From NCBI GenBank assembly GCA_017617295.1, contig JAFZWN010000021.1, forward strand, positions 1 through 64,000: 64,000 nucleotides of DNA, read 5' to 3'. The position numbers were made by a program, and so were the translations under genes. The stretch is from Clostridiales bacterium. GTDB lineage: Bacteria > Bacillota > Clostridia > Saccharofermentanales > Saccharofermentanaceae. A model generated the notes under the pieces. The model was given only the letters and a program-made list of their open reading frames with translations, was not told the origin of the DNA and made no database searches. Below, one piece after another: positions 1 through 64,000 of this stretch (position 1 is its first letter; every line of letters starts with the position of its first letter).

Positions 1-1493
1 GGTCGCTGGATGACCATGCATTTTATAACTGTAGAAATCTTAGGAATGTGATACTTCCTGAAAGTATATATCAAATAGGAGATTATGCATTTTCTGGTTG
101 TACAAGTTTAAATTCTGTAGTAATGAGTAACTATGATTATTACAATAAAGCATTTCCGAGTTGGGATGAATATTCAAGCATTTTTCATTATTATTATACT
201 ATTTCGTATATAACAAACGGAGAGGGAACTGTTAGTGGAAAAAGAAAAACATATGGTACAGATGAATTTGAATTGATTGTTACCCCAGAAAATTATTATG
301 GCATTGACAGTGTTATATGGGATAACGGATTTAGAACCGTTGTACTGTACCCAAATGATGAAGGCTTGTATACAATGCCTGATTCTGATGTTGCCGCAAC
401 TTTAAATGTATCAATTAGTCATTCACATACTGTAGTTAGTGATCCTGCTATTGCGCCTGATTGCATACACATTGGATTGACCGAAGGAAGCCATTGTTCG
501 ATTTGCGGTGAAGTAATAGTTCCTCAATATTCTGTTCCTGCGACAGGACATACTCCTGTAATTGATCCTGCAGTGGCAGCGACGACTGCCGCAACAGGTC
601 TTACAGAAGGAAGTCATTGCTCGGTATGTGGAGAGATTATAGTTGCTCAAAGTGTTATACCCACTATCACAACCACAAACAACACCACTACCGCCCCGAC
701 TCCAGCAACTCCGACTCAATCTACATCGGCAAATACACCTTATAGTACTGGATCAGGGGTTTCCGGTTTTGTTGAGAGACTTTATACAGTAGCTTTAGGA
801 AGAAGTTCCGATCCTGTTGGACAACAGCAGTGGGTTAATACTATTACATCAGGGCAGAATACCGGTGCGGATGTAGCTAGGGGATTTCTTTATAGTCCTG
901 AGTTTATTAACAAGAATTGTACTAATGAAGAATTTGTCAGGATTCTATATCGCACTTTCTTTGGGCGAGAAGCAGATGTAAACGGATTAAATGCATGGGT
1001 TGGGGTGCTTTACCAGGGTGATAGCAGACAAAACGTCATTGAAGGATTTATTAATTCTACTGAATGGGCAAATCTCTGCCTATCATATGGTATTTCTTCC
1101 GGTGGAACCGGGTCACCGTCTGTTGATGTAGAGCCTAACCAAGCCACAGTAGATTTTGCCACTAGGCTTTATACAACTTGTCTTAATAGAAACGCTGATC
1201 CGAGTGGACTTATGGCATGGGCTCGTCAATTAGCTAATCAGAGAGAAACCGGAACTGGAGCTGCCAGAGGTTTTTTCTTCAGCGAAGAGTTTATAAGACA
1301 AAATATAAGTAATGAAGAATATGTAGCCCGATTGTACAGAACATTTATGGGAAGAGAACCTGATGTGATTGGGTTTAATGCTTGGGTGAGCCAGCTGTAT
1401 AGCGGAATATCCAGAGAAGAAGTCTTCAATGGGTTCGCTCAATCTCAGGAGTTCACACAGATCTGTGCCCAGTACGGGATCGTGAGAGGGTGA
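1..1493 (+). CDS. Large surface protein with BspA-like LRR and two DUF4214 repeats (5' end outside window)
   Basis: The reading frame is open from base 3, so the gene starts before the window. The GTG at 48 is an internal codon: the residues before and after it read as one leucine-rich repeat of the BspA (LRR_5) type (...AFYNCRNLRNVILPE...). After it come a beta-rich linker, two copies of a Cys-containing motif (GLTEGSHCSICGE, then GLTEGSHCSVCGE), a Thr/Pro-rich spacer, and two DUF4214 repeats of about 110 residues each (motifs FVERLYTVALGR and FATRLYTTCLNR). DUF4214 is common in extracellular and S-layer-type proteins. The layout indicates an exported adhesion or surface protein; no sortase signal is present at the C-terminus. 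The DNA is more AT-rich than the housekeeping genes downstream, as is the next gene. Function beyond surface location is unknown. Confidence 0.85.
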   Translation, partial: SLDDHAFYNCRNLRNVILPESIYQIGDYAFSGCTSLNSVVMSNYDYYNKAFPSWDEYSSIFHYYYTISYITNGEGTVSGKRKTYGTDEFELIVTPENYYGIDSVIWDNGFRTVVLYPNDEGLYTMPDSDVAATLNVSISHSHTVVSDPAIAPDCIHIGLTEGSHCSICGEVIVPQYSVPATGHTPVIDPAVAATTAATGLTEGSHCSVCGEIIVAQSVIPTITTTNNTTTAPTPATPTQSTSANTPYSTGSGVSGFVERLYTVALGRSSDPVGQQQWVNTITSGQNTGADVARGFLYSPEFINKNCTNEEFVRILYRTFFGREADVNGLNAWVGVLYQGDSRQNVIEGFINSTEWANLCLSYGISSGGTGSPSVDVEPNQATVDFATRLYTTCLNRNADPSGLMAWARQLANQRETGTGAARGFFFSEEFIRQNISNEEYVARLYRTFMGREPDVIGFNAWVSQLYSGISREEVFNGFAQSQEFTQICAQYGIVRG

Positions 1494-1539
1494 TTAATCA
1501 GTAGTCACTACTTGATGAACGAATAAGGAGGATGACTAT

Positions 1540-2211
1540 ATGACTGCTAATGATGTAAAAATTGTACCTGATCTCAGTACCGTTGACATCAAAGATTGTA
1601 TAAAAAGATTTGAAGCAGAGAATCAAACAAGTGAGGTAGCTGTTAGTTCTGTGTTTTCACGATATAACAAGAATATAGAGTTATCGGAAATTCTTATAAA
1701 AGTTATTGTTATAAATAGTTGTTATAATGCAAGACTTAACAATAATCATACAAGTAACGATACAGAAAATGTCAATCTTCCCGTGGATGTTTATACCATA
1801 TCAGATCATTTTTTCAGACGACGTGAAGAAATTGCCAAGTATGTTGAAGATAAGGATAAAATTAGTTTGATAGAGAATCTTAAAAAGGTTGGCGATGAAT
1901 ATAAAATAGCGTACTCGTTTGTTACCAAATACTTTTATTGGGAATATCAGGATATGGACATTTATATGGTTGATCGCTATGTAAAAGGAGTTTTGTATTA
2001 CTATAACAAGCAAATCCAATATACTGAGAAATTTACTCAAAAGGATCTGGATAACTATACAGTGTTTTGTAGTGCTTACGATGCTTTTTTCTCAGCACTC
2101 CATAAGGTGAATAACTACGTGTTTAAAAGCACAAGAGAAAAGGACATATTTCTTTGGATGTTCGCTAAGGATCTGGAAAAGAAAAAACATATAAAAATCA
2201 CATATGAATAA
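1540..2211 (+). CDS. Conserved-looking hypothetical protein, AT-rich
   Basis: A 223-residue protein with an excellent ribosome site (AAGGAGG, 1527-1533) before the ATG, 46 bp behind the DUF4214 gene and so probably co-transcribed. It has no signal peptide or membrane segment and is predicted largely helical. A stretch near residue 125 (SFVTKYFYWEYQDMDIYMVD) recalls a motif of the form S-F-A-T-K-Y-x-x-W-x-x-P that I associate with uncharacterised cytosolic proteins sometimes found near defence genes, but I cannot name the family. Its low GC content suggests it and the upstream gene arrived together. A terminator follows at 2248. Confidence 0.7.
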   Translation: MTANDVKIVPDLSTVDIKDCIKRFEAENQTSEVAVSSVFSRYNKNIELSEILIKVIVINSCYNARLNNNHTSNDTENVNLPVDVYTISDHFFRRREEIAKYVEDKDKISLIENLKKVGDEYKIAYSFVTKYFYWEYQDMDIYMVDRYVKGVLYYYNKQIQYTEKFTQKDLDNYTVFCSAYDAFFSALHKVNNYVFKSTREKDIFLWMFAKDLEKKKHIKITYE

Positions 2212-2247
2212 TCGACAACAAGATATTGTTAATAAGATTAAAAGCCG

Positions 2248-2281
2248 GTCGGCAGATTAGAAATGGTCTGCCGACTTTTTT
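2248..2281 (+). terminator. Rho-independent terminator after the 1540 gene
   Basis: Perfect 9-bp stem GTCGGCAGA / TCTGCCGAC (2248-2256 and 2267-2275) with a 10-nt loop and six T residues at once after it. It ends the DUF4214 / hypothetical transcript. Confidence 0.9.
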
Positions 2282-2340
2282 CTGCAGGGAAGGAAAACCG
2301 GAGTTCCTCATGACGGAACAGCCGATTAAGAATAACAACT

Positions 2341-2471
2341 ACCGACCGGCTTAATTCCGTTTATCAGATCCGCAGGCGCTGTCAAGTCCCAAGCCGCTTC
2401 GCGGTGCCCCGTGGGCAGACTTGACAGAAGGAGCCTGCCGGATCTGTAAGATCAGCGATAAGCCGGCCGGT
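2341..2471. other. Nested inverted repeat, candidate structured RNA or palindromic element
   Basis: Three concentric stems are visible. The outer stem pairs 2341-2353 with 2459-2471 (12 of 13 pairs). The middle stem pairs 2365-2377 with 2433-2446 (13 pairs, one bulged base). The inner stem CTGTCAAGTC / GACTTGACAG pairs 2379-2388 with 2418-2427 perfectly. At the tip are two small GC hairpins, CCGC-TTC-GCGG (2394-2404) and GCCC-CGT-GGGC (2406-2416). There is no open reading frame of note and no T-run at either end, so it is not a simple terminator. It may be a non-coding RNA, part of the 5' region of a longer transcript, or a palindromic repeat element. No second copy is in this window. Confidence 0.6.
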
Positions 2472-2519
2472 GAACAGAATTGATCTGCCGTTTCGTGATG
2501 CCTATGTTGAAAGAACGAT

Positions 2520-2651
2520 TTCAACCTTTTTTGCGAAAAATCCAAAAAAGGTTGAAGTCGGGGGTACGGACTGACCAAAAAGGTTGAATTACGTTTTGAA
2601 AATGCTTCAAAAGGTTGAAATTACCTTTCGATATAGAACAAAAAGGTTGAA
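2520..2651 (+). repeat. Phased array of GGTTGAA boxes preceded by A-tracts
   Basis: GGTTGAA occurs at 2550, 2582, 2613 and 2645, so the starts are 32, 31 and 32 bp apart, about three helical turns each. Every copy has four to six A residues before it. A fifth box in reverse orientation (TTCAACC, 2520-2526) lies 30 bp before the first and makes a perfect 14-bp inverted repeat with it (2520-2533 against 2543-2556, 9-nt spacer). The array ends two bases before an extended -10 promoter element. The boxes lie on one face of the helix and look like sites for a multimeric DNA-binding protein or intrinsically bent DNA upstream of the rpmF promoter. Confidence 0.75.
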
Positions 2652-2652
2652 A

Positions 2653-2661
2653 TGATATAAT
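2653..2661 (+). promoter_or_regulatory. Extended -10 promoter for rpmF
   Basis: TGATATAAT matches a perfect extended -10 (TGnTATAAT). The position expected for a -35 hexamer holds no good TTGACA and falls within the last spacing of the GGTTGAA array, which suggests an activator or the extended -10 substitutes for it. It gives a leader of about 160 nt before rpmF at 2829. Confidence 0.65.
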
Positions 2662-2828
2662 GGTGCTGCCGAGATCTTTCCGGGATGCATTTTCGATTCG
2701 AAGATGCAGTCCAGTTAATTCGGAGAAACAGGCAAAAAAGTCCTTGCAAAAAGGATAAACATAATGTACAATCGTAAAGCATTATGCGAGAAACGGATTA
2801 ACCCTACAGTAGATGGAGGTGAAGATAT

Positions 2829-3014
2829 ATGGCACATCCTAAGAGAAAGTGGTCGAAGGCAAGGACTTCCCGCCACAGAAGCGCATGGAAGCTTGCGACA
2901 CCCGGTTTTGTTGAGTGCCCGCAGTGTCATTCCAAGATGCTTCGCCGCAAAGTTTGCAAGAATTGCGGTTATCTTGACGGCAAGCAGGTCATAGCGATCG
3001 GCGAAGAAGTTTGA
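2829..3014 (+). CDS. rpmF: 50S ribosomal protein L32
   Basis: A 61-residue basic protein beginning MAHPKRKWSKARTSRHRSAWK, as in bacterial L32. It carries a complete four-cysteine zinc ribbon (CPQC...CKNC), so it is the zinc-binding (C+) form rather than the C- paralogue made under zinc starvation. The ribosome site GGAGGTG sits 7 bases before the ATG. It is transcribed alone: a strong terminator follows at 3041. The usual upstream partner (DUF177/YceD) is missing and replaced by non-coding DNA. Confidence 0.98.
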   Translation: MAHPKRKWSKARTSRHRSAWKLATPGFVECPQCHSKMLRRKVCKNCGYLDGKQVIAIGEEV

Positions 3015-3040
3015 CCCGAATTTAAAGCAGGCTTAAGACA

Positions 3041-3070
3041 GGGTGGTGTTTAATGGCACCACCCTTTTTT
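3041..3070 (+). terminator. Terminator after rpmF
   Basis: Perfect 8-bp stem GGGTGGTG / CACCACCC with an 8-nt loop, followed by TTTTTT. It separates rpmF from der, 23 bp before the der start codon. Confidence 0.92.
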
Positions 3071-3092
3071 ACTGATTTTTGGAGAATAAGAG

Positions 3093-4418
3093 ATGAGCAA
3101 ACCCGTAGTAGCTATAGTCGGAAGACCCAATGTCGGAAAGTCTTCGCTCTTTAACGCCCTTTACGGCGAGAGGATATCGATCGTACACGATACCCCCGGC
3201 GTAACACGTGACCGTATCTATGCCACCGCCAAGTGGAGAGAGCGGGAGTTTGTAATGATCGATACCGGCGGTATCGAGCCTTCCACGAGCGATGTCATAT
3301 TGAAGGGCATGAGGCTTCAGGCCGAGATCGCGATCGAGACGGCCGATGTCATCGTTTTCATGTGCGATATCAAGGCGGGCATGACGGCGGCCGATGAGGA
3401 GATAGCCGTAATGCTCCAGAAGAGCAAGAAGCCCATAGTCCTTTGCGTTAACAAGGTGGACTATGTAGGTGATCCGCCTGCCGAGATGTATGAGTTCTAT
3501 AATCTCGGTATCGGCGATGTAGTTCCGATCTCCGCCGCACACAGGCTCGGGATAGGCGATCTTCTCGATACCGTTTTCGAGCATTTCCCCGATCCAACTG
3601 AGAACGAGGAGGAGGAAGGCATAATCAGGGTCGCACTGATAGGAAGACCTAATGCGGGCAAATCTTCTCTTACGAATACTCTTGCCGGAAGCGACAGATC
3701 GATAGTATCCGATATAGCAGGCACGACCAGGGATGCCGTTGACGTTCAGATAGAGAATAAATACGGCAAGTTCGTGATAGTCGATACCGCAGGTATGCGA
3801 AAGAAGAGCCGCATCGAGGATGTCATCGAGAAATATTCGATGGTAAGGGCTCTGTCCGCGATAGACAATGCCTCTGTATGCGTCATCCTTATAGATGCCA
3901 CGGTGGGCGTTACCGAGCAGGATACAAGGGTCGCGGGTCTCGCGCACGATGCCGGAAAGGCATGTATCTTTGCGATCAACAAGTGGGATCTGGTCGATAA
4001 GCAGACCGGAACCCTCGAAGCAATGACGAAGATCATAAGAGACAGGTTTGCCTTTATGGATTATGCTCCGGTCGTATTCATCTCGGCAAAGACAGGACAG
4101 AGGACGGACAGGCTCTGGGAGAAGATCGTCTCCGTTCACGAGCAGGCTGGGAGAAGGCTTACGACGGGCGTATTTAACGATATGCTCAATGAGGCTGTCG
4201 CGATGGTACCGACTCCCCAGGATAAGGGCAGGCACTTAAAGATCTATTACGGAACGCAGGTGTCGAGCTTCCCGCCCACATTCGCGCTCTTCGTAAATGA
4301 CAAGGAACTGTCCCATTTCTCCTATGAACGTTATATCGAGAACCAGATCAGGAAGAACTTCGGCTTTGAAGGGACCCCTATAAGGATATATATGCGTAAT
4401 AAGAAAGGCGATAACTGA
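3093..4418 (+). CDS. der: Ribosome biogenesis GTPase Der (EngA)
   Basis: A 441-residue protein with the two tandem GTPase domains diagnostic of Der, which acts in maturation of the 50S subunit in the cytoplasm. The first P-loop GRPNVGKS is at residues 10-17, with DTGG at 57-60 and NKVD at 120-123. The second P-loop GRPNAGKS is at 184-191, with DTAG and NKWD following. A C-terminal KH-like domain ends in a basic tail (MRNKKGDN). The length is usual for the family. The ribosome site GGAG lies 8 bases before the ATG. It probably has its own promoter in the short gap after the rpmF terminator, or is read through from it. Confidence 0.98.
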   Translation: MSKPVVAIVGRPNVGKSSLFNALYGERISIVHDTPGVTRDRIYATAKWREREFVMIDTGGIEPSTSDVILKGMRLQAEIAIETADVIVFMCDIKAGMTAADEEIAVMLQKSKKPIVLCVNKVDYVGDPPAEMYEFYNLGIGDVVPISAAHRLGIGDLLDTVFEHFPDPTENEEEEGIIRVALIGRPNAGKSSLTNTLAGSDRSIVSDIAGTTRDAVDVQIENKYGKFVIVDTAGMRKKSRIEDVIEKYSMVRALSAIDNASVCVILIDATVGVTEQDTRVAGLAHDAGKACIFAINKWDLVDKQTGTLEAMTKIIRDRFAFMDYAPVVFISAKTGQRTDRLWEKIVSVHEQAGRRLTTGVFNDMLNEAVAMVPTPQDKGRHLKIYYGTQVSSFPPTFALFVNDKELSHFSYERYIENQIRKNFGFEGTPIRIYMRNKKGDN

Positions 4419-4527
4419 TCATATTTTGTGTAATGTGACGGCTAAAAAAGCCACGCGGATATGCGGCCGGAAATATAAAATATTAAGCGGCAGAAAACAT
4501 TCGTAAAAAGCAAACAGGAGTATATTT

Positions 4528-6366
4528 ATGGCAAAGATCGAGAACATGCGTAATATCGCGATCATAGCGCACGTAGACCACGGAAAGACTACCATCGTAG
4601 ATTCCATGCTCAAGCAGGCAGGTATCTACAGAGAGAACGAGCAGATCGTTGAGCAGGTAATGGACAGTAATGACCTCGAGAGGGAAAGAGGCATCACGAT
4701 CCTTGCCAAGAATACGGCCATCCAGTACAAGGACATTAGGATCAACGTCGTTGATACTCCCGGACATGCTGACTTCGGAGGAGAAGTTGAGCGCGTGCTT
4801 AAGATGGTAGACGCAGTACTTCTCGTCGTCGATGCTTTCGACGGCCCCATGCCCCAGACAAGATTCGTTCTGCGTAAGGCTCTCGAGATGGGTCTCAAGC
4901 CTATCGTCTGCATCAATAAGATCGACAGACCCGACGCCCGTCCCAATCAGGTCGTCGACATGGTCCTCGATCTCTTTATCGAGCTCGGCGCCGATGACGA
5001 CCAGCTCGAGTTCCCGATCGTTTACACATCCGGTAAGGTCGGCATTGCCACCCTTGATCTCAAGGAATATGAGGAAGGCAAGCAGCTCGATTTCACTCCT
5101 CTGCTTGATACCGTCGTTGAATATACGCCCTGTCCCGAGGGTGATCCCGATGCCCCTTTGCAGCTTCTCGTATCCAATATCGATTCCGATCCCTATATCG
5201 GAAGGATCGCGGTAGGCCGTATCGAGAGAGGTACGATCTCCCAGAATCAGAATGTCGCAGTAGTTACATACGGGACCGAAGGCAAGAGGAATTCCAGAGT
5301 CGTTAAGCTCCTGAGATTTGCCGGACTTTCCAGACAGGATATCGATTCCGCTTCCATCGGCGAGATCGTATGCGTCGCGGGTATCCCCGAGATCAATATC
5401 GGTGATACGATCTGTGATGTAAACAATCCCGAGGCTGTTCCGTTCGTCAATATCGACGAGCCCACTATCGCCATGACATTCTCGGTCAACGACAGCCCGT
5501 TTGCCGGACAGGAAGGAAAGTATGTAACATCCAGACATCTTCGTGACAGGCTCTTTAAGGAAGTCGAGACCAATGTCTCGATGAGAGTCGAAGAGACCGA
5601 TACGACAGAGGCATTCGTCGTAAAGGGAAGAGGAGAACTGCACCTTTCCATCCTTATAGAGACGATGAGAAGAGAAGGATATGAATTCCAGGTATCCCGT
5701 CCCAAGGTCATCATGAAGGAAGTCGACGGCGTTATGTGCGAGCCTGTCGAAGACCTCATGATCGACGTTCCCGAGGACTTCGTCGGACCCGTTATGGAGA
5801 AGCTCGGAAGACGTAAGGCGGAGCTCCTTAATATGCTCCCTCCCGACAAGGGCTATAGCAGACTTGAGTTCCGTATCCCCTCCAGAGGTATCATCGGATA
5901 CCGTACCGAGTTTTTGACCGACACTAAGGGCAATGGTATAATGAACAGCGTGATCAGTGGCTTTGAGCCCTTTGCCGGAGACATCGAGACACGTACTCAC
6001 GGTGTGCTCGTGGCATTCGAGAGCGGTGAGGCCATGACATATGGTCTGTTCAATGCACAGGACAGAGGAGCGCTCCTTATCGGCGCGGGCACTCCCGTAT
6101 ACGAGGGCATGATAGTGGGTATCAATCCCAAGCCCGAGGATATAACGGTCAATGTCTGCAAGAAGAAGCATGTAACAAACATGAGAGCCGCAGGATCCGA
6201 CGATGCCATGCGTCTTACGCCTCCTTTGAACTACAGCCTTGAGCAGTGCCTCGAACTTATCGAAGATGATGAGCTCTGTGAGGTCACTCCTAAGAATATC
6301 AGGCTTCGTAAGAAGATACTTAATACTGATCTCAGGATGAAGGACAGAGCCAAGAAAAAGGGATAA
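4528..6366 (+). CDS. typA: Translational GTPase TypA/BipA
   Basis: A 612-residue translation-factor GTPase that binds the ribosome and supports 50S assembly and stress or cold growth. The P-loop HVDHGKTT is at residues 15-22, the switch region reads [20 protein letters not shown] is G3 and NKID is G4. Elongation-factor domains II, III and V follow, and the C-terminal TypA-specific region contains RNAQ-like and [10 protein letters not shown] motifs. It starts at an ATG 11 bases after AGGAG. It is first in a tight rightward operon: mltG begins 3 bp after its stop. Confidence 0.98.
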
Positions 6367-6369
6367 TAA

Positions 6370-7578
6370 ATGCTGTCTAAGAAGATCAAGATCGCTCTTC
6401 GCATACTTCTTGTTACGGTCCTCCTGTTTATCTTTCTGGTGACCGGAGTATATTTCGGATACAATTACGTTATTTCACAGGAGCAGCGTATCGCGAGTCT
6501 TCAGGCCCGTATAGAGAGCGGTGAGTTCGTGGTCGACAAGGATACCGAAGGCGCTGTGCCTCTGGTCATCAATACCGGTGACATGACTTCTGATATCGCC
6601 GAGCACCTTTTTGAACTGGGGCTTATCGACAATACTTTCGTATTTTCGCTGATGAGCAAGATAAACGGTTTTGACGGCGCATATATGGCCGGTACGCACT
6701 ATCTCATGCCGGGAATGGCCTACGATGAGATAATGTATTTCCTCACTCTGAAACCCGAGAGCGTTGTCGTAACTTTCCCTGAGGGGATCACCTATAATGA
6801 GATCAAGCAGAGGCTCCATGACGCCGGCCTGACATTCTCCGACGAGGAGATGGACGAGTGCATGGACAGCCCGAACCTCTTTACGGAATACAGGTTCGTA
6901 GCCGAACTGCACCTGACAGATGAGCGTGACCACGTATTGTCCGGATATCTTTTCCCCGATACATACGAATTCGATATCAATGCCAGCGCGAGGACCATCG
7001 TCAACACATTCCTCAATAATACGAACAGCAAGCTCTACGACGAGTATTATGACAGGGCTGATGCCATCGGAATGTCGCTCGATGAGGTCATTACTTTCGC
7101 TTCTCTTATCCAGAGCGAGACGTCGAGAGCAACTGATATGATGTTTATCTCTGCGGTCTTCCATAACAGGCTGGCATCGGAAGACGAGTCGTTCCATTAT
7201 ATGAGCTCCGACGCCTCCATCAACTATCTCCGCGAGATGAGAGGACTTCCCCGCCGTCTCGTGCTTACTTCGGACGATCTGGCTATCGACAGCCCGTATA
7301 ATACCTATACTCATCCGGGACTTCCGCCGGGACCCGTTTGTATGCCCGGTCTCGATGCCATCCAGGCTGCGCTCTATCCCGAACCCAACTGCAACTATTT
7401 CTATTTCTGCGCTGACGGAGAAGGCGGAACGGTCTATGCCGTAACGCTCGAAGAGCATGAGGCTAACGTCGCCAGATTCAGAGAGATATGGGAAGCACAG
7501 GATGCCGAGGCAGGAGTAGCGGCTCCCGCATCTGAGACTGTCGCTGAGACAGATCCGGAAAGTCAGAGTGAAGACTGA
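6370..7578 (+). CDS. mltG: Endolytic transglycosylase MltG
   Basis: A 402-residue protein with one N-terminal membrane anchor (about residues 8-30) and an extracellular YceG/MltG domain. MltG cleaves nascent peptidoglycan strands at the membrane. The catalytic-region motif appears as FASLIQSET (usually ASIVEKE, with the essential Glu), and the strongly conserved end HPGLPPGPVCMPGLDAIQAAL is nearly intact. The tail after about residue 375 is Ala/Glu/Ser rich and probably disordered. The gene starts 3 bp after typA and overlaps or abuts the U32 gene. Confidence 0.95.
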   Translation: MLSKKIKIALRILLVTVLLFIFLVTGVYFGYNYVISQEQRIASLQARIESGEFVVDKDTEGAVPLVINTGDMTSDIAEHLFELGLIDNTFVFSLMSKINGFDGAYMAGTHYLMPGMAYDEIMYFLTLKPESVVVTFPEGITYNEIKQRLHDAGLTFSDEEMDECMDSPNLFTEYRFVAELHLTDERDHVLSGYLFPDTYEFDINASARTIVNTFLNNTNSKLYDEYYDRADAIGMSLDEVITFASLIQSETSRATDMMFISAVFHNRLASEDESFHYMSSDASINYLREMRGLPRRLVLTSDDLAIDSPYNTYTHPGLPPGPVCMPGLDAIQAALYPEPNCNYFYFCADGEGGTVYAVTLEEHEANVARFREIWEAQDAEAGVAAPASETVAETDPESQSED

Positions 7579-7579
7579 T

Positions 7580-8839
7580 ATGAAACGCCCCGAGGTTCTA
7601 AGTCCCGCAGGAGATCCGGAGAAGCTCCGCACTGCAGTGGCATACGGCGCAGATGCTGTATATATGTCCGGTAAGAGCTTCGGTCTCCGTACTTTCAGCG
7701 GGAATTTTGATCATGCTCAGATGAAGGAAAGCATAAGCTACGCTCACGGTAAGGGCGTAAAGTGCTATGTCACCATGAATATTATGGCGACGGAAGAAGA
7801 TATTTCCAAAGTCGGTGATGAGATAGATTTTGTTGCCAATGAGGCAAAAGCCGATGCCATACTGGTATCGGATCCCGGTATCTTCTCGAAGATCAGAGAT
7901 ATCGCCCCGCAGATGCAGATACATATCTCGACCCAGGCCAGTACCACCAACAGCGAAGCCTGCAGATTCTGGTATAAGATGGGTGCGAGCCGTATTGTCC
8001 TCGCGCGGGAGGTATCGCTTGAGCAGATCCGTAAGATAAAGAACAATATCCCGGAGGATCTGGAGATAGAGTGTTTTGTTCACGGTGCCATGTGCATGGC
8101 ATATTCGGGAAGATGCATGCTCTCGAACTACTTTACGGGACGACGGGCCAACGGAGGCGCCTGTGCCCAGCCGTGCCGGTGGGGTTATACGGTATCAGAG
8201 GAAAAGAGGCCGGATATACATCTGCCGGTCGAAGAGGATCCCCGAGGCACATATATCTTCAGCAGCAAGGATCTGTGTATGGTCGATCACATCCCGGATA
8301 TGATCGAAGCAGGTATCGACAGCCTTAAGATAGAAGGCAGGATAAAGGGAGCATATTATGCTGCCGCCGCTACCAAAGTGTACAGGGAAGCGGTCGATCT
8401 GTATCTGTCCGATCCTTCCGGGTTTAAAGCCGATCCCAACTGGGGGATATTACTGGATAAGGTAGTTCACCGCGATTATTATACGGGGTTCTTTTATACT
8501 TCGCCTTCGGAAACGGCAGCTATAGCTCCCGAAAAGACATATAACAAGCCTGCTTTCGTTACCTGCAGGGTGGAGGGCAGAGAAGGAGACCTGTACAGGG
8601 TCAGCCAGATAAACAAGGTGTATAACGGAGATACCCTGAACGTATTAAAGCCCGAAGGATATGAGGCTCCCGTCCGGATAACCGGTATGTGGGATCAGGA
8701 TATGAACGTGATAGATTCCGCTCCTCACCCTCAGATGATATTCTATATCAGGTTGGACAGGGATACCGATCTGCCAGAGATGTCTTTTCTCAGCCGTGAC
8801 GGTGACAAGGATGAAGGAATACTCCCCAATAACGGATGA
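7580..8839 (+). CDS. U32 family protein, TrhP-like (tRNA uridine hydroxylation)
   Basis: A 419-residue peptidase-U32-family protein. It begins with the typical RPEVLSPAGDPEKL and has the family signature with four clustered cysteines (HGAMCMAYSGRCMLSNY, then GGACAQPCRW), proposed to hold an iron-sulfur cluster. Despite the old peptidase name, characterised members (TrhP, RlhA) act in hydroxylation of tRNA or rRNA bases with prephenate-pathway input. In Bacillus subtilis mltG also lies next to trhP genes, with a methyltransferase between them that is absent here. ATG 7580 is preferred over the GTG at 7568, which would overlap the end of mltG. It is the last gene of the typA-mltG operon and converges on the AI-2E gene. 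Confidence 0.85.
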   Translation: MKRPEVLSPAGDPEKLRTAVAYGADAVYMSGKSFGLRTFSGNFDHAQMKESISYAHGKGVKCYVTMNIMATEEDISKVGDEIDFVANEAKADAILVSDPGIFSKIRDIAPQMQIHISTQASTTNSEACRFWYKMGASRIVLAREVSLEQIRKIKNNIPEDLEIECFVHGAMCMAYSGRCMLSNYFTGRRANGGACAQPCRWGYTVSEEKRPDIHLPVEEDPRGTYIFSSKDLCMVDHIPDMIEAGIDSLKIEGRIKGAYYAAAATKVYREAVDLYLSDPSGFKADPNWGILLDKVVHRDYYTGFFYTSPSETAAIAPEKTYNKPAFVTCRVEGREGDLYRVSQINKVYNGDTLNVLKPEGYEAPVRITGMWDQDMNVIDSAPHPQMIFYIRLDRDTDLPEMSFLSRDGDKDEGILPNNG

Positions 8840-8841
8840 TA

Positions 8842-10044
8842 TCAGCTCTTACCCTTTACGGTCTCGACGTCTTCGTCAGGCTTCTTCATGAACTTCCCTA
8901 AGATACTTGAAAGGAATGCCAGGAGTTTCTTGTCAAGCTCGAAGACCTTGAAGATCTGGATGATGATGATCATGACGGTAGGTCCGAGAAGGAATCCTAT
9001 GGCACCCCAGATATAAACGCCGAGAGCCATCGACACGAGCATCAAAAGCGGATGCATATGCATCGATTTGCCGAGTATCGGAGGTTCGATTATCCTTCGT
9101 AATACAGTCATTATCGACATTGCTATGATAAGGATGAGAACGGCCCTGAAGTCGCCGTGCAGTCCGCAGTATATCATAACGGGGATCATCGTGGCGGAGA
9201 TGCCGAGAACGGGCAGGAAGTCGATGATGCCGGTGATAACGGCAAGTATTCCGGCGTATTTGACGCCCGCGAGCTTGAAGCCTATCCATGCTTCGATCGC
9301 CGTTATGATAAGGAGCAGCAGATAACCGCCGAGTACTCTGAATATCATTACGAACAGGTCATTTATCAGTGAGATGGACTTTTTTCTGAAAGGCTTGTTC
9401 GGAAGATTCCTGATATAGAATTTGAGAACATTCGGACCGTCATGGATAAAATAGTATCCGCTAAGTATTACGCAGATAATGACGAAGATCCAGTAGGGGA
9501 TGCTCCCGACCATGGTCCACAGGGATGCAAGGAACTTGGATACTACTGCGGGAGCAGCTTTAACTATGTTGGTCCAGACATCCGCCAGGCTCTGTTCAAA
9601 AGACTGGATAAGGGACGGCGTGATGAAACCGCCGTTCTCGGATGAGAAACGGAGGATCAGGTTGTCCAGCATCTCGGTTATCCTGGCGGGCGATGCCATG
9701 TTGGAAAGGGAATTTACTACCGAGTTTACCTGCGAGAACAGGGAGAGAAATGCCCAGATAACGAACAGACCGATAAGTACGAGCAGGATGATATAGATGA
9801 CCATAGCCACCTTGCGCTTTTTGGACTTGGTGAACAGCCTGTTCTTCGAGAAGACTCCGCAGAAACTCTCTGACATTGAATAACTTGTCTTTGCGAGTAT
9901 AAATCCGATCAGAAACGGCACCATGACCGCGATGATCTTAGTGGCCCCGTAGCATAAGGCAACGCCGATCAGTACCATAAGTATGAACTTGATCATAGCC
10001 ATTACAGAGGCTCTGTCTCTTATATATCTGTTTTCATCTGTCAT
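8842..10044 (-). CDS. AI-2E family transporter (PF01594 type membrane protein)
   Basis: A 400-residue polytopic membrane protein with the hairpin arrangement typical of the AI-2E/YdiK/PerM family: two N-terminal segments, a variable amphipathic soluble part, then four to five closely packed segments. The conserved late motifs are recognisable (ITGIIDFLPVLG, VYIWGAIGFLLGPTVMIII). Substrates vary in the family (autoinducer-2 export, sodium or proton exchange), so none is assigned. Its ATG overlaps the end of the 10041 gene by 4 bp, making it the last gene of a leftward three-gene operon that begins with the prepilin peptidase. Only 2 bp separate it from the convergent U32 gene, with no terminator visible. 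Confidence 0.88.
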   Translation of the reverse strand: MTDENRYIRDRASVMAMIKFILMVLIGVALCYGATKIIAVMVPFLIGFILAKTSYSMSESFCGVFSKNRLFTKSKKRKVAMVIYIILLVLIGLFVIWAFLSLFSQVNSVVNSLSNMASPARITEMLDNLILRFSSENGGFITPSLIQSFEQSLADVWTNIVKAAPAVVSKFLASLWTMVGSIPYWIFVIICVILSGYYFIHDGPNVLKFYIRNLPNKPFRKKSISLINDLFVMIFRVLGGYLLLLIITAIEAWIGFKLAGVKYAGILAVITGIIDFLPVLGISATMIPVMIYCGLHGDFRAVLILIIAMSIMTVLRRIIEPPILGKSMHMHPLLMLVSMALGVYIWGAIGFLLGPTVMIIIIQIFKVFELDKKLLAFLSSILGKFMKKPDEDVETVKGKS

Positions 10045-11054
10045 ATGTGAGCTCCCTTCAAGACCAGTATATTAAGAGCGACAAGTATCAGAGTGCCGGC
10101 AAACAGTGCAGGGCATAGTCCCCTTACGAATGCGGGGATCGCCATGTCCTCTTCTGACATTTTATCAGAGTCGACACCGTGAAGGTCGGAAAAATACGAA
10201 TATCCGAAATTATCCATAAGGACTTTTATGAAATAAAGGAGTACTCCGCCGAGGAAAAGGGCGGGTACCGATGCATAGAGATATGTCTGCGGTATATCGG
10301 AATAAGTCTGTATCGTTGTGATATCGACTTTTGTGAGTACCGAAGTGAGAGTAAGTTCCGCCGTCTTCATGCCGAGCATGCACAAAAACGGCGCGAAGAT
10401 ATTGCCTGAACGGTACCGCAGGAGCCCGAACCAGAGCCCGCAGACAAGGATCGCGGAAGAATTAAGGACATTGAGCGAATAGAATGTATAAAAGACCGCG
10501 ATGACGATGATCCCCATAAGTTTCTCGCGGCTTCGAAACCTTGACCACAGAAGGCCGTAGAAAAATACGGAAATTCCGAAAGCAGGAAGGATGGTCTCCG
10601 TGATAAGCGACAGGATGAATCCCTGGGAAGATGCGGTTCCGCCGGTATAGAAGAAAGCGGGGAAAATGATCTTCAGGTCCATCCTGAGCCAGAGCCATGC
10701 GCAGATGTTGTGAAGCGATGACGATATGAGCATCAGCGGGAATCCCGAAGCAAAAGCAGTAACAAGAACGCCGGCTCCGCTGTATTCCCCAATGATCTTT
10801 TCCTCGAACCCCTTGCAAAGACCGAATGCCGGAAGGATCAGGCAGAAGAAAACGTTAAGGATCATAAGTACCGAGAATCCCACCAGAGAAGTAGTCGGGA
10901 CCGGAGCTCCCCATTTTACTGCGAGACACTCGCCTGTATATATCATGGCGAGCATTACGGACATTATCCATATGGGATAACCCCAGTGACAGAAGCGGGG
11001 ATTCCCGAATTCATTCTTTAAAAACGTAAAGAGTTTCTCGGCAATACCGGACAT
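10041..11054 (-). CDS. Polytopic membrane protein, CPBP/CAAX-protease-like
   Basis: A 337-residue protein with about eight hydrophobic segments. A stretch near residue 200 (GLWFGLLRYRSGNIFAPFL) resembles the second conserved block of the CPBP (CAAX protease and bacteriocin processing) family, where a His or Asn usually follows. The first catalytic block (EExxxR) is only loosely matched by EEKIIGEY, so catalysis is doubtful. Neighbours are a prepilin peptidase upstream (1-bp overlap) and an AI-2E-type permease downstream (4-bp overlap), so all three are translated from one message. The family assignment is tentative. Confidence 0.55.
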   Translation of the reverse strand: MSGIAEKLFTFLKNEFGNPRFCHWGYPIWIMSVMLAMIYTGECLAVKWGAPVPTTSLVGFSVLMILNVFFCLILPAFGLCKGFEEKIIGEYSGAGVLVTAFASGFPLMLISSSLHNICAWLWLRMDLKIIFPAFFYTGGTASSQGFILSLITETILPAFGISVFFYGLLWSRFRSREKLMGIIVIAVFYTFYSLNVLNSSAILVCGLWFGLLRYRSGNIFAPFLCMLGMKTAELTLTSVLTKVDITTIQTYSDIPQTYLYASVPALFLGGVLLYFIKVLMDNFGYSYFSDLHGVDSDKMSEEDMAIPAFVRGLCPALFAGTLILVALNILVLKGAHI

Positions 11055-11941
11055 TATCTATACACCCCCAGCGCATCGGCATAGGGAATGAGGTGGTCCG
11101 TGAAGATCGGTTCCAGTGATAGGAATACAGCTGCGCCGTATGCCAGGAACGGTCCGAAAGCCAGATAATCCGGGTCGTCGGCAAAATGGATCTGAGCCCT
11201 TCTCTTGGCGATCTCGCGCCTGGTCTTTACGGGATCCTTGCTCTCGCGGATCTCTTTTTCCTCTTTTTTCTTACGGACAGTCTTTCTGACAAGAAGAGGG
11301 ATCGCAAAGAATACGGCGCTGAATACGGCAAAATAGATAAGTACTACCAGACCGTAGCATCCGACCAGCATACCGCAGGCTCCGAGGAGCTTGACATCTC
11401 CGCCTCCCATCGCCTCACGGCCCATAAATGTCTCGGTGATAAAGCCGATGAGCCAGAGGAATCCGCCGCCTATAAGAAGAGCCAGGACCCTGTTGAGGAC
11501 TATGTGATACCATGTGCATTCGGAAGAGAACCATATAGTCCCTTCGAGAAAGTCTCCCGCCAGTCCCGCGAAGCCCAGGATCAGAAGGAAGAGCGGGAAT
11601 TCGTCGGGGATTATGCGGTTAAGCCTGTCAGCAACGGCGACAAGGAATATGATCGGAACAGCTATAAGAATTACGGCCAGGTGGATAGGCTTAACGGTAA
11701 CGAAATAGTTCTCGTAGCAGAAGATCACGGTCAGGACATAGAACAAAGCGCAGGAAAGCGCAGCCAGTATTCCGTGGGGAACTGTCTTCATTCTTTTTGA
11801 AAGCCTGAAATCGGGTGCTTTCTCGTCGTATCCGTAATCCTGAAGCCATTTCTCGGGCAACAGCTTGAATATATATGTCAAAGACAGTCCGATGCCGATG
11901 CCCAGAAGGCCCGCTATGACTGCCAACAGAATCTTGTTCAT
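11054..11941 (-). CDS. Type IV prepilin peptidase (A24 family)
   Basis: A 295-residue inner-membrane aspartic protease. Both catalytic Asp motifs are present: VADRLNRIIPDE, and GGGDVK in the signature AMGGGDVKLLGACG. It lacks the N-terminal zinc-cysteine methylase domain of PilD, as is common in Bacillota. An unusual long charged insert (KKKEEKEIRESKDPVKTRREIAKRR) sits between later membrane segments. It is the first gene of the leftward operon, with GGCGGAG before its ATG. Likely substrates are the pilin-like proteins at 18858-19061 and 21418-22575, which carry matching leader peptides. Confidence 0.93.
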   Translation of the reverse strand: MNKILLAVIAGLLGIGIGLSLTYIFKLLPEKWLQDYGYDEKAPDFRLSKRMKTVPHGILAALSCALFYVLTVIFCYENYFVTVKPIHLAVILIAVPIIFLVAVADRLNRIIPDEFPLFLLILGFAGLAGDFLEGTIWFSSECTWYHIVLNRVLALLIGGGFLWLIGFITETFMGREAMGGGDVKLLGACGMLVGCYGLVVLIYFAVFSAVFFAIPLLVRKTVRKKKEEKEIRESKDPVKTRREIAKRRAQIHFADDPDYLAFGPFLAYGAAVFLSLEPIFTDHLIPYADALGVYR

Positions 11942-12028
11942 ACATGCTCCGCCATTTTTAATAATAAAAGTTTAATATACGGGGCTTTTTTTATCAACCT
12001 TAATTAATTATTTAAAGGGTTCCGAAAA

Positions 12029-12058
12029 TTGACCTATCGGGGACAAATTGGATATAAT
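12029..12058 (+). promoter_or_regulatory. Promoter of glgP
   Basis: TTGACC (12029-12034) and TATAAT (12053-12058) are separated by 18 bp. Transcription should start near 12065, leaving a leader of about 45 nt. This rules out the in-frame TTG at 12029 as the start codon of the phosphorylase. Confidence 0.85.
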
Positions 12059-12074
12059 TGTAGGGATTCAATTT

Positions 12075-12112
12075 GGAGGGAGGGACGCTTTCATAAGCGT
12101 CACATCATTATG
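12075..12112 (+). promoter_or_regulatory. Ribosome site, hairpin and start codon of glgP
   Basis: The only good Shine-Dalgarno sequence, GGAGGGAGG (12075-12083), lies 26 nt before the ATG at 12110, too far for normal initiation. Between them is a perfect 7-bp hairpin GACGCTT-TCAT-AAGCGTC (12084-12101). When folded it leaves 8 unpaired nt between ribosome site and ATG, the normal distance. The hairpin therefore probably brings the two together and may make translation dependent on RNA folding. Confidence 0.65.
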
Positions 12113-14500
12113 GCAAAGACTACTATTACAGCGAAGATGCTCGAAGAGAAGATGCAGTCTCACGTTAAGGCTGAGACCGGTATGTCTCTTGAGAATGCTA
12201 CGGCCAGAGACTACTGGACAGCGCTTTCCAAGAGCGTTGTAGAGATCATCTCCGATGATTTCCAGGCTACGAGAGAGGCTTATTCCAAGGTCCGTCAGGC
12301 ACATTATCTGTCTGCAGAGTTCCTGGAGGGACGTTCCCTTCTTAATAATCTCGTTAATCTCGGCATATACGATCAGGCTAAGGAGGCGCTTGCCGCTTTC
12401 GGATATGACATTACCGACATCCTCGAGCAGGAGATCGATCCCGCTCTCGGAAACGGAGGTCTCGGAAGACTTGCCGCATGTTTCCTTGATTCGTGCGCCA
12501 CTTTGGATCTTCCCGTAAACGGATACGGTATCCTTTACCGCTACGGTCTTTTCCGTCAGGCTATCGAGAACGGTTTCCAGAAGGAGTATCCTGATGCCTG
12601 GATGGAGAGAGGATATCCTTTTACTCCTGCCAGATATGACGAGAGAGTCAAGGTCCACTACAACGATATCGATGTATGGGCTATCCCTTATGACCTTCCC
12701 ATCACGGGTTACGGCACGAAGAATATCAACCTTCTGAGACTGTGGAAGGCAGAGCCTGCACAGGACTTCGACTTTAATCTTTTCAATTCCCAGAGATTTG
12801 ACGATGCCGTCATCGAGAGGAACCGCGTAAACGATATCTGGAGAGTCCTTTATCCCAATGATACTTCCTACGATGGTAAGGTCCTCCGCGTAAGACAGCA
12901 GTATTTCTTCGTATCCGCTTCGCTTCAGGATATAGTAAGAAAGTACAAGAAGGTCCATGGTGACGATCTTCACGATTTTGCAAAGTATAATGCCATTCAG
13001 CTTAACGATACACACCCCGTAATCGGTATCCCCGAGCTTATGAGGATCCTTGTTGATGAGAACGGCATCAGGTGGGAAGAGGCCTGGGAGATCGTTAAGG
13101 AGACTTTCGCTTATACCAACCACACGATAATGGCTGAGGCTCTCGAGAAGTGGGATATCTCCATATTCAGATTCCTCTTCCCGAGGATCTTCGAGATCGT
13201 TGAGGGCATCAACAATCAGTTCAGGGCCCAGATGTATGAAGCAGGCCTTTATTCCGAGCTTATTGACCGTATGAGCCCTCTTGCCGACGGCAAGGTTCAG
13301 ATGGCTTGGCTCGCTATCTACGGATCTCATTCCGTAAACGGCGTTGCTGCTCTTCATACGGACATCCTTAAGAATGAGACTCTCAAGGACTGGTATCAGA
13401 TCTATCCAGAGAAGTTCAGCAATAAGACAAACGGCGTTACTCCGAGAAGATGGCTCCGCACATGTAATCCCGAGCTTGCAGCTCTCATTACGGAGCTTCT
13501 CGGCAACGACAAGTGGGTAACGAATCTCGAAGACCTTAAGAAGCTCGAGAAGTATAAGGATGACGAGAAGATAATGAAGAGGTTCCTGCAGATCAAGAAG
13601 ACCAAGAAGGAACAGCTTTCCGCTCATCTTAACAAGACTTACGGGATAGAACTCAACTCCGATTCCATCTTCGATGTTCAGATCAAGAGACTTCACGAGT
13701 ACAAGAGGCAGCTCCTTAATGCTATCTATGCTCTTAACCTTTATGACAGGCTCAAGGAGAACCCGAAGCTTGCAATGCCTCCGGTAACGATCATCTTCGG
13801 TGCCAAGGCTGCTCCCGGTTATTTCAGGGCTAAGGCTATCATCAAGTTCATCAACGAGATCGCCAAGCTCATCGATAATGATCCGGCCATGAAGGGCAGG
13901 CTCAAGGTCCTCTTCATCGAGAACTACAATGTCAGTAACGGTGAGAAGATCTTCCCCGCAGCCGATGTATCCGAGCAGATCAGTACGGCAGGTCTCGAGG
14001 CATCCGGTACGGGTAACATGAAGTTCATGATGAACGGTGCCGTTACTCTCGGAACCCTGGACGGTGCAAATGTCGAGATCGCGGAAGCAGTCGGAAACGA
14101 CAATATCTATATCTTCGGCTGCCGTTCGCAGGATATGGCCGCCACAAAGGCTTACTATAATCCCCAGTGGCAGTATGAGAATATCCCCGGCATCAAGAAG
14201 GCTCTCGACAGGCTCGTCAACGGCGAGTTCAACGATGAGGGTACGGGAATGTTCCAGGATCTTTATAACGGTATCCTTTACGGAACCAACTGGCAGCCCG
14301 GTGATCCTTATTATGTACTCGGCGATTTTGACGATTACAGAAAGACAAGAGACCGTCTGTACTTCGACTATAAGGACGAGATGAAGTGGGCTAAGATGTG
14401 CTGGATCAATATCTGTAACTCCGGCAAGTTCTCTTCAGACAGAACGATCTCCGAATACGCCAAGGAGATCTGGGAAGTCGAGCCCTGCAAGATCAAATAA
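12110..14500 (+). CDS. glgP: Glycogen/maltodextrin phosphorylase
   Basis: A 796-residue family GT35 enzyme that releases glucose 1-phosphate from alpha-1,4-glucan in the cytoplasm with pyridoxal phosphate. Signatures include ALGNGGLGRLAACFLDS, QLNDTHPVIGIPELMRIL, NHTIMAEALEKW and the cofactor motif EASGTGNMKFMMNGA, whose Lys is residue 638. The length is typical of bacterial enzymes. The start at ATG 12110 (MAKTTITAKML) is chosen because the upstream in-frame TTG is part of the promoter. No other glycogen gene is adjacent. Confidence 0.97.
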   Translation: MAKTTITAKMLEEKMQSHVKAETGMSLENATARDYWTALSKSVVEIISDDFQATREAYSKVRQAHYLSAEFLEGRSLLNNLVNLGIYDQAKEALAAFGYDITDILEQEIDPALGNGGLGRLAACFLDSCATLDLPVNGYGILYRYGLFRQAIENGFQKEYPDAWMERGYPFTPARYDERVKVHYNDIDVWAIPYDLPITGYGTKNINLLRLWKAEPAQDFDFNLFNSQRFDDAVIERNRVNDIWRVLYPNDTSYDGKVLRVRQQYFFVSASLQDIVRKYKKVHGDDLHDFAKYNAIQLNDTHPVIGIPELMRILVDENGIRWEEAWEIVKETFAYTNHTIMAEALEKWDISIFRFLFPRIFEIVEGINNQFRAQMYEAGLYSELIDRMSPLADGKVQMAWLAIYGSHSVNGVAALHTDILKNETLKDWYQIYPEKFSNKTNGVTPRRWLRTCNPELAALITELLGNDKWVTNLEDLKKLEKYKDDEKIMKRFLQIKKTKKEQLSAHLNKTYGIELNSDSIFDVQIKRLHEYKRQLLNAIYALNLYDRLKENPKLAMPPVTIIFGAKAAPGYFRAKAIIKFINEIAKLIDNDPAMKGRLKVLFIENYNVSNGEKIFPAADVSEQISTAGLEASGTGNMKFMMNGAVTLGTLDGANVEIAEAVGNDNIYIFGCRSQDMAATKAYYNPQWQYENIPGIKKALDRLVNGEFNDEGTGMFQDLYNGILYGTNWQPGDPYYVLGDFDDYRKTRDRLYFDYKDEMKWAKMCWINICNSGKFSSDRTISEYAKEIWEVEPCKIK

Positions 14501-14553
14501 GGATCATTTTCAAACTTTCGATAAGGATTTATCCTATTATCAAACAACCGTTG

Positions 14554-14587
14554 TGAGGCTGGCCCGAAAAGTGGGACAGCCTCATTT
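14554..14587 (+). terminator. Terminator after glgP
   Basis: TGAGGCTG / CAGCCTCA stem (14554-14561 and 14577-14584), extended inward by GCCC against GGG, then TTT. The T-run is short, so termination may be partial. Confidence 0.6.
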
Positions 14588-14592
14588 AATTG

Positions 14593-14601
14593 TGCTATAC
14601 T
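14593..14601 (+). promoter_or_regulatory. Extended -10 promoter for ilvE
   Basis: TGCTATACT matches an extended -10, 36 bp before the start codon. It lies immediately after the glgP terminator. Confidence 0.55.
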
Positions 14602-14636
14602 TACGAAAGTACTTAAGAAAGAAGGTGATCTGACAA

Positions 14637-15662
14637 ATGGCTAAGGATATCGATTGGGGCTCTTTGGGCTTCGGTTATGTTCAGACAGACAAGAGATTTG
14701 TTGCCAATTACAAAGACGGCAAGTGGGACGAAGGCAGTCTTGTTGACGATCCCATGGTTACTATGAGCGAGTGCGCAGGAGTTCTCCAGTATGCGCAGAC
14801 ATGTTTTGAAGGCCTTAAGGCTTACAGAACGGAAGATGGCAAGGTCGTCTGCTTCCGTCCCGACCTCAATGCTTCCAGAATGGCAGACTCGTGCAGAAGG
14901 CTCGAGATGCCCGTATTCCCAGAGGAAAGATTTGTTCAGGCAGTAGTAGATACAGTAAAGGCCAACCTTGATTACGTACCTCCGTACGGATCCGGAGCCA
15001 CGCTTTATATCCGTCCTTATGAGTTCGGAATCAATCCCGTCATCGGCGTTAAGCCCGCTGACGATTATCAGTTCAGGATGTTCTGTACACCCGTAGGACC
15101 TTATTTCAAGGGCGGCGTAAAGCCCATCGTCATCAGGGTATCTGACTTTGACAGGGCTGCTCCGAAGGGCACCGGCCATATCAAGGCTGGTCTTAACTAT
15201 GCAATGAGCCTTCACGCCATCGTTGACGCTCACAATAAGGGTTATGCCGAGAATCTCTATCCCGATTCCGCTACAAGGACAAAGGTAGAGGAGACAGGCG
15301 GAGCGAACTTTATCTTCATAACAAAGGACGGTACTCTCGTAACTCCTAAGTCTGATACGATCCTTCCCTCCATCACGAGAAGATCCCTGATGGTAGTAGC
15401 CGAGAAGTATCTCGGAATGAAGGTGGAGCACAGGGAGGTATTCCTCGACGAGCTCTCCGACTTCGCAGAGTGCGGTCTTTGCGGCACCGCTGCAGTTATC
15501 TCTCCCGTTGGCAAGATCGACGATCACGGCAAGGAGATCTGCTTCCCTTCCGGTATGGAAGATATGGGTCCCTGGACAAAGAAGCTCTACGATACGCTCA
15601 CAGGCATCCAGATGGGCCGTATCGAAGCTCCCGAGGGCTGGATCAAGGTCATCGCAGAGTAA
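14637..15662 (+). CDS. ilvE: Branched-chain amino acid aminotransferase
   Basis: A 341-residue fold-type IV pyridoxal phosphate enzyme, of the longer BCAT form that ends PEGWIKVI. It moves amino groups between Leu, Ile or Val and 2-oxoglutarate. The cofactor Lys is in GTGHIKAGLNYA (Lys183), and the conserved YIRPYEFG and TCFEGLKAYR motifs are present. It starts at an ATG after GAAGGTG with its own promoter. No T-box or other amino-acid leader is visible, so it appears not to be controlled by attenuation. Confidence 0.96.
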   Translation: MAKDIDWGSLGFGYVQTDKRFVANYKDGKWDEGSLVDDPMVTMSECAGVLQYAQTCFEGLKAYRTEDGKVVCFRPDLNASRMADSCRRLEMPVFPEERFVQAVVDTVKANLDYVPPYGSGATLYIRPYEFGINPVIGVKPADDYQFRMFCTPVGPYFKGGVKPIVIRVSDFDRAAPKGTGHIKAGLNYAMSLHAIVDAHNKGYAENLYPDSATRTKVEETGGANFIFITKDGTLVTPKSDTILPSITRRSLMVVAEKYLGMKVEHREVFLDELSDFAECGLCGTAAVISPVGKIDDHGKEICFPSGMEDMGPWTKKLYDTLTGIQMGRIEAPEGWIKVIAE

Positions 15663-15684
15663 TATCGTTAATTTCGGTACAGAT

Positions 15685-15718
15685 AAAGACATCCCGTTTT
15701 TACGGGATGTCTTTTTAT
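15685..15718. terminator. Bidirectional terminator between ilvE and the glycosyltransferase
   Basis: Perfect 13-bp stem AAAGACATCCCGT / ACGGGATGTCTTT with a 4-nt loop and T-runs on both strands. It serves both convergent genes. Confidence 0.92.
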
Positions 15719-15728
15719 TTTATTATAT

Positions 15729-16688
15729 TCAGTTTTCAGGATCAAAAGTCCTCTCGCTTATAATGTACCTTGGACGTTCCTTGGTCTCCAGGTAGATCTT
15801 TCCTATATATTCTCCAATGATACCGAGACTTATGAGCTGAACTCCGCTCAAAAAGCATATGATCGAACTGGTACTGGCCCAACCCGGTACTGTGTTGCCT
15901 GCATAGAAACCAACGATCGAATATAATATCATAACGAAACTGAACAGTGCGACAAATGTTCCGAAACCGGTGATGATCCTTATCGGCTTGACAGAGAGGG
16001 AAGTGATCCCGTCAAATGCCAGGGCAAGCATCTTGGTAAGAGGATAATGGCTTTTGCCTGCCAGTCGTTCATGCCTGGAATAATATACCGATGTGGATTT
16101 GAAGCCCACCATGGGGAACATTCCCCGGAGAAAGATATTTACTTCCTTAAACCCTGCAAATTCCTTAAGTACTTTGGAAGAAACAAGGCGGTAATCTGCG
16201 TGGTTATAAACGACTTCTGCTCCCATGGAATTTAAAAGCCGATAGAATGACTGTGCGGTAAAACGCTTGAATAAAGTGTCGCTGTCGCGGTTGTCCCTGA
16301 CTCCGTACACTATCTCGCATCCGCCCAGATATTCTTTGACCATATCGTGCATGACCTTTATATCGTCCTGTCCGTCGCAATCGATCGAGATAGTTATGTC
16401 GCAGAGGTCTTTGGCTTCCATGAGACCTGCCAGGAGAGCATTCTGATGTCCTCTGTTCCTGCTCAGGCAAATGCCTTTGTACCTTGGATCTTTTTCAGAT
16501 AAGTCCTTAATGATCGACCATGTCTTATCCTTGCTGCCGTCATTGACAAAAAGGATACGGCTCTGTTCCGAGATAAGACCGCCGCTGATAAGAAGATCCA
16601 GTTCCTCCGAGAACATCGGGGCGGTAACGGGAAGGACCTCCTCTTCGTTATAACATGGTATTACAATATACAGTAAAGGCTTTTCCAT
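15729..16688 (-). CDS. GtrB/DPM1-like family 2 glycosyltransferase
   Basis: A 319-residue protein with an N-terminal GT2 domain (IVIPCYNEEEVLP, FVNDGSKDKTW, the metal-binding motif as SIDCDGQDD) and two C-terminal membrane segments (about residues 230-255 and 268-295) ending in GEYIGKIYLETKERPRY. This is the layout of polyprenyl-phosphate sugar transferases (GtrB, YkoT, ArnC), which load glucose or a related sugar on undecaprenyl phosphate for transfer to surface polymers. No GtrA-type flippase is adjacent. It is transcribed alone, divergently from the 16772 gene. Confidence 0.9.
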   Translation of the reverse strand: MEKPLLYIVIPCYNEEEVLPVTAPMFSEELDLLISGGLISEQSRILFVNDGSKDKTWSIIKDLSEKDPRYKGICLSRNRGHQNALLAGLMEAKDLCDITISIDCDGQDDIKVMHDMVKEYLGGCEIVYGVRDNRDSDTLFKRFTAQSFYRLLNSMGAEVVYNHADYRLVSSKVLKEFAGFKEVNIFLRGMFPMVGFKSTSVYYSRHERLAGKSHYPLTKMLALAFDGITSLSVKPIRIITGFGTFVALFSFVMILYSIVGFYAGNTVPGWASTSSIICFLSGVQLISLGIIGEYIGKIYLETKERPRYIISERTFDPEN

Positions 16689-16771
16689 AGTGTCTATTCT
16701 ACCATATCCCGTAACTTTTGGTAGGTCGTACGATCGACTGTATGATATACTTTTTCTCGAGGTGAAAGCAA

Positions 16772-17344
16772 ATGAAAGGTATTTTTATAGATAAATCCGC
16801 CGAACTGTGCACGAAGCCTTCCGGCCTTCTGGCGCCACTTGGAGACAAGATATGTGATTACAGCTGGCTACTGTGCGATCTGACCGGGTGGGACAGTATC
16901 TTCAAACGTTATGAGGACTTGATCGTGAGGACTGACGGAGCGGTGTTCCTTCCGGGAACCGCATTAAAGAAGATACTGGACGAGAACCGGCTCGCTACTG
17001 CCAATTGGGCAGTGTTCTCAGCCTTTCCGCCGGATACTCATCTCGAGGAGATACTGAAATATCCGCTTCCGTATTCGGATTTTAACAAGACCCTTTGGTT
17101 TAATCCCGTTAAGATGCTCCATCCTCTTTCCGGGATAGAAGTGGTCATCTCCGAGATAACAGATATCTCGGTCAAGTCTGACGATGAGGAGATCCTGGAT
17201 CTTTTCCGCAAGTCGACAGGGAAGATCGGTGACCTCGAGAAGCATAACGATCAGTTTACTCCGCCGATATCGGATCCGGCTTCGGCGGTCAGAGAAAACA
17301 CTTCTGAGAAGAAGAGTTTATTCTCAAAGCTTTTCGGAAAATAA
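16772..17344 (+). CDS. Hypothetical protein
   Basis: A 190-residue soluble protein that I do not recognise. Residues 1-135 look like a compact alpha/beta domain with several Trp (YSWLLCDLTGWDSIF, ATANWAVFSAFP, KTLWFNP). The remainder is charged and probably disordered and ends in a short amphipathic helix (SLFSKLFGK) of the kind that touches membranes or a partner protein. The ribosome site GAGGTGA precedes the ATG and the gene is monocistronic, closed by a strong terminator. Confidence 0.75.
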   Translation: MKGIFIDKSAELCTKPSGLLAPLGDKICDYSWLLCDLTGWDSIFKRYEDLIVRTDGAVFLPGTALKKILDENRLATANWAVFSAFPPDTHLEEILKYPLPYSDFNKTLWFNPVKMLHPLSGIEVVISEITDISVKSDDEEILDLFRKSTGKIGDLEKHNDQFTPPISDPASAVRENTSEKKSLFSKLFGK

Positions 17345-17360
17345 GAAGACAAAGCAAAAT

Positions 17361-17391
17361 AAAAAACGCTGCCGGTGCGACAGCGTTTTTT
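17361..17391. terminator. Bidirectional terminator
   Basis: AAAAAACGCTG / CAGCGTTTTTT, an 11-bp perfect stem with a 9-nt loop. It sits between the convergent 16772 and 17414 genes and has A and T runs suited to both strands. Confidence 0.92.
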
Positions 17392-17413
17392 GTGTGTTAA
17401 GTTTTTCCGTTTA

Positions 17414-17746
17414 TCAGCTGAACATCTGTGTAAGCTGAGGCATAAGGAAGATGTTTACGATGATCATTCCGACGATATCGATGATACCGAGAACGAGAGC
17501 TACGGTACACTTTGTGCTCGTGTTACCGGCGTTCTTAGCCATGATGGCAAGGATGATCGACGTGATTCCCAGAGGGATACCGCAGATAAAGAGACCGATG
17601 ATGCTGCAGACCAGGGCACCTGTAGCCTTGCCTGCTTCGGGCTGCTCACCGGACATATCTACGTCTGCGGGTGTGTAGTTATTGTTATAACTGTTGTTGC
17701 TGTAATCGTTGTTGTAATCGTTGTTATCCATGTTGTCCTCCGTCAC
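17414..17746 (-). CDS. DUF4190-like small membrane protein
   Basis: A 110-residue protein: an Asn/Tyr/Asp-rich N-terminal tail of about 35 residues (NDYNNDYSNNSYNNN), then two hydrophobic segments separated by a short loop (GALVCSIIGLFICGIPLGITSIILAIMA and ALVLGIIDIVGMIIVNIF). The pattern fits the DUF4190 family, whose role is unknown. The polar tail would lie in the cytoplasm. Confidence 0.75.
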   Translation of the reverse strand: MTEDNMDNNDYNNDYSNNSYNNNYTPADVDMSGEQPEAGKATGALVCSIIGLFICGIPLGITSIILAIMAKNAGNTSTKCTVALVLGIIDIVGMIIVNIFLMPQLTQMFS

Positions 17747-17812
17747 GAATAAAAAATATTAGATCTGATTTAGATCAAAAACCTTAATGATTATATCATA
17801 TCTTTTAGAAAA

Positions 17813-18808
17813 TTAAAATTCCTCGTAAATATCTTCATCTTCACCGTCAATATAATCATCGATCGAATAACTCTCAGGCTCGGCAGATCCGCTTGCCAGA
17901 CGGGCCATGGTGAGATATCTGCCTATCGATGAGGAATAAGGGATCATAACGGTTATGAATGCCGTAGTAAGGGCATCGGAGTTAGTGACCGTTGAAGGAT
18001 CCTTTAATCCGAGAGTACTGCACAGGGGAGCCAGATTAGGCAGATCGTCTCCGGTAGAAGATACTCCGGTGACATAAGTTATCGTATTTCCGCTGAAATA
18101 GATGCCCATGCTGAACCTGAGATCTTCAAGTACATCCTCGCCCTCTTCAAGGAAATCATCGGGATCGACATGTATAAGATCAAATATATCCTCGTTGGCG
18201 TCGATAGCGCTCAGAAGACTCTCATAGCTGTAGTTAAAGATAACATGTCCGCTCGAGCCTCTTCTGTAGGAATATTCGGAACTGTTAAAATCCTCCACGT
18301 CAAAGCGGTTGCCGACAAACTTGCTGAGCCAGCCGAGACCTTCCATATTGTCAAGGAAGTCGGCAAAGATAAAGTCTGCGGTCTTTTTATCTTTGAACTC
18401 TACCATGGACGCGAAGACAAGGTTGACCTCATCATCTTCGGCAGTTCCCTGGGCGTAGACATAGGAACTCAGGATGTCTGATTCCGGATCAAAATTGTCA
18501 CCGTAATACAGCTCCGAGAACTGTCTGCCTTCTCTGCCCATGGAATCGAGAGATTCCTCATAAGCATTTCCGATACAGTCCTGCGAGAGAACGAATATGA
18601 CGCCGTCTTCGAGCTCTTCTTTAAAATCTTCACCGAAGATATCCTGAAGCTCCTCCAGATCATCTGCCTCATAAAGCTCTGCATCAAGCTTTTTTTCGAG
18701 TTTTCTGAAGTTGGCGGGAGTAGCCTTGCTCATGCATCCTGTCAATGGTGCAAGGAGTGCAGCGGATAAAAAGACACACCCCAACTTCACAAAATTTCTT
18801 TTGTTCAT
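17813..18808 (-). CDS. Lipoprotein of unknown function
   Basis: A 331-residue protein with a clear lipoprotein signal peptide: a basic start (MNKRNFVK), a hydrophobic core and the lipobox LTGC, with the Cys at residue 25. The mature part is very acidic and contains many Asp/Glu pairs (ADDLEELQDIFGEDFKEELED). No enzyme motif was found. It should be anchored on the outer face of the membrane. It lies between the DUF4190 gene and a mini-pilin gene, all leftward but with gaps, so an operon is uncertain. Confidence 0.8.
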   Translation of the reverse strand: MNKRNFVKLGCVFLSAALLAPLTGCMSKATPANFRKLEKKLDAELYEADDLEELQDIFGEDFKEELEDGVIFVLSQDCIGNAYEESLDSMGREGRQFSELYYGDNFDPESDILSSYVYAQGTAEDDEVNLVFASMVEFKDKKTADFIFADFLDNMEGLGWLSKFVGNRFDVEDFNSSEYSYRRGSSGHVIFNYSYESLLSAIDANEDIFDLIHVDPDDFLEEGEDVLEDLRFSMGIYFSGNTITYVTGVSSTGDDLPNLAPLCSTLGLKDPSTVTNSDALTTAFITVMIPYSSSIGRYLTMARLASGSAEPESYSIDDYIDGEDEDIYEEF

Positions 18809-18857
18809 TCTTTTTCTCCTGTCTTAAGTTTTTTGATGAAGGTCAGACCCGGAATTA

Positions 18858-19061
18858 TCAACCCATCTGAGCATCGATGGCGCTAACGCCCGCAGAGATC
18901 GATGCATTATGAGTCCTGACAGACGATGCGGCATTACGGGCCCGTGCTATATATGTCCCCAGCCCGAAGACCAGAACCGCAGCCAAGATCACAATGATGG
19001 CGATTACGAGCACCATCTCGATCAGAGTGAAACCCTTCCTTGATCCACTTAACCTCCTCAT
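18858..19061 (-). CDS. Very short type IV pilin-like protein
   Basis: Only 67 residues: a 10-residue leader ending RKG, then FTLIEMVLVIAIIVILAAV with the essential Glu at mature position 5, then about 30 further residues (ARARNAASSVRTHNASISAGVSAIDAQMG). It is a correct prepilin N-terminus with almost no globular domain. It may be a minor pseudopilin, a regulator of assembly, or a truncated gene; the stop is clean and the upstream ribosome site GGAGG is 6 bases from the ATG, so I take it as a real gene. Cleavage should be by the peptidase at 11054-11941. Confidence 0.75.
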   Translation of the reverse strand: MRRLSGSRKGFTLIEMVLVIAIIVILAAVLVFGLGTYIARARNAASSVRTHNASISAGVSAIDAQMG

Positions 19062-19232
19062 AAGTAACCTCCGGACCGACGAAAGATTTCCATCCCTGTT
19101 AGATCCATGTCACACCCTCATTATATCAAATCTCATATTCAGATGTATATATTTCCTTTAAAGGAGATGTTGCCGAGAATGTGTAAAACTGTTATACTGA
19201 CGCGGTAAAAAACGGGAGGTATCGCGGGAAAT

Positions 19233-20216
19233 ATGCTCATATCATTACAGATATTGCTCCTGATCGTCGGGTTTGTATGTCTCATCAAAGGGGCGGATCT
19301 CTTTGTCGACGGCGCTTCGGCTCTGGCGCGTATCTTCCGGGTGTCCGGTGTTGTCATAGGACTTACGGTAGCGGCACTCGGTACCAGTGCCCCTGAACTG
19401 GCAGTAAGTACTTCCGCGGCATTGCAGGAAGCCAATGAGATCGCCCTTTCCAATGTTTTGGGGTCCAACGCCTTTAATCTTCTCGTTGTCCTTGGTATAT
19501 GCGCAGCCATAAAGCCTCTTCCCGTTGAGAAGAGCATACTTAAGAGGGACTATCCGTTATCTGTTGTCATTACATTGGTACTGATGCTTCTCTCGTGTTT
19601 TCCGGCAATATCGGGGAAGAGCTTTCTTACTTCCGATATGGCCGCTTATGCCGGCGATGTTACAAGGATCACAGGACTTATCCTATGTGCTGCATTTGTC
19701 TTATATATCATATGGATCGTTGTTGACGCCAAAAAGCATCCTGTTCCCGAAGAGCCCGATGCGAAGAGATTCCCGCTGTGGAAATGTATACTTCTTATCG
19801 TATTGGGGCTCGTTTTGATCATCATCGGGGGTCAGGCTGTCGTCTACAGTGCCAAAGCGCTGGCGGAGGCTTTCGGTATGACGCAGACTCTTATCGGACT
19901 TACCGTAGTTGCTCTCGGCACATCACTTCCCGAGCTCGTGACTTCGATCGTGGCTGCACGTAAGGGCGAGACCGGACTTGCAGTCGGAAACGTCGTGGGT
20001 TCCAATATCTTTAATCTGCTCTTTATCCTGGGAGTATCATCTTCCATTCATCATGTGGCCGTGAATATGGCATCTCTATATGATATGGCCATACTGATAG
20101 TAAGCAGTATCATAACTTATGTATTCTGCCTGTCGGGAAAGAAGATAAACCGGATAGAAGGCATTATAATGGTCATGATCTATGCGGGATTTATGAGCTT
20201 TGCGGCCGTCCGCTGA
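19233..20216 (+). CDS. Sodium/calcium antiporter of the CaCA family (YrbG-like)
   Basis: A 327-residue membrane protein with two inverted halves of five segments. Each half carries the alpha-repeat motif: GLTVAALGTSAPELAVS with SNVLGSNAFNLL in the first, and GLTVVALGTSLPELVTS with GNVVGSNIFNLL in the second. The acidic residues that bind the cations (PEL in both) are intact. The expected role is calcium export driven by sodium or protons. It starts at ATG 19233 and converges with the AEC gene, leaving 8 bp between stops. Confidence 0.95.
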   Translation: MLISLQILLLIVGFVCLIKGADLFVDGASALARIFRVSGVVIGLTVAALGTSAPELAVSTSAALQEANEIALSNVLGSNAFNLLVVLGICAAIKPLPVEKSILKRDYPLSVVITLVLMLLSCFPAISGKSFLTSDMAAYAGDVTRITGLILCAAFVLYIIWIVVDAKKHPVPEEPDAKRFPLWKCILLIVLGLVLIIIGGQAVVYSAKALAEAFGMTQTLIGLTVVALGTSLPELVTSIVAARKGETGLAVGNVVGSNIFNLLFILGVSSSIHHVAVNMASLYDMAILIVSSIITYVFCLSGKKINRIEGIIMVMIYAGFMSFAAVR

Positions 20217-20223
20217 TCTTTTT

Positions 20224-21150
20224 TCAGTTAAGTATATAAGAGAATACCGACATCAGAGCCGTTATGGTGATCAGGGACATTATAGTACTGACCGTGATGG
20301 CTGATGAAAGTATCTGGGTATCTTCCCCTGTCTTTTCGGCCTGTATCAGAGGGAGGTTTCCCACCGGCATCGATGCCACGAGGCATACGGCCAGAACAGT
20401 GACCGGATCAAATCCCAGGGCACGTAATATCAGAGCGGCGGCAACAGGTATGAGAGTCATCCTGAAAGCTACATATAACCATATCCTTATATCTTTGAAA
20501 CCTTTTTTTATGTCAGATCTTGCTATCATGGCTCCGAGCATTATCATTGACAGGAATACCGTGGCGTTACCGATAAAAGATACGGTATTTGCCAGGACGT
20601 CCGGCAGCTTTATGTTGAACCAGAATACGACAAGGCTCAGGACAGCCATGACGGTCCCCGGGCTGAAGATCTTTTTCAGGTCGAGCTTTTCCTTCCCCGC
20701 ACTTAAGATCGTTATGCCGTGCGTATAGAACAGAAGGCAGTACATGACATTCATAACGATCACATAAAGGATCGCATTCTCGGGCAGGATGGCTTTGGCC
20801 AGAGGGATGCCGATAAAGCCGATGTTCGTGTATACGTTCATGAGATTATAGAATCTTCTCTTGTCTTTCCCGGCTCTGATGAGGACAGGGAAGACAAAGC
20901 CTATAATGACGATGACGGCATAAAAGATCATGCTTATTATGATGGCGGTGATAAGGTCTTTTCTCTGAGCGGTCATATTTCCCGACAGTATCGATGAGAG
21001 GATGAGAGCGGGATTACATACATCGACTATTATGGAAGAGATCTTTTTCGAAGTCAGGTTGTCGATGGTCTTCTTCCTGTACAGCAGTATTCCTATAGAT
21101 ACCAGGATGGCGATCACGGCCATCTGCTGAAGTATTATGACTGTGCTCAA
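20224..21150 (-). CDS. AEC family transporter
   Basis: A 308-residue membrane protein of the auxin efflux carrier family with ten predicted segments. Motifs include NPALILSSI in the first half, GFIGIPLAKAIL in the middle and SMPVGNLPLIQAEKTGED near the end. Members carry malate, malonate or other organic acids; the substrate here is unknown. The start is set at TTG 21150 because GGGAGGA lies 8 bases before it and because the longer frame from 21234 would add 28 polar residues not usual in the family. Confidence 0.88.
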   Translation of the reverse strand: MSTVIILQQMAVIAILVSIGILLYRKKTIDNLTSKKISSIIVDVCNPALILSSILSGNMTAQRKDLITAIIISMIFYAVIVIIGFVFPVLIRAGKDKRRFYNLMNVYTNIGFIGIPLAKAILPENAILYVIVMNVMYCLLFYTHGITILSAGKEKLDLKKIFSPGTVMAVLSLVVFWFNIKLPDVLANTVSFIGNATVFLSMIMLGAMIARSDIKKGFKDIRIWLYVAFRMTLIPVAAALILRALGFDPVTVLAVCLVASMPVGNLPLIQAEKTGEDTQILSSAITVSTIMSLITITALMSVFSYILN

Positions 21151-21417
21151 TATCTCTTCCTCCCGATCGTTCTTTATGAAACGGAAGCATTGTATCACAA
21201 GTCCGGATATGAAAAAACACGGGAAAATAACCAAAAGATGAACAAATCTATCCTTTTTTTACTGCCGGAAACAAACAGGTAACATGTCCGGCAGTTGTTT
21301 CACAGTTCGTTCATAATTCGTTATCACAAACCTGCCGATTATATAAGGTTTGTTCATTTATGACCTGTATCATGAAAGTGTGAATGAAGAAGACCTCAAA
21401 AAAGTGGGGGGAGTAAA

Positions 21418-22575
21418 ATGAAGAAGACAATGAGAAACAGAAAAGGTTTTACACTTCTGGAGACGATGGTGACTGTGGCGATCATAGTCATGCTTTCCAG
21501 TGTTATCATCATAAGCATCGGCGATCATATCAAAAACGCCAGGAAAGCAGCCACGATCCTGGAGAACAACAACAGGACGCTTGCTGCCATCGATAATGAA
21601 GTCTACGGCACACCTCAGAATTATCAGATCCCCGTATCTGCTGACATTATCTCGAGAAACGTATCCGGCGGAGGCGGTTCCGCTGCTGCTTCTTATACAG
21701 GTGCCGGCGGAGCAGGCGGTTCGGGCGGATCAGGTGAGGCTTCAGGTGATCCGGTTGACATGATCACTTCTGAGGAAGGTGCTTCCGATGAACTCATCAC
21801 AACAGATGAGGATTTCTCTTCCGCAGACGGGGTCATCCCCGAGAACGAGACGGATAACGCCGCATCCGAAGAAGAGAACGCTCTTTCCGAAGAAGAGATC
21901 AGAGAGAATGCTATCAATGCCGTAGCCGCTACTATCAACAGCTACGCCACACAGCATAACGTAACGTATCTTGAAGGTACTCAGGATCTTCCCCGTATAC
22001 TTGCAACGGCAGAAGTAACGGCTATCGAGCTTTACGAGCAGGGCGGCTACGATTCTCCCAGGTATATCGAGTACACACCCGCGACCGGCGGCACAAGAGT
22101 CCTGACGACCATGGAGCAGCTTAACGGCCAGAACCTCACAAGGAATTACCTGGCAGAGGCTGAAGCACAATATACTGCAACTCTTGCAGAGAACTCGACA
22201 GGTAATATCAGAGGCCAGATCGACCAGAATTTCCTTACACAGGAAAGAGAGACGAATTCGAACTATACAACGAGAAGATGTGATAATAATCACGTTATCT
22301 ATATCGGAGTCAACAGAAATCCTGACGGTACACTCCAGGTCGTTCCCAATATCTGCGTCGACACTAACGGTAACTTCAATACTATCAACACATTCAGATA
22401 CAATAACAGCACGACGGACCGTGTAAATGTCAACGGCAACGGAGGATGGAACAGCTACGTGAATTTTGTAACTGACAGCTCCGGCGGAATGCTCGACCTT
22501 TCCAATTACACGGCACAGTCTCTTACCAGCAAAGCGGAGTGGGTAACATATGTAAATTCGCTCAGAGCATCCTGA
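21418..22575 (+). CDS. Type IV pilin-like protein with Gly-rich and acidic linker
   Basis: A 385-residue protein with a perfect class III leader (MKKTMRNRKG, cut before FTLLETMVTVAIIVM, Glu at mature position 5) and the usual long N-terminal helix. After about residue 85 comes a Gly/Ser/Ala linker (GGGGSAAASYTGAGGAGG), then a strongly acidic section (residues 110-165), then a C-terminal domain with two cysteines (RRCDNNH and PNICVDTNG) that may form the pilin disulfide. The ribosome site GGGGGGAG precedes the ATG. No assembly ATPase or platform protein is in the window, so it must use machinery encoded elsewhere or be a stand-alone pseudopilin. Confidence 0.85.
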   Translation: MKKTMRNRKGFTLLETMVTVAIIVMLSSVIIISIGDHIKNARKAATILENNNRTLAAIDNEVYGTPQNYQIPVSADIISRNVSGGGGSAAASYTGAGGAGGSGGSGEASGDPVDMITSEEGASDELITTDEDFSSADGVIPENETDNAASEEENALSEEEIRENAINAVAATINSYATQHNVTYLEGTQDLPRILATAEVTAIELYEQGGYDSPRYIEYTPATGGTRVLTTMEQLNGQNLTRNYLAEAEAQYTATLAENSTGNIRGQIDQNFLTQERETNSNYTTRRCDNNHVIYIGVNRNPDGTLQVVPNICVDTNGNFNTINTFRYNNSTTDRVNVNGNGGWNSYVNFVTDSSGGMLDLSNYTAQSLTSKAEWVTYVNSLRAS

Positions 22576-22666
22576 ACAGGCAGACCATAGATGAGAGGGG
22601 GAGGAAATAACAGTACAGAAGTGTAAGTCTTAACAATTTACTTCTTACATATTTCATTCACAAAGA

Positions 22667-22696
22667 GTGGGCGGTTTCATTACTGAAGCCGCCCAC
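22667..22696. terminator. Terminator between pilin-like gene and pta
   Basis: GTGGGCGGTTTCA / TGAAGCCGCCCAC, 12 of 13 pairs plus one G-T, 4-nt loop. AAAA follows on the + side and CTCTTTG on the - side, so it may serve both convergent genes, with weak T-runs. Confidence 0.65.
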
Positions 22697-22726
22697 AAAA
22701 TCTGTGCAGTGATCAAATGTCTGAGA

Positions 22727-23719
22727 TTACTGGGCCTGCACCGCAGTCATGGCAACGGTATTAACGATATCCTCTACGGAACATCCGCGGGATAAGTCGT
22801 TACAGGGTTTTGCCAGTCCCTGGAGTACTGCAAAGCAATCTGCGCCGCCGATCCTCTGTGTGATCTTATATCCTATGTTTCCTGCCTGAAGGTCAGGGAA
22901 GACGAGGACGTTCGCTCTGCCTGCCACGGGAGATCCGGGAGCTTTTGATGCTCCGACTTCAGGGACTAATGCGGCATCGAACTGAAGCTCTCCGTCGAGG
23001 AGAAGATCGGGCGCGAGCGCATGAGCTATAGCCGTAGCCTCCTGCACCTTTGTAACAAGATCGTGCTTCGCGCTTCCCTTTGTGGAGAAAGAAAGGAGCG
23101 CTACGCGGGGTTCTTCTATCCCGCAGAGCGTCCTCGCGGTCTCGGCGGCGGATACCGCGATATGAGCCATCTCTTCTGCCGTGGGACAGGGCATGACTAC
23201 GCAGTCAGCGTAAACGAGGAGTCCGTCTTCTCCGAGATCCTTATTCGGGCAATCCATAAGGAACGAAGAAGAAACAACCTTCATTCCGGGCTTTGTCTTT
23301 ATTATCTGAAGCGCCGGGCGGAGCATGTCGCCCGTGGTATGAACGGCACCGGAAACGAGACCGTCCGCATCGCCGCACTTTACCATCATGATGCCGTAAT
23401 ACATCGGATCGGATACAAGCCTGGCAGCATCTTCCGGTGTAACGCCTTTTGACTTACGCAGTTCGTAAAGTGTCTCGGTATATGAAGCCGCCTTGTCGCT
23501 CTTGAGCGGATCTATGGTCACGATTCCGCTGATATCTACACCGGCCTTTGCCGCGGTAGCATTGATCGCATCTTTGTTTCCGATAAGTACCGGTGTCGCG
23601 AGTCCGTCGGCTTTGATCTTTACTGCTGCCTCTACCGTACGGATCTCATCGCCTTCGGGAAGGACGATGGTCTTGACGTTTGAACGTGCCTTTGCCTTGA
23701 TCTTTTCTATCATGCTCAT
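22727..23719 (-). CDS. pta: Phosphate acetyltransferase
   Basis: A 330-residue single-domain acyl-phosphate-forming transferase (acetyl-CoA plus phosphate to acetyl phosphate). The signatures are those of Pta rather than phosphate butyryltransferase: DADGLVSGAVHTTGDMLRPALQII, LDGELQFDAALVPEVGASKAPGSPVAGRANVLVFPDL and NIGYKITQRIGGA. The ribosome site AAGGAGG lies 7 bases before the ATG. It is 22 bp downstream of the butyrate kinase gene in the same leftward operon, whereas Pta normally pairs with acetate kinase. Confidence 0.93.
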   Translation of the reverse strand: MSMIEKIKAKARSNVKTIVLPEGDEIRTVEAAVKIKADGLATPVLIGNKDAINATAAKAGVDISGIVTIDPLKSDKAASYTETLYELRKSKGVTPEDAARLVSDPMYYGIMMVKCGDADGLVSGAVHTTGDMLRPALQIIKTKPGMKVVSSSFLMDCPNKDLGEDGLLVYADCVVMPCPTAEEMAHIAVSAAETARTLCGIEEPRVALLSFSTKGSAKHDLVTKVQEATAIAHALAPDLLLDGELQFDAALVPEVGASKAPGSPVAGRANVLVFPDLQAGNIGYKITQRIGGADCFAVLQGLAKPCNDLSRGCSVEDIVNTVAMTAVQAQ

Positions 23720-23741
23720 TATGGTATCCTCCTTTAAGGGA

Positions 23742-24857
23742 TCAGAGATCTATATCGTTAAAACCGTTCCAGACATTTTTGCCTGAATATGTTATCGGGG
23801 TCAGTTCCCCCCGAAGTGCTTTGAGAGCCGGAAGCGCGAGAGCCTCCTGCTCCATCTCGCCGGGATAGACGCTTATGGGAGCGATCCATCCGCATCGGTC
23901 TTCTATAGTATCGATGATATCCTGAAATCTCAGGAGACCGCCTGTCAGAAGTATGCCGTCGACTTTGCCTTTGAGGACTGTACTCATCTCGCCGATCATC
24001 TTGCAGATCTGATAGATCATGGTATTCCAGACAAGAGAAGCTTTGCGGTCCCCCTTCTCGACCATCTCGTGGATCGTGTCGGAATTGGCTGTTCCGAAAA
24101 GGCTGACAAATCCGCCGGCTCTGGAGCATTTGAGCCTGACATCCTCGATCGAATGCTCTTCTATATAGTCGAGGAGCGCCAGTACGGGAATGCTTCCGAT
24201 ACGTGTGGGAGTGAACGCGCCTTCGCCGTCGGCTCCCATGTTGCCGTCTATCATCCTGCCCTTCTCATGAGCACTGACCGTGATGCCTCCGTCTATGTGG
24301 GCAACGATGAAGTTGCAGTCTTCATATCTCTTTCCGAGCTTTCCGGCATGGAATTCCGCCACGGCTTTCTGGTTAAGAACGTGAGAATGCGAGACGCGGT
24401 AAACGCCTTTTATTCCGGTGAGCCTTGCATAATCGCAGTATTCGTCGACATTGGTGGGATTTAAGGTATATGCCTTTTTTCCGTATTTCTTATTGAATTC
24501 GTAAGCCAGCATTACTCCAAGCTTGGCGGGATGCTCAGATCCGCCCACCGCATTTTTGGTATCGTCATAGAGTCTCTGATCAACTGACGTTAATCCTCCA
24601 GGCTGTGTGCACGCACTGCCGCCCCTGCCGACGAATGCATCTATCGAAGCGGGATCTATATTTTCCTCTTTAAGCATATCGAGGATCACATTCATCCTGA
24701 AAGGGATCTGATCGTTTACATGAGGATACTTCAGAAGTTCATCCGCGTCGTGAAAGAGGCTTTTCTCGAATACCGAGGTCTCATTCTCAAAAAGGCTCAC
24801 TTTGGTCGAAGTGGAGCCCGGATTGATTATCAGGAGTCTGTACGTTTTGTCGCTCAT
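23742..24857 (-). CDS. buk: Butyrate kinase
   Basis: A 371-residue member of the acetate/butyrate kinase (ASKHA) family. The N-terminus LLIINPGSTSTKVSLFENE and the central VGRGGSACTQPGG, NQKAVAEFHAGKLGK and VAHIDGGITVSAHEKGRMID blocks match butyrate kinase more closely than acetate kinase, which is longer (about 400) and begins with a KVLVLNAGSSS-type motif. It would make ATP from butyryl phosphate or a related acyl phosphate. It is the first gene of the buk-pta pair. The central GSACTQ region differs from the usual butyrate kinase sequence, so substrate preference is open. Confidence 0.88.
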   Translation of the reverse strand: MSDKTYRLLIINPGSTSTKVSLFENETSVFEKSLFHDADELLKYPHVNDQIPFRMNVILDMLKEENIDPASIDAFVGRGGSACTQPGGLTSVDQRLYDDTKNAVGGSEHPAKLGVMLAYEFNKKYGKKAYTLNPTNVDEYCDYARLTGIKGVYRVSHSHVLNQKAVAEFHAGKLGKRYEDCNFIVAHIDGGITVSAHEKGRMIDGNMGADGEGAFTPTRIGSIPVLALLDYIEEHSIEDVRLKCSRAGGFVSLFGTANSDTIHEMVEKGDRKASLVWNTMIYQICKMIGEMSTVLKGKVDGILLTGGLLRFQDIIDTIEDRCGWIAPISVYPGEMEQEALALPALKALRGELTPITYSGKNVWNGFNDIDL

Positions 24858-24934
24858 GGGTCTGTCTCATTCTTTCTTCTTAAAATTCCCGATTATTCTA
24901 TAACGCGGAAAAACATAATACAATGAATTTTCAT

Positions 24935-25657
24935 TCATATTCTTTTCCGATTTGTCCTTAATAGGCGGGAAGAAACGGCATACAGGAGGTATTCGACGAT
25001 CAGGGCTGCAGTCAGCAGTATCAGTAGACCTGCAATATAGTACTTTTCTCCGGTAAGGTCGTATATCAGTTCCAGCGGCGAGGAATAAACCGGATATCGA
25101 AGGAAGATATAGTTCTGATCGAATCTTTTGTCGAACCAGAAGACCGGCGGGACCGTCACGGCAAGAAAGGCGTATGAATACCAGAAGTGACGAAATGAGA
25201 TACAGGCCTTTTCCCTGATCAGAAAGACCACAGGGATAAATACCAGTATCGCATGTGTCATAAAGCAAAGTACCGGAAGATAAGACCAGAATGGTCTGTA
25301 GTTCCAGTCGGGGAAGAGGAGGGCTCCGAGAGACCCGGGAAGTATCAGTACGACCGATATCTCGGAGAAGAAAGAACTGATCCTCCCCTTTGTAGATACC
25401 GCTGCCAGATTAACGAATATACCGAGGTTACAAAGATGCAGGGGAAGAAATGAGATAAGATCCCCGCCGTCTCTTATAAGGAGGATATCCTGCAGCAGTT
25501 CAAGGATCAGATGAAGTACCGCGAGTATCATGAGGGTGCGGTCACACATTTTATCCGTTGTTCTTTTCAGGACAGCGCATCCCGAGATGACCGAGATAAG
25601 TATCACGATCAGTGTACATGTATGTTCGGGACAGAAATGTTCGAATCCGTTTCCCAT
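24935..25657 (-). CDS. YwaF-like membrane protein (TIGR02206 family)
   Basis: A 240-residue protein with six to seven hydrophobic segments. The motif LPLHLCNLGIF in the third segment and LPGSLGALLFPDW after it are characteristic of the YwaF/TIGR02206 family of integral membrane proteins. The biological role is not established. It is followed leftward by buk with a gap of 77 bp and probably has its own promoter. Confidence 0.82.
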   Translation of the reverse strand: MGNGFEHFCPEHTCTLIVILISVISGCAVLKRTTDKMCDRTLMILAVLHLILELLQDILLIRDGGDLISFLPLHLCNLGIFVNLAAVSTKGRISSFFSEISVVLILPGSLGALLFPDWNYRPFWSYLPVLCFMTHAILVFIPVVFLIREKACISFRHFWYSYAFLAVTVPPVFWFDKRFDQNYIFLRYPVYSSPLELIYDLTGEKYYIAGLLILLTAALIVEYLLYAVSSRLLRTNRKRI

Positions 25658-26022
25658 ATCTTGTCAGACCGGTCGGGCTTATCTGCCGGCCTCCCCATTA
25701 CCTCGCCTTTTTGATATAGATTATAACAGTATAGTCGCTCATACAAACTTCTTGATGAACCCGGTTTCTGCCTTGAACTGAAGAATCCGGGTTCATAGCT
25801 GGGTTAATTTCAGTGAAGATCGATGGTACTGTAAAATGCCTTTGAAACAGCAGATCACAGTACAAAGTACAGTACATTCTCTATGAAGCTCCGACTTATA
25901 CAGCAGTAACATCGGCAGAGGCATTGCAAAACCGGCATGGTCGAGAGGGGATCATATATCAGCCTCTGTTACTCAAAATAGAAAAACACCCTCAGCTTTC
26001 CGGAAAACTGAGGGTGAATATC
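25658..26022. other. Intergenic region with hairpins, no gene
   Basis: No credible reading frame. It holds a 9-bp hairpin TGAACCCGG / CCGGGTTCA (25756-25764 and 25787-25795), an 8-bp inverted repeat GTACTGTA / TACAGTAC (25826-25833 and 25868-25875), a longer imperfect pairing of 25905-25922 with the bases near 25961-25973, and the ABC-operon terminator at its right end. The amount of pairing suggests transcribed RNA, but no clear promoter for a small RNA was identified. Confidence 0.5.
25981..26016 (-). terminator. Terminator of the ABC-2 exporter operon
   Basis: On the minus strand CACCCTCAG / CTGAGGGTG forms a perfect 9-bp stem with a 12-nt loop, followed by TTTTTC. Confidence 0.9.
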
Positions 26023-26832
26023 TTATGAGCCCGTGAAATCGTATTTCCTTACGCCGAGCATCCAGAACCTGTAGCTCAGGTAAAAGAACAGGATGCCCAG
26101 TAGAGGCGACAGCAGGGACAGAAGTGGGATGTTTTCCGGCTGAAGGATCACCAGGCTCGGATAATACGCAACGAATGCGATAGGTATCACGAAAGTGAAT
26201 ACGGCTTTGAATATCCCGCTGAAGATGCTCGCAGGATATTTGGCATAATCCTTGAAGCGGAACATGATGACCATAACGTATCCCGAGCCCTGTATCCAGA
26301 AGCATGTGGCCGCGGCGAAGTTCATTATCGCGATCATGAACAGGGATCCCGTCAGGATGCATGCGACAAGCTTCAGTATGATAAGAGGCGTCACCGGAAG
26401 ACCGATACGGTTCCACGAATAGACGAGGGTTCCGATACCAAAGGCCAGCTGTCCCAGGCCTTTGGCATCGAACACTTCGGATATGAAGTAGAAAAATACG
26501 TTTATGGGGCGGAAGCAGTACTTTATAAAGTCTCCCGAATAGACCATGGACCTTAGATTCCAGTTATTGTCGAACAGGCACTGGACAGGCGTCAGGGCCG
26601 TAAGCGAGAATCCGTATAAGAACAGCATGTGATAGTAGTCCCATCCGTTGATCGAGGGGAAGTTACGGAAAAGGATATAGAAGGTCATAAATCCCGCTAT
26701 ATTCGTGAGCACCATTCCGAAAGTCGATATGATAAAGTCGGCACGATAGCTCATCTTGCTCTTAAGATCCTGTATGAGGATCTTCCTGTAGATCCTGGCA
26801 TAGAAGGATAAGCATCTTTTATTCTTAGTCAT
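26023..26832 (-). CDS. ABC-2 family transporter permease (DUF990/PF06182 type), second subunit
   Basis: A 269-residue protein with six membrane segments, similar in plan to the neighbouring permease, including the N-terminal block RADFIISTFGMVLTNIAGFM and the central AATCFWIQGS motif. It is third in a leftward operon of ATPase, permease and permease, starting 3 bp after the previous stop. Such trios export hydrophobic or cationic compounds; some members have been described as viologen exporters. The substrate is unknown. Confidence 0.88.
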   Translation of the reverse strand: MTKNKRCLSFYARIYRKILIQDLKSKMSYRADFIISTFGMVLTNIAGFMTFYILFRNFPSINGWDYYHMLFLYGFSLTALTPVQCLFDNNWNLRSMVYSGDFIKYCFRPINVFFYFISEVFDAKGLGQLAFGIGTLVYSWNRIGLPVTPLIILKLVACILTGSLFMIAIMNFAAATCFWIQGSGYVMVIMFRFKDYAKYPASIFSGIFKAVFTFVIPIAFVAYYPSLVILQPENIPLLSLLSPLLGILFFYLSYRFWMLGVRKYDFTGS

Positions 26833-26835
26833 AGA

Positions 26836-27645
26836 TCAGCCTCCGTTTACTGTTATCTTACGGACCGAGATATTCCAGAAGACCATGCTCAATACCGTAA
26901 GCCCGACGGCCCACAGTGCCTGGAATCCAAGATAAGGGAGGAGCCCGCTCATACATTCGGTCCCGTTCTTCTGCAGAAGGATATTCAGCGGGATATCATA
27001 TACTGCGCGGAAGGGCATGAACGATACAGCTTTAGAAAGCGTCTCGGGGAAAAAGGCAAGTGGTATCGATGCGCCTGATAAGAGGAGCACGATCGTTTCC
27101 TTGACGATATTGATGCCCCAGGTCGATTCGGTATAGAGACAGAGAGTCGCGACGAGCATCTCGATATTGAAGTTGACTATCAGCGCGAGTACTGTCGATA
27201 TGACGAACCAGATAATGTTGAGCCCCAGAGGTATCGCTCCTTTGGTAATGATAAAGACTACGACCGAAGTCGGAAGGAACGTCAGGAAGAACATGATCAC
27301 ATGGCTTCCTGAGTAGCTCCAGAAAGTGTATCCTCTGAATCCCATAGGCTTCAGAAGATCGAGTATTATCTTTCCCGACTGTATCGAACGGCTCATATCC
27401 CATACTACGAACATCTCCAGGAAGTTGAAGAGCGCCGTCGCCAGTATCAGATATATCATTGTGTCGTTGAATGTCATGCCGTTTACGGATTCGGTCCCCG
27501 CGGATGCATAGATCGCTTTCCACAGGAAATACACCAGGATTATATAGAGGAGATTTCCGAGGAGAGTAACGAAGGTTCCCAGACGGAACTGCAGGGATTC
27601 CATTATTCCCGCCCTTGTCAGAGCCAGATATCTTCTTATCGTCAT
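26836..27645 (-). CDS. ABC-2 family transporter permease, first subunit
   Basis: A 269-residue six-segment membrane protein. The N-terminus (RRYLALTRAGIMESLQFRLGTFVTLLGNLLYIILVYFLW) and the late LPLAFFPE-like block (SGASIPLAFFPETLSKAVSF) are typical of ABC-2 permeases. Its ATG overlaps the ATPase stop by 4 bp, so the two are translationally coupled. It would form a heterodimer with the 26023-26832 product. Confidence 0.9.
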   Translation of the reverse strand: MTIRRYLALTRAGIMESLQFRLGTFVTLLGNLLYIILVYFLWKAIYASAGTESVNGMTFNDTMIYLILATALFNFLEMFVVWDMSRSIQSGKIILDLLKPMGFRGYTFWSYSGSHVIMFFLTFLPTSVVVFIITKGAIPLGLNIIWFVISTVLALIVNFNIEMLVATLCLYTESTWGINIVKETIVLLLSGASIPLAFFPETLSKAVSFMPFRAVYDIPLNILLQKNGTECMSGLLPYLGFQALWAVGLTVLSMVFWNISVRKITVNGG

Positions 27646-28583
27646 TTTGCGTCTCCTTCGTAGATCTTTTTGATAACTTCCTCGGTCGAGATCTCCTCGA
27701 TCTTGATGTCTCTTATCTTCTTTTCTTTCTGTTTCTTCATGATTATGTCCATGATGTCAGTCGTCTTCTCGTCGATGACGATCTCTTCCCACTCGTCAGT
27801 TCCGATCCTCATCTTAAGAGTCCTGTACGAACCGAAATAGGATTTAAGATGTTCGATGTCGTTATCGTATATCTTCATTCCCTTGTCTATTATGACTATC
27901 CTTTTGCAGAGGGCATCCACGTCACCCATGTCGTGGGTGGTCAGGATGACAGTCGTATTCTTCTCGGAATTAAGCCCCGAGATGAGCGATCTGATCTTTG
28001 ACTTCATCGATACATCCAGTCCGATCGTCGGCTCGTCCAGAAAGACTATCGCGGGATCGTGAAGGAATGCGGCAAGGATATCGCTCAGTGTCCTCTGACC
28101 CAGAGACATCTGCCTTACGGGCTTATGAAGGATCGGCTCGATATCGACCAGGGATCTGTAGAGTTCGATCATATCCTCATAATCCTTCTGAGGGACCATA
28201 TAAATGTCTCTAAGGAGCTTGAACGATTCGATGAGCGGCAGAGACCACCACAGCTGGCTTCTCTGTCCGAAAACGACACCTATATTCTCCGAATTCGCTT
28301 TTCTGTCCTTATACGGTATCCTTCCGTTTACGGTTATACTGCCCGATGTAGGCTCGAGGACACCTGTCATCATCTTTATCGTAGTGGACTTTCCCGCCCC
28401 GTTTGGTCCCAGGTATCCTATGATCTCTCCGCGTTCGACGGTAAGCGATATATCCTTTACCGCAGACACCGTTTTATAATCGCGGGAGAAAAGATCCCTG
28501 ATGCTTCCCTTGAGACCTTCGTGACGGTTCAGTACCTTAAAATCCTTGCAGATATCTTTCATCTCTATTGCATGTTCTGCCAT
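27642..28583 (-). CDS. ABC-2 exporter ATP-binding protein
   Basis: About 313 residues with one nucleotide-binding domain. Walker A is GPNGAGKST, the signature is the variant MSLGQR (as in the DrrA/ABC-2 subfamily with LSLGQR), Walker B is IVFLDEPTIGLD, and the switch His is in LTTHDMGD. A C-terminal extension of about 80 residues follows, as in drug-export ATPases. Two start codons are possible: ATG 28595 and ATG 28583. I prefer 28583 because GGAG is 6 bases before it. First gene of the three-gene operon. Confidence 0.93.
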   Translation of the reverse strand: MAEHAIEMKDICKDFKVLNRHEGLKGSIRDLFSRDYKTVSAVKDISLTVERGEIIGYLGPNGAGKSTTIKMMTGVLEPTSGSITVNGRIPYKDRKANSENIGVVFGQRSQLWWSLPLIESFKLLRDIYMVPQKDYEDMIELYRSLVDIEPILHKPVRQMSLGQRTLSDILAAFLHDPAIVFLDEPTIGLDVSMKSKIRSLISGLNSEKNTTVILTTHDMGDVDALCKRIVIIDKGMKIYDNDIEHLKSYFGSYRTLKMRIGTDEWEEIVIDEKTTDIMDIIMKKQKEKKIRDIKIEEISTEEVIKKIYEGDAK

Positions 28584-28755
28584 CTTTTTCTCCATCCTTT
28601 CCTACCCAAAAACTGCCGGCTTGATTTTTCTTTTCGATATAAGTATATTGTTTTCAGAGAGCGGAATACACTTGGTTTATAATTGATTTTTATAACGATA
28701 TTCTACAAACGTGGAAGATTGTTATAGAAATGCAGAGGAGAAAGGAAGGATAGTT

Positions 28756-29676
28756 ATGAAAAAGGAAGTCATGGGACTGATAGTCAAAAGAGATGACGGT
28801 TCCGAGATAGTCAATTACGATAATCCGTCCTTCCCTTCGTATATCTATCCCGGCTGGGTCGCACCCAAAGTCACGTGGGAGCGGGTCCCTCATTTCCACG
28901 AAGATACTGAGATGGTCGCGGTCACCGAAGGGACACTGGCATATTCCGTCAACGGCAAGACTCTTGTTCTCGAAGCCGGTGACACGATATTCATCAATTC
29001 CAATCAGATACACTATCTGATCTGTCTTAACGAGAGTGTCGCGAGATACGTTATCTTCGTGTGCCACCCGAGTATCATCTCGACTTCCGTTGACGTCGAG
29101 ATGAATGCGGTCCTGCCGATAACGCAGAATAACGATCTGAGCTATATAAGGTTCCGCTGCATGAATGAATATTCGAAGAAGATATTCTCTATCATGATGG
29201 AGCTTCCCGACATAAGACATGACTCCTTTCAGATCACCAAGCACATGTTCGAGATGTGGGAGATAATAATGAAGCAGAGTTCTGCTATCGGAATGCTCGA
29301 GAAGGATACCGAGGGAGCGGATATACACCGTCAGTCTTTTAAATCTATGATGTATTATATCCAGCAGAATTATCAGGGGAATCTCACTCTTGATAATATC
29401 GCGGCAAGCGGGAACATCAGCAAGTCTCTCTGTAACAGGCTCTTCAATATCTATGTCGGTGAATCGCCTATCAGTTACGTGATGCATTTCAGGGTCAGGA
29501 AGGCCGCGGAATACCTGCGTTCCACAGCATATCCGCTTGCGCAGATCGCGGATATGACCGGGTTTTGCGGTGTGAGCTATATGTCTGAGACTTTCAGGAA
29601 ATTCCTCGGCTCATCTCCTTCGAGATACAGGAAACAGTGGCAGGATCCCGAGCATGCTTCCCCTTCCGACAGATGA
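28756..29676 (+). CDS. AraC-family regulator with cupin sensor domain
   Basis: A 306-residue protein: an N-terminal cupin fold (HFHEDTEMVAVTEGTLAYSVNGK) that would bind a small ligand, and a C-terminal double helix-turn-helix (NLTLDNIAASGNISKSLCNRLFN and YPLAQIADMTGFCGVSYMSETFRKFLG) with the closing SPSRYRKQ. The start is placed at ATG 28756, behind GGAGAAAGGAAGG, rather than the frame start at 28711. It is divergent from the ABC exporter operon and may control it, although this is inferred only from position. Confidence 0.92.
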   Translation: MKKEVMGLIVKRDDGSEIVNYDNPSFPSYIYPGWVAPKVTWERVPHFHEDTEMVAVTEGTLAYSVNGKTLVLEAGDTIFINSNQIHYLICLNESVARYVIFVCHPSIISTSVDVEMNAVLPITQNNDLSYIRFRCMNEYSKKIFSIMMELPDIRHDSFQITKHMFEMWEIIMKQSSAIGMLEKDTEGADIHRQSFKSMMYYIQQNYQGNLTLDNIAASGNISKSLCNRLFNIYVGESPISYVMHFRVRKAAEYLRSTAYPLAQIADMTGFCGVSYMSETFRKFLGSSPSRYRKQWQDPEHASPSDR

Positions 29677-29802
29677 GAAAAATAGAACTTTTCAAAACAT
29701 ATTTTGTTATTTATCTATTTTCTATTTGCAAACACCTGATATTTGTGTAATATTACACTGTGTAGAAACTGTGTAGAAAAAGAAATGTAAGGATGGATAT
29801 CT

Positions 29803-30249
29803 ATGACCAAAGATGAAGTGATCTCTGCTGTTAACAGCAAGCTTAAGCTTGTCCGGACCGAATACGGTCTTACTCAGGATAAGATGGCGGTTATACTCGG
29901 TATTTCCAAGAAGACTCTCGTGGAGAGTGAGAAGGGCAGACGTGCTCTCGGCTGGACTGAAGTCGTTGCTCTTACTGCGATCTTTTCGGGAAGTACTATC
30001 TTAAAGGATGCCCTCGGCGAAGATTTCCCCGAGATGGTATCGGCGCTGGCGCTTATAGATGTGGAAGTGCATTACCCTTCGACTATGGGCGGTAAGATAT
30101 GGTGGCGCGAAGTTAAGAATACCGGAGATTATAAGATCCAGCAGAACGTGATCTCGAGCCATTACAGGATACTTGATTCGCAGGATCGAAGACTCCTGTC
30201 ATCCTTTGATCTTAAAGAGATCGAGGAGTATCTCGACACTATCTCCTGA
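29803..30249 (+). CDS. XRE/Cro-type transcriptional regulator
   Basis: A 148-residue protein with an N-terminal helix-turn-helix (residues about 15-70; LVRTEYGLTQDKMAVILGISKKTLVESEKGRR) and a C-terminal part with no family I recognise (GGKIWWREVKNTGDYKIQQNVISSHYRILDSQ). The latter resembles the small domains found in regulators that sense metabolites or act as partners, but no ligand can be named. The gene has an AT-rich 125-bp leader with a 19-bp motif shared with the region upstream of the VTC operon. Confidence 0.88.
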   Translation: MTKDEVISAVNSKLKLVRTEYGLTQDKMAVILGISKKTLVESEKGRRALGWTEVVALTAIFSGSTILKDALGEDFPEMVSALALIDVEVHYPSTMGGKIWWREVKNTGDYKIQQNVISSHYRILDSQDRRLLSSFDLKEIEEYLDTIS

Positions 30250-30253
30250 GAAG

Positions 30254-31111
30254 TCAGAAAGTGATCCCGACTGCCCGCAGGAAGCTCTTCATTCCCGCGG
30301 GCATTTCTGTATCTGCGCCAAAGCCTGTATCACCGGGAGAAACGGTCTTATTGGATCCATGATAATCGCTTCCTGCTGTTACGAAAAGATCAAACCTGTC
30401 AGCAAACGATAACATCTCGGATCTTTCTTCGGAAGTAAATCCCGAGTAGAAGGCTTCTATTCCGAGAAGTCCGTGTCCCTTGAGCTTTAGAAGCCTTGCT
30501 TCCATGAGGTCTTCTGATATAGTTTCATCACCGCTTCCGAAAACGGGATGCGCAAGGACCGGGATACCGCCCGAATCCAGGATCGCTTTTATCGCTCTTT
30601 CGGGTTCGATCCTGCCGAGACTGATCTTCATCCGGTTAAGATAATGTTCTATGGCCTCATTTCTTGTCTTTGCATGGCCGTATCTGACAAGGAGATTCCC
30701 TATATGGGGCTTACCCGGATTATCAAGCGAGAACAGCTTATCTATATCTGAAGAAGAAAATTCGATACCATATTCGTCACGAAGTCTTTCTATCCTCATC
30801 CTGACCTTCTTTATTCTCGCATTATGAGCTTCTTCGGTCAGCGCGTTTACCGCGCCTGCCGAAGGATCGAAATCGTATCCCAGGATGTGGTATTTGCCCT
30901 CATCGTCTTTGCATGAGAATTCGACTCCGGTAATGTAGGTGATGTCTTCTTTGGAAGTCAGTTCCTTCATTATCCTGCAGCTCTTGATCTCGTCATGATC
31001 AGTGACCGAGAATATCTTTATCCCGGCATTCCTGACTGTTCCGAGAAGTTCTTCGGGAGTGTCTGTTCCGTCGGAAAAGATACTGTGCATATGAAGATCA
31101 ATAAATCCCAA
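30254..31111 (-). CDS. PHP-domain phosphoesterase (YciV/TrpH-like)
   Basis: A 285-residue protein with the metal-binding PHP motifs: DLHMHSIFSDGTDTPEEL, SVTDHDEIKS, a Glu in GVEFSC, PVLAHPVFG and AGSDYHG. Characterised relatives are 3',5'-nucleoside bisphosphate phosphatases or 5'-3' exonucleases (RNase AM). The start codon is TTG at 31111, with AAGGAGG as ribosome site; that site lies inside the 3' arm of the hairpin at 31120-31154. Convergent with the XRE gene (4 bp apart). Confidence 0.9.
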   Translation of the reverse strand: MGFIDLHMHSIFSDGTDTPEELLGTVRNAGIKIFSVTDHDEIKSCRIMKELTSKEDITYITGVEFSCKDDEGKYHILGYDFDPSAGAVNALTEEAHNARIKKVRMRIERLRDEYGIEFSSSDIDKLFSLDNPGKPHIGNLLVRYGHAKTRNEAIEHYLNRMKISLGRIEPERAIKAILDSGGIPVLAHPVFGSGDETISEDLMEARLLKLKGHGLLGIEAFYSGFTSEERSEMLSFADRFDLFVTAGSDYHGSNKTVSPGDTGFGADTEMPAGMKSFLRAVGITF

Positions 31112-31119
31112 AGCTTAAA

Positions 31120-31154
31120 AATCCTCCTTAAGGATCTGTTCCCTAAGGAGGATT
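31120..31154 (-). terminator. Terminator of the acyltransferase gene that also hides the next ribosome site
   Basis: On the minus strand AATCCTCCTTA / TAAGGAGGATT is a perfect 11-bp stem with a 13-nt loop, followed by five T residues. It lies 34 bp after the acyltransferase stop, as a terminator should. The 3' arm contains AAGGAGG, the ribosome site of the PHP gene that starts 8 nt further on. A read-through transcript would therefore carry a closed ribosome site. Confidence 0.8.
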
Positions 31155-31187
31155 ATAGCATAATGAGATGATCTTCTGATCCCCGGG

Positions 31188-32471
31188 TTAAGCGGTCTTT
31201 TGGACCGTATCCTTCTTCTTTCCGAAAAGGAGCTTCTGGATCAGTTCCGTGAGCTTCTGCTCTCCGACTCCGAGGAGTACCGATAAGGCGATGACGGCAA
31301 CCGCATATAGGAACATCCTGTTCTCTATTCCGGTCTTGATAGGGAAGTTAGGTGCCATAGTAATAAAGCGGAGACTTTCCAGTGCCATTAGGTTCATAAG
31401 ATATGTATGAAGCGAATACTTTCCGAAGAAACGGGTTACCGGGTTACTGACATGATACTTCATCATGAAGATGATGATCGTGAGCCCCAAAAGAAGGAAC
31501 AGCGGCACCTGACAGAAATAAGTCTTTATCTTCTCGGCCGTTCCGGGACCCATTCCCGAGTACTCTGTCCAGTAACCGAACTTCATCTGTCCGAACTGGG
31601 AGAGCTTATAGGCGATCATGGTGAGGATCAGAAGGATATGGAACTTCAGGGCGTAGAGCTTACTGAAGAACGCGGTGAGCTCCTTCTCGTAATTGGCGAA
31701 TACAAGACCGGTGAAGAATGCGGGAGCCGAGTTGACCCACCACTCTCCGCTGAACCAGAAGACTTTCTGACCCTGCCACCATTTCGCGTTCATTGCTTCG
31801 GGACCCAGCCACCAGTTTTCCTTTCCGGACCACCATGCGAAGTGACCGTTATAACAGAAGCCGATACCCATGCCGATGATAAACAGAAGCATTACCGCAA
31901 AGCAGACCGGACGGTTCTTTATGAAGCGGAAGCAGAGGAAGAATACGAGATAAAGAAGTGCAAGGACTATAGGGAACCATGCGTATACGTTCATCATGGT
32001 TACTCCGAGCAGATTACAGATCCACTGTTGCGGCGGCATCTGGTATTTGAAGATGAACATGGCCAGACCGTAGATCAGCACATTGACATAAAAAGGAATG
32101 ACGATGGCCTTGACGATCCTGTGTCTTATAAATCCTTTGAGATAATCCTTCTTTGTATTAAGGCTCTTAATCAGTCCGTAACCCGAGCAGAAAAAGAAGA
32201 TCGCCACGAAGTAGGCGCCGGCGTTGACGAAAGCCGACAGCACCTGCTTTTTCTGGAATATCTCCTCCTGGGATATGTGGTGAAGGAGGACTCCGAGGGC
32301 AGCGAATCCGCGAAGCGATTTCATGGCCTCAAGGCTCGTGAAGTCCGTATTGAATTCATTCTTCTTACCGAATCTGTTGTTTCCTCCCCAGAAATACAGT
32401 ATGAGAAAGGAATAAAAGACGACCTGCTCAAGGATCGACCATAATGTCATGTCTTTCAGGAATTCCGGCAT
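31188..32471 (-). CDS. Acyltransferase 3 family membrane protein
   Basis: A 427-residue polytopic protein with about ten membrane segments. The family pattern is visible: SLRGFAALGVLLHHIS (with the catalytic-region His), AGAYFVAIFFFCSGYGL and the arginine-containing FIRHRIVKAIVIPFYV. Such enzymes transfer acetyl or succinyl groups to sugars of surface glycans. A Trp-rich external loop (AWWSGKENWWLG...KWWQGQKVFWFSGEWW) is unusual and may bind sugar. No partner genes are adjacent. Confidence 0.92.
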   Translation of the reverse strand: MPEFLKDMTLWSILEQVVFYSFLILYFWGGNNRFGKKNEFNTDFTSLEAMKSLRGFAALGVLLHHISQEEIFQKKQVLSAFVNAGAYFVAIFFFCSGYGLIKSLNTKKDYLKGFIRHRIVKAIVIPFYVNVLIYGLAMFIFKYQMPPQQWICNLLGVTMMNVYAWFPIVLALLYLVFFLCFRFIKNRPVCFAVMLLFIIGMGIGFCYNGHFAWWSGKENWWLGPEAMNAKWWQGQKVFWFSGEWWVNSAPAFFTGLVFANYEKELTAFFSKLYALKFHILLILTMIAYKLSQFGQMKFGYWTEYSGMGPGTAEKIKTYFCQVPLFLLLGLTIIIFMMKYHVSNPVTRFFGKYSLHTYLMNLMALESLRFITMAPNFPIKTGIENRMFLYAVAVIALSVLLGVGEQKLTELIQKLLFGKKKDTVQKTA

Positions 32472-32664
32472 ATATGCACCTCGCGTTTCTTATTGATCAA
32501 CGTGCATATTGTCGCATAACAATTCTTCCTTTAAAACCCGACAAACGTTTTTCTTTTCCCGTGGAAAGTCCAAAAAAGCATATGTCAGTATGATAGATAT
32601 GGTAAAATTATTGCTAATGGGGGATAAGGCCCGCAGGGATAGAAAGAATATGGGGGTGATATCA

Positions 32665-33915
32665 GTGACTGATATAAGAAAGATATTCCTTTCAGAATTC
32701 GGAAAGACCTTTTCTTCGGATACCAGGCTCACATCTGCAGACAACGATATGAGATTTGCCGTGGAGATGCAGAAGAAGCGCATCGCGCAGAAAGGTCTCT
32801 GGCTTGATTATGATTTTATCCCCAGAGGGCATAATAATGCCGGAAGGAACTATAATGACGTGTTTACCGACGGAAAGTATGCCGCGCATATGTCTTCCGG
32901 AACATGTACGTTCAAGAGAGTCCTGAAAAAAGGCGACCGTCTGATCAGCCTTAAAAAGCTTCCCGCCAATATCTGGCTCATGATCATGGATGTCAAGAAC
33001 GGTGACCGCGTAGGTGATGATATCTATATATGTCCTAACTGCGGTAAGCCGTCTCCGATAAAAGAGCTCATAGAAGGCTGCCGGTCATGCGGCACCAGGT
33101 TCAAGATGGACGAGCTCTATCCCAAGGTCTCCAACTACAATATCGTCCGCGATTATTCTATGGATAAGAGCGAGATCTTCCCCAAATACATCCTGCCGGC
33201 CATCCTTTTCGGACTTGGCGCCATTGTCCTTTCTATTATAGGCATACTGATCGCACTGGCGGCGGGTATCGGCTCCTATCTGAAGGGTGGTTCGACCGAA
33301 GGATCCCAGATGGTCATGGGAGTGTTCGCCACTATAATCGGAGGTGCTCCGGTGTACGGTTTTATGGGAGCAGGTCTTTTTATCTTCGGCAGGCTCATCT
33401 TTGATGCGCTGAAAGCGATGCCTCTTTTACAGGCGCAGAGAACGAGGACTCTGTTTGAGAATGTGATGAAGCCCTATGGACAGGAATATATGCCGGATTT
33501 CTTTATCGGCAGGACGATCGGAAAGGTTAAGACCGTGATCTTCTCGGATAACCCGTCGGAACTGCCGTTCTATAAAGGAAAGGATCTGCCTTCGGATGCG
33601 AAGGATATGGTCGACATCGTCTTCCGCGGGGCATTCAGGTTTGATAAGGTGGAAGTTTCCGGCAGTAAGGCTGTCGTTGAAGGCGAGATCTATTCAGAAG
33701 TCCTTTATGCCAACGGAAAGAACAGTAACAGGAATATCGGTGTCCGTCTGGTAAAGGATGTTACGAAAAAGCACGGTCTTGATTTCTCGATCAGCACATA
33801 TCAGTGCCCGAGCTGTGCCGCCTCGTTTGATGCATACCGGAATAAGTTCTGTCCCTACTGCGGACATGAATACGATATGGAAAACGATGACTGGGTGATC
33901 GAATATATCAGATGA
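32665..33915 (+). CDS. Membrane protein with two zinc ribbons
   Basis: About 416 residues, unnamed family. An N-terminal cytosolic domain is followed by a first zinc ribbon (CPNCGKPSPI...CRSCG), two hydrophobic segments in the middle (ILPAILFGLGAIVLSIIGILIAL and GVFATIIGGAPVYGFMGAGLFIFG), a 130-residue domain, and a second zinc ribbon at the C-terminus (CPSCAASF...CPYCG). I choose the GTG at 32665, which has GGGGGTGAT 4 bases before it. An upstream ATG at 32650 is possible. A role in trafficking or protein interaction is plausible, but nothing in the sequence proves one. Confidence 0.75.
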   Translation: MTDIRKIFLSEFGKTFSSDTRLTSADNDMRFAVEMQKKRIAQKGLWLDYDFIPRGHNNAGRNYNDVFTDGKYAAHMSSGTCTFKRVLKKGDRLISLKKLPANIWLMIMDVKNGDRVGDDIYICPNCGKPSPIKELIEGCRSCGTRFKMDELYPKVSNYNIVRDYSMDKSEIFPKYILPAILFGLGAIVLSIIGILIALAAGIGSYLKGGSTEGSQMVMGVFATIIGGAPVYGFMGAGLFIFGRLIFDALKAMPLLQAQRTRTLFENVMKPYGQEYMPDFFIGRTIGKVKTVIFSDNPSELPFYKGKDLPSDAKDMVDIVFRGAFRFDKVEVSGSKAVVEGEIYSEVLYANGKNSNRNIGVRLVKDVTKKHGLDFSISTYQCPSCAASFDAYRNKFCPYCGHEYDMENDDWVIEYIR

Positions 33916-33935
33916 TCTTTTAAGATATCTTTCTC

Positions 33936-33997
33936 TTGACAGTATGATAAAACGGGAATAATATAAACGTGTTTACATAAATGCGTTTATATTATTC
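33936..33997 (+). promoter_or_regulatory. TetR-gene promoter with overlapping 14-bp palindromic operator
   Basis: TTGACA (33936-33941) and TAATAT (33959-33964) have the ideal 17-bp spacing. A perfect inverted repeat, GAATAATATAAACG (33956-33969) and CGTTTATATTATTC (33984-33997), separated by 14 bp, covers the -10 and the start of transcription. It lies 27 bp before the TetR-type gene, so autorepression is very likely. Confidence 0.85.
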
Positions 33998-34023
33998 TGA
34001 TGACTCTGTTCAAAGGAGGGAGT

Positions 34024-34611
34024 ATGGGAAGAAAGACCACGATCACAAAAGAGATGATCCTTCAGGCGGCCTATGAGATCCTGGAGAGCGAAGGCTATGA
34101 CAAGGTCAATATCAAGACCGTCGCCGCAAAGGTCAATTGCTCAACACAGCCGGTGTCGTGGCATTTCGGGAATATGGAATCATTCAGAAGAGAACTGTTT
34201 GGATACTGCGGAGCTAAGATGTGGGGAAACATCGAAGCGATGAAGGAAGGCAAGGATGCGGCACATGCGTTTTTTGAGACGGGAAAGAATTACATCTCTA
34301 TCGCATGCGATCATCCGAATGTATTCAGGTTTCTGCATATCGATGACCCCTCTGATCTGCTCGAACCCGGAGTGAACCTTATGGATATGCTCGGAGATCC
34401 CGGGATAGTAAAACAGATGGCGGAGGAAACCGGTAAGCCCGTAAGCGAGATCACTGATGCTATAAGGGATACGATCATATATACTCACGGTCTGGCCGTT
34501 TTCATGATGTGGGAGAGCACGAGGCTTCATAAGGAACAGGCCTTCGACATGATCTTCACTCAGGGTAAAAAGAGATTCGCGGACATAGGAATAGATATAG
34601 GAGAAAGATAA
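34024..34611 (+). CDS. TetR-family transcriptional regulator
   Basis: A 195-residue repressor with an N-terminal helix-turn-helix (ITKEMILQAAYEILESEG, then VAAKVNCSTQPVSWHFGNMESFRREL) and a helical ligand domain. The start is ATG 34024, after AAAGGAGGG; the reading frame extends upstream without a ribosome site. Its stop overlaps the next start (TAATG), so the downstream flavoprotein gene is in the same operon and under the same operator. Confidence 0.93.
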   Translation: MGRKTTITKEMILQAAYEILESEGYDKVNIKTVAAKVNCSTQPVSWHFGNMESFRRELFGYCGAKMWGNIEAMKEGKDAAHAFFETGKNYISIACDHPNVFRFLHIDDPSDLLEPGVNLMDMLGDPGIVKQMAEETGKPVSEITDAIRDTIIYTHGLAVFMMWESTRLHKEQAFDMIFTQGKKRFADIGIDIGER

Positions 34612-35111
34612 TGATACTGATAATAGATACAACGGGAAACGAAGATATGATCAATGAGATCGAAAGCGGTCTTAACGGCAGGAATGACTATGAGATCATC
34701 AGAGCAAAGGATATGAAGATAGGACACTGTATCGGATGCAATTACTGCTGGCTCAAGGATCCCGGGATATGCTCGGTGAAGGATGATCATGAGACGATCC
34801 TGAAGAAGATGATCCTTTCGGACCAGATCTGGCTCGTAAGCGGGACGACGCTCGGATTCATAACTCCTCTTGCGAAGAACATCATTGACAGGATAATACC
34901 GCTGGCAACAATGAACCTGAAGTTCAAGGGTAAGCAGATGAGGCATGAACTCCGCTATAAGTCTTATCAGTTCGGGCTCATATATGACGGTGAGGCGGAT
35001 AAGGCATTTATGGAGCATTGGAGTGACCGCGTGGCGATCAACTTCGGAAGCAGAACGAAGGGAGCATTTAAAAGGGAAGAGATAAAGGAGGCGGTATCAT
35101 GCATGTGCTGA
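34611..35111 (+). CDS. Flavodoxin-fold NAD(P)H-dependent oxidoreductase
   Basis: A 166-residue protein of the NADPH-dependent FMN reductase family. It has the cysteine motif HCIGCNYCWLKDPGICSVKDD typical of iron-sulfur-flavoprotein-like members, and a flavin-binding loop in the form SGTTLGFITPLAKNIIDR. The first phosphate-binding loop is weak (LIIDTTGNED in place of a GSPR-type loop), so FMN affinity may be lower. It overlaps both neighbours and is translated in step with the TetR gene. Confidence 0.82.
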   Translation: MILIIDTTGNEDMINEIESGLNGRNDYEIIRAKDMKIGHCIGCNYCWLKDPGICSVKDDHETILKKMILSDQIWLVSGTTLGFITPLAKNIIDRIIPLATMNLKFKGKQMRHELRYKSYQFGLIYDGEADKAFMEHWSDRVAINFGSRTKGAFKREEIKEAVSCMC

Positions 35112-35764
35112 TCATTAACGGAAGTCCCAGAGTACAGAAATACAGTAATACCGACAAGATAATCAGTGCTCTTAAAGAGGGGATGGAACAGTATGATCCC
35201 GGTATCACGACAGAGCTCTATTCGATATCGGACAGGAAACAGTGGGATGATGCGAGAGAGGCTTTTGTCAGAAATGACGAGATCCTTATCGCGCTTCCGC
35301 TCTTCGTTGAATGTATTCCGGGATTACTGCTTGAGTTTCTGTCAACGCTACCTCCTAAAGACGGCCATACGCGGATGTCATTTGTTCTTCAGAGCGGTTT
35401 TGCCGAGGCAAGCCAGCTCCGCTGCGGAGAGAAGTATCTTAAGACATTGCCAGGACGGCTCGGATGTATATACAAAGGTACGCTTATCAAAGGCGATAAT
35501 TTCTCGATCAGGCTCGTTCCTGATGATATGAAAAAGAAGATCACCGCTCCTTATGTTCAGATGGGAAAGGTATATGCAGAGCATAAAGGCTTTGACTGCG
35601 AGGAGGCGAGAAAGTTCGCCGGACCGGAATATTTCAATGCTCCGATGCGCCTGATCCTCAGGAGTATATTTGCCACGTTCGGAAGGATAATGTTTCGAAA
35701 GACGGCGCGATCCTGGGGCTGTGATAAACCCCTGAACTACAGACCCTATCCCGCTTCGCGGTGA
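35099..35764 (+). CDS. NAD(P)H-dependent flavoprotein reductase
   Basis: A 221-residue flavodoxin-fold protein with an intact N-terminal flavin phosphate loop (HVLIINGSPRVQKYSNT) and the ALPLFVECIPGLLLEFL core strand. A basic C-terminal extension (RLILRSIFATFGRIMFRKTARSWG) could lie on the membrane. The ATG overlaps the previous gene by 13 bp, with GGAGG before it. It is probably the last gene of the TetR operon. The electron acceptor is unknown. Confidence 0.82.
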   Translation: MHVLIINGSPRVQKYSNTDKIISALKEGMEQYDPGITTELYSISDRKQWDDAREAFVRNDEILIALPLFVECIPGLLLEFLSTLPPKDGHTRMSFVLQSGFAEASQLRCGEKYLKTLPGRLGCIYKGTLIKGDNFSIRLVPDDMKKKITAPYVQMGKVYAEHKGFDCEEARKFAGPEYFNAPMRLILRSIFATFGRIMFRKTARSWGCDKPLNYRPYPASR

Positions 35765-35827
35765 GACTTGATTTTCGCTTCAAAAAAACATAAAGTGTTG
35801 TTATAAGACTCATCAAGGGAGACAGAT

Positions 35828-36445
35828 ATGAAAGTCCTAATCATTAACGGCAGTCCCAGAGTAAACGGCAACACTTCTACGGCTCTTAAAGAGATGGTCA
35901 GGGTGTTCAATGAAGAAGGGATCGAGACCGAGGTCATTCAGATCGGCAACAGGGTTATCCGCGGATGCATTGCCTGCGGCACCTGCCACGGTACTGGCAG
36001 ATGTGTCTTTGACGATGAGGTCAACGAGATCGCAGTAAAGTTCGAAGAGGCCGACGGACTGGTCGTTGCCTCTCCCGTTTATTATGCATCCGCCAACGCG
36101 ACTCTTATTGCTTGTCTGGACAGGCTGTTCTTCAGTTCTTCTTTTGATAAGCGCATGAAAGTCGGCGCCTCTGTAGTCGTAGCCAGGAGGGGCGGCTGCT
36201 CCGCGACTTTCGATGAGTTGAACAAATACTTCACGATAAGCGGTATGCCCGTGGTGTCGAGCCAGTACTGGAACTGTGTACACGGCCTTGACAAAGGTGA
36301 GGCTTCTGAAGATCTGGAGGGTCTTCAGACAATGAGAACGCTGGCCCGGAATATGACCTTTCTTATGAAGAGCATCAAGCTCGGCAGGGAAGAGTTCGGG
36401 CTGCCGCCGGCGGAGGCGTTCACGCCGACGAATTTTATCCGTTGA
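35828..36445 (+). CDS. Flavodoxin family protein, NADPH-dependent FMN reductase type
   Basis: A 205-residue protein with the loop VLIINGSPRVNGNTSTALKEM, the cysteine motif GCIACGTCHGTGRCVFDDE and the flavin loop ASPVYYASANATLIACLDRL. These are the features of the NAD(P)H-dependent oxidoreductases common in anaerobes. It starts 63 bp after the previous gene. An AraC-type gene follows 39 bp later, so the two may be co-expressed. Confidence 0.9.
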   Translation: MKVLIINGSPRVNGNTSTALKEMVRVFNEEGIETEVIQIGNRVIRGCIACGTCHGTGRCVFDDEVNEIAVKFEEADGLVVASPVYYASANATLIACLDRLFFSSSFDKRMKVGASVVVARRGGCSATFDELNKYFTISGMPVVSSQYWNCVHGLDKGEASEDLEGLQTMRTLARNMTFLMKSIKLGREEFGLPPAEAFTPTNFIR

Positions 36446-36484
36446 AGCTGATGCATGAAGATTCCAGGGGAGCAGGTGATATAA

Positions 36485-37366
36485 GTGAATTCGCATTCGT
36501 TTTTTGAAAAACAGGACAGCCTGAACGATCCGATTGAATGTTTTGTGTTTGATGCCGCTTCGGAGGAGTTCCCCGTTAAGCCGCACTGGCATTATTTTGC
36601 CGAGTTTATCTATATGGTAAGAGGAAGCGCGGAGATCGCATCAGACGGGAAGACATATATCCTTAATGAAGGAGAATTTCTGATGGTTCATCCTTCGGCT
36701 CTGCATTCTATCGTTTCGGTGACCGATGAGCTGCCTTTATATGAAGTGATCAAGCTCGATCTGAGCCAGTTCCCGAGTAAATCGGCTTATGCTCCGACTC
36801 CGACGGATATCTTTAAGTATGCCAGAGGAAAGAACATGAAAGTGATGTTCGATACCGAAGCTGCTTCGAAGCTTCACTGCAGGGAGATAATCGAGGATTG
36901 TATCAGAGAGGTGAATGAATACCGTTACGGCTGCGATGTCGTGATCAGGGCCCAGATCTACAGGCTGATCTACGGCATCGTCCGTTCCTGGATATCATCG
37001 GGGCTAAATATCGACGATTGTCCTATAAGCCCGGCGGATTCATTCGGCATAGAGAATATCACCGAGTATATAGATCTTCATCTTCATGAGAATATCAAGG
37101 TCAGGGATGTGGCTGAAGCATGTCATATCAGTTATTCCGGATTCGCGGCTAAGTTCCATGAGTTTTACGGCATGAGCTGTAAGGACTATATCGAGCGGAT
37201 GCGGATCTTCAAAGCTGAGGAATATCTGACGTTTACCGATCATGACCTGAACTATATCAGTGAGAAGACTGGCTTTGCCGACAGCAGCCACCTTATCAGG
37301 AGCTTCAAGAAATACCGCGGCATCACGCCCAAGCAGTTCCGCCTCAAAAGACGTAAAAAGGCCTGA
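36485..37366 (+). CDS. AraC-family regulator
   Basis: A 293-residue protein with a cupin-type sensor (HWHYFAEFIYMVRGSAEIASDGKTYILNEGEFLMVHPSALHS) and two helix-turn-helix motifs (IKVRDVAEACHISYSGFAAKFHEFYG and LNYISEKTGFADSSHLIRSFKKYRG), closing with ITPKQFRLKRR. The start codon is GTG 36485, preceded by AGGTGAT. The protein is of normal length and intact. It probably controls the flavoprotein gene before it or a remote target. Confidence 0.92.
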   Translation: MNSHSFFEKQDSLNDPIECFVFDAASEEFPVKPHWHYFAEFIYMVRGSAEIASDGKTYILNEGEFLMVHPSALHSIVSVTDELPLYEVIKLDLSQFPSKSAYAPTPTDIFKYARGKNMKVMFDTEAASKLHCREIIEDCIREVNEYRYGCDVVIRAQIYRLIYGIVRSWISSGLNIDDCPISPADSFGIENITEYIDLHLHENIKVRDVAEACHISYSGFAAKFHEFYGMSCKDYIERMRIFKAEEYLTFTDHDLNYISEKTGFADSSHLIRSFKKYRGITPKQFRLKRRKKA

Positions 37367-37463
37367 TTGTTAATATGTGATGAATAATCGCTCTTGACGA
37401 ATGCAATCTTGAAGACAGGGGAATATAATCAGGATATGAAATGATTATTTGAGGGGTATGAAT

Positions 37464-38867
37464 ATGGACTTACAGGCATTTGTTAACAAGATCGCTCCCA
37501 TGACCTGCATCATGTCCGTTGAGGAACTGCCCGACGGAAAATACGGCGAGATAAGGATAGTTGCCGGAAATAAGGCATATATCGACTCCATCGAACTGGC
37601 GGATCACGGTCCGCAGATGATGTGTAATAAGTTTATCCCAAACAGTCTTTATCAGAACTATTTTCCCAAAGATCTGAACTTTGAGGATATCTGTTACAGA
37701 GCCGCGGTCAAGAAAGAACCGCTCTTTACCTATGTTCACCCCGACAGATTCGATTTCTGGTTTGCTCTTCAGATGCTGCCGCTTGACTGCGATAACGGGA
37801 ACCTTCGTTACTGCACATATACTCAGGAGATCTCTCAGAGCGCTGACACGTCGAAGATGAGCAATATCTCTCACGATACTGCTTCCGCGGTCATCGAGAC
37901 TTGTATCAAGCTCCGTTCGACGGACGACTTCCAGAAAGCAATGGACGAAGTCATCAAAGGCATAAGGGAACTCTGCGATGCCAGGAGTTGCACCGTCCTC
38001 ATGATGGATACCGTTACGAGGAAGTGCTCCGTACTGAGCTCTGCTGCGGCTTTTGATTCTTCAGTGGTCCCGATCAGATCAAGGACTGAAGGGTTCTATG
38101 AGGTCGCTGAGTCCTGGGAAGGAACGATCGCAGGAAGTAACTGTCTGATCATCAAAAATGAATCCGATATGGAAGTCGTAAAGAACAGAAATCCTGTATG
38201 GCACCGGTCCCTGACTGAAAGCGGCGTCCGTAGTATCGTTCTGTTCCCGCTGAAGTATAAGGGGGATCTTCTCGGATATATCTGGGCTACAAATTTCAAT
38301 ACCGAGAATGCGACGACTATAAAGGAGACACTTGAGCTTACCACATTCTTCCTGGCGGCGGAGATCGCCAACTACAGGATGCTCAACAGGCTCAAGATAT
38401 TGTCCTCTCAGGATCTTTTGACAGGAGTACTTAACCGTAACGAGATGAATAACAGGATCGACCGTATCTGCGAGCGAAGGGATGAGACTCCCATGAACGT
38501 CGGTATCGTTTTCGCTGATCTTAACGGTCTCAAGATGGTCAACGATAAGTACGGCCATTTCGCGGGCGATATGCTGATAAAGAATGCCGCGCTCCTCCTT
38601 CAGAACGTCTTTATGGAGGAGGAAGTTTACAGAGCCGGCGGCGATGAGTTTATGGTCCTTGTTAAGAACACCACCATCGAGATGCTTGAAGAAAAGTGCA
38701 ACAGACTGAAGGAGCAGTCAGGGGCATTTGAGCACGTGAGCTTTGCCGTCGGATACAGTATCGAAGAAGACGGTATCAATATCAGGCGTTCGCTCAAACT
38801 GGCCGATGAGAGGATGTATGAGGATAAGGAGCGCTACTATCAGGAACATCCTGAACTGAAGCGCTGA
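37464..38867 (+). CDS. GAF-GGDEF diguanylate cyclase
   Basis: A 467-residue soluble protein. Residues 1-120 form an N-terminal PAS-like sensor part, residues about 140-300 a GAF domain, and the last 165 residues a GGDEF domain with intact active site (AGGDEF) and the substrate motif DLNGLKMVNDKYGHFAGD. The inhibitory site (RxxD nine residues upstream of GGDEF) is absent, so product inhibition at that site is not expected. The start is ATG 37464, 7 bases after GAGGGG. No EAL phosphodiesterase is near. Confidence 0.93.
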   Translation: MDLQAFVNKIAPMTCIMSVEELPDGKYGEIRIVAGNKAYIDSIELADHGPQMMCNKFIPNSLYQNYFPKDLNFEDICYRAAVKKEPLFTYVHPDRFDFWFALQMLPLDCDNGNLRYCTYTQEISQSADTSKMSNISHDTASAVIETCIKLRSTDDFQKAMDEVIKGIRELCDARSCTVLMMDTVTRKCSVLSSAAAFDSSVVPIRSRTEGFYEVAESWEGTIAGSNCLIIKNESDMEVVKNRNPVWHRSLTESGVRSIVLFPLKYKGDLLGYIWATNFNTENATTIKETLELTTFFLAAEIANYRMLNRLKILSSQDLLTGVLNRNEMNNRIDRICERRDETPMNVGIVFADLNGLKMVNDKYGHFAGDMLIKNAALLLQNVFMEEEVYRAGGDEFMVLVKNTTIEMLEEKCNRLKEQSGAFEHVSFAVGYSIEEDGINIRRSLKLADERMYEDKERYYQEHPELKR

Positions 38868-39051
38868 AATATACAGAGGCAAATAAACCGGTCAAACCTC
38901 TTGCTATGTTATATATGTTTGTGCTATGATCGCTTCCGTGATCATATATCTGATCAGTTAACCCTTCTTAAGACGTATTTTTTCTATGGTAAGAGAGAAC
39001 TTTTCTCTTATCTTTTGTATGCCGGAACTATTAACAAAGGAGGGATCATCA

Positions 39052-40026
39052 ATGGAAAAGATAATAGAAAGAGCAAAAGAACTGTACGGATTAACAGGGA
39101 CTGATCTTAAAAGGATACGTTCTCACGAAGGCGGCCGTAATACTGTCTTTGCAGGCGGCGGATACGTTCTTCGGGTCAGCTGTCTTTCTGACCGGACAAT
39201 GAACGACTACCTGGCGGAAACGGAATTCATCCGTTACCTGGCGGAAAACGGTGCGCCTGTGGCAGATGTGATCTGCTCGATAAGCGGAAATACCGTTGAG
39301 AGGGTGGATTCTGACGGAACTACGTTTTATTTGTGTCTGTTTGAATATGCGAAAGGAATGCTCATTGCCGATAACGGATACAGATACAGGGAGGGAGTAC
39401 CTTTAGAGGAATACTTTTATAACACGGGAAAGGCTCTCGGAGCTATTCACAGACTGTCTAAGAGTTACTGTCCCAGAGCAAAGAGACGGGATCAGTCGGA
39501 ACTGTTTAACGAGCAATATATCGACACTTTGATACCTGACAGCTACAGGGATCTGAAAGACGCCATAGGAAAAAGACTTCAGAGATTTGCTGATCTTCCG
39601 AAAGAAATCGGTGATTACGGACTCGTGCATTTTGATTTCTCTGACGGAAATTATCATGTGGATCTGTCTTCCGGAGATATAACCGTTTTTGACTTTGATA
39701 ACTGCCTGTACTGCTGGTATATGTTCGATCTCGCTCATCTGTGGACACATGGTACGGGATGGTATCAGTTCGAGAGCGATCCGGAAGCAAGAAAAAAAGG
39801 AATGGATCATTATTTTGCGACCGTGCTTGAAGGATACAGAAGCGAGACTGATGTGTCAGAGGAAATGCTCGATAACCTTCAGCTGTTTATCGACATGACC
39901 ATCATCGAATATGTGATCGATGAGTTTCAGTGCAGTATAAGAGAAGGTGAGCTTCCGGATCCCGAAGATATTGAACATGCATATAACGTTCTGATACATG
40001 ATATTCCTTTTGCGGGATTCTTCTGA
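39052..40026 (+). CDS. Aminoglycoside phosphotransferase-family kinase
   Basis: A 324-residue protein-kinase-like enzyme. The catalytic loop is VHFDFSDGNYHVD (HxDxxxxN form) and the metal-binding motif is TVFDFDNC. The YFDLAHLW-type segment after it is also typical of choline/homoserine/fructosamine-type kinases, so the substrate may be a metabolite rather than an antibiotic. The start is ATG 39052, after AAAGGAGGG. The upstream part of the frame is untranslated leader. Confidence 0.85.
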   Translation: MEKIIERAKELYGLTGTDLKRIRSHEGGRNTVFAGGGYVLRVSCLSDRTMNDYLAETEFIRYLAENGAPVADVICSISGNTVERVDSDGTTFYLCLFEYAKGMLIADNGYRYREGVPLEEYFYNTGKALGAIHRLSKSYCPRAKRRDQSELFNEQYIDTLIPDSYRDLKDAIGKRLQRFADLPKEIGDYGLVHFDFSDGNYHVDLSSGDITVFDFDNCLYCWYMFDLAHLWTHGTGWYQFESDPEARKKGMDHYFATVLEGYRSETDVSEEMLDNLQLFIDMTIIEYVIDEFQCSIREGELPDPEDIEHAYNVLIHDIPFAGFF

Positions 40027-40082
40027 TCCGGTTTTGTTTCTGTTATCATAAGTGGACAGTATAAGAAGGAAGGCCGGACTGT

Positions 40083-40943
40083 ATGTCTGAAGATATAGTT
40101 AAAAGAGGACTTGTCCTGGAGGGCGGAGCTATGCGCGGCATGTTCACCGCCGGTGTTATGGATGTCTTCATGGAAAATGACATCAGGTTTGACGGGGCCG
40201 CGGGCATATCAGCAGGCGCCATCTTCGGCTGTAACTATAAGTCGCATCAGATCGGCCGGGTCATAAGATATAACACGAGATTCTCGAGAGATCCCAGGTA
40301 TAGCAGCATCAGGACTCTGATCAGGACAGGGGATCTTTACGGAGCGGAGTTCTGTTACAGAGACATCCCTGATATCCTCGATGTGTTTGACAGGGAGACT
40401 TTTAAAAATGACCCGATGGAGTTTTATGTTGGAGCCACGGATGTGGAGACAGGAAAGATCGAGTTTCACAAGTGTATTGACGGAGAGTCGGAGGATATCC
40501 AATGGATGAGAGCATCTGCATCGATGCCGATAGTCTCCAGACCTGTAAGGATCAACGGAAGGGAATATCTGGACGGCGGGATCACCGATTCGGTCCCGTA
40601 TGAATTCCTTGAGAGCCTGGGGTATAACAGAAATGTTATCGTTCTTACGCAGCCTTTGGGCTTTGTCAAAAAGGACAGGCATACAAAGCTGCTTATGAAA
40701 CTGCTCCTTCATAAATATCCGAATATCGCATCGGCGATGGCTGACCGCCATATAATGTATAACCGTCAGATGGAAGAGATAAGAAGACGCGAACAAGACG
40801 GCAGAAGCCTTGTGATAAGGCCCGCGACTTCGCTCGGGATAGGTCGTACCGAGAAGGACCCTGATGAACTTCAGAGAGTATATCGGGAGGGCAGGAAAGA
40901 AGCGGAAAGAAGGCTTCCCGAAGTCATTGATTTCCTTCTGTGA
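40083..40943 (+). CDS. Patatin-like phospholipase
   Basis: A 286-residue lipid acyl hydrolase. The oxyanion loop GGAMRG (residues 14-19), the nucleophile elbow GISAG with Ser43, and the Asp partner in YLDGGITDSVPYE near residue 160 are all present. This makes it a complete Ser-Asp dyad enzyme, close to the YjjU/RssA group. It is 56 bp downstream of the kinase gene and has no signal peptide, so it acts in the cytoplasm or at the inner face of the membrane. Confidence 0.93.
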   Translation: MSEDIVKRGLVLEGGAMRGMFTAGVMDVFMENDIRFDGAAGISAGAIFGCNYKSHQIGRVIRYNTRFSRDPRYSSIRTLIRTGDLYGAEFCYRDIPDILDVFDRETFKNDPMEFYVGATDVETGKIEFHKCIDGESEDIQWMRASASMPIVSRPVRINGREYLDGGITDSVPYEFLESLGYNRNVIVLTQPLGFVKKDRHTKLLMKLLLHKYPNIASAMADRHIMYNRQMEEIRRREQDGRSLVIRPATSLGIGRTEKDPDELQRVYREGRKEAERRLPEVIDFLL

Positions 40944-41014
40944 CTTTCCCGCGAACGATAAGCTGTGCGAGTGGTAAAATACTATCGTAAAGAGAAGAGA
41001 CGGAGGCACATACC

Positions 41015-41248
41015 ATGGGAATCCTGATAAGCGAGACGACACGTGAAGAACGGGAGCGGATAGTATCGGAATCCATCGGAAATATAAGCGGGTCCTGCGA
41101 CGGGTGTATGGCCGGTCTTGCCGAGATGTATCAGGATTATATCGACGGGAAGAAAGAGATCCGTGAGATCAATATGGAATTCCGCAGAGGCTACGAATCC
41201 GGAACCGATGCACCGCCCAAAGACGGCTGCGGTTATGTAAGGGACTGA
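41015..41248 (+). CDS. Small conserved protein
   Basis: A 77-residue protein with GGAGG before its ATG. The pattern (TTREERERIVSESIGNISGSCDGCMAGLAEMYQDYIDGKKEIREINMEF) is that of a small, well-conserved Clostridia protein of unknown role, often mislabelled as a PurH protein in databases. The CDGC pair could bind a metal. No membrane segment. Confidence 0.82.
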   Translation: MGILISETTREERERIVSESIGNISGSCDGCMAGLAEMYQDYIDGKKEIREINMEFRRGYESGTDAPPKDGCGYVRD

Positions 41249-41270
41249 GAACGTGATATATTTACCGTGA

Positions 41271-43370
41271 TCAATGATTGCTGAAAACGATCACCTTGTC
41301 GTTCTTGCCCAGAGAGACGCTGATATCCTTCTGGTCTCCACTGAATAATGTAACGTTATTGCCAGGTTTTACATAGCCCAGCATCAATGTAATGTTCTGC
41401 TGTTCCTTGGGCAGACCGGGATCGTATGACGCCTCGAAAACGGCTCTTATGAGTTCATCTGAAGTGCATGGTCCGGGTAGCGTATCAAAGAAGTCCTTTG
41501 CCTTTTTGATATAGACTTCCTTGCTCTCGTAACCGTCTGAATCATCCTCGTCATAAGTCAGTATATCCTGGAAGAAATCGAAGATCGCATCCTTCTCGCC
41601 GATCTGGGTTATCATCTTACTGATGTAGCGGTTGCTGATGATGACGTTCTTGACGCTGTAGCTGCTTACGACATCATGGTTCTTCGGATCGTTTATCTCC
41701 GCTATCACATCGATGCTCTCGACATCAAAATCCGGATTGGCTTCCTTTTTGTCGTTGATGATGTCCTGAACATAGATAAGATTGGCGAGCGTATCCGCAT
41801 CGGTCTCACCGCCGGAAGCGAGATCGTCAGAGAGGATCAGTACGCTTACGTCCTCGTCGTTCATCTCCATGAAGTCGTTTATGGATCTGCAGATCAGATC
41901 CTTGTCGAAGATCTCTGCCGCCACGGTACTGCAGACGAACGGATAATCGCGGTAATGATCCATACGTTCGAGGCTCTTCTCGTCATCTATTACGATTATC
42001 TGAAGGAGCTTCTCGTCGGAGTCTTTATAACCCCACTCTGCGAGGAATGCCCTGAATCCGTCCATTATGTCCCTGCATTTGCTGTTATGCCCGAGCATTA
42101 TTATGTTCTTCTTTTCGATACGGTAATCCCTGTTGATATCAGCCTTGAAAGACGGTTCTTCTATATTATCGGCCGCTTCGATATCCTTCTCGTTATATGC
42201 CATATAGAAACAGTGATCGGCACTGCCGTTCCTCTGTACGGTAAGAGGAACGATATGCCTGTTCTTTTTAAGGGATCCTGATATGAACTCAGTCTCATCA
42301 GCGACGGATGATACCGTCGAATAGAAGGTCGCTCCGCGGTTGGAGAGGAGTTCGTTATAGACGGTGTTAAGTTCAGGCATCAGAGAGAACTGTGACATCA
42401 GCTGACCGAGGATACGGTTCACGCGGATCGGAACGATATTACATTTGCCGTCAACCTGCTTGCATCGGATGATCTTCTGTACCAGGTTCCAGGTCCAGTC
42501 GTCAGTAACCTCTACGATTATCCTCTGATTGTCTGCCGATGATCCTGAAGATGTTATATCGGAGACCTGCATCAGAGTCTTTATCGTAAGCGAATTCCCG
42601 TTAAGGTATCTGTCGGCATCAGTATTATCATTCTCGCTTCCAAGGATAACGACCGATGCGGCCATGTCGAGTGATATATCATACAGCTGCTTGGTCGAGA
42701 ACACATCTCCTTCCCGGACGATGACCGTGAGACGGTTCTTAAACTTATGCTTTGCCCGGTATATCCTGCCGGCGATAAAGGACATGGAGCGGGATCTTTC
42801 TGCCGCTTTGTCGTTCTCGCGCTTTACCGTCTCGCAGAGGCATTCGGATATCTCTCTTTTGACATCTTCCTTACCGGAATTGACCAGCACGATCACTTTG
42901 GATATCGTCTCGCTGTACAGAAGATCGTTGACGATCTCAAGGGCTCTGGAGTTCCAGTTTAAGATGACGAAATGTCCCGACAGATAGAGCTTGCGGTTTC
43001 CCTGATTGGAGTTCTCGATAAAGCCCGAGATATAGTTGGTGATATAACCGATCACGGCGCCCGTGAATGATACCATTCCAATTATGACGATGATCAGGCA
43101 GATAACGGCAATAACGGCATTTGACGGACCGATATCTTCGACTACATACGAGACGCATCCCGCATCCAGGATCATGGTGACAGTATAATAAGCCGCCTCG
43201 AGGAATCCCAGCTGCTCAGTCCCGCTTAAGGACATACTGCTTATGATAAAAGCAGACAGAAAAAGAAATGCGATATTAAAGAAGAGTATTGCCAGTAAAA
43301 CGATCTGCCCCGGATTCTTGGCAAGTCTGATACTGAACCATTCCCGAAAACTCTTGAACATATGGATCAC
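41271..43370 (-). CDS. CASTOR/POLLUX-related ion channel
   Basis: A 699-residue protein. The two N-terminal membrane segments (about residues 22-46 and 83-112) flank a pore loop with TVTMILDAGCVSY; the filter reads Asp-Ala-Gly (69-71) as in plant CASTOR/POLLUX and their bacterial relatives, not the Gly-Tyr-Gly of potassium channels. Two large RCK-type regulatory regions follow (about residues 130-300 and 405-620), the first opening with HFVILNWNSRALEIVNDL. It should form a ligand-gated cation channel. Transcribed alone, convergent with the 41015 gene. Confidence 0.85.
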   Translation of the reverse strand: MIHMFKSFREWFSIRLAKNPGQIVLLAILFFNIAFLFLSAFIISSMSLSGTEQLGFLEAAYYTVTMILDAGCVSYVVEDIGPSNAVIAVICLIIVIIGMVSFTGAVIGYITNYISGFIENSNQGNRKLYLSGHFVILNWNSRALEIVNDLLYSETISKVIVLVNSGKEDVKREISECLCETVKRENDKAAERSRSMSFIAGRIYRAKHKFKNRLTVIVREGDVFSTKQLYDISLDMAASVVILGSENDNTDADRYLNGNSLTIKTLMQVSDITSSGSSADNQRIIVEVTDDWTWNLVQKIIRCKQVDGKCNIVPIRVNRILGQLMSQFSLMPELNTVYNELLSNRGATFYSTVSSVADETEFISGSLKKNRHIVPLTVQRNGSADHCFYMAYNEKDIEAADNIEEPSFKADINRDYRIEKKNIIMLGHNSKCRDIMDGFRAFLAEWGYKDSDEKLLQIIVIDDEKSLERMDHYRDYPFVCSTVAAEIFDKDLICRSINDFMEMNDEDVSVLILSDDLASGGETDADTLANLIYVQDIINDKKEANPDFDVESIDVIAEINDPKNHDVVSSYSVKNVIISNRYISKMITQIGEKDAIFDFFQDILTYDEDDSDGYESKEVYIKKAKDFFDTLPGPCTSDELIRAVFEASYDPGLPKEQQNITLMLGYVKPGNNVTLFSGDQKDISVSLGKNDKVIVFSNH

Positions 43371-43418
43371 TCTCCGGATCTGACCTCAGGGATCTTATGA
43401 TGATATGATAACACAATC

Positions 43419-44225
43419 TTATCCGAAAGCTTCTTCTGCCTTTCTTGCCGTCAGGCGTCTCTTCTCCAGAGTCTTCTCGAACAGTTCGTCGGAGATCGCC
43501 GGGAACTTTTCATATATGACTTTGGTACCTTCTTCTGTTATTCCGCCCTTCGTGGCAACACGGTCAACGACTTCTTCAAAAGTCATTCCTTTATCGATCA
43601 TCAGTTCGCCCGTGGCACAGAGAGTATTGAGCACCATCGAGACTATCTGTTCTTCGGGGATCGAAGTGTGCTTTTTGGCCGAATCACATATCACATCAAA
43701 AACGGAAGCGATGAATCCCGGCATGCACGAGACGAGTTCGGATCCCATGCCCATCTCGTCTTCGGGAAGGACAGTGACGTTGCCCATGCATTCGAAGAGT
43801 GTCTTTACGGTCTCCTTATCGGAGTCATTCATGAGATCGTTATGGCATACCAGAGTCTGTGACCTGCCTGTCTCGGCGGTCAGGCTCGGTATAACTTTAC
43901 AGGTCTTGCATCTGAGTATCTTTCCTATGGTGCCGAAAGAAACGCTCCCGTTGAGAGATATTAGGATGGCATCCGGACGGATCTCATCACGGATATCCTC
44001 GAGGACAGTCCTGATATCAACGGGACGGACGCACATGATTATGATATCCGAACGGGATGCCAGATCTGCATTGCTCCCGCATACGGTTGCCATGGAAGAG
44101 AGGTGCCCGATCTTTTCGCGTGTCCTGTTGGCGATCAGGATCCCTCCCGTAACGTTTTCCGATCTTACGAAGCTTTCCAAAAGCATCTTTCCCATGCTGC
44201 CGTATCCTATTATTCCTATGTTCAT
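43419..44225 (-). CDS. Pyrroline-5-carboxylate reductase-like dehydrogenase
   Basis: A 268-residue protein with an N-terminal Rossmann motif (MNIGIIGYGSMGKMLLESF) and the late ProC signature in altered form (TLCATGELMIDKGMTFEEVVDRVATKGGITEEG). The dimer domain is present and the length fits ProC. Some such paralogues (ComER) have other roles, so the proline function is likely but not certain. The start is ATG 44225, with AGGAG 8 bases upstream. The frame upstream to 44315 has no ribosome site. Confidence 0.85.
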   Translation of the reverse strand: MNIGIIGYGSMGKMLLESFVRSENVTGGILIANRTREKIGHLSSMATVCGSNADLASRSDIIIMCVRPVDIRTVLEDIRDEIRPDAILISLNGSVSFGTIGKILRCKTCKVIPSLTAETGRSQTLVCHNDLMNDSDKETVKTLFECMGNVTVLPEDEMGMGSELVSCMPGFIASVFDVICDSAKKHTSIPEEQIVSMVLNTLCATGELMIDKGMTFEEVVDRVATKGGITEEGTKVIYEKFPAISDELFEKTLEKRRLTARKAEEAFG

Positions 44226-44619
44226 CTTGTTAACTCCTGTCCGGACGGATGTGCAACAGAGGTATTGGGCTCCCCCGATAACACTCCGACCAAATGTATG
44301 ACTATTATAAAACAATGTTCATGGCAGCGCAGCGAAAAGTTTTTCAAATCAAGAAAAAACGAACGGGCAAGTTCGGTTTTTTAGGAAAGGTATGAGTATA
44401 ATGACTGCGATAGTTTTGCGAGATATCAGGACGGAGCATGAAATATGTTGACTCTGTAGGTTTGGATATATGACAGTTAAGGATTATCTTTAGTTACAAC
44501 TTTTATATTGTATTAATGGCGAGTTGGTATTAAGATGATATTCTGTTTGTATTTATGGGTGTTGTTTTTTCTATGTTTCCTTATGTCATAGTTCAGAATT
44601 GACTCATATTTTTGGAAAC
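44226..44619. other. Intergenic region with a beheaded gene start at the left edge of an AT-rich insert
   Basis: Contains a terminator-like stem (AAAAAAC-GAAC against GTTC-GGTTTTTT, 44354-44382) and a TATAAT box (44397-44402). These are followed by a ribosome site and an ATG at 44438 that opens a frame of only 11 codons (MKYVDSVGLDI) before TGA at 44471. From about 44460 the base composition turns AT-rich. I read this as the promoter and first codons of a lost gene. No other feature is visible. Confidence 0.5.
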
Positions 44620-45519
44620 TTACCATTCTTGGATGTTAAAACGATATATTCCGTTTTCCTCTGTAAATTTCCGTATGCGTTTTTCTGTTTGATCAAGTTC
44701 TTCGTTTGTTTTTCCATATGCATAAAAAACCCAGTTTTCATTCTTAAGTAAAGGAATGATTATATCCTCATAATACGGCATATCGACACCATTGAAAGAA
44801 TGTCCCATAACTATAACACTTTCAAGACATTCTCTTTGTTTCATGTTTTTGATGAATTTGGATAGTACTAAGTATTGGTTTTTTAGCTTTTTGGATGCAA
44901 CTTTATAACAATTATATATTTTTATAATGGCTGGCTCATACACAAGAGAATACCATTCATCATCATTGTATTCTCTAACTAAAGCCTCATAAATCTCTTC
45001 TTCGTTGTTGTAGGGACACCCAAATACTAGCTCTTCTCCGCATTTCCCGTGAATATGAAGAATTCTATTACCCAAAATATTATATAGTTTTTCAAGTGTT
45101 TCTGTATAGTTAAACGATAAATAGTAATTCTCATTATTGATTTCTGGGAATAGCCGAGTATCTGAAATATTGATTTGCGAAATCCACTCATTGAAACAAT
45201 CAACAACAAACGGTTTAAAAAATTTTAATTCACTTTCTAAAGCTATTTCTATATTATTCCATCCTGGAGTTAACTCATCAGATATGTTTGGATATAAATC
45301 ACTTTTGCTTTCTAGGCAATCATCACAAGTTAGCTTTAATTCTTTCTCTACATCTGACCATATATTAGTATTAGAATTAAGATGAAGATAATTGCATTTT
45401 TCATAATCATTACAGATATTTATGTAGTTGTTTACAAGAAACTCTTTATAATGTTTATAATCAGTTTTCATGTTATGATGCAAATCAAAGCCGTTTCCAA
45501 TGATATAAAAAGAGGACAT
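44620..45519 (-). CDS. AbiH-type abortive phage infection protein
   Basis: A 299-residue protein of the AbiH family (PF14253). The N-terminus FYIIGNGFDLHHNMKTDYKHYKEFL is the family signature; the middle NYYLSFNYTETLEKLY and LHIHGKCGEELVFG, and the late VIVMGHSFNGVDMPYYEDII blocks, are also characteristic. AbiH proteins block phage growth by an unknown mechanism, acting alone. The gene is far more AT-rich than the flanking chromosome and stands with one small hypothetical gene in a 2-kb insert, so recent transfer is likely. Confidence 0.92.
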   Translation of the reverse strand: MSSFYIIGNGFDLHHNMKTDYKHYKEFLVNNYINICNDYEKCNYLHLNSNTNIWSDVEKELKLTCDDCLESKSDLYPNISDELTPGWNNIEIALESELKFFKPFVVDCFNEWISQINISDTRLFPEINNENYYLSFNYTETLEKLYNILGNRILHIHGKCGEELVFGCPYNNEEEIYEALVREYNDDEWYSLVYEPAIIKIYNCYKVASKKLKNQYLVLSKFIKNMKQRECLESVIVMGHSFNGVDMPYYEDIIIPLLKNENWVFYAYGKTNEELDQTEKRIRKFTEENGIYRFNIQEW

Positions 45520-45794
45520 GTCGTTTCTCCTGTTTATTCAACAAGTTAGTGTAATGTACTGTTGTGGTTGTAGCCAAGAAATTCAATCCGATAAATAATT
45601 AGTTGCTATTTTTGAATAAAGTTTCTATATAGCAGAAACGAAAAAAGCAGATTTTCCATCTCGAACTGTAGTATTATACCTTCAATGGATAGACCAAATC
45701 AGAGTTGATAATTCCTGATTATTCGAAATATATAGTTGTAAAGGGATATATAGTATTGTTATAGCTTATATTAGAAAATTTTGATTTCACAGAA

Positions 45795-46043
45795 TTAATC
45801 ATCTTCATCAACCCAGATGAATCCGAGGTTGGTTTTTGATAAATCTAGGTTTCCATTAGCAAATAAAATGGAACAATATCTATTATATTCGACAGTACTA
45901 ATAGGTTCTGTAGATTCCCACCAACCTTCTGATTCTCCTGTTTCATAAAAACCTATTTTCCCATAATTATCGTAAAAGAAATAGCTTATTTCACTAACTC
46001 TAAGTGTTCCATAAATACTATTTTTCTTAAATAATATTCTCAT
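45795..46043 (-). CDS. Small hypothetical protein in the AbiH insert
   Basis: An 82-residue protein with GAGG 8 bases before its ATG. It is rich in aromatic residues (YFFYDNYGKIGFYETGESEGWWESTEP) and has no membrane segment. No family is recognised. AT content matches AbiH, 275 bp away on the same strand; the gap between them holds a short stem (GTTTCT / AGAAAC near 45630) but no other gene. A link to phage defence is possible only by position. Confidence 0.55.
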   Translation of the reverse strand: MRILFKKNSIYGTLRVSEISYFFYDNYGKIGFYETGESEGWWESTEPISTVEYNRYCSILFANGNLDLSKTNLGFIWVDEDD

Positions 46044-46455
46044 GGATAGTACCTCGATTCTTTATGATATATGGTACAGACTAAATGTAATCAATCCTAA
46101 AAGATGAAATCCTTCAATAATTAAATTTTATATTACATTTATTGGAAAAGCAATTTTATTGGGTTGGAATGGCCTGGTTTAGTAGTAAAGTTGTGGTGTA
46201 GTTATAGTTGTCTCAAAGTGTTTTATCGGCTGTTGAATCTTGGATTATCAACAGTATATATGTTTTTCTGACTTAAAATTGCTAATGCGGATTCCATTCA
46301 CACCGAATTTCAAAATGAGGGAATATAACTGCTGTTTCATTCGAATTGCAACCCCTGTTTTATATATTGGATATATATTTCAAACGATCCTGCAACCGGA
46401 TACTTCATCTTTACGACTATATGGGTGAAAACAAACAGAATCGGAGGGATCTGAA
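46044..46455. other. AT-rich intergenic DNA, no gene seen
   Basis: The only frame of note (46240-46428) begins with TTG, has no ribosome site and reads like random sequence, so it is not called. The AT-rich composition ends near 46430, just before the ribosome site of the next gene, marking the right edge of the insert. No direct repeats or integrase site were recognised. Confidence 0.5.
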
Positions 46456-46959
46456 ATGAAAAAACTGACTGCAATAGTAACCCTGATCATGAGCCTTGTG
46501 CTCCTTCTTCCTGCCTGCACTGCAAAAGTCGCTGCGGAGCCTGTACTCTGTCAATCGCACGTGATCAACCGCATGAACTGGGTCGAGTATGATTCGGCGA
46601 TCCGCGGAGGCAACCTGCAAGTGTTCTTTGATGTTGCCGATGACAGCATTTCTGAGGAAGATCTTTGGGAGATGAAGATGTATATCTTTGAGAAGGACCC
46701 TTCCGGAAGATACGATCTTGATAAGGCTCTTCTGGAAACTGATGCGGAAGTCCTTTTGAGATGGCATCCCGAGACGGAGACGAGTACTGTCGACGGTGTG
46801 GAATTCATGATGTTTCTCGGATTTATTCCGACAGGAGATTACGTTTATGTGATCACTGCTCCGGACGGTACTATCGACAGCATTACCGAGTTTCAGATAG
46901 TGGAGCCGTCCGATGCTCATGAGATCATACATGAGGAGACCGATTACAGCCTTTCTTAA
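46456..46959 (+). CDS. Small lipoprotein of unknown function
   Basis: A 167-residue protein with a lipoprotein signal (MKKLTAIVTLIMSLVLLLPAC, Cys at residue 21). The mature part looks like a single beta-sandwich domain (GGNLQVFFDVADD, TGDYVYVITAPDGTID) of the type that binds extracellular ligands. CGGAGG precedes the ATG. It ends at a hairpin terminator. No family name can be given. Confidence 0.78.
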   Translation: MKKLTAIVTLIMSLVLLLPACTAKVAAEPVLCQSHVINRMNWVEYDSAIRGGNLQVFFDVADDSISEEDLWEMKMYIFEKDPSGRYDLDKALLETDAEVLLRWHPETETSTVDGVEFMMFLGFIPTGDYVYVITAPDGTIDSITEFQIVEPSDAHEIIHEETDYSLS

Positions 46960-46978
46960 CTTTCATAATACAACCGCA

Positions 46979-47022
46979 TCCGCCGTTGCCCGTTCTATAT
47001 GAGCAGCGGCGGAAATCTTTTT
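46979..47022 (+). terminator. Terminator after the 46456 lipoprotein gene
   Basis: TCCGCCG / CGGCGGA stem (46979-46985 and 47007-47013) with an extended inner pairing TTGC/GCAG, followed by AATCTTTTT. Confidence 0.75.
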
Positions 47023-47135
47023 CCGGACTTCTTATCTTCTGCTATTGCATGTCTGCATAACGGTATTTGTCTTTGACACAAATGATATGATTGTACAGTT
47101 GTGTTTTATATCAAAGTGAAAAAAACAGTCGGGGG

Positions 47136-47315
47136 ATGTATAGGTTTGTTTTCGTGACTCTGATCATCGGCTTTACGGCTATAGCGGGAGTGTTCGATCT
47201 TCCCGTCATGATCCCCTCGTTCGGCATATGGCTACTGATACTGATGGCGGTCTACATGATCCTTGCCCGGATCCTGAAAGCCGTCTATATCAAGGCCAAT
47301 AAGGAATGGGTGTAA
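47136..47315 (+). CDS. Very small membrane protein
   Basis: About 59 residues with two closely spaced hydrophobic stretches (FVFVTLIIGFTAIAGVF and IPSFGIWLLILMAVYMILARIL) and a basic end (KAVYIKANKEWV). GGGGG is directly before the ATG, so the exact start is unsure; a longer frame from TTG 47091 adds 15 residues. It lies 145 bp before the FtsK-like gene on the same strand and could be part of that locus. Confidence 0.55.
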   Translation: MYRFVFVTLIIGFTAIAGVFDLPVMIPSFGIWLLILMAVYMILARILKAVYIKANKEWV

Positions 47316-47460
47316 GCTCCCCCGGCTTTTCCGGAGTTAATTCATTATCCGAAAGTAAACCCGTTGTTAATTAACTGAAAACAATGGGGATGTCCCGTAT
47401 ACACTGCAGTTTTATAGTAATAAAATCGAATTATAGATCGCAGGGAGGAGGGGCGTATCA

Positions 47461-48768
47461 ATGGCAAAAGAGAAATACATAGAAGAACAGATACTGAAGT
47501 ATTGTGTCAAAAGACAGCTCGATCCTTCGGGGCTTCACCGTTTCCAAAGATCCGGCCCGGATGATCTTTATATGCCTGATATCGATTCCCTGAACAACTT
47601 CCTAAAGGAAAACGGCATATCTGCGGAAGCGGTGGATTACCGAGAGGGCCCCGATATCGTCGAATACGATATTAAGCCTGACGGAATTACGATCAGAGAA
47701 CTTCAGGATAAACATACAATGCTGGCTCCTTTCTTTAAGCAGAAAGACGTCAACATCGAATGGCATCCGGGTTCTTCATACGTGTCCCTTTCGTACAGGA
47801 TCAGGAAGGGACCTCTCTATCTCGGTGACTTCATAATGAATTCGGAACTCACTTCTCCCAAATACATGTTCGGCGTAGACAGCATGGGCAGACCTGTCAC
47901 GTATTCGCCTCTTGAGACCGGAAATCTGCTTATCAGTTCCGCTTCCCAGGATCAGATCACGAAGGTCATAGATTCGATCTTTATCCATATGAACTGTATC
48001 GAGAATGACAGCAGTTCCGAAGTCTATCTTATCTATTCAAACAACCGTTACGATAAGCTCCTGGATTCTCCGCTCCTCAAGAAGAACAAGAGTGGAAGAC
48101 AGGAGACGATGGAATTCCTGGAGCTGGTAAAAAAGGATGTCGAATACCGTAAGAGTGTATACAGAAGATCTCATGACAAAAAGATCTTTGTGATCATACC
48201 CGATATCTCGGTTCTTCTCGGTGGATACAGATATGAGAATATCAGGCTCCTGAAGTCGCTCCTTCTGGAGTCGAACAGACTCGGCATATACTTTATCGTC
48301 GGATGCAGGCTCAACGTCCGTACTCACCTGTTCAAGTCGATCAGGAACAGTTTCGGCGGACTGATCAGCTTCAGGTCATATAATGAGATGATAGATGAGG
48401 CGACACCTGATCTGTTTATCTACTATGACTGCAACAGATTTAACAGGACATACGGAATGGCTCTCGAGGCGGACAGTGAAGATCTTGACAGTCTGGCCTC
48501 GCTGGATAAGGATTCGTCAGAGATACTTAAGAGATACGAAAAGAGGATCCCGTACGCCGTAGAAGCTATGGATGTGATATCTATAGTGGACGGTGTCAGC
48601 ATGAAGGTCCTTATGGAAAGCCTGTCGTGGACAAAAGAGCAGGCAGAGGATGCGGTCAGTCTTCTGGAAGACATACACTTTATCAGTCCGCCAAACCACG
48701 ACGGAAAAAGGAATATCCTGATCTCATATTATTTCTGGAGTATATATCTGAAAGAGGAAAAGGTGTAA
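47461..48768 (+). CDS. Degenerate FtsK/SpoIIIE-like protein without P-loop
   Basis: 435 residues, no membrane segment. Read against SpoIIIE it aligns in order: the alpha region (EGPDIVEYDIKPDG, residues 62-75, for VGPAVTKYEVYPDVG), the approach to the P-loop (MGRPVTYSPLETGNLLISS, 142-160), the Walker B strand (IFVIIPDISVLL, 242-253), the helix LLLESNRLGIYFIVGCRLNVRTHLF (267-291, for the [20 protein letters not shown] block), and a winged-helix gamma region (DGVSMKVLMESLSWTKEQAEDAVSLLE, 377-403). The Walker A sequence GATGSGKS is replaced by ASQDQITK, and the Asp-Glu pair is lost. It therefore cannot be a normal translocase; a regulatory or scaffold role is likely. Ribosome site GGGAGGAGGGG. 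It forms an operon with the next gene (9 bp gap). Confidence 0.75.
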   Translation: MAKEKYIEEQILKYCVKRQLDPSGLHRFQRSGPDDLYMPDIDSLNNFLKENGISAEAVDYREGPDIVEYDIKPDGITIRELQDKHTMLAPFFKQKDVNIEWHPGSSYVSLSYRIRKGPLYLGDFIMNSELTSPKYMFGVDSMGRPVTYSPLETGNLLISSASQDQITKVIDSIFIHMNCIENDSSSEVYLIYSNNRYDKLLDSPLLKKNKSGRQETMEFLELVKKDVEYRKSVYRRSHDKKIFVIIPDISVLLGGYRYENIRLLKSLLLESNRLGIYFIVGCRLNVRTHLFKSIRNSFGGLISFRSYNEMIDEATPDLFIYYDCNRFNRTYGMALEADSEDLDSLASLDKDSSEILKRYEKRIPYAVEAMDVISIVDGVSMKVLMESLSWTKEQAEDAVSLLEDIHFISPPNHDGKRNILISYYFWSIYLKEEKV

Positions 48769-48777
48769 GGAGGTAAC

Positions 48778-49716
48778 ATGGCTGAAGGGAGAAATCTGTT
48801 AAAAGAGCGTCTGGAGAAAAGACGGGAAGAGAAAGATGCTGAAGAGCAGCGCCTGAAAGAGAGTCAGAGGCTTGAAGAAGAGCAGAATGAAGTGGACAGG
48901 CTCCGCGGTCTGATCGCTAATAATATCCGCTCGGACGACTATAAAAGAGCACGGGAGATCTATGAAAAGATCCTTCAGATACGTCCTGATGATCATGAGG
49001 CATTATGGGGTATCTGTGAATGCGATAAAAAGGAAGATAAAGACGCCGGCAATAAGTTTATGAATCTTGGAAGCGTCGATGAATTTGTCAGCCGTGCTGA
49101 TGATGTACTGTTTGTGGAAGATAAACTAGCTGTCATCGAAAAGGAATATCAGGATGAATTCGAGGACCTTAGCGATAAGAAAAAGCATCACGGGAATGCT
49201 CTTTCTGATGCGAAGCGCAATCTTCAGAATCTGAACAATGATTTCGGAAAGCTCAAAGATCCCAAAAAGGCAAAGAGACTTTGGTCGTTGGTTACCGGGG
49301 CCGTTCTCGTTATCATACTTTTTATTGCACGTTATTCTCTGGAACTTGAGGAAATGATAGATAATATCATCTTTTTCTCGTTGGTGGTCATGGTCTGCTG
49401 GATGAGTGCATTTCTGATGCCGTTCCTTGTCTATTATCACGGCAGCACCAAGGTCGATGATGACAGGGACGAGTATCTCCGTCAGATCGGCTATATGGAC
49501 AGAGTCGTTGAAGCGGAGCAGGAATGGGTCAGGACGTTCGACGAAAAGATCTCCTCTCTTGATAACAGGATGAAAGAGATCCGTGATATCTATTATGCCC
49601 GTCCGGATGCCGAAGCTCCTTCTGATACAGAAGAGGCAGAGGAAGATGAAGTCCCGTCAGATCCCGAAGCAGTATCTGATCCCGGGGATATCCCCGCCAA
49701 TGAATTGATCTTCTGA
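48778..49716 (+). CDS. Coiled-coil/TPR membrane protein, partner of the FtsK-like protein
   Basis: 312 residues. A highly charged coiled coil (residues 1-45), one TPR-like unit (DDYKRAREIYEKILQIRPDDHEALWGI, 53-79), a second coiled coil (110-165), two membrane segments (169-185 and 196-219), a third coiled coil (235-265) and an acidic, Pro/Asp-rich tail. Both large soluble parts would face the cytoplasm. AAGGAGG is 5 bases before the ATG. The gene is 9 bp behind the FtsK-like gene, so the two products probably act together at the membrane. No family is recognised. Confidence 0.75.
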   Translation: MAEGRNLLKERLEKRREEKDAEEQRLKESQRLEEEQNEVDRLRGLIANNIRSDDYKRAREIYEKILQIRPDDHEALWGICECDKKEDKDAGNKFMNLGSVDEFVSRADDVLFVEDKLAVIEKEYQDEFEDLSDKKKHHGNALSDAKRNLQNLNNDFGKLKDPKKAKRLWSLVTGAVLVIILFIARYSLELEEMIDNIIFFSLVVMVCWMSAFLMPFLVYYHGSTKVDDDRDEYLRQIGYMDRVVEAEQEWVRTFDEKISSLDNRMKEIRDIYYARPDAEAPSDTEEAEEDEVPSDPEAVSDPGDIPANELIF

Positions 49717-49797
49717 AAAACGGAAAATACTTCATGGGTCCGGGCGCATATCCGGTTTAACACTGTTACAGATCCTGTTGTTACAGTATGGATCGTG

Positions 49798-49913
49798 CTG
49801 TCCCTGCTCATGTACACAAAATAGCTGTTTTATGCAACAAAGCAGGGACGAGGGCGGGTTTGTCCCTGGTCTTGTACATAAAAATGCGGTTACAAGAAGC
49901 AAATTAGGGACAG
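49798..49913. repeat. 116-bp hairpin-forming intergenic repeat, copy A
   Basis: Bounded by CTGTCCCTG and AGGGACAG in inverted orientation, with two more internal copies of the same box (CAGGGAC near 49843 and TTTGTCCCT near 49859). The right half (GGCGGGTTTGTCCCT, then CTTGTACATAAAA and GGTTACAAGAAGCAAAT) is almost identical to copy B at 59343-59458; both copies are exactly 116 bp. It has no coding potential and lies between two gene ends. It resembles a miniature non-autonomous element or a REP-like sequence. Confidence 0.85.
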
Positions 49914-49934
49914 CGGCAGGGCTTCAGTTTCGAC

Positions 49935-49978
49935 ACAGGGACAGGTATACGAACCTCACGGTTGATACCTGTCCCTGT
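49935..49978. terminator. 14-bp hairpin built on the same repeat box, at the 3' end of cotH
   Basis: ACAGGGACAGGTAT (49935-49948) pairs perfectly with ATACCTGTCCCTGT (49965-49978), and the loop contains a further AACC-TCAC-GGTT stem. Its core (CAGGGACAG) equals the end box of the 116-bp repeat 22 bp away. It overlaps the last seven codons and stop of cotH. It may act as a terminator for either strand, though only TTT follows on the + side. Confidence 0.6.
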
Positions 49979-51977
49979 TTCTGTATATATGAATAACTGC
50001 CGATCTACGGCCGCGGGACGAACGTCTCTTTATCCCGTTTACTATCAGAAGAGCGACGAGCATTGCAACAAGACAGATGACACACAGGGCGGCTCCTTTG
50101 ACCGAGGAGATGTTGAATCCGGATCCGGGCATGTTTCCCGGGCCGAAACTTCCCATAGCGGGCATGGAGCCGCCTCCGGGGCCGCCCGGGCCTCCCGGAC
50201 CGCCGCCCATGTTGCTGAAGTCAAAGCCGCCTTCTCCTTCCATGGCGCTGAAGTCGAAGTTCATCCTTCCGCCGCGCGTTTCCGCTCCGTCGCCGCCGCC
50301 GAAGCTGCCGCCCATGTTGAAGCGGCCCATGGCTTCGATGTCAATAGATGAACCGTCGACTCTGGTGTCTTTGGCGAACCGCTGTTCGCTGTCGGTCGAA
50401 GGGATAGTTCCCGATAACTGCCTGTTGATACTCTCGGCGCGGAGCTTTACCGTGTTATAAAGTATCTCGACTGCGGTATGGTATTCGTCCGCATCGTAGA
50501 AAGCGGTCGGATCGGTCTCTACGAGTTCATCGATCTGAGATCTGATACGGTTATATGTGGTATCGAATCTTCCGCCGTTGACGTATCCGTCTACGAGCAT
50601 CTGAAGATATTCGTGATATCTGGCCAGATATTCCTCGTTTTCGAGCAGCGCGTCAAAGAACTTCGTTCCGGAGAATGGGGTGTCGATCGCATCGTTGATC
50701 ATCTCGGTGCCGTCGGCTGAGGAGCCCATCGACATTCCGCCGAAAGACAGGTTATAGTCCCAGGGAAAGATGTTTAACTGTCCGTCGTATTCGTAAAGGT
50801 AATAGTTATGAGCCATACTGCCCGAGAGGCTGTCCATGTTTACGGAGAATTCGTGGACCGCCATATATCTTAAGATGTTATCGACATCAAGATACTCCTC
50901 GAGATCGGTACCTTCGCTTATGTTACGGAGCGCCGTTACCACTCTTCTGTGATCATCCTTGCCGGTCCCCGTGATCTCGCCGTCCCAGATGGTGGAATAA
51001 CTGTCGAGATCGTCGTCGGTATAATTCAGATCGGCTCCGCCTCCGCCTCCGCCGAAAGAGAATCCGCCTCCGCTCATATCAGGCATGCCTTCAAAGGAGA
51101 AGCCGTCTCCCTCAGGCATGTCTTCGAATGAGAAGTTACTCATGTCCGGCATATCCTCAAACGAGAAGTCTCCTCCCGGACCTCCTTCCGGGAACCTGTT
51201 CCCGCCTTCTCCGCCGCCCGGAGGCTGCATCTGTGAGAGATCGGGCATGTTCTCCGGATCGAAGCCGCTGAAGTCGAAGTCACCGAAGTCGATTCCGGAC
51301 ATCGAAAAGCCTGATGAAGAAGAACTGTTGCCTCCGCCCATCTCCATGCTGTCGGGCTTATAGAGCTCTCCGTCGCGTGTGCCGAAGTTTCTTAACATGA
51401 AGCTCTGTTCCACACCTTCGAGTGCGGTGTATACGCCCCAATATTCGCCGTTTACGCATACACGGGCATAGTTGTAAAGTGATGCGTCCACATCGAGGTA
51501 CTGAAACATATCGTATATGATCGCTTCCTTCATGTTGGTGGCATCGGCGTAGTTGTTATTGAGTATCAGCTTGTCGAGGCCGAAGCATGTCTGACCGTCG
51601 ACGAAGTGGTCGAACTCGAGCTTGAAGGAATACCTGTTCGTGCCGGTATCCATCGCGATGGCTGACAGGCTGGTATTGCCTTTGGGACGTATCGCGACAT
51701 TATTGATGCGGGTGCCGTTTATCACGACATTACAGACGTAATATTCTTCGCTCAGGGCGTTTCTGAGCATCGTGTTCCATGAATCTCCGTCCATCTCGAT
51801 ACTAATCTCTATGATCTCACCGGTATCGAAGAGAGCGGTCTCGTATTCCATTTTGACTCCGGTGCCGCCTAAGGCTTCGACCAGGGAATCGGAATAGGAG
51901 ACGGCAAGGAGACACAATACCACTGCCACCGCCATCATCGCGATTATTATCTTGGAAATGTGCTTATGCTTGAGCAA
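49956..51977 (-). CDS. CotH-family protein, membrane anchored at both ends
   Basis: 673 residues. An N-terminal membrane segment (about 9-29), the CotH domain with TSLSAIAMDTGTNRYSFKLEFDHF, ARVCVNGEYWGVYTALEGVEQSFM and the Asp-containing FPWDYNLSFGG, a Gly-rich low-complexity insert with repeated SFEDMP/SFEGMPDMS units (about 210-310), a second Gly-rich part, and a C-terminal membrane segment. CotH proteins are atypical protein kinases, first known from spore coats. The start is TTG 51977, with GGAGG 8 bases before. The final residues (IYRNRDRYQP) are encoded by the hairpin at 49935-49978. Last gene of the VTC-DUF4956-CotH operon. Confidence 0.9.
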   Translation of the reverse strand: MLKHKHISKIIIAMMAVAVVLCLLAVSYSDSLVEALGGTGVKMEYETALFDTGEIIEISIEMDGDSWNTMLRNALSEEYYVCNVVINGTRINNVAIRPKGNTSLSAIAMDTGTNRYSFKLEFDHFVDGQTCFGLDKLILNNNYADATNMKEAIIYDMFQYLDVDASLYNYARVCVNGEYWGVYTALEGVEQSFMLRNFGTRDGELYKPDSMEMGGGNSSSSSGFSMSGIDFGDFDFSGFDPENMPDLSQMQPPGGGEGGNRFPEGGPGGDFSFEDMPDMSNFSFEDMPEGDGFSFEGMPDMSGGGFSFGGGGGGADLNYTDDDLDSYSTIWDGEITGTGKDDHRRVVTALRNISEGTDLEEYLDVDNILRYMAVHEFSVNMDSLSGSMAHNYYLYEYDGQLNIFPWDYNLSFGGMSMGSSADGTEMINDAIDTPFSGTKFFDALLENEEYLARYHEYLQMLVDGYVNGGRFDTTYNRIRSQIDELVETDPTAFYDADEYHTAVEILYNTVKLRAESINRQLSGTIPSTDSEQRFAKDTRVDGSSIDIEAMGRFNMGGSFGGGDGAETRGGRMNFDFSAMEGEGGFDFSNMGGGPGGPGGPGGGSMPAMGSFGPGNMPGSGFNISSVKGAALCVICLVAMLVALLIVNGIKRRSSRGRRSAVIHIYRNRDRYQP

Positions 51978-51991
51978 AACATTAACCTCCG

Positions 51992-52663
51992 TCAGGACAT
52001 GTAGTCACCGTTATAGGTAACCAGTGTTGCACCTGATACGCCGCTTATGTCATTGATCTTATTTACGAAATCCGTTGCGTTGTCCTTAACGCGGATCTCG
52101 GCTGTCAGTTCGATCCCGGATGCATCGACAGTCTTGGACTTGACGATGAACTTGTCGACTGATCCCTTAACGAGTTCGAGCGTGCTCTTCTCGGCCTTTT
52201 CGCCGTCACAGTTCACGATAAGGATATAAGGAGTATTAAGGCTCTTTCTGTTGGCGCAGATCACGAGGATAATGCCGATTATAAGAGAACCTATTACCGC
52301 GAGAGGTATCATGCCCGCACCGATCACGATGCCGACAGCCAGTGACCAGAACAGGAATACGATCTCCATGGGTTCTTTTATCGCTGCACGGAAACGGACG
52401 ATAGAGAGTGCACCGACCATACCGAGCGAGAGAACGACGTTGGATGTTACTGCCATGATGACAAGTGTCGTAACGAGCGAGAGTCCTATGAGCGACATCG
52501 CGAATCCCGTGGAGTACATGATCCCGCTGAATGTCTTTTTGTAGATCACGAAGATGAACAGTCCGATCACGAGGGCAAAGACCATTCCGATAAGAGTGTC
52601 GATCGCCGAGAACTCCGAGATGCTCTCGAGAAAGCTTGATGTAAAGATGTCTCCGAAATTCAT
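51992..52663 (-). CDS. DUF4956 membrane protein
   Basis: 223 residues: four membrane segments in the first 135 residues, including the conserved SLGMVGALSIVRFRAAIKEPMEIVFLFWSLAVGI, then a cytosolic ferredoxin-like domain (residues 145-223). This is the DUF4956 plan, a family that is regularly found beside VTC-domain and CotH genes. Its exact job is unknown; a role with the VTC enzyme in making or exporting polyphosphate has been proposed on the basis of such neighbourhoods. GGAGG precedes the ATG; 14 bp separate it from cotH. Confidence 0.92.
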   Translation of the reverse strand: MNFGDIFTSSFLESISEFSAIDTLIGMVFALVIGLFIFVIYKKTFSGIMYSTGFAMSLIGLSLVTTLVIMAVTSNVVLSLGMVGALSIVRFRAAIKEPMEIVFLFWSLAVGIVIGAGMIPLAVIGSLIIGIILVICANRKSLNTPYILIVNCDGEKAEKSTLELVKGSVDKFIVKSKTVDASGIELTAEIRVKDNATDFVNKINDISGVSGATLVTYNGDYMS

Positions 52664-52693
52664 AAAATTTTATCCTCCGATATTTTATTATCA

Positions 52694-53395
52694 TTATCCG
52701 AATCGACGGCTCGCGCCGTACTTTGAAAATGCTTCCTGCCTGAGACCCGGAGTCTGTATGATGTCCTGTATTATCTCAGGAAGGAAGGAATCGTATTTGA
52801 TCTCGAGGAGCATGTATGCCGGGGTGTCAGTCGCGATTATATCGGAAACGCCGTCAGCGAGCAGATCTCTTCTGTAAACGCTGGTCTTGATCTTCGAATC
52901 GAAAGTGATCCGAACGTTGCCGGCTTTATAGATATACGGTTCGCGCTCGTAAGACACGAGTACTCTGGGCTTTAGTCTCTGGAAACGCATCTTGGCGTAG
53001 AATTCCTTTACCAGATCATTTTCGCTTCCGCGCATAAAGGATATGTCGCCGTCCAGTATCTTCCGGAATTCCGTATCGGTGATCTCAGCATCGTATTTAA
53101 GACAGAGATAACCGTCCTTGATCTTCTTTTCGAGCGTTATGTATGACAGATCGTCGTTATAGAATCTGATGCGGAATTTCTCTCTTTGTCCGATACCGTC
53201 TGTCTTCTCCCTCAGGGCCTTGTCATCGCTGTTGTCGAAATACACGCTTCTTATACGGTACTTTCCGTCGGGTCCCGCATGAGGATCCGGTCTCATTACC
53301 GCCTTAAGCCGTGACCTCATAGCGATGTAATCTGAATAGGGGATCTCGTACTTCAGTTCATGCCGGTACCTTTTTTCATTGGAAATGATCTGCAC
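52694..53395 (-). CDS. VTC-domain polyphosphate polymerase-like protein
   Basis: 233 residues forming one triphosphate-tunnel (VTC) domain. The tunnel-lining motifs are visible: EKRYRHELKYEIP, YRIRSVYFDNSDD, EKFRIRFYNDD, TLEKKIKDGYLCLKY, VLVSYEREPY and MLLEIKYDSFLPE. In yeast, Vtc4 makes polyphosphate from ATP; bacterial members lack the SPX domain, as here. GTG 53395 is chosen as start because AAAGGAG is 8 bases before it, so the ATG at 53413 lies upstream of the ribosome site. First gene of the operon. Confidence 0.9.
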   Translation of the reverse strand: MQIISNEKRYRHELKYEIPYSDYIAMRSRLKAVMRPDPHAGPDGKYRIRSVYFDNSDDKALREKTDGIGQREKFRIRFYNDDLSYITLEKKIKDGYLCLKYDAEITDTEFRKILDGDISFMRGSENDLVKEFYAKMRFQRLKPRVLVSYEREPYIYKAGNVRITFDSKIKTSVYRRDLLADGVSDIIATDTPAYMLLEIKYDSFLPEIIQDIIQTPGLRQEAFSKYGASRRFG

Positions 53396-53433
53396 GGCAA
53401 TAACTCCTTTCATCCGTGTTCCTGTGCAAGGGA

Positions 53434-53466
53434 TTATATTTATCCTACCTTAAATGAACCTTAAAT
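53434..53466 (-). promoter_or_regulatory. Promoter of the VTC operon with two TTTAAG boxes
   Basis: On the minus strand CATTTAAGGT occurs twice in direct repeat with an 11-bp period, giving TTTAAG-N5-TTTAAG (53466-53461 and 53455-53450), and a TATAAT -10 (53439-53434) follows 10 bp later. The boxes cover the place of the -35 element. This is the typical arrangement for activation by an OmpR-family response regulator; the box form matches that recognised by PmrA/QseB-type regulators. Confidence 0.75.
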
Positions 53467-53561
53467 GGAATTTGAGGCTTGAAACGGGAGTGGTAACAGT
53501 TTGTTCATATTTGCAAACCCCTGATATCATTGGGCTTGAGATGGGTTTGTTCATAAGTTAT

Positions 53562-53587
53562 TAACAATTCATTAATAAATTGTTAAT
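53562..53587. other. AT-rich palindrome upstream of the VTC promoter
   Basis: TTAACAATT (53562-53570) and AATTGTTAA (53579-53587) form a perfect 9-bp inverted repeat with an 8-bp spacer. Two TTTGTTCAT words (53501 and 53547) and a 19-bp motif shared with the XRE-gene leader (53510-53528) lie beside it. It may be an operator or the terminator of the 53678 gene. Confidence 0.45.
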
Positions 53588-53677
53588 ATTCTATTGTAAT
53601 TTGCGGATCAGGGTGCTAAGATGAATATGTAAATTTCGCTGGAAAGAAAAAAGAAGCTGGCCCTTTGAATGTGGAAA

Positions 53678-54526
53678 TCATGTTCTGAGGGCTTCTTCTT
53701 TGGTTATGATCTCGCCCCAGTCCGATGCCCATTTCTCGCAGAAAAGATCCGTATAGCGGATATCCTTATTATCGCGCAGCTTCCTGAACACAGGGAGGAG
53801 ACCCCATGAGAGCGAAGGTATACCGATCACGATAAGGTAAAGAGGTCCCAAAAGGAGAGACTGTAACGTATGACCGAATTCGTGAACAGCCATCTTCTCG
53901 CTCCACTCGCGCTTCTCCCTTGCGCTCTCGCTCATATCATCTTCGGAAGGTACCTGCGGAGTAAAGATGAACTGCCCGACGGACAGACCGCTTTGAAGAG
54001 GCCAGTATGTCCTTATGACGCCGTGGTAGTATCTGTGCGGGCAGTTGAGATAAATGAGATACATGATCGATCCGCCCGTGGTCTGGATATTGCCCCAGGT
54101 CCACTGGATAAAACAGGCGAGAGGATACCAGCCGTTATCGTTCTTAAGTATCCTGCTCTCGATAAGAAGATATATCCCTATGAGATAAAGTCCTGAAAGA
54201 TAACAGATAATGTCTTTAATATCGGCGGTGCTGCCGAGAATGACCGCTGCGGCTGATCCTGGCTTCAGATGGAGGATCTCGCCGAGTCTCAGATACTGCA
54301 GCAGTTCCGTCACCCACCCGAGCACATATATAAGGAGAGGAAGAACGTAAGCCGAGAAGATGCTGTCCTTCTTCCAAAAGACTGCTCTCGCCGCAAAATA
54401 TATAAGCGGTATCACCAGGACATCACCGAGATATCCGCGGATATATCCGCTCCCGAATAAAGCGATCAGATATTCCGTTCCGAAAAGTATGACAGTCAAT
54501 AAGATATAACGAAGCCGTTCTCTCAT
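53678..54526 (-). CDS. DUF2809-like membrane domain fused to an HExxH-type domain
   Basis: 282 residues. Residues 1-130 hold four membrane segments with the GYLGDVLVIPLIYFAARAVF block that marks DUF2809 proteins. Residues 130-282 form a second part with two shorter hydrophobic stretches and the motif VHEFGHTLQSLLLGPLYLIVIG, followed by FCEKWASDWGE. HEFGH matches the zinc-binding core of metallopeptidases, and the downstream Glu in FCEKWASD could be the third ligand. I take it as a fusion of two families usually seen apart. Function unknown. No operon partner is clear. Confidence 0.75.
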   Translation of the reverse strand: MRERLRYILLTVILFGTEYLIALFGSGYIRGYLGDVLVIPLIYFAARAVFWKKDSIFSAYVLPLLIYVLGWVTELLQYLRLGEILHLKPGSAAAVILGSTADIKDIICYLSGLYLIGIYLLIESRILKNDNGWYPLACFIQWTWGNIQTTGGSIMYLIYLNCPHRYYHGVIRTYWPLQSGLSVGQFIFTPQVPSEDDMSESAREKREWSEKMAVHEFGHTLQSLLLGPLYLIVIGIPSLSWGLLPVFRKLRDNKDIRYTDLFCEKWASDWGEIITKEEALRT

Positions 54527-54574
54527 GGAAACGATTATAGCATTAAGCGTATCTTAGCCCAAACAGGTCAGGGT

Positions 54575-55405
54575 TCAGAGATCTATGTCGGGATGTTCTC
54601 CGGAGAAGGCTGTCTGAGGCATCGACATAAGGTATGACATGTCGTGATCGCTTATCGTAAATCCGCCGATATCGAGGTTTGATCTCATGCGCCCGGGATC
54701 ATCAGTTTTTGGGATTATCGAGATCCCCTGCTGATTAAGGAAGCGGAGAAGGAACTTCCCGGGAGTAACGCCGTAATCTGAAGCCATCTTCAGTACGATC
54801 CCGTTCTCTCTGAGCCTTCCTCTTCCGAGCGGACTCCAGGCCTGAACGTGAATGCCGTTTTCTCTGCAGTGATCGACCGTATACTGCTGCATATAACCGA
54901 CATGAAGCTCGAGCTGATCCACCATCGGCTTGATGTCTGAACTGTCGTACAATACTTGAAGATGATGCGGAAGAAAATTGCTGACGCCGACCGCTCTGAT
55001 CCTTCCCTCCCGATAAAGTTCGCTGACGGCTTTCCATGTGGATATCAGGTGTTCCTTCCATTCGGGATCTCCTTTTACCAGTGGCCAATGAAGAAGGTAC
55101 AGATCAAGATAGTCGGTCTGAAGCCTTTTGAGCGATCTCTCGAAAGCTTCCTTTCCTTCTTCGTAACCGAATTCGGTCGGCCATATCTTGCTGGCGATGA
55201 ATACATCTTCTCTGGGGATTCCGCAAGAGCGGAGTTCTTCGCCTACCATTTCCTCGTTTTTGTAGAATGAGGCCGTGTCAAAGTATCTGTATCCGGCCTT
55301 TACCGCTTCGGATACGGATCCCGGTCTTGCCAGGTATGTCCCGTATCCGACAGGGTCGACCTTTAAACCGTTATATAACTTAAAAGATCCTTCGGAAGTG
55401 TTCAT
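54575..55405 (-). CDS. Aldo/keto reductase
   Basis: 276 residues with the TIM-barrel AKR pattern. All four catalytic residues are visible: Asp and Tyr in YFDTASFYKNEEMVGEELR, Lys in FIASKIWP and His in YLLHWPLV. The NADP-binding end IIPKTDDPGRMRSNLDI is also intact. It resembles the 2,5-diketo-gluconate/methylglyoxal reductase group. ATG 55405 follows AAGGAGG; the TTG at 55420 overlaps that ribosome site. It lies 20 bp behind the broken protease gene and may be co-transcribed with it. Confidence 0.93.
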   Translation of the reverse strand: MNTSEGSFKLYNGLKVDPVGYGTYLARPGSVSEAVKAGYRYFDTASFYKNEEMVGEELRSCGIPREDVFIASKIWPTEFGYEEGKEAFERSLKRLQTDYLDLYLLHWPLVKGDPEWKEHLISTWKAVSELYREGRIRAVGVSNFLPHHLQVLYDSSDIKPMVDQLELHVGYMQQYTVDHCRENGIHVQAWSPLGRGRLRENGIVLKMASDYGVTPGKFLLRFLNQQGISIIPKTDDPGRMRSNLDIGGFTISDHDMSYLMSMPQTAFSGEHPDIDL

Positions 55406-55424
55406 GTTTGCCTCCTTCAATATT

Positions 55425-56927
55425 TCATTTAAAGAGAAGTACGATAAGAGGATCCGCTATGCCGTCCTCATCTGCGAACCGTGCCTGAGCTTCCTCGGTC
55501 GTAACATCCAGCCAGCCGTCACCGGTCTCGATAAACGACTGACCCGGAAGCGAATATGAGATGATCCGGCTTCCTGCTGCGAATCCGTCCTCATCGGTAT
55601 AAGTATACACATTATCACCCTCGCTTCTCAGCTCAAAGGCGATCTGACTGTCAGAACGGACCACAACAGTATAGTCCTGCACGGAAATGTCTTCGTCAAG
55701 TTCGACCGTATGATATCCCGGCCATTCAAATGTCTCGGTTTTCGAAGCCAGCAGCTCTCCGAATTCACCCTCGTAGATCTCAACCGTGATCGTGGCACCG
55801 GTCGAAAATGTGTCGGTACCTACGGCACTGAGAACCCCTTCGTGATCGTAGACCGATGCGACTGAAGTCACATCGCCTGACGAGACCTGTTCGGTGACCA
55901 TATGACTGTAAGAAAAGGCATCCGCGTAATCATTGCTTATGACGATCGATCCCGGAGATTCGATGAAGCTCTCATAAGATAACCAGAAATATCCGTTGTT
56001 ACCTGAATGATCTCCCCAGGAATTCTGCACGAGCCATGCTCCGTCATTTTCAACATCATGCATAAAGGCCCGCGCAGGAAAATCATCATCGTATCCGACT
56101 ATGGTCACCATATGATCGGTAAATTCCTCGAAATAATACAGGGTCATATAGCCGCGTGTCATGTGGAAATCTCCCGTATTCAGTTCGGCGAGGACTCCGA
56201 CACCGAGAGGCCCGTTATCCCTGAGATATTCCTTGATAGTCTCATGGTCGGCAACGACCGATTCCGTTCCGCTTTCGCCATCGTAAGACAGATCTATCTG
56301 ATCCACCAGTACATCCGACTCCGTAACATAAAACCCGTTTATCGGCTCTGTCATCAGAGTCAGGACTACCGAAGCCGGCGAACCTCCGAGCATGTATCGG
56401 TAATCTTCGTCGGAAGATGCAAGATGAAGACCTTCCTCATCTTCTTCCAGATGAGGGACATAGACCATATCCACGAGTTCGAGCGGATCCATCTCAACTT
56501 ATTCACCTGTATCGATAAGATGCCGGAGCTGCATCGTAACAACGGACGAATATGCCCAGCATGTTCCTCCCACCTGGCTCATCACAGGAACACAGAAGCC
56601 TTCATCGACATAGCAAAAACTTCTGTCCGGATCCTGAAACGGGATATAGAAATCAGTATCGCCGAGAGACATGATCTCGGATGCATCCGAGAAAGGCGGC
56701 GTGTAGATCTCTTCAGCGGTCACAGTCTCTTCAGAAGTCTCAGAGATTTCAGAACTTTCGGAGCTCCCGGAAGCTTCTGATGCTTCAGCGGATACCGTCG
56801 CGCCGGCCTCTGCCGTTCCCTCAGTATCCATGCTCTCCGAAGGAGCGGTGCTGCATGATCCGGCAAGAGCGACCGTAATACATAACGCTGCCGCAGGGAG
56901 GATCTTTACCGTGTCCTTAAAATGCAT
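55425..56927 (-). pseudogene. Papain-like (C1 family) secreted lipoprotein protease interrupted by one in-frame TAA
   Basis: Two frames, 56927-56499 and 56492-55425, lie in the same phase and are divided only by a TAA at 56501-56499 (...LIDTGE stop VEMDPLELVD...). The first part has a lipoprotein signal (Cys at residue 25), a Ser/Glu-rich linker and the nucleophile motif QVGGTCWAYSSV. The second has the catalytic His in DHMVTIVGYDDDF and Asn in LVQNSWGDHSGNNGYFWLSY, then a beta-rich C-terminal domain of about 150 residues. No ribosome site precedes the ATG at 56492. A single base change (for example GAA or CAA to TAA) explains it. It could be a recent pseudogene, a sequencing error or read-through. 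Confidence 0.85.
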
Positions 56928-57142
56928 ATCTTATCTCCTCATGATACCTCTGATGCTTTCGATTCTATCATCATGCTCGATCTGTCGTAACAAGATAAAA
57001 TACACATCCTGACCTGTCATAATCGGGTCGTCCTTATTTCATGGCCTGCAGTTCAGTTGCCCTGTATGATCTTTTTCTTTCAGGAATCTTAAAGAATAGT
57101 ATAATGACAATATAAAAATACAAAGATCGCGGAGGACAGACC

Positions 57143-57670
57143 ATGAACGATATCATCAAGGCAATGGAAGAGCGGAGGAGCATCCGTAAGTTCAAGCCCG
57201 AGATGCCTCCTGAAGAGCAGCTCGAGTGGATCATCGATGCCGGCCTTTATGCCGCCAGCGGAATGGGTAAACAGTCCCCGATAATAATCTGCATTACCAA
57301 TAAGGAAAAGCGCGACAGGCTGATGGAGACCAACCGTAAGATCGGCGGGTGGGGTGAAGGCTTCGATCCTTTCTACGGCGCTCCCGCCATCATGGTCGTC
57401 CTTGCTGATAAGAGTGTCGGCACCTATATCTACGACGGGTCGCTCGCTCTCGGGAACATGATGAATGCCGCTCACTCTCTGGGACTCGGCAGCATCTGGA
57501 TCCACAGAGCCAAGGAGGAATTCGAGACCGACGAATGGAAGTCGCTCCTCAGAGATCTTGGTATCGAGGGTGACTACGAGGGAATAGGGCACTGCGCCGT
57601 CGGCTATATAGACGGAGAGCTTCCCGCCCCCGCTCCCCGTAAAGAAGGACGTACCTTCTTTGTTGAATAA
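57143..57670 (+). CDS. Nitroreductase family protein
   Basis: A 175-residue FMN-dependent reductase. MEERRSIRKFKPEMPPEEQLEWIIDAGLYAASG is the family opening, with the Arg-Ser-Arg flavin phosphate site, and AAHSLGLGSIWIHRA and HCAVGYIDGELPAP complete the cofactor pocket. The short form suggests a homodimer. A TATAAT (57100-57105) and GGAGG lie upstream. The next gene starts 2 bp after its stop, so they form an operon. Confidence 0.94.
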   Translation: MNDIIKAMEERRSIRKFKPEMPPEEQLEWIIDAGLYAASGMGKQSPIIICITNKEKRDRLMETNRKIGGWGEGFDPFYGAPAIMVVLADKSVGTYIYDGSLALGNMMNAAHSLGLGSIWIHRAKEEFETDEWKSLLRDLGIEGDYEGIGHCAVGYIDGELPAPAPRKEGRTFFVE

Positions 57671-57672
57671 TA

Positions 57673-58449
57673 ATGGAAGTCATTAACGGTCAGTGGTTCA
57701 TGAACGGACTTGACAGATCCGATCCCGGTTGCGTGACCGGGAGCGACCGCCTGCTCGATGTGATCGAGCGTGTCGGATTTCTTCCCCTGTTTCAAAATGA
57801 AGTTCCCGGGTTCTCGGTGGAGAGCATGACCGATCCTTCGTGCTGGTGGTGCGGCGATCCGAACGTTGACCCGTGGGAGTGGCGTGTAACTTTGACTCGC
57901 ACAGGTAAGGTCGCCTACGGCAAGCTTTTCGGTAAGAAGGCGGGCTTTGTCTCGAAAAAATGGTTTCCGTATCTCGCCAACTTCAGAAGAGACGGGTATG
58001 ATTTCGATTCTCTCTACGAGGACGGTAAGGCGGGATATAAAGAGAAGCTCATAATGGATCTGTTCTGGCCTCCGGAAAAAGAGATCCGGGAGATAAAAAA
58101 GAGCAGCCTCAGGAAGGATGTTCCCAACACCGAACTCTTTTCGTACGAAGTAAAGGATAAGGCCGGATTCGGCAAAGACGGCGAGAAGAACTTTGAAGGG
58201 ACATGTGCAAGACTTCAGATGCAGACATATCTGATCGCCAAGGATTTCAGACAGCGTATAGGGAAGAGCGGTGAAGGTTACGGCTGGTCAATCGCCGTCT
58301 ATACGCTTCCGGAATATCTGTGGGGATATGATCATGTGACATCTCAGTACGGCGAGGATCCCGGCAGATCATTTGACAGGATAGTTGATCAGATAAGGAG
58401 TCATTTTGATTCTGACGAGAAGAAGATCAGGAAGGTGTTGAGAAAGTGA
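57673..58449 (+). CDS. AlkZ-related winged-helix protein
   Basis: 258 residues. The sequence fits a family annotated as AlkZ-related: VGFLPLFQNEVPGFSVESM, WWCGDPNVDPWEWRVTLTRTGKVAYGKLFGKKAGFVSKKWFPYLANFRRDGYDFD, and the late GTCARLQMQTYLIAKDFRQR. The relation to the AlkZ DNA glycosylase is remote and no glycosylase activity is known for this group. It begins 2 bp after the nitroreductase stop and shares its transcript. Confidence 0.75.
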   Translation: MEVINGQWFMNGLDRSDPGCVTGSDRLLDVIERVGFLPLFQNEVPGFSVESMTDPSCWWCGDPNVDPWEWRVTLTRTGKVAYGKLFGKKAGFVSKKWFPYLANFRRDGYDFDSLYEDGKAGYKEKLIMDLFWPPEKEIREIKKSSLRKDVPNTELFSYEVKDKAGFGKDGEKNFEGTCARLQMQTYLIAKDFRQRIGKSGEGYGWSIAVYTLPEYLWGYDHVTSQYGEDPGRSFDRIVDQIRSHFDSDEKKIRKVLRK

Positions 58450-58588
58450 GTCCGGACGTCAGCAGTTTCCGATCCGGGTGGTTCTGCTCTCGATCCATGC
58501 GTGGTCTTGACAGGACATGATCAGTTTGAATAATTAATAAATATTCATTTGAGTTTATAAATATGCACTATACAGGGCCAAAAAGGTA

Positions 58589-58597
58589 TGCTATAAT
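58589..58597 (+). promoter_or_regulatory. Extended -10 promoter of the 58667 lipoprotein
   Basis: TGCTATAAT is a perfect extended -10. The leader that follows holds a small hairpin (AACGC-GGAAA-GCGTT, 58609-58623) and a strong ribosome site AAGGAGGG before the ATG at 58667. Confidence 0.75.
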
Positions 58598-58666
58598 ATC
58601 TTTGGTGGAACGCGGAAAGCGTTGATTTGCAAGGCTTAGACCTGCATGGAATAAGGAGGGATCTAT

Positions 58667-59194
58667 ATGAAGAAGTTTGTATGCGGTATACTGTGTGTTA
58701 GTGTGCTCTTTTCTCTTTGCGGATGCGGAAGAAAGAAAGTCATCAAGATCGATGATGACGATCTGACAGATGCATTTGAAGAATTCTTCGACTGGGAAGA
58801 GGACGATGATTACAGAGTAAGCAAGAACCGCGAGGTAAGAGGCATTAACTACGAGGATCTGGAAGACCCGTACTTCTATGATGCTAATCTGTATATCCAG
58901 GGAGCAGAGTTCACGGAAGATACGACGTATGCCTATATCCTCTATATCGAATTCGAGGATGAGGATGATGCAAGCGAGTATTTCTCTCATTACTATGACG
59001 AATATACCTGGGTCGACGATGACGACAGATATTATAGAGACGGACAGTACGGTTATATCTTCGATAATGACGAGAAAGAGAAGTTTTCCGGTTATCTTTA
59101 TGCCGAGGATATGGTCATCGAGTTTAGCAGCTACGATGCCGACGGCGTGAAGATCCTCCGTGATATGTTCAGATCTCTGAAGCTTCCCGCATAA
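58667..59194 (+). CDS. Acidic, tyrosine-rich small lipoprotein
   Basis: 175 residues with a lipoprotein signal (LFSLCGC; the lipidated Cys is residue 20). The mature part is very rich in Asp, Glu and Tyr (DDDDLTDAFEEFFDWEEDDDY; HYYDEYTWVDDDDRYYRDGQYGY), repeating the style of the larger lipoprotein at 17813-18808. No family is recognised. It has its own promoter and terminator. It would be anchored on the outer surface and could bind cations. Confidence 0.82.
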   Translation: MKKFVCGILCVSVLFSLCGCGRKKVIKIDDDDLTDAFEEFFDWEEDDDYRVSKNREVRGINYEDLEDPYFYDANLYIQGAEFTEDTTYAYILYIEFEDEDDASEYFSHYYDEYTWVDDDDRYYRDGQYGYIFDNDEKEKFSGYLYAEDMVIEFSSYDADGVKILRDMFRSLKLPA

Positions 59195-59233
59195 GGCGGA
59201 AGAATCCTTTTTGAGTTTATCGGGTTGATATTT

Positions 59234-59271
59234 GACCGGCAGTTTTTCTGAGACTGCCGGTCATTCTTTTT
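59234..59271 (+). terminator. Terminator after the 58667 lipoprotein
   Basis: GACCGGCAGT / ACTGCCGGTC, a perfect 10-bp stem with a 9-nt loop, followed by ATTCTTTTT. Confidence 0.9.
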
Positions 59272-59342
59272 GAAATAACGTTCATCAGATTACCGGGACT
59301 TGCCGTTACCGCCACGTTGGTCAGAGTATTTAGTTTTTTCGG

Positions 59343-59458
59343 CTGTCCCTGTTTTTGTGCTTGTAACCTCGTTTTTGTGTACCACACCAGGGACAAAGGC
59401 GGGTTTGTCCCTACCCTTGTACATAAAATTGTGGTTACAAGAAGCAAATCAGGGACAG
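59343..59458. repeat. 116-bp hairpin-forming intergenic repeat, copy B
   Basis: Same length and ends as copy A (CTGTCCCTG ... AGGGACAG). Here the whole element reads as an imperfect long inverted repeat about the centre GGCGGG: the left arm carries TGCTTGTAACC, GTGTAC and AGGGACAAA, the right arm TTTGTCCCT, TTGTACA and GGTTACAAGAAGCA. The arms would fold into one long stem. The rest of the gap 59195-59754 holds only the two terminators and no gene. Confidence 0.85.
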
Positions 59459-59635
59459 AGGGAGTCTGCGGATAACAGCAGGGAAAAGGCATTAGAAATG
59501 TTGGAGATATTATCCTGACAGATACGATGCTTACCACAGTTGTGATCACCGGAAGATATATTGTCAGTGAAGAAACGGAAATCAACTGCGACTTGATATT
59601 ATAAAGCGGCAGGAACTTCGGTATTCAACCGCTAT

Positions 59636-59669
59636 AAAAGCCCGCGGGTACGAATACCTTTGGGCTTTT
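59636..59669. terminator. Hairpin terminator between the repeat and the flippase-like gene
   Basis: AAAAGCCC / GGGCTTTT stem (59636-59643 and 59662-59669) with inner pairing GGTA / TACC. A and T runs are built into the stem on both strands. It probably ends the leftward 59755 gene. Confidence 0.75.
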
Positions 59670-59754
59670 GGTGTGTATGACATTGTTACTGTTATTTTAA
59701 TACTATCGGTATGGGAATAAAAGAGTTTTCTTTCAAGTGTGAGTTGAAAACGCC

Positions 59755-60804
59755 TTAAGTATCTTCAGAATCCTTTCTGCACTTCATCTTAAGAAGCACA
59801 TACCCTGCGGCGGTGATCAATCCGCTTACGATGACGCAGACATAGAATGAGATGCCGCGGCTTAACATCTCTAGGTGGAAGGCGGTCTGACGTTCCATCA
59901 GGCTTTTAAACCCGTCGATCATGAGAAAGTCAGCGACACCCATGGCGCCGGGGATGGGGACGCAGCTGTAGCCCAGTGTGACAAGACACTGGGCAGAGAA
60001 TACGGAGCGTGCGGTCTTTCCGTTGCCGCCCAGAGCTAGATACATGAACACCGGTACCAAGACCTGACAAGTTCTCTGAAGAAGGTTCAGAAGGAATGCC
60101 GCTATTATCGTTTTTGTCTTGCCGGCCATCATGGTGACGCACTCGCCGTATTCGACTTCCGACTTGTCGATCTTTTTGAGCTTGCGGTCGACTTTTCTGA
60201 TCAGGTGTTTTTCGTGAAGCTTATATATGATCTTACGGATCGAATTAAAGGCTACATGACCTTTGCGCAGGACGACGAGCCAGAAACAGATGACTCCCGC
60301 CAGGGCAAGGAATCCGAGGATTATCAGGATCTTTCCCAGAGGCCTGAAACCGAAGAACACGTTGTGGTCCAGAACGATAGAGATTATTCCCAGAACGATT
60401 ATCCCGGCTGTATACATTATCGTGTTGACTATAAGCGTAACCGTGACGACACCGGCGGGGATCCCGTCCTTGATAAGGAAATATGCGCTCGCAGGCTGGC
60501 CTCCCGTGGCTGACGGCGTGATCGCCGAGAAATAGATATCCGATGTGGAGTATAGAAGCCCCCTGCCGAGGTGCTTTTTGTAACCGAGTCCGCGAAGGAT
60601 GGTACAGACCGCTACACCTTCGAGGAAGATGTAAAGTACGGTCGACAGGATTGCCGCCGCTGTCCAACGCGGGTCGGCTTCCTTCAGATCGTTTATTAAC
60701 TCTCCCAAGGAGAGATCCCCGCTTCGAAGGAGCACGGCCAATATGGTCAGTACTGCAAGAAGGAGCGAGAAGCATGACCAGAATATCTTCTTTTTGCTAT
60801 CCAT
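59755..60804 (-). CDS. Flippase-like membrane protein (LPG synthase TM domain / UPF0104 family)
   Basis: 349 residues with eight to nine membrane segments. Family marks are YSTSDIYFSAITPSATGGQPASAYFLIKDG near residue 85 and PIPGAMGVADFLMI near residue 280. It corresponds to the membrane half of MprF without the aminoacyltransferase domain. Members move lipids or glycolipid precursors across the membrane; the substrate is unknown. Transcribed alone. Confidence 0.9.
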   Translation of the reverse strand: MDSKKKIFWSCFSLLLAVLTILAVLLRSGDLSLGELINDLKEADPRWTAAAILSTVLYIFLEGVAVCTILRGLGYKKHLGRGLLYSTSDIYFSAITPSATGGQPASAYFLIKDGIPAGVVTVTLIVNTIMYTAGIIVLGIISIVLDHNVFFGFRPLGKILIILGFLALAGVICFWLVVLRKGHVAFNSIRKIIYKLHEKHLIRKVDRKLKKIDKSEVEYGECVTMMAGKTKTIIAAFLLNLLQRTCQVLVPVFMYLALGGNGKTARSVFSAQCLVTLGYSCVPIPGAMGVADFLMIDGFKSLMERQTAFHLEMLSRGISFYVCVIVSGLITAAGYVLLKMKCRKDSEDT

Positions 60805-60824
60805 TATTTGCCCATATATAACGC

Positions 60825-60850
60825 CGCGGAGTATAACTCTCCGCGCTTTT
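60825..60850 (+). terminator. Hairpin just upstream of the flippase-like gene
   Basis: CGCGGAG / CTCCGCG stem (60825-60831 and 60839-60845), followed by CTTTTTC on the + strand. No rightward gene ends nearby, so it may instead lie in the leader of the leftward gene. Confidence 0.5.
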
Positions 60851-60913
60851 TCTCAACCAATAGATATATTATCACATAGTTTTTGAGATCTGAAACAACA
60901 AAAAACGCACTCT

Positions 60914-60951
60914 AAAAGAGGCCTGCCAAATGGGGTGGCGCGGCCTCTTTT
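60914..60951 (-). terminator. Terminator of the araD operon
   Basis: AAAAGAGGCC / GGCCTCTTTT, a perfect 10-bp stem with inner GCCA / TGGC pairing, 29 bp after the araD stop on the minus strand. TTTT ends the stem. Confidence 0.85.
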
Positions 60952-60979
60952 AAATTGGAGGTAGGGGGGTAAACAATAG

Positions 60980-61681
60980 TTATTTCTTTGCCTGACCGTA
61001 GTAGGCATTTGCACCGTGCTTCCTGAAGAAGTGCTTGTCGCGGAGACAGTCGGGCGCGGGGGATAAGCCGGGATTAAGAAGCTCTGTTCGAAGTGCCATC
61101 CTGGCAACTTCCTCCATGACTACGGAATTATGGACTGCTTCGTTGGGATCCTTGCCCCAGGAGAATACTCCGTGGTTGGTGCAGAGGACGCCGGGCGTGT
61201 AGTTAGGATCGATATTACGGGTGTTGAATGTCTCGATTATCACGAGCCCCGTGTTCTTTTCATACTCACCGCCGATCTCCTCGGGCGTCAGCGATCTGGC
61301 GCAGGGGATGGGACCATAGAAATAGTCCGCATGCGTCGTTCCGTAAAGGGGGATATCGCGGCCTGCCTGGGCCCAGGACGTTGCTTCGGGGGAGTGAGTG
61401 TGTACGACACCGCCGATGTCCTTAAAGGCCTTATAGAGTTCGATATGGGTGGGCGTATCGGAGGAGGGGTTGAGATCTCCTTCGATCCTGTTGCCGTCCA
61501 GATCGAGAACGACCATGTTGTCCGCCGTCATCTCAGCGTATTCGACACCGCTGGGCTTAATGACGATAAGACCCTTTTCGCGGTCGATGCCGCTGACGTT
61601 GCCCCATGTGAAAGTTACGAGCTTTCTCTTGGGGAGTTCGATGTTGGCCAGGTATACTTTCTGTTTCAGTTCTTCGAGCAT
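60980..61681 (-). CDS. araD: L-ribulose-5-phosphate 4-epimerase
   Basis: A 233-residue class II aldolase-fold enzyme that converts L-ribulose 5-phosphate to D-xylulose 5-phosphate. The zinc site is [18 protein letters not shown] plus a later His in the TNHGVFSWG block. [14 protein letters not shown] is the substrate phosphate region. The length matches AraD. It lies 19 bp downstream of the kinase in the same leftward operon. L-arabinose isomerase is not in the window. Confidence 0.95.
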
Positions 61682-61700
61682 TATTAAATGCCTCCTTGGA

Positions 61701-63269
61701 TCAGAGTGATATTTTTTCTACAGCTATCCGCTCTATGTCGAGAGCATCCTTATACGAAGCGAGATAGGAAGCGAAGCCTTCCTTGTCGGAAGCGTCCGCA
61801 TCAGAAGTGGAAGATTTGCAGTCGGCGAAGATCTTCCCGTTCAGGAAGTCGCTTAAGCTTCCTGTGAAGCCGTCTTCACTCTTGGCGAGAAGATACAGAC
61901 CGAGAAGCGACATTCCCCAGGGACCGCCTTCGCCTGCCGTCTCCATGACCGTGACGGGGGCACCCAGTGCCGCTGCCATTATCTTCTGTCCTGCCACGGG
62001 TGTCTTGAAGAAACCGCCGTGACCGTACATCTTGTCGACAGCCACATTCTCTTCGCCCAGGATATCCATGCCGATCTTAAGCGTTGCTACGGCGGACATT
62101 AACTGGGATCTTGTAAAGTTCTCGAAAGTCATAGCCGAGTCGGGCTTACGGACCAGGAGGGGACGTCCCTCTGACAGTCCGGTAACGGGCTCTCCCGAGA
62201 AGTAGTTGAAGCCGATAACGCCGTCACAGTCAGGCTGTCCCTTCAGGGCGCTGCTGAAGAATGCGGTATAGATCGTACCCATGTCGACATCGGCGCCGAC
62301 CGCATCCGCGAATCCCTTGAGGAATCCTGCCCATGCATTGATCTCGGATGTGCAGTTGTTGCAGTGCACCATTGCGACGGGGCTGCCGTCGGGCGTGGTT
62401 ACTATATCTATCTCCTTGTGTACTTTGGAGAGGGGCTTTTCCATAACGATCATGGCGAAAACGGAAGTTCCTGCGCTGACGTTGCCTGTCCTTACCGCGA
62501 TGCTGTTCGTGGCGGCCATGCCCGTACCGGCGTCGCCTTCGGGAGGGCACATGGGGATGCCGGGGACGAGATCTCCCTCGGGATCGAGGAAGAGGGCACC
62601 TTCGGAAGTGAGGGTGCCGGCGTTATCGCCTGCGCTTAATACCCTGGGAAGAAGAGCCTTAAGATCCTTGCCCGTGAGTTCATTGAACTTCGCGATCATG
62701 ACGGGATCGTAGTCGCTGCCGCTTATAGGGAACATGCCGGATGCATCGCCGATTCCGAGTACCTTCTCGCCCGTGAGCTTCTCGTGGATGAATCCCGCGA
62801 GTGTCGTGAAGTGCGTGACGCTAGGGATATGAGGTTCGTTTCTAAGGATCGCCTGATAGAAATGAGCGATGCTCCATCTCTGGGGGATATTGAATCCGAA
62901 TGCATCGGTCAGCTTATCGGCGGCTTCTTCCGTGATCGTGTTTCTCCATGTCCTGAAAGGAACGAGGAGACTGCCTTCGGAATCGAATGCCATATATCCG
63001 TGCATCATGGCGCTTATGCCGATGGCACCGACAGTGGTGAGCGTCTCGCCGAACCTGGACTTATAGTCGTTCTTGAGATCTCTGTAACAGTCCTGAAGAC
63101 CGTTTCTGATCGCGTCGAGAGAGTAGGACCAGATCTTTCTGCCGTCTTCGTCGATCAATTCGTTCTCCCATGTGTGGGAGCCCTCTGCGACGATCTTGCC
63201 GCTCTTGTCCGTCATTACCGCCTTGATCCTGGTGGAACCGAATTCGATTCCCAAAGCTGCGTCTTTCAT
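61701..63269 (-). CDS. FGGY-family carbohydrate kinase, probably L-ribulokinase
   Basis: 522 residues with the two ASKHA domains. The phosphate loop is [16 protein letters not shown], the FGGY signature region reads [26 protein letters not shown], and the adenine-binding [13 protein letters not shown] is present. It belongs to the clostridial FGGY group placed beside araD, different in length and sequence from E. coli AraB. By position the substrate is L-ribulose. AAGGAGG is 7 bases before the ATG. Confidence 0.88.
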
Positions 63270-63294
63270 TTAAGATATCCTCCTTTAAGGATTA

Positions 63295-64000
63295 TTATCG
63301 GTTGATCTGCGAAGGCACTGCGCCGTCGGATGTAAATCTCATTATATCCTTCGAAGACGTCATATTCGACATCGGCTTCCACAGGGGAAGGTCGGATCCG
63401 TCGTCATCCTTGCCGTTGGGGTCATGTGTCTTAACGAAGTTGGAAAGATATCCGACCATCTGTCTTGAGAGATCGTAATGCCTTCCGCGTAAAGGCCTCC
63501 AGCATTTCTCGAGTGTTCCGAACCAGAACCACAGATCGAAAGAGTGGAAGTTGCCGGGATCGTCCCATCCGGGAACGTCGGTACTGAATTCGTAGACAAA
63601 GTTCCTGCCTTCGCGTCCCGCCTGGCCGTTATTGAGCGATACAGAATCGAGAGTCGACTCCTTTACTATGTACTTTCCGTTGATCTCGAACTCGTCGGAT
63701 GTGTATCCCGTGATGACGGGGATATCGGCCATCTTGTTGTTCTCGTAACGGTCAAGGGGATCGTCGATATAATGGATGCCGTCGAAGATCGCGGCCACGC
63801 GGGGGTTGCTCTGTGCCCACTCGCCATACTTGTCCCTGATATAGAAAGCATCGAGAGCCCTGGCTTCGGAAAGGGACTTTACGCCGAGAAATTCAAAGAA
63901 CTTCTCGCCGAGTCTTTCAGCTTCTGGAAGAGCAAGAGGCTTTAGTATGGCATCGCCTTCTCCGGGGAACCTGATCATGCCGCTCCAGACTGCGGCGCCC
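63295..64000 (-). CDS. Carboxylesterase type B family protein (5' end outside window)
   Basis: The frame is open to the window edge (the residues before the ATG at 63978 read GAAVWSG), so the gene starts beyond 64000 and only about 235 C-terminal residues are seen. ADIPVITGYTSDEF and the FHSFDLWFWFG block with the likely catalytic His match the C-terminal part of type B esterases, ending SRQMVGYLSNFVKTHDPNG. It is 25 bp upstream of the kinase, probably in the same operon, and could remove acyl groups from arabinose-containing glycans. The Ser nucleophile lies outside the window. Confidence 0.85.
   Translation of the reverse strand, partial: GAAVWSGMIRFPGEGDAILKPLALPEAERLGEKFFEFLGVKSLSEARALDAFYIRDKYGEWAQSNPRVAAIFDGIHYIDDPLDRYENNKMADIPVITGYTSDEFEINGKYIVKESTLDSVSLNNGQAGREGRNFVYEFSTDVPGWDDPGNFHSFDLWFWFGTLEKCWRPLRGRHYDLSRQMVGYLSNFVKTHDPNGKDDDGSDLPLWKPMSNMTSSKDIMRFTSDGAVPSQINR

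What the first reader, a model, noticed from the sequence alone, without database searches (positions are those of the whole stretch)
2520..2661. Helically phased GGTTGAA boxes before the rpmF promoter
Four direct copies at 32, 31 and 32 bp and one inverted copy 30 bp upstream all lie on the same face of DNA, each with an A-tract, and end beside an extended -10 with no good -35. This is too regular to be chance and does not match a regulator I know. It could be a cooperative repressor/activator array tuned to ribosome supply, or designed curvature.
Basis: seen in the sequence. Interest (0 to 1): 0.58.

Follow-up and report, generated by a model that had tools for sequence, protein, structure and literature searches.

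The report
Dispersed intergenic box array, helically phased
The repeated GGTTGAA boxes before a ribosomal protein gene are real, but they are one copy of a scattered family of intergenic repeat arrays rather than that gene's own switch; in this bacterium and its relatives such arrays use different box sequences yet tend to keep the boxes whole turns of the DNA helix apart.

Summary
In detail: AAAAAGGTTGAA lies inverted at 2520-2531 and direct at 2545, 2577, 2608 and 2640 (32, 31, 32 bp). The rpmF-specific reading fails. The array sits between a terminator (2247-2276) and the true rpmF promoter (2744-2772). That promoter was found in 29 of 30 rpmF loci by pattern, the 30th by eye. None of the 29 relative loci has an array. 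The genome holds seven more arrays of the same box class, one between convergent genes, with partly homologous spacers. Arrays with other boxes (TTTCGTTGTA and more) share the layout. A ~135-bp covarying palindrome (2340-2473) precedes the window array; 12 of 16 such palindromes in the genome are flanked by box arrays, and the box differs between loci. The same occurs in some relatives. Box distances cluster at whole helical turns whatever the box, also in stretches not picked by any box search (relatives: 12 of 19 within 1.5 bp of n x 10.5, 5.4 expected, p=0.0005; own: 10 of 14, 4.0 expected, p=0.0005). Best reading: a STAR-like but distinct composite intergenic repeat whose boxes are protein sites on one DNA face. 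Binding protein and function are inferred and unidentified.

The parts
2247..2276 (+). intrinsic-terminator-like hairpin after the upstream ORF (1540-2211)
2340..2473 (+). imperfect palindrome module; 16 places in the genome, covarying arms; usually next to a box array
   Evidence: this copy was one of the three used to build model R2
2520..2531 (-). inverted box AAAAAGGTTGAA (first element of the array, forms an 18-bp-arm dyad with the next box)
2545..2556 (+). direct box 1 AAAAAGGTTGAA
2577..2588 (+). direct box 2 AAAAAGGTTGAA (+32)
2608..2619 (+). direct box 3 CAAAAGGTTGAA (+31)
2640..2651 (+). direct box 4 AAAAAGGTTGAA (+32)
2653..2661 (+). extended -10-like TGATATAAT after the last box; no -35; not the promoter that relatives conserve
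   Evidence: (sequence)
2744..2772 (+). conserved rpmF promoter TTGCAA-N17-TACAAT, 56 bp before the ATG
2829..3014 (+). rpmF (ribosomal protein L32), next gene downstream

Best explanation
The array is one copy of a dispersed, modular intergenic element of this bacterium. The element has a palindrome module and, beside it, an array of short identical boxes. In this copy the box is AAAAAGGTTGAA, with one inverted copy and then four direct copies. Shown: copies of the array elsewhere in the genome with partly homologous spacers; absence from the rpmF loci of relatives; the same layout with other box sequences; covarying palindrome arms; boxes kept near whole helical turns apart across arrays with unrelated boxes, also in relatives. 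Inferred: the boxes are sites for sequence-specific DNA-binding protein(s) that sit side by side on one face of the double helix. That would explain why boxes stay identical within an array while spacers drift, and why spacing is quantised by the turn. The element spread by copying or mobilisation into gaps between genes. It is not a switch for rpmF in particular. Which protein binds, and whether it is a transposase-like mobiliser or a chromosome-organising or regulatory protein, is not known; I rank mobiliser first.
For: Own genome: exact box arrays on contigs C30, C33, C47, C88 (window), C154; model R1 built from six arrays also finds C104 (E 6.5e-8) and C7:150-210 (E 1.9e-5), which were not in its training set. 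Six-array alignment with shared spacers, e.g. GTATGGTTTTGAAATCTT in C30 and C47. Boxes 94-100% identical within four arrays, spacers 30-48%. Same layout with TTTCGTTGTA at C93 and C34. C30 array lies between convergent genes, C7:19 kb between divergent ones. Palindrome R2: 16 places in the genome; one row per element, 88.1% of cells paired and 27 of 41 pairs with a change on both sides, slid controls 21-36% paired. 12 of 16 own palindromes have on at least one side a 300-bp flank whose local repeat count no shuffle of 200 reaches; 5 of 12 in relatives. Helical quantisation: relatives' stretches not chosen by any box or palindrome search, 12 of 19 arrays within 1.5 bp of n x 10.5 (5.4 expected, p=0.0005); own random stretches without the window array, 10 of 14 (4.0 expected, p=0.0005); holds over nine threshold settings, one array per box sequence.
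Against: No binding protein was identified. No exact empty site could be compared, because no relative read keeps the same neighbours, so insertion as a unit is not shown; target duplications were looked for by eye only and none was consistent. Three distance clusters (about 31, 52, 62 bp) carry much of the phasing signal and could in part be inherited layouts. Best-fit period is 9.9-10.1 in pooled data rather than 10.5. Unrelated bacteria and archaea show a weak trend too (p 0.03-0.21 by setting). 4 of 16 own palindromes have no flank that passes the array test. Only 9 of 82 other same-genus genomes have a palindrome at E up to 0.001. Where flanking genes run in tandem, GGTTG/CGTTG arrays are oriented with them in 8 of 8 cases (by eye), which a promoter-linked role would also predict.
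Confidence: 0.7

Rival explanations
1. The array is a non-autonomous mobile element (MITE/REPIN-like): inverted first box and last direct box act as ends, internal boxes as transposase sites. This is compatible with the best explanation and is its mobiliser branch.
For: Dispersed homologous copies; outer boxes of the window array form perfect 14-bp inverted repeats (I2); a hairpin-forming palindrome module sits beside it.
Against: No transposase gene was sought genome-wide; no consistent target duplication seen; arrays of one box class follow palindromes at only some loci; number of boxes varies between loci.
Confidence: 0.35
2. A cooperative repressor or activator array that controls rpmF (ribosome supply).
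For: Array ends 93 bp upstream of the rpmF promoter and is oriented with the gene; direct repeats bound by regulators are well known (VirR boxes, seen only in a search listing, PMC2838878; RptR, passages of PMC12255303).
Against: 0 of 29 relative rpmF loci have such an array though they keep the promoter; same array class at seven other places by unrelated genes.
Confidence: 0.06
3. Designed DNA curvature from phased A-tracts.
For: A-tracts in 11 arrays tend to be in phase at 10.5 bp (R 0.42-0.85); one array (C45) is more curved than all 300 shuffles.
Against: Wedge model (parameters recalled): window array no more curved than shuffles (111 of 300 at least as curved); C34 is straighter than most (294 of 300 at least as curved).
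Confidence: 0.06
4. An RNA or single-strand hairpin element: box and inverted box pair, and pairing keeps the boxes identical.
For: Inverted box and box 1 form a long stem, fold z -3.98; box changes are mirrored in both arms between classes (by eye).
Against: Runs of four direct boxes lack partners; spacing in whole helical turns is a property of double-stranded DNA; the array lies after a terminator and before the promoter, so it is probably little transcribed (inference).
Confidence: 0.1
5. Neutral minisatellite: tandem duplication of ~32-bp units without selection.
For: Some arrays have near-identical units, e.g. C34, C104, C8.
Against: In the window and three other arrays boxes are 94-100% identical but spacers 30-48%; quantised distances across unrelated boxes.
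Confidence: 0.08

Closest known systems
STAR elements of Staphylococcus aureus (PMC3532100, passages read)
   Same: Interspersed intergenic arrays of short direct repeats with recurring spacers; dispersal mechanism and function unknown; spacers locus-specific.
   Different: STAR: one GC-rich 14-bp motif, at least 40 bp between motifs. Here: AT-rich boxes, about 20 bp between them, an inverted first copy, many different box sequences in one genome, whole-turn spacing, a palindrome module beside the array.
REPINs (PMC3116915, passages read)
   Same: Dispersed extragenic hairpin-forming palindromes with compensatory changes in the arms; tandem clusters.
   Different: REPINs are doublets of one conserved REP sequence tied to RAYT transposases; here the palindrome is joined to arrays of unrelated boxes; RAYT not tested.
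Pneumococcal BOX/RUP/SPRITE and other MITEs (PMC10969869, passages read)
   Same: Modular, clustered intergenic repeats.
   Different: No helical quantisation or locus-specific boxes in the passages read.
TAACTGA direct repeats of Beggiatoaceae (PMC4679880, abstract read)
   Same: Many sets of short direct repeats in intergenic regions.
   Different: One heptamer, mostly just upstream of start codons; here spaced boxes away from start codons, many box types.

Membership tests
rpmF promoter operator | array conserved with the promoter in relatives | tested here: not met
   0 of 29 relative rpmF loci with an array; promoter in 28 of 29 of them by pattern, the last by eye. 30 loci read (own included) of 59 genomes searched.
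STAR element | 14-bp motif T(G/A/T)TGTTG(G/T)GGCCC(C/A) | tested here: not met
   box is AAAAAGGTTGAA, no GGCCC (motif from PMC3532100)
STAR element | at least 40 bp of recurring sequence between motifs | tested here: not met
   19-20 bp between 12-bp boxes
STAR element | interspersed intergenic direct repeats | tested here: met
REPIN | dispersed extragenic hairpin with compensatory arm changes | tested here: met
   for the palindrome module only
REPIN | associated RAYT (Y1) transposase | not tested
   no genome search for Y1 transposases was made
MITE | terminal inverted repeats | tested here: met
   2518-2531 and 2640-2653, 14 nt, 100%
MITE | target site duplication / empty site | tested here: inconclusive
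   no syntenic empty site among loci read; flanks inspected by eye only
CRISPR array | repeats of about 20 bp or more with unique spacers | tested here: not met
   12-bp boxes, spacers homologous between loci; criterion recalled

The most novel reading that the evidence does not exclude
A family-wide class of intergenic elements in which each locus carries its own box sequence but all obey one geometric rule, boxes whole helical turns apart, and many sit beside a covarying palindrome. This would imply either a diversified set of DNA-binding proteins with a common side-by-side assembly, or a mobiliser that builds such arrays, and would be a new type of bacterial repeat defined by geometry rather than by sequence.
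Probability: 0.35. Interest if true: 0.75.

Novelty: new variant of a known kind. Interest (0 to 1): 0.6.

Why it matters
Repeat families in bacteria are normally recognised by shared sequence. Here the box sequence differs from locus to locus while spacing follows the helix, so the class would be missed by usual repeat finders. If confirmed, it points to an unknown DNA-binding system present in at least several species of a genus, and gives a simple test: half-turn insertions between boxes.

Tried and rejected
Curvature: computed and not supported for this copy. Rfam scan of the window: no match at gathering thresholds. Search of public genome and virus collections with a two-box pattern: scattered hits in 117 and 35 stretches; only the 35 viral ones were scored with R1, best 19.6 bits, nothing convincing. 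Relatives with weak R1 hits (12 of 77, at most 22.7 bits): seven were read and none is a GGTTGAA array; one (G079) has an AAAAAGTTGGAA box group. Empty-site comparison through the cation-efflux gene next to the C33 array: relatives have other neighbours and no such array in the eight upstream regions read. A loose fuzzy pattern for the palindrome gave only noise and was replaced by model R2. Idea that the two palindromes in G163 flank a transposase: the gene between them is a DUF4214-type surface protein by eye, not a transposase.

Dropped before counts: arrays that had been found through a spacing filter were left out of the 'own' phasing tests and in part; loci fetched through R1, R2 or box patterns were left out; gaps sharing a 30-mer or a box with an earlier gap were counted once. 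In one search the alignment has 29 rows from 28 loci (one locus has two palindromes).

Full report
Observation. Direct 12-mers start at 2545, 2577, 2608 and 2640, so 32, 31 and 32 bp apart. The inverted copy is 2520-2531. No other noncoding array with 29-35-bp spacing is in the 64-kb window. The extended -10 TGATATAAT follows the last box.

Not the rpmF promoter. All 59 same-genus genomes searched have rpmF; the best 30 loci, own included, were read. TTGCAA-N17-TAnnnT lies 36-108 bp before the start codon in 29 of 30 by pattern, and L212 has TTGCAT-N17-TATAAT by eye. In the window this is 2744-2772, the only promoter-like site found in 2150-3100; a terminator-like hairpin lies at 2247-2276. 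None of the 29 relative loci carries an array. In several relatives a DUF177-type gene precedes rpmF, whereas in the window genome that gene is on another contig (the gene name is recalled).

Copies elsewhere. The exact 12-mer box occurs 19 times in the genome and the reversed (not complemented) control pattern 0 times. Arrays lie on C30, C33, C47, C88 and C154, with a GGTTGTA variant on C7. R1, a sequence-only model of these six, adds C104 and C7:150. In 77 other same-genus genomes the best R1 match is 22.7 bits against 81-99 bits for the six. The spacers are partly homologous between loci, so these are copies of one ancestor and not sites that arose separately.

Context. Neighbouring genes differ: an ABC transporter and a phospholipase-like gene (convergent, C30), a cation-efflux gene (C33), a solute-binding and a rubredoxin-type gene (C47), a sensor kinase and an ABC transporter (C154), a hydrolase and a CPBP-type gene (divergent, C7) (several names by eye). 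In the eight tandem contexts (C88, C33, C47, C154, C104, C7:150, C93, C34) the array points with the genes, 8 of 8. This was counted by eye after the fact.

Other boxes, same layout. TTTCGTTGTA arrays at C93 and C34 also have one inverted copy and then four direct copies at 32 bp. AGGGCATTTT at C45, GTGGTGGTAATC at C114 and a related box at C8 also repeat at 32 bp. Boxes with longer direct distances, often alternating in orientation, include TTTGGTGCAAA, ATATACGGAA, GTATACCAAA and TTTAGTAAAT.

The palindrome. Sequence 2340-2473 is a hairpin-forming palindrome (fold z -5.90 for 2330-2465). Model R2 from three copies (C88, C144, C93) finds 16 places in the genome, 13 of them not used to build it. 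Arms covary: one row per element, 88.1% of cells paired and 27 of 41 pairs with changes on both sides; slid controls pair in 21-36% of cells (the both-strand count is). The alignment was fitted to the model, which favours its structure. In 12 of 16 own copies, and in 5 of 12 copies in relatives, a flank on at least one side has more local repeats than any of 200 shuffles. As a yardstick, 14 of 106 own intergenic gaps of at least 200 bp reach a repeat score of 3, and some of those contain palindromes. The box differs from locus to locus. R2 matches 9 of 82 other same-genus genomes at E up to 0.001, and over the order 7 of 187 others at E up to 0.0001, one of them (G163) in another genus of the family.

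Helical rule. Direct box distances over 30 hand-picked arrays fall near 31.5, 42, 52.5, 63, 73.5, 105 and 115.5 bp, R 0.64 at 10.4-10.5. Because some of those were found by spacing, I repeated this blind: one modal distance per intergenic gap, one gap per box sequence, with loci fetched by any box or palindrome search left out. Relatives: 19 arrays from 321 gaps, 12 within 1.5 bp of a whole number of turns (5.4 expected), p=0.0005. Own random stretches without the window array: 14 arrays from 251 gaps, 10 within 1.5 bp (4.0 expected), p=0.0005. Nine threshold settings agree. Gaps from unrelated bacteria and archaea show a weaker trend, p 0.03-0.21 by setting. Best-fit period in pooled data is 9.9-10.1, a little short of 10.5. 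Much of the signal comes from three clusters at about 31, 52 and 62 bp, so some of it may be inherited layout.

How it may work. Boxes hold at 94-100% identity within four arrays while spacers hold at 30-48%. Together with whole-turn spacing this points to proteins bound side by side on one face of double-stranded DNA (inference). Curvature does not explain it for the window copy. RNA structure explains the first hairpin but not the run of direct copies nor the spacing rule. Dispersal is shown by the copies; the means is not.

Literature. Searches returned STAR elements, REPINs, MITEs, TAACTGA repeats and CRISPR work, and nothing in the listings that describes arrays with locus-specific boxes at whole-turn spacing beside a palindrome. 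The library holds open-licence papers only, so this is a limited statement.

Noticed in passing
window 2340-2473; L013:4640-4880: Palindrome copies; at C154 only the right half is present and the 3' end of the sensor kinase gene is partly duplicated just before it, as if the element and the gene end had recombined.
   Followed up: partly
L014:4150-4680; L233:120-440: On C7, a GGTTG array is directly joined to a second array with a different box (TTTGGTGCAAA; GTGGTACATC), so array types cluster.
   Followed up: partly
L015:4560-4830: On C104 a GGTTGTA array is followed by a CGTTGTA array in the opposite orientation.
   Followed up: partly
window 48-1493; L010:2519-4243; L351:1-357; L431:1940-4939: DUF4214-type surface protein genes lie next to arrays or palindromes at four loci (the last two named by eye); may only reflect a large gene family.
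   Followed up: no
window 1540-2211: 223-aa ORF upstream of the array has no Pfam match.
   Followed up: no
L395:1-465 (C156): ATATACGGAA boxes in a 116-bp tandem unit beside the palindrome.
   Followed up: no
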